Source: a virus. Taken from it: a DNA stretch of 35,158 bases. The stretch is taken from positions 1 to 35,158 of IMG/VR virus record IMGVR_UViG_3300033148_004379. The stretch is one strand, 5' to 3'. The notes beneath the pieces are model-generated. The model worked only from the letters and a program-made list of their open reading frames with translations, was not told the DNA's origin and did no database searches. Positions 1 through 35,158 of this stretch are shown here, piece after piece. A program made the position numbers and the translations under genes. How positions within the stretch are numbered: the stretch's first letter is position 1; each line of letters opens with the position of its first letter.

Positions 1-1287
1 CACGGTTACCGTAACAGTCCATTCCTGTTCAGTTACCTCATCTTCTGCCGTTACCGTATATGTAACAGGATTGGTAAAGTTCCGTGCCGTTCCAGAAGTG
101 GGGTCTATAGTTGCTCCTGCGCTGACTGTAATTGTAGGTGTAAGGCTTGTAACATTAGTGCCATATTCCACTTCTATGCTTACAGTATGGTTGGTTGCAT
201 TAACTGTTGCTTCCCCTGTCTGTTCCGCAAGGGTAAAACTAAGTATATCCGTTTCTGTACTTGCACCCCCCCCAGAAGAAAATACATAAGCCCCTACCTG
301 CCAGTCTCCGTTCTGGGCAAGAGTATCTATAAAAGAATCAACCACCCATGTTGCAGATGTAGCCAATCCATAGTTATACATTGATCCAAGGTTGGTTCCA
401 TAATCCAGCCGTGCTGTAGGTATCAATGTATATATACTTGTAAAATTAGGATTAAGGATAACAGAATGTTCATCATAACCTAATGCTCTCCATTGTGTCC
501 ACGAATATGTTGAGCCATTATATTCAAATATCGGTTCATGGTTTGTTCTGTTTACATAATAATATATATTATAATCACATTCAAACCCCAAAGTATCCAT
601 TTCTTCCGTAGTATCATCACCAGCCTGACCAAGACGTATCGCATGTGTTCCGGTATTTGTAGAATAAAATATATTATTATATATCTTAACCCTTTTTGAT
701 ACAGGATATGGTTCTGGTAGTTGGCTTGTATTACTTGATGCCACTATTATTGATAATAATTCTGTGCCCCTTGACGAATAAAATGTATTGTTAGATATTA
801 CCACGCTGTCCTGTCCTTTCGTAATAATAGCCATGTCACAATCCTTGAATACATTGTATTTGAACATACATGATTCGTTGACAGTTGGATTATGGTCAGG
901 GGTGCCACCCTCATGTATTATTCCATACCGGCAGCTGTCAAAGAAATTGTATCTTATATTATAATCACTGCAATAGCCAGCCATTATGGTATGTGCACTT
1001 CCTCCGGTAAGTTCGACAAATTTGTTTCCATACACTTCGGTACTGTCCAGTTTTTTGTAATAATCTGCTGCATAATCATCGGTTCCAACTTCAAGCATAA
1101 AACCGCCACTGTAAGCCGTCTGAACATAACTATTGCGAAACCATATTATCTTTTCTGTCGTGCTCCTGAAATCTAATCCCCAGTAATTCGTTACTGTTGT
1201 ATTATATCCTTCCTCAATCTGTATTGTCTGGGAGTATAGCCCAAATGCAGATAATAACGCAAATAATATTATTAATAGTTTTTTCAT
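1..1287 (-). CDS. Exported beta-helix protein with DUF5018-like C-terminal domain (partial, C-terminus beyond left edge)
   Basis: The frame is open for 429 codons from ATG at 1287 to base 1 with no stop, so the gene continues off the window. Residues 1-19 are a signal peptide (two Lys, a hydrophobic run, then LYS before Gln20). Residues about 60-230 carry the short Asn/Tyr/Phe repeats of a right-handed parallel beta-helix, such as YNFFDSC, SNNTFYS and YNNIFYS. From about residue 345 an Ig-like unit begins (DILSFTL, EVEYGTNVTSLTPTITV, NPVTYTVTAEDE), matching the pattern of DUF5018-type domains of Bacteroidota surface proteins. The start overlaps the stop of the upstream gene as ATGA (1284-1287), so the two are probably translationally coupled. 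By position it is a tail-associated glycan-binding or glycan-cleaving protein. No catalytic residues can be assigned, so enzyme activity is only a possibility. Confidence 0.8.
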   Translation of the reverse strand, partial: MKKLLIILFALLSAFGLYSQTIQIEEGYNTTVTNYWGLDFRSTTEKIIWFRNSYVQTAYSGGFMLEVGTDDYAADYYKKLDSTEVYGNKFVELTGGSAHTIMAGYCSDYNIRYNFFDSCRYGIIHEGGTPDHNPTVNESCMFKYNVFKDCDMAIITKGQDSVVISNNTFYSSRGTELLSIIVASSNTSQLPEPYPVSKRVKIYNNIFYSTNTGTHAIRLGQAGDDTTEEMDTLGFECDYNIYYYVNRTNHEPIFEYNGSTYSWTQWRALGYDEHSVILNPNFTSIYTLIPTARLDYGTNLGSMYNYGLATSATWVVDSFIDTLAQNGDWQVGAYVFSSGGGASTETDILSFTLAEQTGEATVNATNHTVSIEVEYGTNVTSLTPTITVSAGATIDPTSGTARNFTNPVTYTVTAEDEVTEQEWTVTVTV

Positions 1288-2153
1288 TGTACTCCCTTAT
1301 TTATACCATCCATATATGTCTCAACAATAGTATTTATAGCCTGCCATTGAGTAAGTGTCAGACCTGTTGTTACAAGTATAAACGATATTTCATTATTTGA
1401 TCCGGCAGAACCATCACTTGCAAGAAAAAACAGATCAACAGCGGAAGGTGAGCTTGAAGTGCTGCTTGATGTAGATGTGACAGAAGAGTTATTCCTGAAC
1501 ATCTCCATATTGGTTGAACTTGTCCTTGTAACACCAAAGAAACCATCGCTATTACCAACACTTGCACTTAATGAGGTTGCTACATTTATCCTTCCATACA
1601 TACTTCCGCTATAGTATGGAAATAATCTCATTGTATTAACAGAGTTACCTGCCACACCTGTCGTTTCGTTCACACTTTGCGTTCTTGTATAAACAGCTAT
1701 TGTAAAGTCATTTTGTGATGCATACAGGCAATCGGTTGACGGGTCAAAATTACTGTCGAAATAATTTGTCCCATCACCGGCATATCCCTGGTATGGCGTA
1801 AATGTCAATGACCCTGCCCCTGTTTCCACAAGATCATATGTTCCCGGAATAGTTACATTTGTTTCTGCTGCTTCCTCTGTTTTGTTTGCAAGGAAATAAA
1901 GCAATTCAACATTACTTGTATAATATCCGCCATCGATAAGGTCCTGTACTAAATCATTTTGCAGATCAGCCGTATCAATTTGTGGCCTGTTTGCTTCTGT
2001 TATCTCATAATAATAAGCCTTATAGACAGATGACCAGCTTGCAGAATCAACACCTGATGTAATTGCAGTATTATACCATACAGTTGTCGTTGTGGTTTGT
2101 GCTGTAGCAGTAAAAGACAGTATAAGCAATAGGGCTATAAATAGTATTTTCAT
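1284..2153 (-). CDS. Exported lectin-like tail-region protein
   Basis: This 289-aa protein has a clear type I signal peptide: residues 1-18 end in ATA before Gln19. The middle part (about 110-285) has the beta-strand pattern of a concanavalin/LamG-like jelly roll seen in phage carbohydrate-binding modules: a D-C-L-Y-A strand, NDFTIAVYTRT, MRLFPYYSG and FFGVTRTS. A Ser-rich stretch lies at about 222-235. Near the C-terminus, LTLTQWQAINTIVETYM is the short helix often found at the end of such modules in Bacteroidota phages. It lies two bases after the fibre-like gene and overlaps the next gene as ATGA, so all three probably sit on one transcript. The ligand is unknown. The lectin-like fold is inferred from pattern, not from a search. 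Confidence 0.75.
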   Translation of the reverse strand: MKILFIALLLILSFTATAQTTTTTVWYNTAITSGVDSASWSSVYKAYYYEITEANRPQIDTADLQNDLVQDLIDGGYYTSNVELLYFLANKTEEAAETNVTIPGTYDLVETGAGSLTFTPYQGYAGDGTNYFDSNFDPSTDCLYASQNDFTIAVYTRTQSVNETTGVAGNSVNTMRLFPYYSGSMYGRINVATSLSASVGNSDGFFGVTRTSSTNMEMFRNNSSVTSTSSSTSSSPSAVDLFFLASDGSAGSNNEISFILVTTGLTLTQWQAINTIVETYMDGINKGVQ

Positions 2154-2155
2154 AA

Positions 2156-3715
2156 TTATTCAGTTTCTATACGATATCCATAAATTGTTATTATTAGTTG
2201 CGTTGGTTTTGCTGTCGCTTCAGTAACCTTCCCATATAATACATTTCCAGCCGTAACAGTTCCATTGGCAATGCCTGTTGTCGAATTGCCTGTTGTTGTA
2301 CTGTTGACTGTTAGATCAGAAGTCAATACAGTCGTCGGGCTTCCGGAACTATAATCAGTGGCAAAATAGAAGTTTATATCTATATCAGGTGATGTTCCCT
2401 GTGCCCTCGTTTTAACCTTTGTTATAACAATGCTGTGAGATCCATCAATATCTATACCCCAAAATTTATTATTAAGTGTAAAAGCAAGGGTATCATTAAC
2501 ATTACCCACCCCCAACACAGGATTAAAAAGAGGTATGGTATCAGTTAGGATATAAGCAACAGTATCTATGTCAACTTCTGTAGATACTGGATTTTTATAA
2601 TAAAGTGTGTCACCTCCTGAATCCAATGCACAAATACCATCATCAAGTGTTATTGCCCATTTACTGACAACTCCACCACTTCCTACGTTAATATTTCCAA
2701 GAAGTGTTGTTCCGGTAAATGTCGGTGATGCACTAAATACAACATTGCTCGTTGATGTACCGGTTATACCTGTTGCTTCATCAAGGTAATTAAGTTGTAT
2801 TGTCGAAGATGTCATATCGTCAAGCACATTTATTTCCGATCCACTCGCTGTTACAGATGTTGACCCAAGAGTAAATGGTGAAGGAATGGTAACTGTTCCT
2901 GTAAATGTAGGAGAAGAAAGTGACGCATATTGTGCTGCTACCTCTGCCTCTCTAATATAATTAGCAAGCATCATTGCTGTATCGGCTGCTTCTATTATAT
3001 TAGAAGTAAGACCAACCAGTTTATTACTTTCTGATGTACTCCATAAAGCACCATTAAGAAGATTTAACTCAGTCGTTGATATTAAGGCCCCTTCCAATAT
3101 CCCAAATTCTGTAGGATCGACAATAGATGTTCCTAATGTTATACTTGTAGTGAATGTAGGCGATGTACCAAATACCAAAGCCCCCGATCCTGTATTGTCT
3201 GATATATTATTATCCAGACCAAGAGAATTGGTTATAGATGTTGCCCAGGCACTACCTGTTGATACCGCTATCCCAGATCCAGGATATGTCATACTACCTC
3301 CTCCTCCCCCCATTGTTCGGGCATATTCTCGGGTTGCCACAGTATCAGTAACCGGACTACCTATCTTTAACCATCCTGTAAAAATAGGTTCATTGCTAAA
3401 GACAACATTACTTGTTAATGTTCCTGTGGTTCCTCCTGCCGTGCTGAAATAATTCAGTCTGGTACCATTGGTTGTAACAGATGTTGATCCAAGGGTGAAT
3501 GGTGATGGTATCGTCAATGATCCTGTTAAGGTAACATCATCATATAGCTGCAAGAGAGATAATTTCCTTGTTGCATCCGATTGTTCAAGAGCAAGAACAT
3601 CTGTTCCATATTTGGCTGTCACCGCCGGTAAGCCACCAATGTTTATCTGTGAACAGGCTATTGCTGATAACATTATTAACGGAAATAATAATAATAGCTT
3701 TTTCATGTTTTTCAT
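2156..3715 (-). CDS. Tail-fibre-like protein with N-terminal export signal
   Basis: The 519-aa protein begins with a signal sequence. Either signal peptidase II would cut before Cys21 (AIAC, a weak lipobox) or signal peptidase I before Gln23 (ACS|Q). Fibre-type repeats follow. TIPSPFTLGSTSVT occurs at residues 68-81 and again at 276-289, and SNVVFS..P.FTGT-like units appear near 102-114 and 323-336, with a variant near 180-190. Helical segments with EFGILEGA, TELNLLNGA and EINVLDDM resemble the trimeric stalk repeats of phage fibres and collar spikes. The C-terminal 120 residues look like a compact beta-rich head. A second Met at residue 4 (3706) could also start translation. A consensus -7 promoter element and terminator hairpin lie just upstream (3732-3767). 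Virion location is inferred. An export signal on a fibre protein is atypical. Confidence 0.8.
   Translation of the reverse strand: MKNMKKLLLLFPLIMLSAIACSQINIGGLPAVTAKYGTDVLALEQSDATRKLSLLQLYDDVTLTGSLTIPSPFTLGSTSVTTNGTRLNYFSTAGGTTGTLTSNVVFSNEPIFTGWLKIGSPVTDTVATREYARTMGGGGGSMTYPGSGIAVSTGSAWATSITNSLGLDNNISDNTGSGALVFGTSPTFTTSITLGTSIVDPTEFGILEGALISTTELNLLNGALWSTSESNKLVGLTSNIIEAADTAMMLANYIREAEVAAQYASLSSPTFTGTVTIPSPFTLGSTSVTASGSEINVLDDMTSSTIQLNYLDEATGITGTSTSNVVFSASPTFTGTTLLGNINVGSGGVVSKWAITLDDGICALDSGGDTLYYKNPVSTEVDIDTVAYILTDTIPLFNPVLGVGNVNDTLAFTLNNKFWGIDIDGSHSIVITKVKTRAQGTSPDIDINFYFATDYSSGSPTTVLTSDLTVNSTTTGNSTTGIANGTVTAGNVLYGKVTEATAKPTQLIITIYGYRIETE
2849..2890 (-). repeat. Internal duplicated segment in fibre-like gene (second copy 3473-3514)
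   Basis: These 42 bp encode TIPSPFTLGSTSVT (residues 276-289) and match 3473-3514 (residues 68-81) at protein level without change and at DNA level with scattered third-base differences. The copies are followed in each case by a SNVVFS-type unit about 20-35 residues later. The synonymous divergence suggests an old duplication kept by selection. Confidence 0.8.
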
Positions 3716-3731
3716 TTTTCATCATTTTATA

Positions 3732-3767
3732 CAAAAGTACCGTATCCCTATTAAAAGAATACGGTAC
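3732..3767 (-). promoter_or_regulatory. Composite terminator hairpin and -7 promoter box upstream of the fibre gene
   Basis: A perfect 9-bp inverted repeat (GTACCGTAT at 3737-3745 and ATACGGTAC at 3759-3767) is followed on the minus strand by TTTTG. It sits 25 bp after the stop of the 305-aa gene, as expected for an intrinsic terminator. The last three stem bases plus this tail read TACTTTTG (3739-3732), an exact match to the Bacteroidota -7 consensus TAnnTTTG, 24 nt before the fibre start codon. No TTTG lies at the usual -33 distance, so promoter activity is less certain than the terminator. Confidence 0.55.
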
Positions 3768-3791
3768 AAATAGTCATCTTTCACGAACCTT

Positions 3792-4709
3792 TTACTCCAC
3801 CTCTGGTCCGGGTACTTCTGCTGTCTTTGGCTTTGTTGCTCTCTTTCCGCTAAGTAACGAAGCCACTTCGTCTGCAAAATGCTTATCCCCCAGGTAATAA
3901 TCATACAATGATTCATAGGGGTTGCTGCTGGGCCTTATTTGGCATATAGGCTCATTCTTCTTCCCCTGTTCTGTTACCCAGGCCCATGTCCTGTTTGGCT
4001 CCATGAACGTGATAATGTTATTATCAATAGCTTTCTGTAAAGAAGATCTTATTTCCAAGACCGCATCTGCCTCAACCAGTTTAAGGAAGTTTTCAACACC
4101 TGATCTCTTATCCCTATGCACAACCATCTCTACGGCTAATTTAACCTGTGCATAAGTCAACTCATCAACATCTCTTATAAAGTACGCTTTCGCTACTGTT
4201 CTCAGTTTTTTCTCGCCAAGACCAACCTTTGATGAGTAGATAAGAGCCTTAACTGTTGCCAGTTGTTCTTCATGCATTGCTTTACGCTCGGCTTGTCCTA
4301 CCAAATCTTCAATAGCACATTTCGGCACTTTGCCATTGAAATTATTTCCCCCTTCAAGATGAGGGCAGCATTTTATAAGCCAGTACACCAGTTCAATGTC
4401 CTCCTCCTGTAACATCCTCATCCCACGTAATATCATATTGTGGGGCGACCATATTACTTTACCATTTGTACCAATAATCTTATTCTCTGCATATCTCCAA
4501 CTCTCCGTTCCTGTCTTTGTCTTGACTGTAGCCACAAAAGGAAAGGATATAGAGTTGGGTTTATCCGGGAGCTTATTGTGCTTGGACCGTGATGGTTTTA
4601 CACGGCTCTCGGGGTAAGTTAGCTTGATCGGAAACTTAGGAAACCTCTGTTTCACATATTTATGATCTGCTGCCGTTAATGTGTAGATCTCGTTATTCTT
4701 GTATAACAT
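3792..4709 (-). CDS. Conserved-position structural-module protein, unknown function
   Basis: This 305-aa protein is not recognised. It is basic at residues 20-55 (KQRFPKF, SRVKPSRSKHNK), has mixed alpha/beta content, and has a CC pair at about 113-114 in LIKCCPHLEG. The region RDKRSGVENFLKLVEADAVLEIRSSLQKAI is helical. The C-terminus is Pro/Lys-rich and ends in a short acidic tail. It follows the major capsid gene but is separated from it by a terminator, so it is either read through at low level or has its own promoter. Position directly after the capsid gene suggests a head-completion, decoration or DNA-binding virion role, but nothing in the sequence decides this. No signal peptide or membrane segment is present. 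Confidence 0.75.
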   Translation of the reverse strand: MLYKNNEIYTLTAADHKYVKQRFPKFPIKLTYPESRVKPSRSKHNKLPDKPNSISFPFVATVKTKTGTESWRYAENKIIGTNGKVIWSPHNMILRGMRMLQEEDIELVYWLIKCCPHLEGGNNFNGKVPKCAIEDLVGQAERKAMHEEQLATVKALIYSSKVGLGEKKLRTVAKAYFIRDVDELTYAQVKLAVEMVVHRDKRSGVENFLKLVEADAVLEIRSSLQKAIDNNIITFMEPNRTWAWVTEQGKKNEPICQIRPSSNPYESLYDYYLGDKHFADEVASLLSGKRATKPKTAEVPGPEVE

Positions 4710-4732
4710 AGCTTTAATTATTTTTTGTTAGT

Positions 4733-4763
4733 AAAAAGGAAGGGCCGTTATATGGACCCTTCC
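4733..4763 (-). terminator. Intrinsic terminator after the major capsid gene
   Basis: On the minus strand GGAAGGGTC, an 8-nt loop and GGCCCTTCC form a 9-bp stem with one G-U pair, followed by TTTTTAC. It lies 15 bp past the capsid stop codon. Confidence 0.85.
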
Positions 4764-4777
4764 ATATTATTCACCGT

Positions 4778-6160
4778 CTATGCCGGTTCCATAAGTAAAA
4801 ACTGGTTTCCACCCCTGAAATGCGCACCTATATGGCATCTCTGGTAGGTGTTCCTGCTGTCAAACTCGGTAACTTTCAGGCCATCACCTGCGCCACCAAC
4901 CTGCCATACTTCCATCCTTCTCTTATAACGGCCAAGACCACGATAGCGTGTACCGATGGATTCAACCATATTGCCTGAGACAGGATCTTTCTTCTTGTTG
5001 ATAGGCATAAACATACCAAGTTTGGGTCCTATGGCTTCATAACCGCTGGCTCCATAGAGCTTGGGGTTATTAAGAACGCCCATTCTTTTAAACAGGAAGG
5101 TCCTCTCGGACTTAACCAGATACTTGAAGTTTACTGATGCAGCCAGAGATTCGTTCTTATTGAAAAGCACCTCATTGGTTGTCTGCTTTGCATAATTGAT
5201 GTTTGTGTCGGCAAAGTAAGTAACAAGGGCATTTTCAATATCCTGGTGCAGGGTAATTCCAAGTAGTCCAAGGATATAATTTCCTGCTCCTTCACGGTCA
5301 AGGGTATTGTCCATCTCATCAAATTCACCTATGTCAAACGCACCGCTTGTATAAGACTGCTCGTTCCCTACCCTACGGACGTAAGGTATCATCCCTTCTG
5401 TAGTCTTAATAAGGCGGCCTGTTTCTGAATCTATTAAAGATGAATTAACGGTCCTCTTACCGAATAGCAGCGCACCATCGATGCGGAGAGCCATACGGTA
5501 ATCAATATCGACCTGACCAAGGAAATAATATGCAGGGATTTTATATCCCATGGAAGTAACATCAAACCATGTCTGGTTGACCATCTCCGTTCCGGTATAA
5601 CCAATAGTCTCTTTGATTATCTGAGCATCGTTCTCATACTCCCAGGTCCCCCTGATAGCTCCGTCCGGCTGCCCTGATCCTTCGGAAAAGGCATTGGTTA
5701 TAATGATCAACTCATCGCCTGCAGTAAGTGCCGGGAACTGCTCTGTATCATCATTCAACGTACAGGTGATCTCCGGTGCTGTTGGCGTGGTTACATCGAT
5801 GTCTGTTACTGAACCGGTAACTTCGTTCGGGAACAGGATAACATCCCACATCCTTACATAAAAGTTATTCTTTGCATCCAAACTATCTGAATCAAGGACA
5901 AACGCAATATCGGCACCGATTGCTGGTTGGGCCACATTAGCATCCACAATACAGATCTCATGGATCCGGTTTTCTTCATAGTGCGAATAGGTATCAAGAC
6001 TTACTTCCTTCTCAAATCCAAGGGATCTGAGTAACTGGAAATAACTTGCCCCCTGATCTCCGTACCTTGAAAAAAGTACATTTAGTTTCTCAGGTTTGTG
6101 AATATCAAAACCTGAAACTATATCTGAGGCGTATATTTGTGCAATAGCATCTGGATTCAT
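4778..6160 (-). CDS. Putative major capsid protein
   Basis: The 460-aa product is assigned by synteny: it follows terminase, portal and a scaffold-like protein in the usual head-gene order and is followed by a strong terminator, as is common for the most highly expressed head gene. The N-terminus (NPDAIAQIYASDIVSGFDI) is helical. The body is rich in short beta segments (ITCTLNDDTEQFPALTAGDELIIITNAF at about 133-160 looks like an extended E-loop or insertion). A GARTYRGLGRYKRR-like basic stretch lies near residue 405, with the exact residues GTRYRGLGRYKRR. There is no signal peptide, membrane helix or protease motif. The size is compatible with HK97-fold capsid proteins, but the fold is not provable by eye. 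Confidence 0.75.
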   Translation of the reverse strand: MNPDAIAQIYASDIVSGFDIHKPEKLNVLFSRYGDQGASYFQLLRSLGFEKEVSLDTYSHYEENRIHEICIVDANVAQPAIGADIAFVLDSDSLDAKNNFYVRMWDVILFPNEVTGSVTDIDVTTPTAPEITCTLNDDTEQFPALTAGDELIIITNAFSEGSGQPDGAIRGTWEYENDAQIIKETIGYTGTEMVNQTWFDVTSMGYKIPAYYFLGQVDIDYRMALRIDGALLFGKRTVNSSLIDSETGRLIKTTEGMIPYVRRVGNEQSYTSGAFDIGEFDEMDNTLDREGAGNYILGLLGITLHQDIENALVTYFADTNINYAKQTTNEVLFNKNESLAASVNFKYLVKSERTFLFKRMGVLNNPKLYGASGYEAIGPKLGMFMPINKKKDPVSGNMVESIGTRYRGLGRYKRRMEVWQVGGAGDGLKVTEFDSRNTYQRCHIGAHFRGGNQFLLMEPA

Positions 6161-6207
6161 AATTCTTCATTTTAAAATTCAACATAAATACACACCTCTT
6201 ACTTAGA

Positions 6208-7401
6208 TTACTTGTTATACTGATCCATCTCTGCATCAAAGATGTCATCCTGCAGTTTCTCCTTATCGGTCCTGTTGTCAGGTGATGGTGGTGCAGGTGG
6301 GGCATCATTATTCCTGGATGGTGACGGATTCTCATACATCTTGTGGACTTCTTCTTCGGTCATGTTTCTCGCCTTCTCAAATACGGAATGTACGATCTCT
6401 GGCAGCTTGTTTATCATCAACTGGTTATAAACCATATGACTGATCATGCGCATATTTGTTTCGTTGGGTTCCATCTGGTTCTCAACGGCATAATTTGCAA
6501 CAAAATCCCGGATGTCTTTTTGATCGGATTCTGATATTTCATAGTCCAAAAGAGCATCCTTTCTGTCTTTGATGGGTATTTTCAGCTTAGTCAGAGCTTT
6601 ACCGATTTCCTGTCCTACATTACTCCATCCGGTTTGCAGTTTGGATCGTTCCTCCGGAGATAACTCCTTCGGCTTATCATCAGGTGTTGGTTCAGGAACT
6701 TTTAACTTCCCTTTCAACTCCTGTAACGCTCGTATGGCGGTGGCTCCGTCTGCCTCCACCTCTAATTTGTTGAGTTCAAGCGTTTCTTCCTCAACTTCGT
6801 TAGGATCCAGATTATACTTCTTCTCGAAGCGTTTACGAACCAGGTCCTCACGACTTGCTAATTCGGGGTGATCAAGAATATGCTTGATAACAAGAGCCTC
6901 CATGGGATCCATGTTGGCCATATCAGCACCATTTAGTTTCTCAAACACCTTATAGTTGCGCACTCCGGTTTCTCTGACAAACTCGTTAAATAATGCCACT
7001 TCGTCATTTGCGAAGTTTGTTTTGGGCTTACTTTCAAGTTTGGATTCCAGATCAGCCTTGGTCTGTCTCAGGCTCTCGACCTCATCCAGAACGCCGGAGA
7101 TATTTGCTTGTTTGGCCTCATCAACCGTCTTAAAACGATCTCCAAAAATCTCTTTCAGAAATGCATCCTGCGGTTGAGGGGCCGGTGGTTCGTCTTTCTT
7201 TGGTGGTTCCGGTGGTGGATCCCCGGATCCAGGCTGGGGTTCCGGTGGTGGATCACCACTACCCGGCTTGGGTGCCGGGGGATCTCCCGGCTCATTAATA
7301 TCTTCGCCCCGTGCTGCTGCCATAAATTTATCAGGATCTACACCCTCAATATCTTTAAGAGCATCAAACTCGGGATTACCTAAATAGTCTTTTTCTGCCA
7401 T
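6208..7401 (-). CDS. Putative head scaffolding/assembly protein
   Basis: This 397-aa, strongly charged protein sits between portal and major capsid genes, the classic scaffold position. Residues about 38-85 form a Pro/Gly/Asp low-complexity linker with PPPEP and GSGDPPPEP repeats. Residues about 110-135 (VLDEVESLRQTKADLESKLES) look like a coiled coil, and the rest is mostly acidic amphipathic helix. A second Pro-rich patch (NDDAPPAPPSPDN-like, about 372-382) precedes a helical C-terminus, where many scaffolds contact the capsid protein. No protease catalytic motif is visible. It is separated from the portal by only two bases. Function is inferred from composition and position. Confidence 0.7.
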   Translation of the reverse strand: MAEKDYLGNPEFDALKDIEGVDPDKFMAAARGEDINEPGDPPAPKPGSGDPPPEPQPGSGDPPPEPPKKDEPPAPQPQDAFLKEIFGDRFKTVDEAKQANISGVLDEVESLRQTKADLESKLESKPKTNFANDEVALFNEFVRETGVRNYKVFEKLNGADMANMDPMEALVIKHILDHPELASREDLVRKRFEKKYNLDPNEVEEETLELNKLEVEADGATAIRALQELKGKLKVPEPTPDDKPKELSPEERSKLQTGWSNVGQEIGKALTKLKIPIKDRKDALLDYEISESDQKDIRDFVANYAVENQMEPNETNMRMISHMVYNQLMINKLPEIVHSVFEKARNMTEEEVHKMYENPSPSRNNDAPPAPPSPDNRTDKEKLQDDIFDAEMDQYNK

Positions 7402-7403
7402 GA

Positions 7404-9704
7404 TTACGCCGTTTTAGTTTTTAATTGATCTGTCTTTGTCTCATATGATTTCTCTAAAGCTATTTGCTCTAATTTCCTGCGATGTTCTCTATCATTGTTG
7501 CGATCTTCAAGATCGGCCTTAACTGTCTCTTTCTTTATTTCAAGGTCATTATCAAATGCCTTACCTTCTCTTTCAAGCTGTGCCTTTAGTTGTGTTGTTT
7601 CCTGCTCTCTCTTAGCGTCCAGTTGCATATTCTCTCGCTGTAACCTCTGTTGACGTTCTTTATTCTTCCGTGAACGATAGTTAAGCATTATCTCTGCCAG
7701 TTTCTCGTTGCCATTCTCCAAGAGCCTCTCTATCATAATAAAGTCACCTTCCTCAATGCCTACATAACCATCCCTGTCCGGCTGCATAGATTTCATAGCA
7801 GCTTCTAATATCACCTGCTTCCTCTCCCTGGTCGGTTTGGCCTGTATTTTTATCTCATAGTCAGCATCGATAACATCGGCACCAACGGATAATATCTTAA
7901 CTCCGGATCCTCCAACAACAGGTATATAACCTTCATAGGCCTCCTTGTCATGCTTGATTAATATCTGTATCCTGATAGCAAGGCTACGTGCGACCTGTTC
8001 ATAAAGACGTATATATGCTGAATATAGGGGTTTGAGAGCATTGTTTGTTGCGGCAATAGCCATCTGGCTCCCCCCTACACTCTGTTGTGGATCTGGCGTT
8101 GAGGCATCAGCTATCTTATTTATCCCTGTAAGCTCCCTGATCATTTCCAGGTTCATCTCAAGAAGCGTTATATACTCATTTAGCTGTGGCCCTATGCCTC
8201 CCGTTAATTCCTGTATGGGCCTCATGCCACCGGGTAGGTTAGGCTTACCCAGATGTGTTGTTGCTTTATATATCAAATCGCCCGTATCCCTGCGTATAGT
8301 CAATATATCAAGCGGCTCCATCTTCTGACCTCCCAGGGTCATATTCATCAACGAAGTATATTCAACAGCTATACCGGAGTTAGTTGCCATGGCAATAGCA
8401 TTTTGCAGTTTAAACCATGTAAGCTCCATCTGATCGATATTAGCTCTTGCAAGATCAACAATGGATCGTCCGGGCAGTTTATAAAACTTATAAGGCAGTT
8501 CAACCTCTTTCTTCCCGGGTCTGGTGGTGTCATATTGCAAACCAAAATCGTAAACGAAATTTGTTCCTATTATCCACTTACAGCGATAAACAACCTTATA
8601 TTTTGTTATTACCGTTTTCTTGTCAGGCTTATCATATACTTTACCCTCTTTCTCGTCATAAGAAAATGTATCTCCTCTGGAATTGGTGCGATATGTTCTT
8701 CCACGATGATTTAATGAAAACCAGCAAGCATCGACCACATCAATCATAAAGGTATCATACTTCCATCCTCCACCTTCCCCCTTCAGATCTTCCTCTGACC
8801 ATGATGATATAGTCTGGTTAGCATACCTGCCATTATAGAATTGTGCTATCTGACGCAACTCATCCTCACTTATGTTGGTGTTCTTGCGTATGTTTGAAAT
8901 AGATTCCTGAATTATTTCACCACCATATTCAGAATTGCGGTGATCCCAATAACGGCTGTATTGGATTATAAGTTTAGCTGGATTAACATATCTTACCTTT
9001 GCTTTCCGGGTATATTGATCTGTATAGTCTTTTACTGCAGCACAGTTAATAGAGGCAAAGTCATAAATCATTTTTCGCTTTATCTCATCCCAATCAGATA
9101 TGTAAAAAGAATAGTCCAGGCCTTCCTCTATCTCCGTTTCCTTAACCATCTTGAAGCCACCTGCCTGTTCATATATCCCCAATTCGTCAAGTGTTTCCGG
9201 TATCCATTCTGGTTCAGGCTGGTAATTAGATAATCTGTTTACTGCATCCAGGACTGGCTTATACCTACCCTTAAACCATTTGCGCAACTTGGATATTTCT
9301 CTTGTTTCTGAGCTTTTGGGATCCACGGCACTTGCAACTATGCTGTGGCCCTGTTCTTCCATTATGCCTTGAATTATATGCAAAAATTTAGGCATAACAG
9401 CAAGAGGATCCCAATTTATATTCATAAATCCTTCAAGATCCCCTCCTTCTTCTGATTCGTCAAGTAGTATTTTTTGGTATCGTGAAACGTCCTGACTGCC
9501 CTCTGCGAATTTCCGTAATGTATGTAATTCGTCTATATTGGAATAAGGTATCCCTGTTCTGTCAGTCACATAAGCCGCATAGATGGCCTCACACACCTTC
9601 CTCCCCCATTGTGCTGTTTTCTGGGATGTGGGGATCTCGTCTTTGGGAAAAGGGAACGTATTATGTTGATACGACCCCAATGTTCTAATCTCAAGATCTG
9701 CCAT
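7404..9704 (-). CDS. Portal protein
   Basis: The 766-aa protein lies directly after the large terminase. Its length and layout fit the long portals of podovirus-type and crAss-like phages. The segment around residues 522-560 (ELTGINKIADAST, followed by QQSVGGSQMAIAATNNALKPLY) is typical of the portal stem/crown region, where a helix follows an early-tail contact loop. Residues from about 671 to the end form a long Arg/Lys/Glu/Gln-rich coiled coil (RKNKERQQRLQRENMQL), perhaps a crown or internal barrel. It forms the dodecameric DNA channel at one capsid vertex and docks the terminase. The gene begins 23 bp after the TerL stop. No frame break is seen. Confidence 0.85.
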   Translation of the reverse strand: MADLEIRTLGSYQHNTFPFPKDEIPTSQKTAQWGRKVCEAIYAAYVTDRTGIPYSNIDELHTLRKFAEGSQDVSRYQKILLDESEEGGDLEGFMNINWDPLAVMPKFLHIIQGIMEEQGHSIVASAVDPKSSETREISKLRKWFKGRYKPVLDAVNRLSNYQPEPEWIPETLDELGIYEQAGGFKMVKETEIEEGLDYSFYISDWDEIKRKMIYDFASINCAAVKDYTDQYTRKAKVRYVNPAKLIIQYSRYWDHRNSEYGGEIIQESISNIRKNTNISEDELRQIAQFYNGRYANQTISSWSEEDLKGEGGGWKYDTFMIDVVDACWFSLNHRGRTYRTNSRGDTFSYDEKEGKVYDKPDKKTVITKYKVVYRCKWIIGTNFVYDFGLQYDTTRPGKKEVELPYKFYKLPGRSIVDLARANIDQMELTWFKLQNAIAMATNSGIAVEYTSLMNMTLGGQKMEPLDILTIRRDTGDLIYKATTHLGKPNLPGGMRPIQELTGGIGPQLNEYITLLEMNLEMIRELTGINKIADASTPDPQQSVGGSQMAIAATNNALKPLYSAYIRLYEQVARSLAIRIQILIKHDKEAYEGYIPVVGGSGVKILSVGADVIDADYEIKIQAKPTRERKQVILEAAMKSMQPDRDGYVGIEEGDFIMIERLLENGNEKLAEIMLNYRSRKNKERQQRLQRENMQLDAKREQETTQLKAQLEREGKAFDNDLEIKKETVKADLEDRNNDREHRRKLEQIALEKSYETKTDQLKTKTA

Positions 9705-9727
9705 AGGATTATGTTTTGACCAATATA

Positions 9728-11986
9728 TTAATTTTTTTGTGTTTTTATAACTGTTTTACGTACAAATTTATCAAGAGTTACTTCTTTATTTTCTATTTTC
9801 TCAATCTCATCATATATACCGGCTGTACCCAGAAGGGCATAGCCACCGGCAGTAAACAGGTCAAAATCAGTCATTTCTTCCGGCCCTGCAATATCCCTAC
9901 ATTCCTCCAATAGTTCAAAATGATTTTCTTCATCAGCCTCAAATTCTATGAAATTCATAAATTCAGAAAAAATCTCCTGTTTAATCTTATCATTAGTATT
10001 TGCGCCCGGTGTTTTTTGTTGTTGAAAAGTTTTTGGATCTACTCTATAAAGTAAAAATGCGGCATATCCACGTTGCTCAAAATAATCCCAGACCAGATCC
10101 ACATTTATCTCGGGAAATATAGGCACACCGTAATAAACACACATCATAAGCATATCTTCTGCATACTCATATTTATTATAGGTCCTATTACTGTAAGTAC
10201 ACACAAATTTGCGTTTCATTGAGAAATCACCATCTTTGATCTTTCCTTTGCGTACCACGGCACCACCACCTTTGGATTTGCGGTTCCATTCTGTCTTATT
10301 AAACTTAAACGGGTCTGCCCCGCCCACTCCCCAATGGCTATTGCCCGGCTTCCAGGAACCAGTAATCTCATCCCAGTATTTGCGATTACTCTCATTGTCA
10401 TTAAGTAGGTGTGAAACCTTAAATTTACCTCCTTTGCGTGGTATGAATTCAACACGGGTGTCTCTTTCATTATTAACCCAGCGAAAATCGCCCTCAATGG
10501 GTAGTTCGCTTGATTTTTTAAATCTTAACTCATCGATGTATGTTTCAAGTTTCTGCATATTAAAGCCTGATGACTTGGCTGCTGTGCGGAAACACTCAGT
10601 AAATGACATAGGGTAGAGCCTCACTTCTTCGCTCAATCCTTCATAATCGCCTGCATCAATGTAGCCTTTTCTGCGGTTAAGAAGATATTCCTTGGCTCCT
10701 ATCTTACGACCAATAAACTCTGCCTGTTCTTTTGTTGGTGTGTCAATAATCGAATTACCATAGCGATCAATAAAACCCTGCAGTCCTTCATAGGCCGGGA
10801 TAAACAGGTTTATTAATCCTGATCGTGATTGGCCGTTAGGTGTTCTCTGGAAGTAATCTGACATTTCACATTGATGTTTAAAGGCCTTTCCTCCTCCTCT
10901 CTCCATCTCCCCAACGGTAGATGTCTTAATGGTAAATCCCACTATCTCTGATCCTGTTACCAGGCACTCTTTAACTACAAGGTGTCTATCCCAACAACTA
11001 AGGCCTTTCTTTAATTTACCAACCTCATCATCGTGATGAAAATACAGCTTATCGCCATCGTATGTGCCTGCATCTGCCGGTCCAAAGTTTATCATTGAGT
11101 TAAGGCCAATCTCGCTGGTTGCAAGTGATCCTTTGCTGGATAGTCTCTTTGCTGGTGGTGAGAAACTTAATTCGGTCTTAGGTGATGTTGACCCTTCGTA
11201 ATTAGGCTTGAAGAAAAATGGTAGTTTCTTCCATGGTGATATAAGATGTTTAAGAAAACACTTACGCCCCTGTGTTTCGTTCATACTCTGGATGCCTCCC
11301 CAGGCACCAATGATTCGGCTTATTATCTCATAGTTGATACATTCAGCCTTAGATGTTGCTCCCTCCCTGCGGTGTTTAGGATAATTAAACCCATAAAATA
11401 CCCTGCCTCCTGTCTCTATAAAATCAAAATAACCTGTATCCTCATTAGGTACACCATTACCATTATCATCTAAAAACTTGAACGTTTTCGTTTCGGTGTA
11501 ACACATACGGGCAAAGATGAAGAATTTCCTGTCTCTATCCCGGTATTTTGGTAAGCCAACGTCAATATGCCACCATGAGATGTAAAAATAGTGCCAACCA
11601 TCAATGTATGTCGGTTTGCCATTGTTATAGAACCAATATCCAAACAATCTGTGATACCATTGTTTTCTAATAAACTCGATTTCCTGGGCATATATTTCCT
11701 GGTTCTTCTGTAGCTGTTCCCATATTTCATCTATAGTCTCGTATTTGCGTTGTAGTTCTTTTAATCGTCTGGGTAATTGTGGTGGTCTGAAATACTGATC
11801 CTTTGCTGGTAAGCCAAAGTTATCAATATGATGCGGTAACGGCATCTGTGGCAGGTCTATCTTGATAGGAGTAAGATCTTTATCATTTTCATTAACCCAC
11901 AAATATCTATCAGCATTTTTATATTGCGATAGTATGGATGTCTCTATCTCATCACTATATGTCTTTATCAGAGATAGGTTGCTCAT
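9728..11986 (-). CDS. Large terminase subunit (TerL)
   Basis: The 752-aa protein has both terminase domains in order. In the ATPase half, a deviant Walker A reads RREGATSK at 206-213, a Walker B is seen as KLYFHHDDE (Asp320, Glu321), and the coupling motif is KTST near 354-357. In the RNase-H-like nuclease half, the acidic residues expected are Asp558 (GGADPF), Glu626 (VPIFPEINVD) and Asp707/Asp709 (MTDFDLFTAGGYALLG). It packages the genome by ATP-driven translocation through the portal and cuts concatemers. The start at 11986 overlaps the upstream gene by 32 bp. The family is large for a TerL, with a roughly 100-residue N-terminal extension before the ATPase core. Confidence 0.9.
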   Translation of the reverse strand: MSNLSLIKTYSDEIETSILSQYKNADRYLWVNENDKDLTPIKIDLPQMPLPHHIDNFGLPAKDQYFRPPQLPRRLKELQRKYETIDEIWEQLQKNQEIYAQEIEFIRKQWYHRLFGYWFYNNGKPTYIDGWHYFYISWWHIDVGLPKYRDRDRKFFIFARMCYTETKTFKFLDDNGNGVPNEDTGYFDFIETGGRVFYGFNYPKHRREGATSKAECINYEIISRIIGAWGGIQSMNETQGRKCFLKHLISPWKKLPFFFKPNYEGSTSPKTELSFSPPAKRLSSKGSLATSEIGLNSMINFGPADAGTYDGDKLYFHHDDEVGKLKKGLSCWDRHLVVKECLVTGSEIVGFTIKTSTVGEMERGGGKAFKHQCEMSDYFQRTPNGQSRSGLINLFIPAYEGLQGFIDRYGNSIIDTPTKEQAEFIGRKIGAKEYLLNRRKGYIDAGDYEGLSEEVRLYPMSFTECFRTAAKSSGFNMQKLETYIDELRFKKSSELPIEGDFRWVNNERDTRVEFIPRKGGKFKVSHLLNDNESNRKYWDEITGSWKPGNSHWGVGGADPFKFNKTEWNRKSKGGGAVVRKGKIKDGDFSMKRKFVCTYSNRTYNKYEYAEDMLMMCVYYGVPIFPEINVDLVWDYFEQRGYAAFLLYRVDPKTFQQQKTPGANTNDKIKQEIFSEFMNFIEFEADEENHFELLEECRDIAGPEEMTDFDLFTAGGYALLGTAGIYDEIEKIENKEVTLDKFVRKTVIKTQKN

Positions 11987-12593
11987 TATTGGCCAGTTTT
12001 AGTGCAATATCTTCCGGTCTTAACTCTAATCTTTCTTCTTCCATATATCTCAAAACAGCATCTTTAAGGTATGGATTATCATCCTCAACCAGTAGTTGTG
12101 CCATTGTATCCTCTAATTCTTCCTGTATGTTACGAAGATCGGGGATCCTTTTTGTAGCACCTTCTATCACTTCCAGCATCACATTATAATAACTGGCTTC
12201 GATAGTCACCAGATAAGTATATTTGAATGATCGCTGCATACGCACAAATTCAACAATCTTATTATTAATGACCTTATTAAGGCCTTTAAGCATATTTTCT
12301 ATTGGATCCTCAAATTTGCCTTTATCATCCATATTAAAACCTACATCGTGAGCTATCTCTATCTTGCGTTTTAATACGTCAGAATATTTGTTTCGATATG
12401 GGGTGGCTTTATCATACATAGCCATGATATACAGCATCACCAGATCATTGTCTATTTCTGGGCCTGGTGACTTTTTAAAGATCTTATGTTTTTTCAGTTC
12501 GGGGAAGATAGTAAATACTGATTCACCATCCGGAACCTTAGAGATATTAAACATCATACCTCTAAATTCAAGGTCTGCAAATTGCCAGTTCAT
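11955..12593 (-). CDS. Unknown head-module protein; candidate small terminase by position only
   Basis: This 212-aa, mostly helical protein lies immediately upstream of TerL, where TerS is often found. The start overlaps the preceding small gene as ATGA (12590-12593). Residues 95-150 (IENMLKGLNKVINNKIVEFVRMQRSF) contain amphipathic helices, and 160-195 are acidic. No helix-turn-helix of the usual TerS N-terminal type is evident, because the N-terminus (WQFADLEFRGMMFNISKV) looks beta-like. TerS is therefore a possibility, not a call. It could also be a head-tail adaptor or a non-structural protein. The tight coupling to TerL indicates coordinated expression. Confidence 0.7.
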   Translation of the reverse strand: MNWQFADLEFRGMMFNISKVPDGESVFTIFPELKKHKIFKKSPGPEIDNDLVMLYIMAMYDKATPYRNKYSDVLKRKIEIAHDVGFNMDDKGKFEDPIENMLKGLNKVINNKIVEFVRMQRSFKYTYLVTIEASYYNVMLEVIEGATKRIPDLRNIQEELEDTMAQLLVEDDNPYLKDAVLRYMEEERLELRPEDIALKLANNEQPISDKDI

Positions 12594-12751
12594 TTGTCTT
12601 TATAAATTTCAGATGTTTTCTTTAAAATAAAAAGATCGATAACTGTAACCCCCTGTGATGGCGGTTCGGCATATATATCAGCATCAAGATAACCTTCCTT
12701 TAAAAGGAAATTGGTATATTCTTCAAGTATTTCTTTTTCTTTTGTTGTCAT
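12590..12751 (-). CDS. Small acidic protein (53 aa), unknown
   Basis: A 53-codon frame begins with ATG at 12751, overlapping the stop of the GroES-like gene as ATGA, and ends with TGA at 12590-12592, overlapping the next start as ATGA. The product reads MTTKEKEILEEYTNFLLKEG, then a short loop and DLFILKKTSEIYKDK. Double coupling on both sides and protein-like composition make it very likely to be real. Function is unknown. Confidence 0.75.
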   Translation of the reverse strand: MTTKEKEILEEYTNFLLKEGYLDADIYAEPPSQGVTVIDLFILKKTSEIYKDK

Positions 12752-13443
12752 AATTTTGCAAGTATATCGTGTCTTTGTGCCCTGTATAACTTACGTCCAC
12801 CATCTATCTTGGCATGATATTCATATTCAACAGGTATATCCCTGATCTTTTTCATAACTATCTCATCCCCTTCTTTAAGGTCATAATACTTATCGGCCTT
12901 ATATATGCTGTCAATATATGACTTATTTGGTTTGCCAATATATGCTATCCGTCCATAAACCACATCTGTATTGCTTGGTTTTCTCAGGTCTGGCAGTTCA
13001 AGGTCTGCCCGGGCCGCCTGTTCTTTTTGCCTTATCCATTCAGGATCCTCCATTGGTTCGACAAGGATATAACCATTAATAGGTATTATCTTACCGTCAC
13101 GTATAGCAGCGTATATATTATGATATTTAATAAATATCCACACATTATCGCCATCTCTGGCATAGTTCTTTTTTTCCGGGGCCAGGCAATTCTGCACGGC
13201 AAGGAAATACATCACCACCCTGTCACCAATCATAAGTTCTATTTCTGTTTCCCATGGCAGGCCTGTACCTGATGTTATTATCCTTTTTGGCAGGGCAACC
13301 ACTTCACCTACTCTTACAATGTGCTTTTCTGGCTCAAATGATGTATCGATGAATAATTTTATTCCTGATGGTGTTTTGATAAATTCATTTTCCTGGTCCA
13401 TCTTCACCATCACGTTATTTGACATCATGCGCTTTGCTTTCAT
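12748..13443 (-). CDS. Tandem-domain GroES-like co-chaperonin
   Basis: The 231-aa protein reads as two consecutive Cpn10 folds. In domain 1 (about 8-115), NNVMVKM matches the first GroES strand. TPSGIKLFI is in the place of the mobile loop, and RVGEVVALP, GDRVVMYF and YHNIYAAI follow in GroES order. In domain 2 (about 119-231), PINGYILVEPME, VVYGRIAYIG, LKEGDEIVMKK and QRHDILAKL follow the same order. GroES-like caps bind the GroEL ring, and phage versions such as T4 gp31 help fold large capsid proteins. Its place just before TerL, portal and capsid genes suggests a head-assembly role. Two-domain Cpn10 is known from plastid Cpn20. In phages it looks unusual. The first five residues may not be used, since Met6 and Met7 are alternative starts. 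The second domain has a long insert in place of the loop and may have lost GroEL binding. Confidence 0.75.
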   Translation of the reverse strand: MKAKRMMSNNVMVKMDQENEFIKTPSGIKLFIDTSFEPEKHIVRVGEVVALPKRIITSGTGLPWETEIELMIGDRVVMYFLAVQNCLAPEKKNYARDGDNVWIFIKYHNIYAAIRDGKIIPINGYILVEPMEDPEWIRQKEQAARADLELPDLRKPSNTDVVYGRIAYIGKPNKSYIDSIYKADKYYDLKEGDEIVMKKIRDIPVEYEYHAKIDGGRKLYRAQRHDILAKL

Positions 13444-13729
13444 AGTCTTTATTTTTTATACAGGTCATCTGTCCATTTATCTCAACAAACATAATCTTCC
13501 CTTTCTTCTCCATCACCCTGAACCGTTGTGCCATGGCCCGGCGGTCCTTGCGGCTCATCTTATTCCACAGGTTAATTTCTGATTTACGCATATTGATCCA
13601 TTGGTCATGGTATTTGACGCACACATAACGGTTTAATACTTCTGTTGCCTTGGGTGGTTCAGGCTCGCTGGTAGGTTTTATCCAGAGCCATTTTTTTAGC
13701 CATAAGAATAATTGCCGAACGATATTCAT
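13415..13729 (-). CDS. Small basic protein, unknown
   Basis: The 104-aa product begins with a Trp/Leu/Lys amphipathic helix (LFLWLKKWLWIKP) that could touch a membrane or a protein surface. A Pro/Glu linker and a basic region (MSRKDRRAMAQRFRVMEKKGK) follow. It ends inside the start of the GroES-like gene (29-bp overlap) and begins just after a strong terminator. Function is unknown. It is too hydrophilic for a holin. Confidence 0.65.
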   Translation of the reverse strand: MNIVRQLFLWLKKWLWIKPTSEPEPPKATEVLNRYVCVKYHDQWINMRKSEINLWNKMSRKDRRAMAQRFRVMEKKGKIMFVEINGQMTCIKNKDYESKAHDVK

Positions 13730-13740
13730 ATTCTTTTAGT

Positions 13741-13764
13741 AAAAAGGGGGTATTACGCCCCCCC
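13741..13764 (-). terminator. Intrinsic terminator after the FN3-like gene
   Basis: On the minus strand a G-run (13764-13758), loop CGTAATA-like bases and CCCCC (13750-13746) form a G/C stem followed by TTTTTAC. It lies 13 bp after the stop of the FN3-like gene and isolates that gene as a single transcript unit. Confidence 0.8.
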
Positions 13765-13777
13765 GTGTTAATCAATC

Positions 13778-14299
13778 CTAAGTTGCAGCCGTTTTAAACG
13801 ACTTTAATTCACTATATACTGTTCCTGTGGCAGAAACAATCTTGATACGATAGTAATATTGAGTATCTGCATCCAATCCTGTAAGGGGGATGACAATCGC
13901 TGTATCGCTATCATCAGCACTTATGTCAGGTGTAGATGTACCAGCCTGGTTAGTTCCCAGGGCCGGTGTTGTACCATAGTCGGCAGAAAATGCCGTTGAT
14001 ACACCCTGGTTATCAATAGTAGCGTTCAGGTTGGCAGCCGATGATGTGATAGTATCTTCCGCAGCCACAGCAACTATCTTAGGCATCTCATCACCCTGCA
14101 GGAACTCCTGAGTAGCAACACTAAGGGCATCAGTAACAAAACCTGCCACATCAGTCTTATCACCTACATAATGAACTTTTTTAGATTCTCTAACAACAAA
14201 CAGGTTACGTTCATATGGTCCTCTTTGTGTCAACCCAACTTTGGGATTTACCGGCTTTACGGTAGCCTTTACCTCGATGTCAATTATAAAATCATCCAT
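13778..14299 (-). CDS. Fibronectin-III-like decoration/virion protein
   Basis: I place the start at 14299 (MDDFIIDIEV), giving 173 aa. The upstream in-frame ATG at 14410 lies beyond a terminator hairpin and would add a Cys/Phe-rich leader that looks non-coding. The C-terminal 75 residues match an FN3/Ig-like beta sandwich, with DTAIVIPLTGLDADTQYYYR and the G-TVYSELKSFKT ending strand. FN3-like domains are common on phage capsid or tail surface proteins, where they bind glycans weakly. The N-terminal half (about 1-75) has no recognised family. The gene is flanked by terminators on both sides, implying its own promoter and strong independent expression. A near-consensus TATCTTAG lies upstream. 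Confidence 0.75.
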   Translation of the reverse strand: MDDFIIDIEVKATVKPVNPKVGLTQRGPYERNLFVVRESKKVHYVGDKTDVAGFVTDALSVATQEFLQGDEMPKIVAVAAEDTITSSAANLNATIDNQGVSTAFSADYGTTPALGTNQAGTSTPDISADDSDTAIVIPLTGLDADTQYYYRIKIVSATGTVYSELKSFKTAAT

Positions 14300-14350
14300 T
14301 TGTATAAAGTTTTTAGTTAAACTTGACACTAAGATACAAAAGATTTTAAT

Positions 14351-14379
14351 AAAAAACCCCCAATGCGCACATCGGGGGT
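14351..14379 (-). terminator. Intrinsic terminator after the winged-helix gene
   Basis: On the minus strand ACCCCC-G-ATG, loop TGCG, CAT-T-GGGGGT form a 10-bp stem with one G-U pair, followed by TTTTT. It is about 190 bp past the stop of the winged-helix gene and just upstream of the FN3-like gene. Confidence 0.85.
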
Positions 14380-14538
14380 CACTTGCTATGAAACAAGACT
14401 TGCAGATCAACCGTTCGGCACCGGCTAACTGATGTAAATTTATAAATTATTTACAGAAATTATGATTTATTAATTTTTCTTTTTTCTTAACTACCTTAAT
14501 ATACAGCACGGATGGTTATTCTATATATATATTATTGG

Positions 14539-14580
14539 TTCCCGTAATTCAGCATAGGTATTCCCGTAATTCAGTATAGG
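14539..14580 (-). repeat. Two tandem 20-bp direct repeats overlapping a stop codon
   Basis: TTCCCGTAATTCAGCATAGG at 14539-14558 and TTCCCGTAATTCAGTATAGG at 14561-14580 differ at one base and are 22 bp apart, about two helical turns. The second copy contains the last codons and stop (14571-14573) of the winged-helix gene. The arrangement suggests a protein-binding iteron or operator for the product of that gene, or an origin element. This is inference. Confidence 0.75.
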
Positions 14581-14900
14581 GTCACACGGAGCCTCCGGAG
14601 CTTACCATCCCATGAAACTGTTTCCAGGACCTCTTTCTTTTTAAGGCTTGTAATTACGTTAGCGATAGTCTTTTCGCTACAGTTAAGAAGCTCACTAAGG
14701 TACCTGTTGCTGGCGTAGCAATGGTTAGGTGAGCTATCAAGGTGATAGATATATGCAAGCAATATACGCTCATGGTATGTGAGCTTATCGTTTTGCAATA
14801 TTTCTCTGGGGATCCACAGGCCCTTTACTCCTTTAGGGTCTATTGTTGGCTTATCGGGATTTATCTCCTGTTCCCATGGTGGGGAGATATATTCATTCAT
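14571..14900 (-). CDS. Winged-helix DNA-binding protein (replication-initiator or regulator type)
   Basis: The 109-aa protein resembles the N-terminal helix-turn-helix domain of plasmid and phage replication initiators and DnaD/RepA-like proteins. It has GLWIPREILQNDKLTYHERILLAYI, then CYASNRYLSELLNCSEKTIANVITSLKKKEVLE as the recognition-helix part and a wing ending RLRVTLY. It binds DNA in a sequence-specific way by family expectation. Two 20-bp direct repeats begin inside its last codons, a likely target. Its leader contains a promoter followed by nested inverted repeats and a terminator-like hairpin, so expression may be attenuated. It is short, without the C-terminal domain seen in full initiators. 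Confidence 0.75.
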   Translation of the reverse strand: MNEYISPPWEQEINPDKPTIDPKGVKGLWIPREILQNDKLTYHERILLAYIYHLDSSPNHCYASNRYLSELLNCSEKTIANVITSLKKKEVLETVSWDGKLRRLRVTLY

Positions 14901-14914
14901 GCTAACAGAATTTA

Positions 14915-15015
14915 GATTGAAACGTTAGTACAATATTATAAAAAAAAAGGCCACCAGTCAATTGGTGGCCCTTGTAGGGACGCTTTCTAAATGCGTTTCA
15001 ATCAAATCTGAAAGC
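14915..15015 (-). other. Structured leader: nested inverted repeats before the winged-helix gene
   Basis: GATTGAAACG at 14915-14924 is the exact reverse complement of CGTTTCAATC at 14994-15003. Inside it lies the terminator-like hairpin at 14949-14970. A further pair, GCTTTC (14982-14987) and GAAAGC (15010-15015), competes for the same strand. In RNA from the minus-strand promoter at 15026-15055 these arms could form alternative structures, one with and one without the terminator stem. This fits an attenuator or small structured RNA. No known family is recognised. Confidence 0.5.
14941..14970 (-). terminator. Terminator-like hairpin with T8 tail
   Basis: On the minus strand GGCCACCA, a 6-nt loop and TGGTGGCC form an 8-bp perfect stem followed by eight T residues. 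It could end transcription of the 119-aa gene operon. It also lies downstream of a promoter and 41 bp before the winged-helix start, so it may act as an attenuator. Confidence 0.85.
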
Positions 15016-15025
15016 AACTGTTTTA

Positions 15026-15055
15026 CAAAGATAAGCGAAAAATCAATAATTGCAA
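15026..15055 (-). promoter_or_regulatory. Bacteroidota-type promoter for the winged-helix gene
   Basis: Reading the minus strand, TTG at 15055-15053 is followed by 19 nt and TATCTTTG (15033-15026), an exact TAnnTTTG -7 element. Predicted transcription starts near 15019, leaving a leader of about 120 nt that contains the inverted repeats and hairpin described here. Confidence 0.6.
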
Positions 15056-15097
15056 CATAAAAAGAACCTTTAAACCCTGTTGATAACTTTTGCAAAA

Positions 15098-15457
15098 CTA
15101 TTTTTCAGCGTCCGTTTTTTTGAGGTTATCAATTTCTTCTTCCAGTTCAGCTATTTTCTTTTTAGCCTTGGTAAGATCGCCCTTGGCTTTTGCAAGGGTT
15201 GCATCCTTAACTTTTGGACTGCCTCCTTTGGCTGCTACAGGCACTTTTCCTGTTTCAAGCACTCCTTTGGCTGCTTCAAACCTTTTGATAAACTCATCTC
15301 TTTCGATCCTTCCCAGGCGAATAATAGCAAAGTCTTTCAACTGGCCTATTTCATTTGGACCCCGGGATCTTACTTTTTCTTTATTAACCGGCTCTGCAAC
15401 TCTTGCGAAGGTAGCCTTTATCTCCACCTTGCCGGTAATTACAATGTCTTTTGCCAT
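15098..15457 (-). CDS. Small protein with C-terminal coiled coil, unknown
   Basis: The 119-aa product has an N-terminal beta-like half (KDIVITGKVEIKATF) with Arg/Lys residues, a helical middle (ERDEFIKRFEAAKGVL) and a Lys/Ala/Glu coiled coil at about 88-115 (KGDLTKAKKKIAELEEEIDN). It ends an operon closed by the hairpin at 14941-14970. The N-terminal opening DIVITGKVEIKATFA resembles the start of the FN3-like protein (DFIIDIEVKATVKPV), hinting at a shared short motif, which may only reflect similar beta strands. Function is unknown. Confidence 0.65.
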   Translation of the reverse strand: MAKDIVITGKVEIKATFARVAEPVNKEKVRSRGPNEIGQLKDFAIIRLGRIERDEFIKRFEAAKGVLETGKVPVAAKGGSPKVKDATLAKAKGDLTKAKKKIAELEEEIDNLKKTDAEK

Positions 15458-15497
15458 GATTATAGTTTTTGTGGTTTAATGTTAAACTGGTGACAAT

Positions 15498-15803
15498 TTA
15501 AGATTTTTTTTCCATACCCGGAAAAACATATTGTGGTCCAATAAGCAAATCTTCCCCTCTGTATGGATCTTTGAACTTTATCTCAATAGCATCTACTGAA
15601 TTAAGCAGGCAAATTGTCTTAATTTCTTCTGGTATATTAAACGCCTCCCCATATATATCATTTGTAACGAAATAGGCCACCTGATGATAATTGGGAGATA
15701 GTTCGATTATCCCTTCTTTCCCACGGTTGAAGATATAATTACCATCCATTGATTTTTTGGCCTTATGGTTAAGAGTAATTTTTATTTGTATTGCTCGTAT
15801 CAT
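15498..15803 (-). CDS. Hypothetical protein (101 aa)
   Basis: An alpha/beta protein without a recognised family. It overlaps the stop of the upstream Cys-rich gene as ATGA (15800-15803), which fixes the start. The sequence has a basic N-terminus (IKITLNHKAKKS), aromatic beta strands (YHQVAYFVTNDIYGEAF) and a charged C-terminus. No signal peptide or membrane segment. Confidence 0.7.
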   Translation of the reverse strand: MIRAIQIKITLNHKAKKSMDGNYIFNRGKEGIIELSPNYHQVAYFVTNDIYGEAFNIPEEIKTICLLNSVDAIEIKFKDPYRGEDLLIGPQYVFPGMEKKS

Positions 15804-16384
15804 AGCTCTAATGATTTTTGACGTTTTTCCTCCGGAATGACATGAACCAGGGTAATGCCTCTTTTCTCCATTGACTGTAGTTTTTCTTCTGTATCGTCAT
15901 CTTTAACTATATATTCAATAGTTGATGGTTTAAATACGCAGAATATGCCCGGTGTATATTCTTCATCTTTTAGGATACATTTACGATGAGCCAGCAGCAC
16001 CCACGTTTCACCCACAACAAAATCTTTTGGTACGGCAGCTATCCTGCGGCTTATACCCATACGCAGGGCTTCTTTATTAAAATCATATGGTGAGCCATAA
16101 AATTTCTCACCCACCCATAGCAGACCAAATTTATCCACGGATCCATCAAAGGGATGGCAGCCGGTACACCCTTCTTTTCTGCAGGGCGCATCTTCAATGA
16201 GCCTTTTACTCACCCAGGTCCATCCCCGGGAAGGTTTTATTCCTGCATGGCAGCAGGGACAAACGCCTAAAGGAATAGGCAATTTCTGGCAACTGTCCGT
16301 TAGTCCACCAGCGACAAGGTACAGTCCACCCTCTTTCCGGTAGCCGCATCCACGTTTTGATTCGTATCTAACTGAAATGTTCAT
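15800..16384 (-). CDS. Cys-rich conserved phage protein, putative zinc binding
   Basis: The 194-aa protein has an N-terminal metal-binding look: RGCGYRKEGG, SCQKLPIPLGVCPCCHAGIKPSRGW and APCRKEGCTGCHPF give nine Cys plus His within residues 12-83. The rest (LLWVGEKFYGSPYDF, GISRRIAAVPKDFVVGETWVLLAHRK, PGIFCVFKPSTIEYIV) is a well-conserved beta-rich domain. From memory this architecture (CxC/CPxCH then GWTW, LLWIGEKFY, GETWVL.AHR) recurs as an uncharacterised protein in many unrelated phages. Function is not established. It is coupled by ATGA to the next gene. Confidence 0.75.
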   Translation of the reverse strand: MNISVRYESKRGCGYRKEGGLYLVAGGLTDSCQKLPIPLGVCPCCHAGIKPSRGWTWVSKRLIEDAPCRKEGCTGCHPFDGSVDKFGLLWVGEKFYGSPYDFNKEALRMGISRRIAAVPKDFVVGETWVLLAHRKCILKDEEYTPGIFCVFKPSTIEYIVKDDDTEEKLQSMEKRGITLVHVIPEEKRQKSLEL

Positions 16385-16400
16385 AGCAAGTAGTTTTAAA

Positions 16401-16757
16401 TTATTTATACTTCATTTTACCATCTTTCATAGTCCATTCTCTCTTACGGTTAATATTGTGTTTAATAATGATCCCCTCATCCAGGCGGCCTTTACAGAAA
16501 CCGTAATTACTCATTATATTCCACAACAAGATCTGCACATCCGCATATTCACATAACAAGTCAGAGGTATTATCTGCTGTTTTGTGCATACGATAGTTAT
16601 TAGCTGCCACTTCCAACTCATCTATTTCTTCACGCAGATGAGCCAGTAGCATATCAGTATCCCGTTTATTGCCGAACGTATCTCTGATCCAATCTGTAAT
16701 TTCTTTAAAAAGTTCCATATTGTCGTATTTTAAATACATTACCCCCAAATTAGCCAT
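16401..16757 (-). CDS. MazG-like nucleotide pyrophosphohydrolase (DUF550-type)
   Basis: The 118-aa protein has the all-alpha NTP pyrophosphatase signature. LLAHLREEIDELEVAA gives EExxE at residues 43-47, and LCEYADVQILLWNIM gives ExxD at 70-73. These four acidic groups bind Mg2+ in MazG/dUTPase-2-type enzymes. The ending KHNINRKREW is typical of the DUF550 subgroup. The enzyme would hydrolyse (d)NTPs to (d)NMP and pyrophosphate, adjusting nucleotide pools or (p)ppGpp-related signals during infection. Possible starts at Met7 (16739) or Met14 (16718) are closer to the family's usual N-terminus (ELFKEITDWIRDTFG), so the exact start is uncertain. Confidence 0.8.
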   Translation of the reverse strand: MANLGVMYLKYDNMELFKEITDWIRDTFGNKRDTDMLLAHLREEIDELEVAANNYRMHKTADNTSDLLCEYADVQILLWNIMSNYGFCKGRLDEGIIIKHNINRKREWTMKDGKMKYK

Positions 16758-16783
16758 TTTCTATCCTTCCTGGTACTCAGGTA

Positions 16784-16903
16784 TCACCATAACTGTTTAA
16801 AGAGCCAAATGGCCATAATGGTACTGCAAATAACCATAATTGTGATCCAGGTAAGAATAGCCAGCCATATTAATATTTCTACTATGCGCTCAATCAACCT
16901 CAT
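16784..16903 (-). CDS. Single-pass membrane microprotein (39 aa)
   Basis: ATG at 16903 overlaps the upstream stop as ATGA (16900-16903), and the frame ends at TGA 16784-16786. After RLIERIVE the product is one hydrophobic helix (ILIWLAILTWITIMVICS...IMAIWLF) ending KQLW. It is Trp-rich, with a positive N-terminus. The tight coupling supports a real gene. It may be a membrane-acting accessory or lysis-related peptide, but no family is recognised. Confidence 0.65.
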   Translation of the reverse strand: MRLIERIVEILIWLAILTWITIMVICSTIMAIWLFKQLW

Positions 16904-17358
16904 TTTATCTCTATTACTATTTTTATGCTATCCACAGGAACACGCAGTATATGCGCCAGATCACTCTTAAATTTCTTTACATTGATAGCAAAAGGATCAT
17001 TATTGTAAAAAGACTTGTTTGGCTTATCACTATCCAGCCAATTACCCTTATCAACCATGTCACGGGCCTTATTACACACCTCATCAAGCTCCTTGGCCGT
17101 CACCTTACCCTTATCATAAGTATGTATCTCCCTGCCCTGTAATGGACCCTCCTTAACATGGTCATGTAAATTATTGTACTTGACAATCTTCCTCATAGTA
17201 GCCTTGTGCAAACCAATATTACTGCCCTTAGTAGTAAGTATCTTCTCCAGGACACCATAGCCAAGACCACTATTAAGCATTAACCTGTTTTTCGTGGCTC
17301 CCTTCATACTTAAAAATTGCCGGGCCAACTCTCGAAATTTTTTTACCTCACCTTCCAT
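16900..17358 (-). CDS. Putative helix-turn-helix protein (152 aa)
   Basis: Residues 5-62 look like an Xre-type or similar HTH: FRELARQFLSMKGATKNRLM, then GLGYGVLEKILT and IGLHKATMRKIVKYNNL, with spacing close to two helices, a turn and a recognition helix followed by a closing helix. The rest is charged, and the C-terminal part (NVKKFKSDLAHILRVPVDSIKIVIEIK) is mixed helix/strand. It is the second gene of the transcript starting at about 17.7 kb and is coupled to the membrane microprotein. A regulatory role is inferred. No family can be named with certainty. Confidence 0.65.
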   Translation of the reverse strand: MEGEVKKFRELARQFLSMKGATKNRLMLNSGLGYGVLEKILTTKGSNIGLHKATMRKIVKYNNLHDHVKEGPLQGREIHTYDKGKVTAKELDEVCNKARDMVDKGNWLDSDKPNKSFYNNDPFAINVKKFKSDLAHILRVPVDSIKIVIEIK

Positions 17359-17389
17359 AACATTTTATGTTTTTTTTGGTTAGTATTAT

Positions 17390-17638
17390 TTATATATTCC
17401 TGTTATGCTCCTTCGGATTATAACGCTCAATCCTCTGACGGCCACGCTCTATACCAGTAAAACGTAATATGGTAACACCCTGCTCCTCATACTCATGGTA
17501 AACATGACCCAACCGTACAAAATGATGCGTCAACGTATGATAATTAATCCCCATAAACTCTGCCAAGGTCTTACGATTACTGAAAACCTTTACAAATGCC
17601 CCATGATCCCCTTTCCTATAAAATGCTATATATCCCAT
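17390..17638 (-). CDS. Small HTH-like DNA-binding protein (82 aa)
   Basis: The first gene downstream of a near-perfect promoter. The segment FSNRKTLAEFMGINYHTLTHHFVRLGHVYHEYEEQGVTILRF reads as a winged helix-turn-helix with recognition helix NYHTLTHHFVRL and a beta wing. Flanking residues are basic (GRQRIERYNPKEHNR). It probably encodes an early regulator of the minus-strand operon. The start ATG lies about 60 nt from the -7 element. Confidence 0.65.
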   Translation of the reverse strand: MGYIAFYRKGDHGAFVKVFSNRKTLAEFMGINYHTLTHHFVRLGHVYHEYEEQGVTILRFTGIERGRQRIERYNPKEHNRNI

Positions 17639-17697
17639 CTATTTAAAGCTAATTTTAATCCTAATTAGAAATTACAAACTAACATACCCCTACTATG

Positions 17698-17729
17698 CAA
17701 AGATAAATTAGAAAAAATTAAAATCCAAA
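17698..17729 (-). promoter_or_regulatory. Strong Bacteroidota-type promoter
   Basis: On the minus strand TTTG (17729-17726), exactly 20 nt, then TATCTTTG (17705-17698). Both elements match the Bacteroidota sigma-ABfr consensus (TTTG/TAnnTTTG) perfectly. It would start the operon of the 82-aa, 152-aa, 39-aa and MazG-like genes, with a leader of about 50 nt. Confidence 0.8.
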
Positions 17730-18210
17730 TAAATTTACATTCTGCCACAGACTTAATATGTAAGAGCTAATTTGTGGCCAAAGTGACTATACCACGGGGG
17801 TCTATATTAATATTTCAACCCGTGCGCCCCAGAAAAAAATCGAAATTGCGGACCCGCCCCCCAGGTTTGTGCCTGCATCGCTCGCCTATTGATCCCTTCA
17901 ATCATGCGTCCCTGTTTTTGCAGGAAATAAAGCGCAATCCCTTCATTGGTAGGGTAGGGGATAGGTTTGTGTTTTACCCTGTCAAATTGGCCTATTTAAC
18001 ATAATAAGAATTATAGGAATTACCCGGGCCTGTCCTTGTGTCCTGTTTAATATGGCCTTGATTGGCTGATTGTGGCCGCATCTCTTTGACTGGGTGCGCA
18101 CAATTAAACACGCTAATTAAGCACAAATAGAGTTTATTAGTCTATTTATATTTCATATTAGCATGAATTGTAGTAACTTGCATTTAATTCTACTTAATTA
18201 ACATAATAAA
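17730..18210. other. Intergenic stretch between divergent transcription units
   Basis: About 480 bp between the minus-strand promoter and the lone plus-strand gene. The left 300 bp is more G+C-rich and contains a 76-codon GTG-started plus-strand frame (17774-18004) with little protein character. The right 100 bp is very A+T-rich, with TATATTTC and TAGTAACTTGC close to but not matching the -7 consensus. No convincing RNA gene, iteron cluster or terminator is seen. It is the best place in the window for an operator or replication origin, but no motif proves it. Confidence 0.5.
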
Positions 18211-18744
18211 ATGGATAAAAATACCCCTGATCCCCCTTCACTCTATGATCTTTCCCCTTCCTTACAAAAGGCTTATGTTTCTTTACATGGTGGTGCAGCA
18301 CTCTTATTCCGGCGTTTATTTATTGCGTTGTGGCGTTATCTCTGGCCTGTTAGTCGTGTTTCACCTGTGGCTAATAGTTATGTACTGCCCCGGCTCTTAA
18401 AGTCTCTTAAGCCTGCTCTAACCATGTCACAATGGTTTATGCTGTGCAGGCTTTATATTATAAGTGGTGCCGGATCTCTTGTAGTTGATAGCAGACAATT
18501 AAAATTATCCCGATTTGACCTAAGTTGTGTTTATGCTCTGGAAGATCATAAACTAATTACCCGAACCCGGTTTGATCCCCTTAACCCCCGGCTCACCTCC
18601 CACCGAACAACTAAACCCGTATTTATTACATTTACACCTTCTGGTATTGCTTTTTATCGTGGTGCAATAAATGTCATTAATTACGCTGTTATGAACGATG
18701 TTATGAATTATCAACCCTTGTCAAATAAGAAAGGCCAACCTTAA
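18211..18744 (+). CDS. Putative winged-helix regulator (MarR-like pattern), 177 aa
   Basis: The only plus-strand gene between two minus-strand blocks. The N-terminal third is Pro/Leu-rich with hydrophobic, Trp/Arg-containing helices. From about residue 70 the order LTMSQWFMLCRLYIISG, LKLSRFDLSCVYALEDHKLITRTR, VFITFTPSGIAFYRGAINVIN resembles the winged helix of MarR-type regulators: a helix, a recognition helix, a 'LE..glI.R' element, then a wing ending in 'T..G'. The product is basic. Isolation, orientation and the long upstream intergenic stretch fit a switch regulator, but similarity is by pattern only. Codon use is not obviously different from the neighbours. Confidence 0.6.
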   Translation: MDKNTPDPPSLYDLSPSLQKAYVSLHGGAALLFRRLFIALWRYLWPVSRVSPVANSYVLPRLLKSLKPALTMSQWFMLCRLYIISGAGSLVVDSRQLKLSRFDLSCVYALEDHKLITRTRFDPLNPRLTSHRTTKPVFITFTPSGIAFYRGAINVINYAVMNDVMNYQPLSNKKGQP

Positions 18745-18755
18745 CGGCTGACCTT
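18731..18755. terminator. Possible bidirectional terminator between convergent genes
   Basis: AAGGCCAACC (18731-18740), a 5-nt loop and GGCTGACCTT (18746-18755) form a 10-bp stem with several G-U or A-C positions depending on strand. On the minus strand all ten pairs are allowed with G-U wobble, followed by TCTTATTT. It spans the stop of the plus-strand gene and lies 30 bp from the stop of the facing gene. The T-tract is weak. Confidence 0.5.
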
Positions 18756-18784
18756 CTTAAATCGTCTTATTTGGCCTTGTATGG

Positions 18785-19225
18785 CTAAACTATATTTTTA
18801 ACCCTTATGTCATCGAAATACATTGCAATATATTCCCGGATTATTTCCCAATTTAACCCAATTTCAGCGTCACACTTGCGCCCGATATATTTAACAATTT
18901 GTTTGCCATGCATTAATTGGTCGTGCTTGTCGTATCCTTCTGTGGCCATCATATAACAAACATCGTCAAGCTGCCACAATTGTCTTACAAATCCCCTTCT
19001 TTCAAGCTCATCAATTAATATTGTGGTGTCTATATCGCTGCACATTTGCGCATCGTGGTTAGTTATCTCCCGGCTGCTGAACTCATCCGGCTCATGCTCG
19101 CCTTCATTATCAAAATACCTGCCGCACACCTTGCATATTAATGCCTCATATCCAAGTGCGCCCTCATATTCTACTACTCTGTTTGTTGCTGTATTGCCGC
19201 AACTGCAATTAAATTTTGTTACCAT
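18785..19225 (-). CDS. N-terminal zinc-ribbon protein (146 aa), unknown
   Basis: Residues 8-36 hold a zinc ribbon (NCSCGNTATNR ... ALICKVCGRYF). After an acidic, low-complexity linker (NEGEHEPDEFSS) the C-terminal part is helical (DTTILIDELERRGFVRQLWQLDDVCYMM). It is the last gene of a three-gene minus-strand unit starting from the divergent promoter at about 20.4 kb. Function is unknown. DNA, RNA or protein binding through the ribbon is likely by family expectation. Confidence 0.7.
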   Translation of the reverse strand: MVTKFNCSCGNTATNRVVEYEGALGYEALICKVCGRYFDNEGEHEPDEFSSREITNHDAQMCSDIDTTILIDELERRGFVRQLWQLDDVCYMMATEGYDKHDQLMHGKQIVKYIGRKCDAEIGLNWEIIREYIAMYFDDIRVKNIV

Positions 19226-19237
19226 GATATTCTAATT

Positions 19238-19774
19238 TTAATCGGTGTTTTGTAGTCTGTAAATCCAATCAATTTCATCCCCGTATTTTTCAACGGCTTC
19301 CCTGATCCTTCTGGCTGCAAGTCTTGCACGTTGTTTATGCTGTGCTGTGGTCATATCTTCCCGGGCTGTCTCCTTCCATACATTAAATATGGCATTTAAA
19401 TACACCCCCCGGCCTGCTCCCCATATATCCCTATCGAAGAACCAGACGCTTCCGGCTCTCCTTTGGCCTGTTGGCTCTATTCTGTATAATGGTGTGGTGG
19501 GATCAAGGCCGCCGGAATAACTTACGCTGCCATTCTCACCCAAATAAAAACTACCCCCGGTTGTGGTCTGTAGTCCTTCTTCACCCCAATCATGGCAAAA
19601 CCTTTTCAGGGTGCCATCAGTCATTATAATAAAGTCACCGTTCTTTGGTCTGGTGATCTTGTCAAGTGCTGCCTGCCTGCGCTCTAATATTATTTCATTA
19701 GGCGTATCAGGTGTTGTTTCTATCAACGTTCCTTCATCAGGATTGATAATAAATACTTTGTCTCTGTTTTTCAT
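19238..19774 (-). CDS. Conserved-looking phage protein (178 aa), unknown
   Basis: The central region GDFIIMTDGTLKRFCHDWGEEGLQTT, GGSFYLGENGSVSYSGGLDP and AGSVWFFDRDIWGAGRGVYLNAIFNVW resembles a beta-rich uncharacterised protein that recurs in phage accessory regions (recalled from pattern, no search). The C-terminal 45 residues are helical and basic (QHKQRARLAARRIREAVEKYG). No catalytic signature, signal peptide or membrane segment is visible. It sits between two unknowns in an early-type operon. Confidence 0.7.
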   Translation of the reverse strand: MKNRDKVFIINPDEGTLIETTPDTPNEIILERRQAALDKITRPKNGDFIIMTDGTLKRFCHDWGEEGLQTTTGGSFYLGENGSVSYSGGLDPTTPLYRIEPTGQRRAGSVWFFDRDIWGAGRGVYLNAIFNVWKETAREDMTTAQHKQRARLAARRIREAVEKYGDEIDWIYRLQNTD

Positions 19775-19799
19775 CTCTGTATTGGTTTTTAGTGTGTTA

Positions 19800-20375
19800 T
19801 TACTTGTCTAACTCTAATATTTCAAATTCGTTCCACTCTGCTATGGCCTTGCAAATCGCATAATCTTCTGAACTCATTTTATGATAAAAATCTGGGTACA
19901 TACTTTTGAATTTTAGATTATCGGTCAATTCTGCATCCCTAATATGCATGCCCCTTGTTTCGTCAAATTCTGGCGGATCGTTCTCTATTTGTGGATAAAT
20001 AAACCCCTCCGGATCAATTCCCGCCCCTACACTTGGCAATAGCTCTATTCTATCAGGATCAAGCCTGTTAAAACTGCTTTGCCATCCTAATTTGTGGTGT
20101 CGCATGATATATCCCATCAATGCCTGTTGATGATATTCGTTCATATCCTGCACCCAGTTAACAACTGCATCAATCCGGGCAAATCCTGCCCCCGTTCTGC
20201 TGATCCCTGCTCTTAGCTTCTCAATAAAGTGGTTGGTTAAATGCTCCCCCCAAGGTGCATAAGCTTGTAGGTGTGATACATTAATGTAGTACAAAAAATG
20301 TTGATAGGCCCTAAACGCTTGGAATTTATCAACATTCATTTCATCGCTAAGTTTGTAATAATCAAGTAGTTTCAT
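19800..20375 (-). CDS. Hypothetical protein (191 aa), first gene of a divergent operon
   Basis: A mainly helical, His/Tyr-rich N-terminal half (AYQHFLYYINVSHLQAYAPW; YHQQALMGYIMRHHKLGW) and an acidic C-terminal half. Not recognised. The start at 20375 follows the minus-strand promoter at 20412-20443 by about 30 nt of leader. Multiple His residues do not form a recognisable metal site. Confidence 0.65.
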   Translation of the reverse strand: MKLLDYYKLSDEMNVDKFQAFRAYQHFLYYINVSHLQAYAPWGEHLTNHFIEKLRAGISRTGAGFARIDAVVNWVQDMNEYHQQALMGYIMRHHKLGWQSSFNRLDPDRIELLPSVGAGIDPEGFIYPQIENDPPEFDETRGMHIRDAELTDNLKFKSMYPDFYHKMSSEDYAICKAIAEWNEFEILELDK

Positions 20376-20411
20376 CGCTTTTAATTTTTAGTTTGACATC
20401 GTTTTACATTA

Positions 20412-20443
20412 CAATACTACTATATATATATGACATAAACAAA
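20412..20443 (-). promoter_or_regulatory. Promoter, leftward arm of divergent pair
   Basis: On the minus strand TTTG (20443-20440), 20 nt, TAGTATTG (20419-20412), one mismatch to TAnnTTTG. It is paired back-to-back with the rightward promoter at 20461-20492, the two -33 elements being 17 bp apart, so one bound regulator could control both. Confidence 0.6.
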
Positions 20444-20460
20444 TCTTTTTGTTATTTTAT

Positions 20461-20492
20461 TTTGTTTTATTCATTTATTCGCTGTATATTTG
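20461..20492 (+). promoter_or_regulatory. Promoter, rightward arm of divergent pair
   Basis: TTTG (20461-20464), exactly 20 nt, TATATTTG (20485-20492): a perfect match to the Bacteroidota consensus. Transcription should begin near 20499, which excludes the longer reading frame starting at 20449 and supports ATG 20524 as the start of the RadC-like gene. Confidence 0.8.
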
Positions 20493-20523
20493 TTCCCAGA
20501 TACAAACCAATACACATCGAGAA

Positions 20524-21006
20524 ATGACACAGAAAGACATTAAAACCGTCAGCAAACAACTAAAGATGTATGACGCACCAAGGGGCCGGCTCTTGCTTGT
20601 CGGCGAGGACACGACAGACATTAAGCTAAAACAATCTAATCAAGTTAGAGACTTGCTTATGCAACTTTGGCCTGTGGACACCATTGGCATAAACGAAACA
20701 TTCGGGATATTATATTTAAACCGGACAAACAAAGTAAAATGCTTTATACCTATGTTTATCGGAGGTCTGGCAGGAACAGTAACCGATGCAAGAATGATAT
20801 TAGCGGCAGCCTTACTTAGTTACTCAACCGGTATAATTCTCACACACAACCACCCATCAGGCAATACCGAACCATCGCAAGCAGACAAGGACATAACGAC
20901 TAAGATAAAACAAGCGTGTGATATTATGCAAATAACCCTGTTGGATCATGTAATTTTAACACCGAAAGGGGATTATTTCTCTTTTGCGGATAATGGACTA
21001 ATATAA
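20524..21006 (+). CDS. radC: RadC-like JAMM-domain protein
   Basis: The 160-aa protein is the RadC/JAB catalytic domain without the usual N-terminal helix-hairpin-helix part. It has Glu58 (INETFGILYLNR), then LTHNHPSGNTEPSQAD with His108, His110 and Asp121 as the zinc-binding JAMM motif, and the closing LLDHVILTPKGDYFSFADNG. RadC proteins are widespread on mobile elements. A metal-dependent hydrolase role, perhaps in DNA repair or anti-restriction, has been suggested but is not settled. I start it at 20524 because the promoter's -7 box lies inside the longer frame. It heads the plus-strand operon. Confidence 0.85.
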   Translation: MTQKDIKTVSKQLKMYDAPRGRLLLVGEDTTDIKLKQSNQVRDLLMQLWPVDTIGINETFGILYLNRTNKVKCFIPMFIGGLAGTVTDARMILAAALLSYSTGIILTHNHPSGNTEPSQADKDITTKIKQACDIMQITLLDHVILTPKGDYFSFADNGLI

Positions 21007-21011
21007 AAGGT

Positions 21012-21386
21012 ATGACACAGATTATTAGACCCGAAGATTTTAAACCATCTGAAATGACCAGCATTTTTGATGTTCGTATGTGGTTCCAATCGCTGTTAGC
21101 TCATGGTTATGCTTTTCATCCTGACGATGATCTGACGGAATACACCAACACCGATTTCCAAACCGGGCAAAAGCTCAACGCTATAATGGATCGTTGCTGG
21201 GAAATATGCGTTAATGAATGTGATGAGAACGGCGAGCAAAACCGGGATATTTATGACATAGCAAACGAACTGACTCGGGCGCATATGAACTGGCCAAAGA
21301 ATTATGCCGGAAAAGGGCAAATAGACAATAGTTGGATAGAGATTGACCTGACAGAATTTAAAAAGGACAATCCCAAATACAAATAG
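21012..21386 (+). CDS. Hypothetical acidic protein (124 aa)
   Basis: Between the RadC-like and methyltransferase genes, five bases after the former and one base before the latter. The product has IFDVRMWFQSLLAHGYAFHPDDDL, an EYTNTDFQTGQKLNAIMDRCWEIC helix and DIANELTRAHMNW. It is acidic throughout. No family is recognised. Co-transcription with the methyltransferase suggests a shared DNA-protection role, which is inference. Confidence 0.65.
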   Translation: MTQIIRPEDFKPSEMTSIFDVRMWFQSLLAHGYAFHPDDDLTEYTNTDFQTGQKLNAIMDRCWEICVNECDENGEQNRDIYDIANELTRAHMNWPKNYAGKGQIDNSWIEIDLTEFKKDNPKYK

Positions 21387-21387
21387 A

Positions 21388-22299
21388 ATGATACAAGCAA
21401 AATCATATTTTTCCGGTGCCGGTGGAATGGATTGTGGCATACAACAGGCAGGTATTGACATCGTTTCAAGCCTTGAACTTGACCCGTCTGCCTGTGCCAC
21501 TCTCCGGGCCAACTACAAGCACACCATTTATGAGATGGATATAAAAGACATAAGGGTAAAAGCGCAACCTTGGACACCTATCCTGATAGGTACATACCCA
21601 TGCACAAAATATTCTGCAATTGCAGACATACACAATAACAGACATGGCAGGACAGGCAAATACCGCACAGGTGATGATTTGTTCTTACATTTCTTCCGTC
21701 ATATCGCTATTGCTGAACCTGAAATGTATATTGTAGAAAATGTACCGGGAATGAAAAAGTTTCCTGTTGTGATGGAAGCCATGTCAGAACTGCCGGACTA
21801 CTATATTAATATATTGTGTCCCGTCAATTCGCTAAACTGGCTCCCACAATCCCGGCCCAGGCTGATCCTGATCGGCACACGCAAACCGTTCTATTTGCGT
21901 CAGCCTGGACGAACGACACGACCAACATTAAAAGACCTGCTTGACCCTTGGAATGGTGAAAGGCCCATTGAAAGTGTTGTGAAAAGATTTAACGGTGATT
22001 ACAGGGACAAACCCGTAATACTTAATCCTGACGATCCCCGTACATACGCCCGGACCTTGCTGGCCAACTATGGCAAGAATAAAGGCCATCAGGTTGTGCT
22101 TGATCCTGACGTACCCGAAGGCTTTAGATCATTTACGCCCCGGGAATACGCCCGTTTAATGGGCTTCCCGGATGATTATATATTTGTTGGCTCATCGACT
22201 GAGCAGTACAGGCAGATAGGAAACGCTGTCTGCCCTCCATTGGCAGAATGGATAGGCAGAGAAGCAATAAGATATTTTAACCAATACAATTTGATATGA
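21388..22299 (+). CDS. C5-cytosine DNA methyltransferase
   Basis: The 303-aa protein has the ordered motifs of Dcm-type enzymes. Motif I is YFSGAGGMDCG (7-17, SAM binding). Motif IV is GTYPCTKYS, with Pro71 and nucleophile Cys72. Motif VI is ENVPG (117-121). Motif VIII is WLPQSRPRLILIG (151-163). Motif IX is RSFTPREYARLMGFPDDY (247-264) and motif X is QIGNAVCPPLAEWIG (276-290). The target-recognition region is short (about 165-245). Motif IV is TYPCTKYS instead of the common GPPCQ.FS, so specificity may be unusual. No cognate restriction enzyme is nearby, which fits a protective orphan enzyme. It overlaps the next gene as ATGA. Confidence 0.9.
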   Translation: MIQAKSYFSGAGGMDCGIQQAGIDIVSSLELDPSACATLRANYKHTIYEMDIKDIRVKAQPWTPILIGTYPCTKYSAIADIHNNRHGRTGKYRTGDDLFLHFFRHIAIAEPEMYIVENVPGMKKFPVVMEAMSELPDYYINILCPVNSLNWLPQSRPRLILIGTRKPFYLRQPGRTTRPTLKDLLDPWNGERPIESVVKRFNGDYRDKPVILNPDDPRTYARTLLANYGKNKGHQVVLDPDVPEGFRSFTPREYARLMGFPDDYIFVGSSTEQYRQIGNAVCPPLAEWIGREAIRYFNQYNLI

Positions 22300-22511
22300 A
22301 AACGATTAAAAAAATAGAACGTGAAGATGTTGGTGGCGGCATGATTAACACCAATATCTATATGCGTGATGGCAGCATAGTGGTTATTTGCCATGATGCA
22401 GTATATGTTTATGACAATATCTTAAACTTTTCGGAGTTAACCCATAGTAAGGTATATGTTATAGATGAAAACGGATTTGTCGAATGTGAATCTAACCAGT
22501 TTAGGCCATGA
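22296..22511 (+). CDS. Small hypothetical protein (71 aa)
   Basis: Start overlaps the methyltransferase stop as ATGA (22296-22299), and its own stop overlaps the next start as ATGA (22508-22511). It is beta-rich (GGGMINTNIYMRDGSIVVICHD; KVYVIDENGFVEC). No family is recognised. Confidence 0.65.
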   Translation: MKTIKKIEREDVGGGMINTNIYMRDGSIVVICHDAVYVYDNILNFSELTHSKVYVIDENGFVECESNQFRP

Positions 22512-22747
22512 AAAAACGAATAATAGCTGAATATTCAGAAACCAAGTGCTTTAACGGGGTGTATCATACAGCTACTAAGATGGTTCCCGTTAAAAGCATT
22601 GAGGATGGGCGCAAATTAATTGCTAAAAAAGGACCAGACGGTGAAGGAGTAATAACCGAACAGTATGAAGATATGTATTTTATCTGGTGTAATGAGGCGG
22701 CTCATTACGTTTCTGGTGGATTTATTTACAGAACAGAAAACTATTAA
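22508..22747 (+). CDS. Small hypothetical protein (79 aa)
   Basis: Coupled to the previous gene by ATGA. The composition is alpha/beta with Lys-rich KSIEDGRKLIAKKGPDGEG and an aromatic C-terminus (MYFIWCNEAAHYVSGGFIY). No recognised domain. Probably one of the plus-strand host-interaction genes. Confidence 0.6.
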   Translation: MKKRIIAEYSETKCFNGVYHTATKMVPVKSIEDGRKLIAKKGPDGEGVITEQYEDMYFIWCNEAAHYVSGGFIYRTENY

Positions 22748-22749
22748 TC

Positions 22750-22968
22750 ATGGAAGATCACGTATCACAAGAACTGTTAGACGCTATTTATGACGATCTG
22801 AACAAAAGCGATATGTTAAACATATTCGGCCTTGTCAACATCTCTGCCCTACGTGCCCGGGTACACGGCCTTGAGCCATACACCGATGAACAGGTACAGG
22901 GGTTTGTTAAAGAGCTATTTGATGATGAGGTTATAAATGGTGTGCAGTTCTTAAACCGAAACAGATAA
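22750..22968 (+). CDS. Small hypothetical protein (72 aa)
   Basis: Two bases after the preceding stop. Acidic N-terminal helix (VSQELLDAIYDDLNKSD), then a short winged-helix-like pattern (NISALRARVHGLEPYTDEQVQGFVKELFDDEVI). The pattern is too short for a family call. Confidence 0.6.
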   Translation: MEDHVSQELLDAIYDDLNKSDMLNIFGLVNISALRARVHGLEPYTDEQVQGFVKELFDDEVINGVQFLNRNR

Positions 22969-23007
22969 TTATTAACCGGGCATTACGCCCACAAAACCAA
23001 TATTGCT

Positions 23008-23181
23008 ATGAATAACATTGACATGAAAGTAGAAGGAAACATCCTTACGATTAAAGTCGACCTAGAACAGGATTTCGGCCCCTCTAAGTCTGGTAAGACA
23101 TTGCAGGTGGCCTCCACCCTTGGCAACAAGCAGGTGAAGGAAGGAGTATTCTTTGGATTGAATGTGTACAAGAAAGTCTAA
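23008..23181 (+). CDS. Small basic protein (57 aa)
   Basis: ATG at 23008 follows a small GGGC/GCCC hairpin and the recurring leader ACAAAACCAATATTGCT. The product is strand-rich (MKVEGNILTIKVDLEQDFGP, then TLQVASTLGNKQ, FFGLNVYKKV). It resembles the short single-domain proteins of phage early regions that start with 'M.ve.n.L.I.vdL...'. The frame is shorter than 60 codons but has good protein character and a matching leader. Confidence 0.65.
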   Translation: MNNIDMKVEGNILTIKVDLEQDFGPSKSGKTLQVASTLGNKQVKEGVFFGLNVYKKV

Positions 23182-23182
23182 C

Positions 23183-23228
23183 CACCCTGCATGGTGCCGT
23201 CGCCCGGGATCGTTTCCCGGGCAGGGTG
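23183..23228 (+). other. Extended intergenic hairpin
   Basis: CACCCTGC (23183-23190) pairs with GCAGGGTG (23221-23228), and inside it GCCCGGGA (23202-23209), loop TCGTT, TCCCGGGC (23215-23222) forms a perfect 8-bp G+C stem. The arms share two bases, so the two stems compete or stack partly. No T-run follows, so it is probably not a terminator. It sits between two small genes and may be an RNA-processing or translation-control element. Confidence 0.6.
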
Positions 23229-23247
23229 CAAACCAATACTTACAGCT

Positions 23248-23445
23248 ATGTCACGATTAGGAGCAGCATCAATTAAGATCGAATTAAAAGATGGGATTAT
23301 CACAGTGTACCACGGTACCGATGGTAACGTCTTAAAGCAGTTCAGAGCCAACGAGAACAGTTGGGACACTATCTGGCAGGGTATCCTCAATGCCCAGAGC
23401 ATTGCGGCCCTCACCAATGATGTAATCATAGATTTGGAAACATAA
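23248..23445 (+). CDS. Small hypothetical protein (65 aa)
   Basis: I choose ATG 23248 (SRLGAASIKIELKDGII) because the earlier in-frame ATG at 23191 lies within the hairpin, and because 23248 follows the recurring leader GCAAACCAATACTTACAGCT. It is beta-rich, with TVYHGTDGNVLKQF and a helical end. No family is recognised. Confidence 0.6.
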   Translation: MSRLGAASIKIELKDGIITVYHGTDGNVLKQFRANENSWDTIWQGILNAQSIAALTNDVIIDLET

Positions 23446-23457
23446 AACCGATACACA

Positions 23458-24114
23458 ATGACAAAACAAGAGCAGTATTTAAAAAGAACGCTGGTTTACA
23501 TGAAGATGTTAGACCACGCATTTACCGAACTCAACAAGGTATGGGCAGAGGACAGCGATCACGATGTTGACCTCAACGAATACCTTGTCCCTCTATTTCC
23601 CTTCCATGAGTCCTTTGACCAGATGCAGTTATTGGTCAGGGAGTGGGTGCGCAGCTTTGCCAACCCACTACTGGATGAGGAATACAAAGGAACCCAAGAA
23701 CTCGATGTAGTTACCAAACTACGCAGGGACTTCGCTAATGCAGCCACAGAAAACCGTTTCTACGTCCTGTACGTACGGGGTGATGTTGAACCCTCGCTTG
23801 TCGGTCCCTTCGACTCTCAGGCCGCCCGGGATGCAAAGGCACTGGAATTGAAATACAAGGAAGGTGATGAGCATGGCCTGTACAAGTTGTGGTGGAAAGG
23901 CCACACCCATTTATCCATCGGAGCCTTCACTGGGTTTGAACTGGATGTTGATAAGGTGGACGGTGATGGAGAACTGTGCAACTTCGTTAACCATTATGAA
24001 TGTACCTGTGGTACCGAGTGGATTGATCGCTGGTCCTGTGCTTGTGATGATGAGTGTCCTAACTGTGGCAAATCGATCAGTCCGGATGAGTCACACGAAG
24101 CAGATAAACCGTAA
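23458..24114 (+). CDS. Protein with C-terminal zinc ribbon (218 aa), unknown
   Basis: The N-terminal 90 residues are helical, with an acidic patch (WAEDSDHDVDLNEYLVPLF). The middle has FYVLYVRGDVEPSLVGPFDSQAARDAKA, a small alpha/beta unit. Residues about 180-208 form a zinc ribbon (HYECTCGTEWIDRWSCACDD, then CPNCGKSI). The 'C.CG.EW...W.C.C.D.CP.CG' pattern recurs as a stand-alone ribbon in unrelated phages. Function is unknown, and nucleic-acid or protein binding is likely. The start follows the leader ATAAAACCGATACACA. Confidence 0.7.
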   Translation: MTKQEQYLKRTLVYMKMLDHAFTELNKVWAEDSDHDVDLNEYLVPLFPFHESFDQMQLLVREWVRSFANPLLDEEYKGTQELDVVTKLRRDFANAATENRFYVLYVRGDVEPSLVGPFDSQAARDAKALELKYKEGDEHGLYKLWWKGHTHLSIGAFTGFELDVDKVDGDGELCNFVNHYECTCGTEWIDRWSCACDDECPNCGKSISPDESHEADKP

Positions 24115-24125
24115 AAATAAAAAGC

Positions 24126-24398
24126 ATGGTAGAATTTGAAGTGAGAGTGCAGAGCATAACCGGGAACGTCAGCCGTTCCCGGACTTGCCAATGGGTCGAA
24201 ATCGATCAGGAGTGGTTCAAGATTACTATCAATGGATCGATGAGAAACAACAGCCTTGAAATCAAGGTAGAGACATCTGAGAGAGAATACATACTGACAG
24301 ATGGCATACTGGAAAGGATGCTATCCCAGATCAGTGAGCAATTCGCAAACGAATACACATCATTTATAGTTATAGAGAAGGATGGCAAAACCGATTAG
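24126..24398 (+). CDS. Hypothetical protein (90 aa)
   Basis: A beta-rich N-terminus (MVEFEVRVQSITGNVSRSR) is followed by strands and a terminal helix. It overlaps the next gene by 17 bp. No family is recognised. Confidence 0.6.
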   Translation: MVEFEVRVQSITGNVSRSRTCQWVEIDQEWFKITINGSMRNNSLEIKVETSEREYILTDGILERMLSQISEQFANEYTSFIVIEKDGKTD

Positions 24399-24639
24399 AA
24401 TATACCTTGCTGCGAAGCCGGCACCCGACAGGGGCAAGTATGAAGTATATGTTGATGGTGACACCACAGGCATTTATGTTACTGTAAGCACAATTCGTAA
24501 AATCTTATCCCGGGAGCAATATAAGGACTTTGTTAAAGGCTTTGAGATTTTTATGGTTGACAGCAAGAAACAACTGCTAAACGTGCTTCACAATAACAAT
24601 AAGGACCCGGAACGTAAACGATACATAAAAGGATTCTGA
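24382..24639 (+). CDS. Hypothetical protein (85 aa)
   Basis: A basic alpha/beta protein (RIYLAAKPAPDRGKYEVYVDGDTTGIYVTVSTIRKILS). The stop shares bases with the next start (TGATG at 24637-24641). No family is recognised. Confidence 0.6.
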   Translation: MAKPIRIYLAAKPAPDRGKYEVYVDGDTTGIYVTVSTIRKILSREQYKDFVKGFEIFMVDSKKQLLNVLHNNNKDPERKRYIKGF

Positions 24640-24848
24640 TGAAAAAATTATCCCCAAAAGAAGAACAGATGCTCAGAAAGTTTAAAGCTGACCTGAGATT
24701 TTATAAGACCTATAAAGAATTTATGGGTGAAGTGAAGGTAACATTCCTTAATAAAGGCCCCCAGGCTGCCCGTCAACTCATCAGGGAACGAACGGATGAT
24801 ATTCTGCAAATGGCCTGTGATGAACTATTTAATGATCTTTTTTCTTAA
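24639..24848 (+). CDS. Small helical protein (69 aa)
   Basis: Highly charged and helical (KKLSPKEEQMLRKFKADLRF; RQLIRERTDDILQMACDELF). Translationally coupled to the previous gene by a TGATG overlap. Function is unknown. Confidence 0.6.
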   Translation: MKKLSPKEEQMLRKFKADLRFYKTYKEFMGEVKVTFLNKGPQAARQLIRERTDDILQMACDELFNDLFS

Positions 24849-24859
24849 CTTGCATAATT

Positions 24860-25273
24860 ATGAAATATATAGGACCCATACCTATTCCTGCTTTAGGGGT
24901 GGCACGTATTGATGATTACGAAGATATAATAGACTTTCTTTTAGACCTTCGGTTAGATAACCTTGATGAAGCAGTTACAATGTTACTTAAAGACGGTAAG
25001 CCGAAGATTCTAATTACAACCAATAAGGATAAAGAAATTTTTGGTTTAATCGCATATAAGGCTCCTGATAACTGGAAAACGTTTAAGGAACAAGAGCTAT
25101 TCCTGTGGGCAGCTCCTTCAATAGAAAAATTGCTGACATACTTTAATTATTGGTACATAGAAGCAAGTAACGAAGAAGAAAGGCTTGCTTTATCCTCTAT
25201 AAGACATTATCTGGAGAAACTTAAAAAATACCAAAATACTATCATCACCTATTCTAATCCCCATAAAAAGTGA
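24860..25273 (+). CDS. Hypothetical protein (137 aa)
   Basis: The last gene before an intrinsic terminator. Acidic N-terminus (RIDDYEDIIDFLLDLRLDNLDEAVTMLLKDGK), an aromatic middle (LFLWAAPSIEKLLTYFNYWY) and a Lys-rich helical end. No family is recognised. Confidence 0.65.
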   Translation: MKYIGPIPIPALGVARIDDYEDIIDFLLDLRLDNLDEAVTMLLKDGKPKILITTNKDKEIFGLIAYKAPDNWKTFKEQELFLWAAPSIEKLLTYFNYWYIEASNEEERLALSSIRHYLEKLKKYQNTIITYSNPHKK

Positions 25274-25277
25274 TGTA

Positions 25278-25320
25278 AAGGGCAGGGGTTTTGTATTGGT
25301 TTCTCCTGCCCTTATTTTTA
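25278..25320 (+). terminator. Intrinsic terminator within the plus-strand block
   Basis: AAGGGCAGG (25278-25286), an 18-nt loop and CCTGCCCTT (25305-25313) form a 9-bp perfect stem followed by ATTTTTATT. It lies four bases after the stop of the 137-aa gene. Confidence 0.8.
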
Positions 25321-25335
25321 TTAACCATAAAAGCT

Positions 25336-25575
25336 ATGAACATGACTGAAGTTGAAATAATGAAACAAAAGGCAGATGAACTTGGACAGATGCAAAACAT
25401 GGTCCTTGATCTTCTCACTAAATTACTCAGGAACTATAAAGATTATTCTGAGGTAAGCACAATTAAAATGGGTCTTAGCAATGCGTTTAAGGAAATAAAC
25501 AGCATAAGGCTCAAAATAATAACCGGTGATGAACCTGAAAATCCAAAGACAAATGGCACAGGAAATAGAAATTGA
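25336..25575 (+). CDS. Small helical protein (79 aa)
   Basis: I use ATG 25336 (MNMTEVEIMKQKADELGQMQ), because the in-frame ATG at 25291 is inside the terminator loop. The product is coiled-coil-like throughout, ending in a polar tail. The start follows TTAACCATAAAAGCT, close to the leader motif seen upstream of other genes of this block. Function is unknown. Confidence 0.65.
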   Translation: MNMTEVEIMKQKADELGQMQNMVLDLLTKLLRNYKDYSEVSTIKMGLSNAFKEINSIRLKIITGDEPENPKTNGTGNRN

Positions 25576-25813
25576 ACCCGGATTATGGCTTTCCGTTGTA
25601 ACCAGAGAAAAATGGTTAAGGCGTGTTGAAGTTTTAAAAGGTGATGACAGGCAGTTTTTTATTGCCAAGTGTAACCCCGCCTCCATTGCTCCAGACCACA
25701 TGAGAAAACATTTTGGTATGTGCAGGCAGATAGAACCTCATTTTAATCCTAAAACTGATTATTATGTCCTTAGATATGAACCCAAACTGGATACCGCTAC
25801 CAGAGAACGATGA
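25553..25813 (+). CDS. Small hypothetical protein (86 aa)
   Basis: Overlaps the previous gene by 23 bp (start 25553, AQEIEIEPGLWLSVVTREKW). A start at 25526 would lengthen it by nine residues. Basic, with FFIAKCNPASIAPDHMRKHFGM and a Cys/His-containing middle. No recognised family. Confidence 0.6.
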   Translation: MAQEIEIEPGLWLSVVTREKWLRRVEVLKGDDRQFFIAKCNPASIAPDHMRKHFGMCRQIEPHFNPKTDYYVLRYEPKLDTATRER

Positions 25814-25925
25814 GGCACAACCTGATGAAAGGTCCGGCTGCCATGCACCATTATTAATTATCCTGCTGGGAGCCGGTCTTTTTATTGCCTTTCTTATCTG
25901 GCTTGTTGTTTCTTTCTGCAAGTGA
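25764..25925 (+). CDS. Single-pass membrane protein (53 aa)
   Basis: The frame from ATG 25764 to TGA 25923-25925 gives a polar, acidic N-terminus (MSLDMNPNWIPLPENDEAQP) and one hydrophobic helix from about residue 29 (APLLIILLGAGLFIAFLIWLVVSF) ending CK. The shape is that of a small membrane accessory protein or possible holin-like or superinfection protein, unproven. The last 72 bp run antisense to the 3' end of the facing minus-strand gene. Confidence 0.65.
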   Translation: MSLDMNPNWIPLPENDEAQPDERSGCHAPLLIILLGAGLFIAFLIWLVVSFCK

Positions 25926-26384
25926 CCTCCAATAGGCCTGATTTAACTTACCGACAATTTTGATCTGTTCTTCCGGTGAATACTTATATCCGATGATCAA
26001 TCCCAGGGTAGTAGGAAAGTATTTCTTATATTCCTTCTTTAATTCTTCCCTCAAATCATATAAAGGCTGCCAATTAGCTGTCTTAACGTCTAATGTGTAG
26101 TTTATTCTGGCCTCCTCTGTACCTTGGTCCAGTAAAGCGTGTTCTCCGGGAGTTAAAAGCACGATATTCTTGGCATAATACTTAAAATAGGGGTATTGGT
26201 TAATCCCTTTGGCCAGTACATGAGCAAAACAGTTAAAGAAAAGATCCGTGTTCATGTATTCACGAAGAAACAGACCGGACACAAAGGATCTTCTGTTACT
26301 TAATAACCAAATCTGTTTAAAAAGGGCAACCTGGGTAAGCCGTGCGCCCGACCCAGGCCCCTCTAATATTGGTACGTTACTCAT
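25854..26384 (-). CDS. HNH-like nuclease-fold protein (176 aa)
   Basis: I start at 26384 (MSNVPILEGPGSG), because this ATG overlaps the upstream stop as ATGA (26381-26384). A start at 26402 would overlap more. Residues about 54-90 read NCFAHVLAKGINQYPYFKYYAKNIVLLTPGEHALLDQGTEE: a 'C.AHV..KG...P.....NI.L....EH...D.G' pattern like the beta-beta-alpha core of HNH-type proteins found in phage recombination modules. The catalytic His pair is plausible (AHV and EHALLD), but the classical Asn is not certain. The C-terminus is Lys-rich. It may be a structure-specific endonuclease. Sequence similarity is only by pattern. Confidence 0.65.
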   Translation of the reverse strand: MSNVPILEGPGSGARLTQVALFKQIWLLSNRRSFVSGLFLREYMNTDLFFNCFAHVLAKGINQYPYFKYYAKNIVLLTPGEHALLDQGTEEARINYTLDVKTANWQPLYDLREELKKEYKKYFPTTLGLIIGYKYSPEEQIKIVGKLNQAYWRSLAERNNKPDKKGNKKTGSQQDN

Positions 26385-26650
26385 ACTAATCTGTCTAAAC
26401 ATAATACCTGATCCTCAAGCCTGCTTGCACAACTTTCGGAAACGTCCGCTATCAATTGTGTTCTGTCTGTTAGTGTATCTGGCTTTATAGCCTCGCCCTT
26501 TTTGCCTTCTTCCTCTTTAGGCTCCGGCCTTTCAATCCTGCTAATAATGTCAGCAAGCTTGTTTGTTAGATCAGTCATGCGCATCAGGTTTTTTGACACA
26601 ACTCCAATGTTCTTGGTAATAGTTTTCTCTTGTACGGGACCGTCATCCAT
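26381..26650 (-). CDS. Hypothetical protein (89 aa)
   Basis: The N-terminal half is helical (KNIGVVSKNLMRMTDLTNKLADIISRIE), followed by a Pro/Glu/Lys linker and a short Cys-containing helix. Coupled by ATGA to the HNH-like gene. It lies downstream of a promoter and hairpin (26678-26745). Function is unknown. Confidence 0.6.
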   Translation of the reverse strand: MDDGPVQEKTITKNIGVVSKNLMRMTDLTNKLADIISRIERPEPKEEEGKKGEAIKPDTLTDRTQLIADVSESCASRLEDQVLCLDRLV

Positions 26651-26672
26651 AGCATTTAGTTTTTAGTTAAAA

Positions 26673-26708
26673 AATGAAGGGCAGCCAACTATCTCAATCA
26701 GCTACCCT
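26673..26708 (-). terminator. Terminator-like hairpin downstream of the recT-like gene
   Basis: On the minus strand AGGGTAGC (26708-26701), a 15-nt loop and GCTGCCCT (26685-26678) form an 8-bp stem with one G-U pair, then TCATTTTTT. It can end the RecT transcript. It also lies downstream of the promoter at 26738-26768, so it may attenuate the next gene. Confidence 0.75.
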
Positions 26709-26737
26709 GTTTTATTATCTAAGTAAGAGTTCGACTA

Positions 26738-26768
26738 CAAATATATGCAATCAAACTGAATTAAGCAA
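26738..26768 (-). promoter_or_regulatory. Promoter overlapping the end of the recT-like gene
   Basis: On the minus strand TTG (26768-26766), 20 nt, TATATTTG (26745-26738), an exact -7 consensus. The -33 element is inside the last codons of the RecT-like gene. It would drive the 89-aa and HNH-like genes through the hairpin at 26678-26708. Confidence 0.6.
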
Positions 26769-28259
26769 GGCATTGATCTCGGCTTTTGTTGCTTTATAGC
26801 AAAAATCCTCCTTCGTTCTGTATGTCTGGTACTCCGGAAACTTAGTATTAATGAGTTGTTCAAAGGTATTGTTATCTACCCCTGCCATATTACTCATATC
26901 TTCAAATAAAGTCTTTACCTGATCAAATGTACGCTTCCCCTCAACTGTCTCAGGTACCTCTATCCCGTATTTATTATCTTCTGGCTCCGGCTCTGTTTCC
27001 TTATCAAAGTCCTCATTTGGCTGAATATCCTCATTGCTGTCTGGCAGATCCTCTGCTATCTGTTTTTCAGCCTCGGGGTCCTCCCTGTCAAACTTCTCAA
27101 TCAGATAAACAGTTTCGCCAGCATACTTGGATAAAATAATTGTCCTGAGTTTCTTATTGGTGTTCTTCTGAGGATCTATATCTCTGGCCTTTTTCATCAA
27201 ATCATCTTTATCAATAAGACCATGCAGATCTTCCAGGGCCATCTCTTTTAGCTCATCCTCCGAATAAACAACAATGTGATCCGGTGATCCATTTAGCATC
27301 ACTTCACAAACACCCCTATGGCCAGCAGGCTTTGCCTGTTCTTCCTTTTCAAAATGCTTTGCAGCAGCTTCCCTGAAAGAAGCATTAGGATCTTTTTCTT
27401 CCGTGGGCTTCTTTGTTGCTTCAACAGTTGTTAAAGGATATTCCCTTATCTTCTTTTCTGCGTCATAGTCAATACGCATAGGACCCTCTGATTTATGATT
27501 GGCCTTATCGATCTTTTCAGCAACCTTTGATGTCAGTTGCTTACTACGCTGCTCATTAAAATCTTTATCCTGAATGATAACCTGTGCATCCCCGGCATCA
27601 ACAACAATAGACTGGTCCTGCGGAAAGTCCTGTGCCTCCTCCATTGTATAGGTGCCGTTCATAACATCAGGAAATAAATCACGGGCCAGAAAACCCAGCG
27701 CACGATACTTGATCATCCTGTCAGGATATTTGTACCAGGGTGAATGTTTCCATTTCCAGCCATCCTGTTTCTGCAACATAGACTGATCAATCCACAAACC
27801 GGCTCTCTTGGCCAATGCCACGGAGAAGGACCGGGATAATGTTTCTTTTGTGTCTGCTCTTGTGGCTGTTATGGTAACTTCATAATCACCATCAGGAATA
27901 GATCCCTTACTCTGCTCCTTCCAGGATCCCGGCTCTATCTTGCCTGATCTCAGGATAAGAGCTTTGGCACCATCCCCCTTGATCGATAATAAGCCATTTA
28001 CAGGCACTATCTCCTGCAGCGATGTCATAGGGTGCAGACCTAACTGATCGCCCTTTATCCATACTGCAACGACCTTAGATACCTGTCCTTTTGAAAAGTC
28101 AGGTTTATTGTCTGGTCCCTTTTCATAAAAATGGACCGGAATTATCTGGCTATCCAGAAACTCCTGTGCCAACTTCTTCATGCCATCCAATGTTTCAAAC
28201 GCTGTCTGTATCATCGGGGTGGTCATCTGTACTTTCATTAATCCTTTTTCTTGTTCCAT
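26751..28259 (-). CDS. recT: RecT-like single-strand annealing protein
   Basis: Start placed at 28259 (MEQEKGLMKVQ), giving 502 aa, because the longer form from 28289 would begin inside the previous gene. The core (about residues 55-220) has the RecT order: WIKGDQLGLHPMTSLQEIVPVNGLLSIKGDGAKALIL, then SRSFSVALAKRAGLW and HSPWYKYPDRMIKYRALGFLARDLFPDV, ending in a helix with MEEAQDF. These proteins anneal complementary strands in exonuclease-annealase recombination. The C-terminal 220 residues are acidic and Lys/Glu-rich and carry a small C-terminal helical unit, longer than typical RecT, perhaps a partner-binding tail. The matching YqaJ exonuclease is at 30609-31712. Confidence 0.8.
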   Translation of the reverse strand: MEQEKGLMKVQMTTPMIQTAFETLDGMKKLAQEFLDSQIIPVHFYEKGPDNKPDFSKGQVSKVVAVWIKGDQLGLHPMTSLQEIVPVNGLLSIKGDGAKALILRSGKIEPGSWKEQSKGSIPDGDYEVTITATRADTKETLSRSFSVALAKRAGLWIDQSMLQKQDGWKWKHSPWYKYPDRMIKYRALGFLARDLFPDVMNGTYTMEEAQDFPQDQSIVVDAGDAQVIIQDKDFNEQRSKQLTSKVAEKIDKANHKSEGPMRIDYDAEKKIREYPLTTVEATKKPTEEKDPNASFREAAAKHFEKEEQAKPAGHRGVCEVMLNGSPDHIVVYSEDELKEMALEDLHGLIDKDDLMKKARDIDPQKNTNKKLRTIILSKYAGETVYLIEKFDREDPEAEKQIAEDLPDSNEDIQPNEDFDKETEPEPEDNKYGIEVPETVEGKRTFDQVKTLFEDMSNMAGVDNNTFEQLINTKFPEYQTYRTKEDFCYKATKAEINALLNSV

Positions 28260-28270
28260 AACATTAATTT

Positions 28271-28741
28271 TTACCAGACAACAAACCAATCATCACTTAG
28301 CATATCTGTCTGAGATGCTAACCAACCAATGACATATTTATTATCTGCGGTTTTCATTATAATAAAATCTAAACACTCACGTTCCCGATCCTCTGGTTTA
28401 GTTAATCGGAAACAGGAATCAATAGCTTCCTGAACATTATTGCCCGGGATCATGCGAATAAACATATCCTTCCCGTTCCATCCCTTTCTTGCAACTGCAT
28501 GACCTTTCATCATTGCTTCAACAGCCATGCCAAAGGGCATATTATCTGCCTGCCGGTAAGCTTCTTCAAAAACAACTTTAGGCGACCAAGATTCATATCC
28601 ATCAGGATAAATTACCAAATATCCTGGTTCATCAAATTGTTTTGCCTCCATGGGCCTGTTAAGCCGTCTTATAGCCTCATGATAACTACAACTGTAGGCT
28701 TTTACGAGCTTTGTTCCAATGTACTTTTTTACGAAATTCAT
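28271..28741 (-). CDS. DUF2829 protein, Tad2-like (anti-Thoeris), with N-terminal companion domain
   Basis: Residues 69-156 match DUF2829: PFGMAVEAMMKGHAVARKGWNGKDMFI, then DFIIMKTADNKYVIGWLASQTDML and DWFVVW. DUF2829 is the family of Tad2, which sequesters the Thoeris signalling molecule so that the defence cannot be activated. The hallmark R-x-GWNG and W-ASQ-DML-DW residues are present. Residues 1-67 form a separate domain (IGTKLVKAYSCSYHEAI, then EPGYLVIYPDGYESWSPKVVFEEAY) that is often fused to DUF2829 in phages as I recall it. Anti-defence function is inferred from the family. The spacer to the RecT-like gene is 11 bp. Confidence 0.85.
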   Translation of the reverse strand: MNFVKKYIGTKLVKAYSCSYHEAIRRLNRPMEAKQFDEPGYLVIYPDGYESWSPKVVFEEAYRQADNMPFGMAVEAMMKGHAVARKGWNGKDMFIRMIPGNNVQEAIDSCFRLTKPEDRERECLDFIIMKTADNKYVIGWLASQTDMLSDDWFVVW

Positions 28742-28752
28742 AATAAGTGTTT

Positions 28753-29337
28753 TTAAGTTGAATAATTTATTTCATTGTGTTTACTGGTCCAATTCCTTTG
28801 CTCCGGTGGTATCCACGGGATGCCAAGGAAAGTAAAAAAATCATATTCTGTATTAAAATAAGGTGGCATGGTTTCCTTTCCCTTAAACTCTGGCCTAAGA
28901 ATCCATTTCTGTCCTTTCTTCTCACACTCTGCTTTTCTCCTTAATCCATGCTCTGTACCACACCACCCTATTCTGTTCCAGGTTATAGCCAACTTAATAT
29001 GACTAAATGCCGAAGATCCGGTCCTGATAGCAAGGATCCTACCATAATCGTATGGTTGTGCAATATATAGCTCTATCTGGATCTTATCTTTAGGGTACTT
29101 AAACCTCTTTAACCGGGATCCATTAACAACAATCCCGGGATATTTGTCATGGAAGATATTATCAAACCCGTTAAAGGGATTTTCAACGCATACAATCTCT
29201 ATATCTCCCACCTTTTTGCACCTACGGCGAACACTACCGGCTATCTCTGCTTTCTCTACATATGGCTCAATCAATTTTAAAAAGCGATTAGCCACATTGT
29301 AGGCTTTGTCTAACGGTATTTTGGGTCCTGTACTCAT
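28753..29337 (-). CDS. DNA polymerase X-like nucleotidyltransferase
   Basis: The 194-aa protein carries the Pol-beta palm signature AGSVRRRCKKVGDIEIV (33-49). Gly34-Ser35 bind the phosphate, and Asp45 and Glu47 are metal ligands with Glu89 (KIQIEL) as a likely third. Further down RTGSSAFSHIKLAITWNRIGW is the typical Pol-X 'TGs..F' element. No N-terminal 8-kDa lyase domain or thumb is complete, so it is a short version. It may repair or end-process DNA, or be a regulatory nucleotidyltransferase. It overlaps the following start as ATGA. Confidence 0.8.
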   Translation of the reverse strand: MSTGPKIPLDKAYNVANRFLKLIEPYVEKAEIAGSVRRRCKKVGDIEIVCVENPFNGFDNIFHDKYPGIVVNGSRLKRFKYPKDKIQIELYIAQPYDYGRILAIRTGSSAFSHIKLAITWNRIGWCGTEHGLRRKAECEKKGQKWILRPEFKGKETMPPYFNTEYDFFTFLGIPWIPPEQRNWTSKHNEINYST

Positions 29338-29651
29338 GTCTTTAGTTTATTTATACCATCTCTCATTTCAGGCTCCAAATTATATTTCTTTTCCTTGTAA
29401 TGCTCGCCTCTTAGCTCTGGATGTTGTTCCTGTATCTTCTGTCTGGACCGGCGAATACTTTCTGGATCCGCATATTCCCCGTTAATAAAACCACGGGCAA
29501 AATGAAGAAACATATAATCCAGATGTCTAAGCTCGCTATTCTGATACGCCCATATCTTCAACATCAGGATACGGTCATTGTCTCTTGTCTCAGGATAATT
29601 GGTTAAAATTACCTTAACAGCATCTTTGATTGAAACGACTTTATTTATCAT
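29334..29651 (-). CDS. Conserved-looking phage protein (105 aa)
   Basis: NYPETRDNDRILMLKIWAYQ, then a helix and GFINGEYADPESIRRSRQKIQEQHPELRGEHY. This 'YPETRDND..L...W' with 'DPESI.R.RRK.Q...PELRG' pattern is familiar from many phage genomes, where its function is unknown. It is mostly helical and basic at the end. The start follows the DUF3127 gene by two bases. Confidence 0.75.
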   Translation of the reverse strand: MINKVVSIKDAVKVILTNYPETRDNDRILMLKIWAYQNSELRHLDYMFLHFARGFINGEYADPESIRRSRQKIQEQHPELRGEHYKEKKYNLEPEMRDGINKLKT

Positions 29652-29653
29652 GA

Positions 29654-29959
29654 CTAATCCTCCTTTGTGCAGCTTATCCCTTCCAGGTTATTAAACCACC
29701 GGGCCTTACCGTCTGACTGGATATGCTTCCTGCCACGTAATACAAAGTCAACATTGACCCAATCGCCTTCTCTTGCCATGTTAACTTTCTCCATGTTGTC
29801 ATTCACAAACTCAAAGGCCACCTCTTGCCGGTATTTGTTTTTCACATATACTTCCAAAACAAGTGTCCTCTTGTAAGAATTTTCACCGAACGCTATTGGT
29901 CGGCCCACAAATAATACTTTGCCGGAAATGTTGAACTCATTGATCTGTCTTGCTCCCAT
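29654..29959 (-). CDS. DUF3127-type OB-fold protein (putative ssDNA-binding)
   Basis: The 101-aa protein matches the short Bacteroidota OB-fold family DUF3127: FNISGKVLFVGRPIAFGENSYKRTLVLEV, then QEVAFEFVNDNMEKVNMAREGDWVNVDFVLRGRKH and a WFNNLEGISC end. Members resemble single-strand DNA-binding proteins in recombination modules. It sits in the same operon as RecT-like and YqaJ-like genes, which supports a role in strand annealing. There is no acidic C-terminal tail of the SSB type. Confidence 0.75.
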   Translation of the reverse strand: MGARQINEFNISGKVLFVGRPIAFGENSYKRTLVLEVYVKNKYRQEVAFEFVNDNMEKVNMAREGDWVNVDFVLRGRKHIQSDGKARWFNNLEGISCTKED

Positions 29960-29989
29960 AATAAACTATTTTAAATTGATTGATGTATC

Positions 29990-30295
29990 TTACGTTTTCT
30001 CTTTACCCATCACCCTCATTGCCTCCGGTGGGAATATCCTGATCCTACCATCTTTGATATGCTGACATATACCAACCGTGTATGAGGCCGGGTATCTGTT
30101 ACCATCTTTATCCACCAGTATCTCCATGTGCAAGCCCCAATGAAGCAGGTAATATAAAACTTCTTCCATAACTGGCTCCGGTGGATTTTTTGTTCTTCTA
30201 TTAAGGTCTATTGGCTTTCCTTCCTTATCCAGATAATTACCATCCTCATCCGTGAGCGGCTCTAATACCTTAACTACCGTGTACCATTTATTCAT
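29990..30295 (-). CDS. Hypothetical protein (101 aa)
   Basis: TVVKVLEPLTDEDGNYLDKEGKP, a linker with paired Arg (LNRRTKNPPEP) and VLYYLLHWGLHMEILVDKDGNRYPASYTVGICQHI. No recognised domain. It overlaps the next gene by 8 bp. Confidence 0.65.
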   Translation of the reverse strand: MNKWYTVVKVLEPLTDEDGNYLDKEGKPIDLNRRTKNPPEPVMEEVLYYLLHWGLHMEILVDKDGNRYPASYTVGICQHIKDGRIRIFPPEAMRVMGKEKT

Positions 30296-30605
30296 TTTTA
30301 TACCTCCATATATAACCTGCAGCAGTTTTAATCTTACCCAGGCAGGCCTTACTTATTGTGTGTTTTGTAATCTTGTGCTTGTTTGCAGCTATTGTCGCTG
30401 ATGGATATTCAGCTATCCGTGTTCCTGAAAGATCAAACTTAATAACCGGTTTACGCTTTTCATATTGTGATCTCTTTCCTTCCTCCCATGCTGCTACATA
30501 AACCCACTCAAACCGCTTACGTATAAAGCCTACATGAGCTTTAGGAATAAGATTAAGCTCAATTAGCTCTGCCAGATTCATGTCAATCACCTCGTCTTTA
30601 GTCAT
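30288..30605 (-). CDS. NUMOD1-type DNA-binding protein without nuclease domain
   Basis: Residues about 54-104 (VIKFDLSGTRIAEYPSATIAANKHKITKHTISKACLGKIKTAAGYIWRY) match the NUMOD1/nuclease-associated modular domain of homing endonucleases: a 'G..i.eY.S...Aa' helix-turn-helix, then '.I...c.gk.kta.gy.WrY'. The N-terminal 50 residues are helical and acidic, not GIY-YIG or HNH. It is either a free-standing DNA-binding protein or a remnant of a mobile endonuclease. The final Trp-Arg-Tyr supports a complete domain. Confidence 0.7.
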   Translation of the reverse strand: MTKDEVIDMNLAELIELNLIPKAHVGFIRKRFEWVYVAAWEEGKRSQYEKRKPVIKFDLSGTRIAEYPSATIAANKHKITKHTISKACLGKIKTAAGYIWRYKNE

Positions 30606-30608
30606 AGC

Positions 30609-31712
30609 CTAAAATGAATTATAATCAAGTTTTTTAAATTCATTCTCAACAGTATCTTCATCAGGTACCTCTTTTGTCCTGTTATTGAAGGTCCTCGATT
30701 TAGATCCTTTACGCTCGGACCAGTTTACATAGCCTAATTTACCAAAATCCACACTCTCCGCACCATTATTAGTCATAAACTTAATAAACAGGTTCTTTAT
30801 GCCTGTGCGCTCTGTATCAATTCTGGATTTGATCTTTTTAAGAAAATTGTCTTTTCTGGCAAGGCTGTATAGTTCCATCGTTCCATCGATGGTTGGCCTT
30901 GTCTCGACAAATTTTTCTTCCATAAACTCCTTATATGCCTCTGAATTGTCTGGTTCAGGCTCTAACTGTTGGATTATAGCCTCATATTTTTCTTCCTCTG
31001 CCACATTACCTAAAATCTGCGCCTGGTTCCGTTTATGAACGGCCTCTTGTCCCGGAATAACCCTATCATACCACCATGATTTAGTTATATTAAGCATCTT
31101 TTCGATTATACCCTCATCTCTCTGGATCTTCTCAACCGCTAATCTGCCACCATCAACAAGCATTGCTATCTCTGCATAGTCCGCATCCAGAATAAGCATA
31201 TATTGGTGTATCTGCACGAGGTAAAATATTGGGATCCCATCTTCCCACATCTTGCTGACCCAATAGCTCATGTTTTTACATTCAAGGATTCCTTCTTTAT
31301 CTAATGGTTCACCGGTAATAAGATTAAAACCCCCTTCTATATTAATAAGCCGGTCCACGGATGCAAATAACCATGGATATTGCGGATTAACAACATAACC
31401 ATTAACAGAACGGCATTTACGGACTATCTTATCATTGGCAAAGTTTTCCACATAGCCATCCTGGGTGCCATCATAATACTGCCATACCCGTGCAATGTTT
31501 TCTTCATTGGTGCGACCCCAAAACATACGCTCGCTATCCTCCCTGCGCTGTTCTATATTCCCTATCTTCTCATGGAAGATCCTGACGTTTGTATCATATT
31601 TATTAATACCAAGGACCGTTCCTACCTCGGATCCTCCTATCCCCTGCTGTCGAAATGCATACCATTCATCGCTGTGATGAGGGATGTTGTAAATTTTAAG
31701 GTCTTTCTTCAT
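30609..31712 (-). CDS. YqaJ-like (lambda-exonuclease family) recombination nuclease
   Basis: The 367-aa protein has the YqaJ signature at the N-terminus (SDEWYAFRQQGIGGSEVGTVLGINKY, residues 14-39). Catalytic residues fit the PD-(D/E)xK fold: Glu70 (GRTNEENIA), Asp120 (FASVDRLI), Glu144 and Lys146 (GILECKN) and Gln167/Gln170 (LVQIHQYML). It should degrade one strand of a double-strand end 5'->3' to make the substrate of the RecT-like annealase. The C-terminal third is Lys/Glu-rich and probably a partner-binding or oligomerisation region. Confidence 0.85.
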   Translation of the reverse strand: MKKDLKIYNIPHHSDEWYAFRQQGIGGSEVGTVLGINKYDTNVRIFHEKIGNIEQRREDSERMFWGRTNEENIARVWQYYDGTQDGYVENFANDKIVRKCRSVNGYVVNPQYPWLFASVDRLINIEGGFNLITGEPLDKEGILECKNMSYWVSKMWEDGIPIFYLVQIHQYMLILDADYAEIAMLVDGGRLAVEKIQRDEGIIEKMLNITKSWWYDRVIPGQEAVHKRNQAQILGNVAEEEKYEAIIQQLEPEPDNSEAYKEFMEEKFVETRPTIDGTMELYSLARKDNFLKKIKSRIDTERTGIKNLFIKFMTNNGAESVDFGKLGYVNWSERKGSKSRTFNNRTKEVPDEDTVENEFKKLDYNSF

Positions 31713-31718
31713 GTTTTA

Positions 31719-32132
31719 CTATGGTTTAGGTAATTCTAATTTTAAAGGCTCAATAATATCATATATCTTCTCAAAAATCTTCTGCAATACTGCTGCCTGC
31801 ATAGCCATCATCTCTGCAGGTTGGATCCCTTTCTGTGATATTTTATTATACCAATCTTGATAGATCGTTGCCAATAGATCTGTTTGTTTCTCATGTTGCA
31901 GTATTAACTCCATAATGGCATTGTAGAGGCGATGAAAATCTATGTTTTGAGTATCTAATGCCTGATACTTGGCTTTTGCCCTTAACTTCTGATCCCCTTT
32001 CCACTTCTGTTCAGGATCATCCATTATTGCTCTGGCCTCCTCAACTTTTTTGTTCAAAGGGTCCAAATACTTTTGCTTAAAACTTTCCAGCTCCTCTGCA
32101 GCCTTCCAGTTATTTACTAATTTTTCAGCCAT
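31719..32132 (-). CDS. Helical protein (137 aa), unknown
   Basis: Almost all-helical, with a coiled coil at 12-36 (AEELESFKQKYLDPLNKKVEEARAI) and a Gln/Ile-rich helix near the end. It overlaps the GroES-like gene by 8 bp. No family is recognised. A partner-binding role is possible. Confidence 0.65.
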   Translation of the reverse strand: MAEKLVNNWKAAEELESFKQKYLDPLNKKVEEARAIMDDPEQKWKGDQKLRAKAKYQALDTQNIDFHRLYNAIMELILQHEKQTDLLATIYQDWYNKISQKGIQPAEMMAMQAAVLQKIFEKIYDIIEPLKLELPKP

Positions 32133-32379
32133 ATATATAAAATATTTGATCTTCTATTATCCAATGAAGTTCCTCGCCATTGCGGGTCATTATGCTTGCT
32201 CCCTTACGCTCATATTGCACCTTATCTCCCTTTTTCACCAGTTCACAACCCGGGGCAGCACTTACCACTATGCCGATATTAGGCTTTTCTTTAACCGTTT
32301 TGGGTATTACAATTCCTTTATCTGTTTGCTCCGGATTATCTTCCGGCTTGATCAATACTGCTTTGCCTTGTGGTATCAT
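32125..32379 (-). CDS. groES: GroES-like co-chaperonin (84 aa)
   Basis: The protein follows the Cpn10 pattern closely. KAVLIKPEDNPEQTDKGIVIP has the first strand and the mobile loop with GIVIP, the hydrophobic tripeptide that contacts GroEL. GIVVSAAPGCELVKKGDKVQYER follows as the second strand pair, and it ends with EELHWIIEDQIFYI in place of the usual '..E.DILAI'. At 84 aa it is slightly shorter than bacterial GroES. It could replace the host cap to fold phage proteins. It lies in the DNA-metabolism arm, far from the tandem GroES-like gene at 12748-13443. Confidence 0.85.
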   Translation of the reverse strand: MIPQGKAVLIKPEDNPEQTDKGIVIPKTVKEKPNIGIVVSAAPGCELVKKGDKVQYERKGASIMTRNGEELHWIIEDQIFYIYG

Positions 32380-32381
32380 CT

Positions 32382-32786
32382 TTATTTTATTTTTCCTTCA
32401 TATTTCCAAATCTCATCTTTTTCTGCTTTCATCTTTTTCCTTTCCATAAACCTATCATAATCCCGCTTTAAGAAGTTTAACATATCAGCCCTTGTATCAT
32501 GAGTTTCGTGATATGTGAACGCAGATGTGTTTACCCATTTATTATCTTTTAGCATTTGAACTGTATATTTACCAGCCCCAAGACAATCAAGAGGTCTTGG
32601 TGTTGCAATAATCCTTGTGCTATCATCTATTTGATAATACTGGCCACCATAGAATGTAGAATCAATAACTGTTTCTGCCTTAAATTGCCATGATGTTGTA
32701 CCTCCAGCCGTAAAAAACAATATAACACAACCCACAGTAATAATAAGCAGCCCAAACGAAATAGTAATTATGTTAATAATTTTCAT
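32382..32786 (-). CDS. Membrane-anchored protein (134 aa), unknown
   Basis: Residues 5-27 are one hydrophobic segment (NIITISFGLLIITVGCVILFF) with few charges before it. The rest is soluble and ends Lys/Glu-rich (RKKMKAEKDEIWKYEGK). A TVGC run resembles a lipobox, but the segment continues hydrophobic, so an uncleaved anchor is more likely. YTVQMLKDNKWVNTSAFTY looks like an extracytoplasmic beta unit. It couples to the next gene by ATGA. Confidence 0.65.
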   Translation of the reverse strand: MKIINIITISFGLLIITVGCVILFFTAGGTTSWQFKAETVIDSTFYGGQYYQIDDSTRIIATPRPLDCLGAGKYTVQMLKDNKWVNTSAFTYHETHDTRADMLNFLKRDYDRFMERKKMKAEKDEIWKYEGKIK

Positions 32787-33151
32787 TTCAGTTTGTTTTT
32801 TATATAATTAACAATATATTTTGCACCTGCAAATCTTTCATAAGAATTTATATTCTCATTTTCTTCTTCAATTTCTGAGAAATGATCATCTAACTCTTTA
32901 TCACTCGGCAGCAATTCATCTATTGACATTGGTTTGTACCAATATTTCATTGTAAATCCCTTTAAATTATCGCCGTCATGTGTATACCATACTTCTTCAT
33001 GATAGTCGTAGTAACAATAATCAACGTACCTGTCTGAAAAAATAGCTATTACATTATCTGATCTAAAATGGTTTACATCTAACTTTTCCGGCAATTCCTC
33101 ACTTGCCTTGATCGGTATCAGTATTTTTTTTATTTCATAATTTGTTTTCAT
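32783..33151 (-). CDS. Acidic hypothetical protein (122 aa)
   Basis: Strand-rich N-terminus, Tyr/Asp-rich middle (FSDRYVDYCYYDYHEEVWYTHDGD) and an acidic helix (DHFSEIEEENENI). No family is recognised. It is coupled to the anchored protein by ATGA (32783-32786). Confidence 0.65.
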   Translation of the reverse strand: MKTNYEIKKILIPIKASEELPEKLDVNHFRSDNVIAIFSDRYVDYCYYDYHEEVWYTHDGDNLKGFTMKYWYKPMSIDELLPSDKELDDHFSEIEEENENINSYERFAGAKYIVNYIKNKLK

Positions 33152-33169
33152 AACATTATTGTTTGGTGG

Positions 33170-33280
33170 TTAAAAATCATAAGGGTCTATACCTAACTCT
33201 ATTTCTGTATATTCAGGCTTATCATCAGGGTCTTCGTTACAAAAGGGGCAAGTTGTAACATCATCATCTAATTCTGTTCT
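33170..33280 (-). pseudogene. Start-less zinc-ribbon-like frame, possible frameshifted remnant
   Basis: A 36-codon frame (RTELDDDVTTCPFCNEDPDD, ending GIDPYDF and a stop at 33170-33172) has protein-like composition and one CPFC knuckle, but no ATG, GTG or TTG after the preceding in-frame stop at 33281-33283. Its first bases overlap the 3' end of the HTH-like gene in another frame. It could be the C-terminal part of a small zinc protein whose start was lost, or of the HTH-like protein after a frameshift. Confidence 0.35.
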
Positions 33281-33608
33281 TTATTAATTTACTCTCATTT
33301 TCCTTTTTATCAAATGCCTCATTAACCATCTTATCCATTTTCATCCTCTCTCCATGCTTCTTAAGCGACATACCTAAGTTGATCCAACGCCTTGCTTTCT
33401 CCCAGGCTGCCAGGGAGCATTTACTCCATGAGCTTTCAGATCTTATTGCGGAAACATAATACTGCTTGACGCCTATAGCTTTAGCTGCATCAGCAGTATT
33501 CATTTTTTCCTCAGACATTGCCTTAACAGACATTGCCTTAACCAGGCGATCCCGGATCGCTCTCTTGGCAACATCATTCAATGCTGTTTTTTTAGTCGTT
33601 GCTTTCAT
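33264..33608 (-). CDS. Basic HTH-like protein (114 aa)
   Basis: Residues about 34-78 (NTADAAKAIGVKQYYVSAIRSESSWSKCSLAAWEKARRW) look like an Xre-type helix-turn-helix with a recognition helix QYYVSAI. The N-terminus contains a short repeat (KAMSVKAMSEE). The C-terminus is highly basic. A regulator of the minus-strand operon is likely. The downstream frame at 33170-33280 may once have belonged to it. Confidence 0.6.
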   Translation of the reverse strand: MKATTKKTALNDVAKRAIRDRLVKAMSVKAMSEEKMNTADAAKAIGVKQYYVSAIRSESSWSKCSLAAWEKARRWINLGMSLKKHGERMKMDKMVNEAFDKKENESKLIKNRIR

Positions 33609-33639
33609 TTTAGTTTTTCTTTAATTATTTTACTGAGTA

Positions 33640-33804
33640 TTATTTTGTCTTGCATGGCGGTGCTTTAAATAATGGTGTAGAAGAATGTTCTGTGGGAAAA
33701 TAGAACCATGGTAATCCCCAATCTTTCTGTTTGGTGCAACCACACTTTACACATTCCCAATATACAAGCTTTCCATTACGTTTCTTAATCCATTTATGTC
33801 TCAT
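33640..33804 (-). CDS. Small zinc-binding protein (54 aa)
   Basis: The frame from ATG 33804 to TAA 33640-33642 reads MRHKWIKKRNGKLVYWECVK, then CGC and a later single Cys near the C-terminus (APPCKTK). WECVKCGC is a CxxCxC knuckle. Small 'HKW...C..CG' proteins with a distal Cys are common in phage genomes, function unknown. The frame is too short for many gene finders but has clear family-like features. Confidence 0.65.
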   Translation of the reverse strand: MRHKWIKKRNGKLVYWECVKCGCTKQKDWGLPWFYFPTEHSSTPLFKAPPCKTK

Positions 33805-33916
33805 ATCATTTCATTTATACGGTTAACAATTTCCTTACTCGGTTCTCATTTTACAGCTCCTTGCACACCACGATTACCTGGCGTTCCGCTCTAAAGATTC
33901 TATCCCCCTTCCCCCT

Positions 33917-34228
33917 CTACAACATTCTGTTAAGTCTATCGATCTCTGCTGCTATCAGTGCACCTGCTTTCTGTAATTCACGAATACGACCAGTTATTGT
34001 CATTGAGGTATCAGGCTTCCAATACTCTTTACTGAAAGGCCAAGTATCTGGTGGGTTACCTTCATGTGAGACAAACGCATCACCCCTCCATGTAGATGGT
34101 GTTGCATATGAAGCCCCGGCCAGCGCTAATTCTTGCCCTTTAAACTGATCATCATGTTCGGATGTCCATCCTTCCTCGTTTACTTGTCTCTTCCTTTCAT
34201 AATTAATTAAATCAATTCCTGTTTCCAT
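33917..34228 (-). CDS. Conserved-looking phage protein (103 aa)
   Basis: INYERKRQVNEEGWTSEHDDQF, then GQELALAGASYATP and a Pro/Trp/Lys section, ending RELQKAGALIAAEIDRLNR. This 'ER.RQ...EGW..EHDD ... KAGALIAAEIDRL' pattern recurs in phages of many hosts, without an established function. It is upstream of the small zinc protein in the same direction. Confidence 0.75.
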   Translation of the reverse strand: METGIDLINYERKRQVNEEGWTSEHDDQFKGQELALAGASYATPSTWRGDAFVSHEGNPPDTWPFSKEYWKPDTSMTITGRIRELQKAGALIAAEIDRLNRML

Positions 34229-34275
34229 ATCTATTGTTATTTAAGTTTATTAATCATAAGTAAGTTACCAAACAT

Positions 34276-34291
34276 TCCCGATGACTCGGGA
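34276..34291. other. Short perfect hairpin in intergenic gap
   Basis: TCCCGA, loop TGAC, TCGGGA. It lies between two minus-strand genes and has no T-run, so it is probably not a terminator. Confidence 0.4.
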
Positions 34292-34329
34292 CAGCCAACT
34301 AATCATACCGCTGAAACGTTATAGTGCAT

Positions 34330-34593
34330 TTAAGATTTAACTTCCGCAGTTTTACTATTATCACTATTCGTGTTTGGTCTCGTTGGTATGCTTTTTATTG
34401 CTTTCATATAAAGTTCATCACTAACAAAAGTTTTTGCTATCATGTCATCTTCATTTTTGAATGCCCACATACCAACTTCTCCCATTAGCATTTCTATTGT
34501 TCTCTCATTTGGTGTTTCCCATTTCCAATCACCGTAAAACATACTTTTCGCAAACAATTTAACAATTGTTTCTAATTTTTCTTTTCTATTCAT
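34330..34593 (-). CDS. Hypothetical protein (87 aa)
   Basis: I start at 34593 (MNRKEKLETIVKLFAKSM) because the extra N-terminus from 34638 lies in A+T-rich sequence and reads as non-coding. Lys/Glu-rich helix, an aromatic middle (MFYGDWKWETPNERTIEML) and a polar tail. No family is recognised. Confidence 0.6.
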   Translation of the reverse strand: MNRKEKLETIVKLFAKSMFYGDWKWETPNERTIEMLMGEVGMWAFKNEDDMIAKTFVSDELYMKAIKSIPTRPNTNSDNSKTAEVKS

Positions 34594-34794
34594 AATTTTA
34601 AGTTTAATAAACGCACTATAACAAAGTATATAAAACAATGCTACTCGGCGTTTTCGTTTATAATTCTATTTATTATTTAAGTTCATTTCTCGTATCAAAT
34701 TCCGTTGTATATTCCGCATCGTTTCATATACAAACCGTTATTATTGTTTTCATGTTAGTTTGTTTTTGATAATCATTATCTGCGTATTATACTG

Positions 34795-34875
34795 TTATGT
34801 ATAATGGGGGGATAATGAATGTTCCTGTAAGGCTAATGTCATTATGTCTACTGTCCAGTTAAGTGTTGTTTCCAT
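34795..34875 (-). CDS. Possible microprotein (26 aa)
   Basis: A short frame (METTLNWTVDIMTLALQEHS, then five residues) with a clear ATG and stop, in an A+T-rich gap. The evidence is only composition. It could be a real early peptide. Confidence 0.3.
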   Translation of the reverse strand: METTLNWTVDIMTLALQEHSLSPHYT

Positions 34876-34906
34876 TTTCTTATGTTTTCACGTGTTTTAG
34901 CTTTAT

Positions 34907-34978
34907 TTAAGCCACTTTCTCATCTCTGCGGCAGTTTAGTATGTCCGGCGGGAGATAATCAAATGTTTTTCTTTTCAT
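34907..34978 (-). CDS. Possible microprotein (23 aa)
   Basis: The ATG (34978-34976) overlaps the stop of the right-edge gene as ATGA, like many true gene joints in this window. The product is MKRKTFDYLPPDILNCRRDE plus three residues. Coupling is the only support. Confidence 0.35.
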   Translation of the reverse strand: MKRKTFDYLPPDILNCRRDEKVA

Positions 34979-35157
34979 GTCTTTTGTTTAAGTTTTTCTT
35001 CAAGTATTTTAAATTCACTCTCAAACATAGCTTCTTCTGCTTTTTTACGAGATTCAAACGGATATCCAATTGCTAATTGATAAGAATCATCATGTATATC
35101 ATATCCCCATTCATCTATAACATAATGTGGATTTCTATTATCTTCATCCAATTCTCT
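34975..35157 (-). CDS. Hypothetical protein, partial (N-terminus beyond right edge)
   Basis: An open minus-strand frame enters from the right edge and ends with TGA at 34975-34977. The visible 60 residues (RELDEDNRNPHYVIDEWGYDI, HDDSYQLAIGYPFESRKKAEEAMFESE, then a Lys-rich helix) are acidic and Tyr-rich, with a helical C-terminus. No start is visible. The pattern resembles small soluble phage proteins of unknown role. Confidence 0.65.
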   Translation of the reverse strand, partial: RELDEDNRNPHYVIDEWGYDIHDDSYQLAIGYPFESRKKAEEAMFESEFKILEEKLKQKT

Positions 35158-35158
35158 T

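Follow-up and report, generated by a model that had tools for sequence, protein, structure and literature searches.

The occurrence of signal peptidase I (SPI) sites followed by Gln, known as the Q-rule, is established for Bacteroidota (Bochtler 2018, PMC5837995). Among phages, Q-rule proteins have been reported in Porphyromonas gingivalis phages (Nixviridae), and use of host secretion was proposed for them (Matrishin et al. 2023, PMC10367356). These phages resemble the one studied here in that phage-encoded SPI signals are cut before Gln, but the five genes concerned have no known function and were not presented there as a fibre/lectin/beta-helix cassette in the tail-fibre slot. Cryophage has variable genes for T9SS cargo that is exported and glycan-active (Bellas et al. 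2020, PMC7468147). Here too, variable genes of a Bacteroidota phage are predicted to encode exported, glycan-active proteins; however, the Cryophage cargo is defined by T9SS sorting domains (endoglucanase, GH39, PA14), whereas no such domain (PF18962/TIGR04183) was found in two of our three proteins (B and C), and the end of the third (A) is missing. Tailspikes of tailed phages (HK620, Pam1) share the beta-helix fold of A, and minor tail proteins of Gordonia phages share the C-terminal domain of a fibre related to C, but such fibres and tailspikes have N-terminal tail-protein regions where we find a Sec signal instead. Phage adhesins are regarded as cytoplasmic components of the virion. As far as we found in the open-access literature, the ingredients (phage Q-rule and T9SS proteins) are known, but an exported adhesin triad in the tail-fibre slot, with signal-less counterparts in sister phages, has not been described.

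The window, i.e. the whole stretch of 35,158 bases that was analysed, is a linear viral record, an incomplete contig that ends within gene A, and it is from a phage of Bacteroidota bacteria. On the minus strand, the gene order is terminase, portal, scaffold-like gene, major capsid protein, D, C, B, A. The features are as follows.

11986-9728, minus strand: terminase (PHROG family)
9704-7404, minus strand: portal (PHROG family)
7401-6208, minus strand: scaffold-like gene
6160-4778, minus strand: major capsid protein (PHROG family)
4709-3792, minus strand: gene D, between the major capsid protein and gene C
3737..3767, minus strand: intrinsic-terminator-like hairpin in the gap between D and the cassette (13-bp stem, then TTTTG; z -4.1)
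2156..3715, minus strand: gene C, fibre-like, 519 aa, with signal peptide and two tail-fibre-type repeats
3650..3715, minus strand: predicted signal peptide of C, MKNMKKLLLLFPLIMLSAIACS, followed by QINI (Gln = Q23; rule-based scan)
1284..2153, minus strand: gene B, lectin-like (LamG/ConA-like), 289 aa, with signal peptide (phrog_17104, E 3e-6)
2100..2153, minus strand: predicted signal peptide of B, MKILFIALLLILSFTATA, followed by QTTT (Gln = Q19; rule-based scan)
1..1287, minus strand: gene A, beta-helix, with signal peptide, cut by the contig end (429 aa visible)
1231..1287, minus strand: predicted signal peptide of A, MKKLLIILFALLSAFGLYS, followed by QTIQ (Gln = Q20; rule-based scan)
271..1230, minus strand: right-handed beta-helix domain of A, mature residues 1-320 (alignment; fold comparison)
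1..261, minus strand: DUF5018 domain of A (PF16410), residues 343-429 (E 2.3e-11, above the curated cut-off)

C and B are separated by 2 bp, B and A overlap by 4 bp, and all three genes start with ATG. The hairpin terminator parts D from the cassette, and hence expression of the cassette may be separate from that of the capsid genes; a promoter scan gave results at chance level. The portal is ~25% identical to those of Flavobacterium (elemo) and Cellulophaga podovirus records. Closer relatives are the metagenomic contigs L003 (capsid 88%, portal 81%) and L006, a 67-kb contig (capsid 71%, portal 52%). No close DNA relatives were found among named phages, and an exact 29-mer search for a continuation of the contig returned no match.

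Each of the consecutive genes C, B and A begins with a canonical Sec/SPI signal, made up of a basic n-region, a hydrophobic core and a small residue at -1 (usually at -3 too), with Gln at +1. Signals of this kind were called with a home-made rule-based scan of every ORF in the window, and only C, B and A were returned, which confirms the original prediction of three consecutive genes with signals cut before Gln. The rule was satisfied by 39 of 18,140 shuffled N-termini and by none of 422 antisense shadow ORFs; near the capsid genes of close relatives it picked 8 of 254 genes, and for distant capsid relatives 0 of 426. Given these null rates, three such signals in a row among ~57 genes would arise by chance with a probability of the order of 1e-6. 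When cleavage sites were predicted blind to Gln, a weak test given the crude site scoring, Gln was still the commonest residue at +1 (10 of 59 signal-like genes). The null rates and the tight gene spacing led us to reject wrong starts, antisense artefact and chance as sources of the signals. Judged by their N-termini, C, B and A are very probably exported by the host, and this is the conclusion we hold most firmly.

The signal region of C also fits a lipobox (SAIAC, Cys21), which is absent from A and B, and SPII cleavage ahead of Cys21 is possible from the sequence. Because the sister fibres of contigs L085 and L091 have no Cys at that position, SPI is favoured for C. The repeats of C (residues about 62-121 and 264-338) are 52-53% identical to those of the signal-bearing L091 fibre. 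A Pfam/PHROG profile search with C gave no match, and single-protein scans of viral contigs with C or B detected no relatives; relatives of B were traced through locus comparison. Signal-less copies of the B domain occur in L006, L022, L091 and elemoE (gp40), those of L006 and L091 inside receptor-binding-type proteins. The structure model of B is of low confidence (jelly-roll-like, pLDDT 55) and is compatible with a lectin-type jelly roll, no more. Its fold matches, toxin binding domains among them, are to jelly-roll lectin-type domains of a generic kind, and we do not take them as a sign of relationship.

The AlphaFold2 model of A has pLDDT mostly above 85 for residues 20-339. VIA-align comparisons place its beta-helix fold nearest to PL6 lyases (Z 20.9), with phage tailspikes slightly behind (Z 17-18), although a modelled fold in common with PL6 lyases does not show that A has enzymatic activity. 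No lyase domain was detected in the visible 429 aa; a PL9-like lyase domain is added in several signal-bearing relatives of A (L012, L013, L018, L039). Relatives of the beta-helix domain occur in 15 viral contigs. DUF5018 is present in Bacteroides surface proteins. In homologues of A from Bacteroidales MAGs, the domain is mostly preceded by a signal cut before Gln, which suggests that the phage domains probably derive from, or form a common pool with, secreted bacterial proteins.

To view the locus in context, we compared the slot downstream of D in relatives that were fetched via the capsid protein, and hence in a manner unbiased towards fibres. In most close relatives, this slot holds large signal-less fibre, lectin or spike proteins (L077, L078, L080, L081, L084, L089, L092, L094, L095). 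The signal-bearing order of fibre, LamG and beta-helix is seen in L091, in L039 (one contig with L096) and, partly, up to the contig end, in L085 and L087. L091 has a signal-less 1099-aa BNR protein, followed by three consecutive signal-bearing genes for a 363-aa fibre, a 252-aa LamG protein (PF13385) and a 913-aa beta-helix protein, the last with Glu, not Gln, after the predicted cut. The three L039 proteins are a 460-aa fibre, a middle protein of 209 aa in which no domain was recognised, and a beta-helix protein of the A type with at least 1094 aa; each has a signal cut before Gln, at an internal-ATG start, and their genes follow the first tail genes. In L085, a signal-bearing fibre of 307 aa and a LamG-like start can be read before the contig ends, and in L087 the start of the same fibre. 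The order of fibre, middle protein (mostly LamG-like) and beta-helix is thus kept while the sequences differ, pointing to an exchangeable cassette. A signal-less receptor-binding-type 'SYW' protein is retained alongside the triad in L091 and L096, so that the triad there looks like an addition, not a replacement. C and A have fibre repeats or a beta-helix fold, and their genes lie among structural genes. The description of the three as tail-region genes agrees with the slot between D and the next tail gene in relatives, but in the window it is by inference, as the contig ends inside A.

Several of these domains exist both with and without a signal. Where the A domain has one, the domain starts at Gln, while signal-less paralogues in the same genomes open directly with the domain. 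L008 encodes an 810-aa copy with signal and a 1627-aa copy without, and L009 a 374-aa copy with signal and a 929-aa copy without; no isolate homologues of the short signal-bearing L009 copy were found. The signal is lost when the A domain sits in a long tail-region protein, and its retention elsewhere suggests that export is needed. From residue 34 on, the signal-bearing fibre of L085 matches the C-terminal part of tail proteins in 265 phage records, mostly of Gordonia phages, with annotation as minor tail proteins among the matches listed. In three inspected tail proteins, the match begins only after 303 to 820 N-terminal residues, and no signal was seen in the one Gordonia homologue whose start was inspected (Tolls gp29). 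The L085 signal therefore occupies the place of the N-terminal tail-protein sequence of other phages, and the region replaced would be the docking region. No signals were found on the structural genes of the isolates phi38:1, elemoE and crAss001 (1-50 kb). Signal-bearing and signal-less forms of the same modules share one exchangeable slot, and so it appears that phages switch an adhesin from virion to export or the reverse.

Comparable gene sets occur in other lineages. On contig L012, which has a tape-measure-like gene, four consecutive signal-bearing genes lie downstream of that gene; they encode a LamG protein, a beta-helix protein with a predicted cut before Thr, a 165-aa tail-fibre repeat protein and a pectate-lyase-like spike. 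L031 and L032 have a similar gene set. L030, a 259,840-base record with terminase (a 260-kb phage), encodes two consecutive signal-bearing beta-helix relatives of A, both ending in T9SS sorting domains. Signal-bearing relatives of A in L018 and L041 end likewise and are close to the L030 proteins.

We favour, with a probability of roughly 0.55, the reading that C, B and A are late-made, exported adhesion/depolymerase proteins that act outside the cytoplasm on envelope or capsule glycans, and are not classical tail fibres. What the analysis shows is the presence of the signals, the position of the genes in a fibre slot, the occurrence of the same domains in signal-bearing and signal-less form, and the beta-helix fold of A. 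Export itself, its timing, the glycan target and the benefit are what we infer here. The three genes would form an exchangeable cassette of adhesion modules (fibre shaft, lectin, and beta-helix spike or lyase), expressed late, as their place in the structural stretch suggests. Their products would cross the inner membrane via host Sec/SPI, the signal being cut before Gln and the new N-terminus converted to pyroglutamate by host glutaminyl cyclase. In the periplasm, on the surface or in the medium, they would then act on envelope or capsule glycans, most likely by binding or trimming those recognised by the phage's own receptor-binding proteins. Progeny would thereby be helped to leave and prevented from adsorbing anew to the dying cell and to its debris. 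Phage T5 offers an analogy to such logic: its lipoprotein Llp is a phage-made envelope protein that stops loss of progeny on the receptor of the lysed host. Llp differs in being a lipoprotein that acts on a porin-type receptor and in belonging to an unrelated sequence family. If C, B and A are exported in this way, they would exemplify late-acting extracellular phage proteins that, in a dominant bacterial phylum, shape the release and re-adsorption of progeny and the removal of capsule. Pipelines that annotate such genes as tail fibres, and host-range predictions made from them, would be misled.

The original prediction offered export by host Sec/SPI under the Q-rule, which the signals support well, and a choice between a surface role and an unusual assembly route, for which the evidence leans towards a role outside the virion. 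This leaning comes from the sister fibre that has no tail-protein N-terminal region, the signal-less receptor-binding-type protein of L091 and L096, and the T9SS homologues in the 260-kb phage. Certain points run against our favoured reading. Relatives have ordinary fibres in the same slot, so a virion role could equally apply, and B and C appear to have neither a T9SS domain nor a clear surface anchor for leaving the periplasm before lysis.

We rank export for action on glycans ahead of docking on virions outside the cytoplasm, by which the proteins would be exported, folded outside the cytoplasm and attached to particles during or after lysis. This periplasmic route is possible but rather doubtful. 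The fibre-type repeats of C, the tail-fibre C-terminal domain in its sisters L085_1 and L039_1, the slot in common with ordinary fibres, and the adjoining capsid and tail genes in several lineages (including the place after the tape-measure gene in L012) are all in keeping with it. However, the mature N-termini have no common docking domain (by eye, no conserved mature N-terminus was seen across sister fibres), the N-terminal region of ordinary tail proteins is missing, and signal-less receptor-binding-type proteins are kept as well in L091 and L096. We know of no precedent among tailed phages for fibres made by a periplasmic route, nor did we find any on exported virion fibres among the open-access papers searched. 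Such proteins on virions would imply an assembly route so far unknown. The general proposition that, in tailed phages of Bacteroidota, Sec-exported subunits of the fibre, lectin and spike types join virions outside the cytoplasm, either while the host lyses or afterwards, seems unlikely.

The two lesser rivals to export for action on glycans are surface exclusion and unused signals. Surface-displayed factors could alter the infected cell by superinfection exclusion, masking or adhesion, whether as lysogenic conversion or as early exclusion, and the T9SS-tagged homologues in other phages and the DUF5018 domain of A fit this picture. Such a surface role, altering the infected cell, was also proposed for the T9SS cargo of Cryophage (Bellas 2020, PMC7468147). 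We nonetheless consider it quite improbable in view of the late structural location and the lack of a T9SS domain in B and C; lysogenic conversion, as originally suggested, finds no support, the genes lying in a structural stretch and no integrase being recognised in profile searches with a subset of the genes of this partial contig. That the signals are unused leftovers from captured bacterial secreted genes, or reflect misassigned starts, is highly improbable: the A domain is indeed common in secreted bacterial proteins, but C has phage fibre repeats in place of a bacterial secreted domain, phages are seen to drop the signal in other proteins, and divergent phage copies retain Gln at the cut although their signal sequences vary.

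Genes related to the type IX secretion system (T9SS) occur in the following large viral records:

L159:1-375 (the 405-kb viral record of contig L035), PorP/SprF family protein (PF11751; E = 8.6e-29, for a match to a piece of the protein only)
L030:7974-14932 (a 260-kb phage record), two consecutive signal-bearing beta-helix proteins, both with T9SS sorting domains

A terminase and a gp23-type capsid match are found in the same 405-kb record as the PorP/SprF protein, and near the PorP/SprF gene lies another gene whose product carries both a signal and a T9SS sorting domain. The PorP/SprF protein is possibly a phage-borne T9SS component.

Among the viral contigs compared, one family of exported proteins (about 150–170 residues; mature start QSIW or QSAW) adjoins tail or lysis genes, and another (about 190–205 residues; SSCTC..Q start) adjoins relatives of the beta-helix protein, with or without a signal:

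L093:16720-17175, L095:17542-18180 and L032:18148-18624, QSIW/QSAW family
L009:2533-3105, L014:14537-15154, L017:1957-2541 and L019:2575-3144, SSCTC..Q family

Pfam searches with two QSIW/QSAW members gave no match. Proteins of this family have an aromatic residue at or close to the C-terminus, and they look similar to outer-membrane barrel proteins. The SSCTC..Q start contains both a lipobox and a Q site; the L009 copy had no match in Pfam or PHROG.

Upstream of the terminase in L006, a 67-kb relative of the window, are seven genes (1169-7726) whose N-terminal sequences suggest roles in sugar metabolism and glycosyl transfer.

Further features of the window are:

4738-4763, terminator-like hairpin, the second in the window, separating gene D from the capsid gene
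21388-22299, + strand, C-5 cytosine DNA methylase (PF00145), within a block of small plus-strand genes
26751-28289, RecT
30609-31712, YqaJ exonuclease
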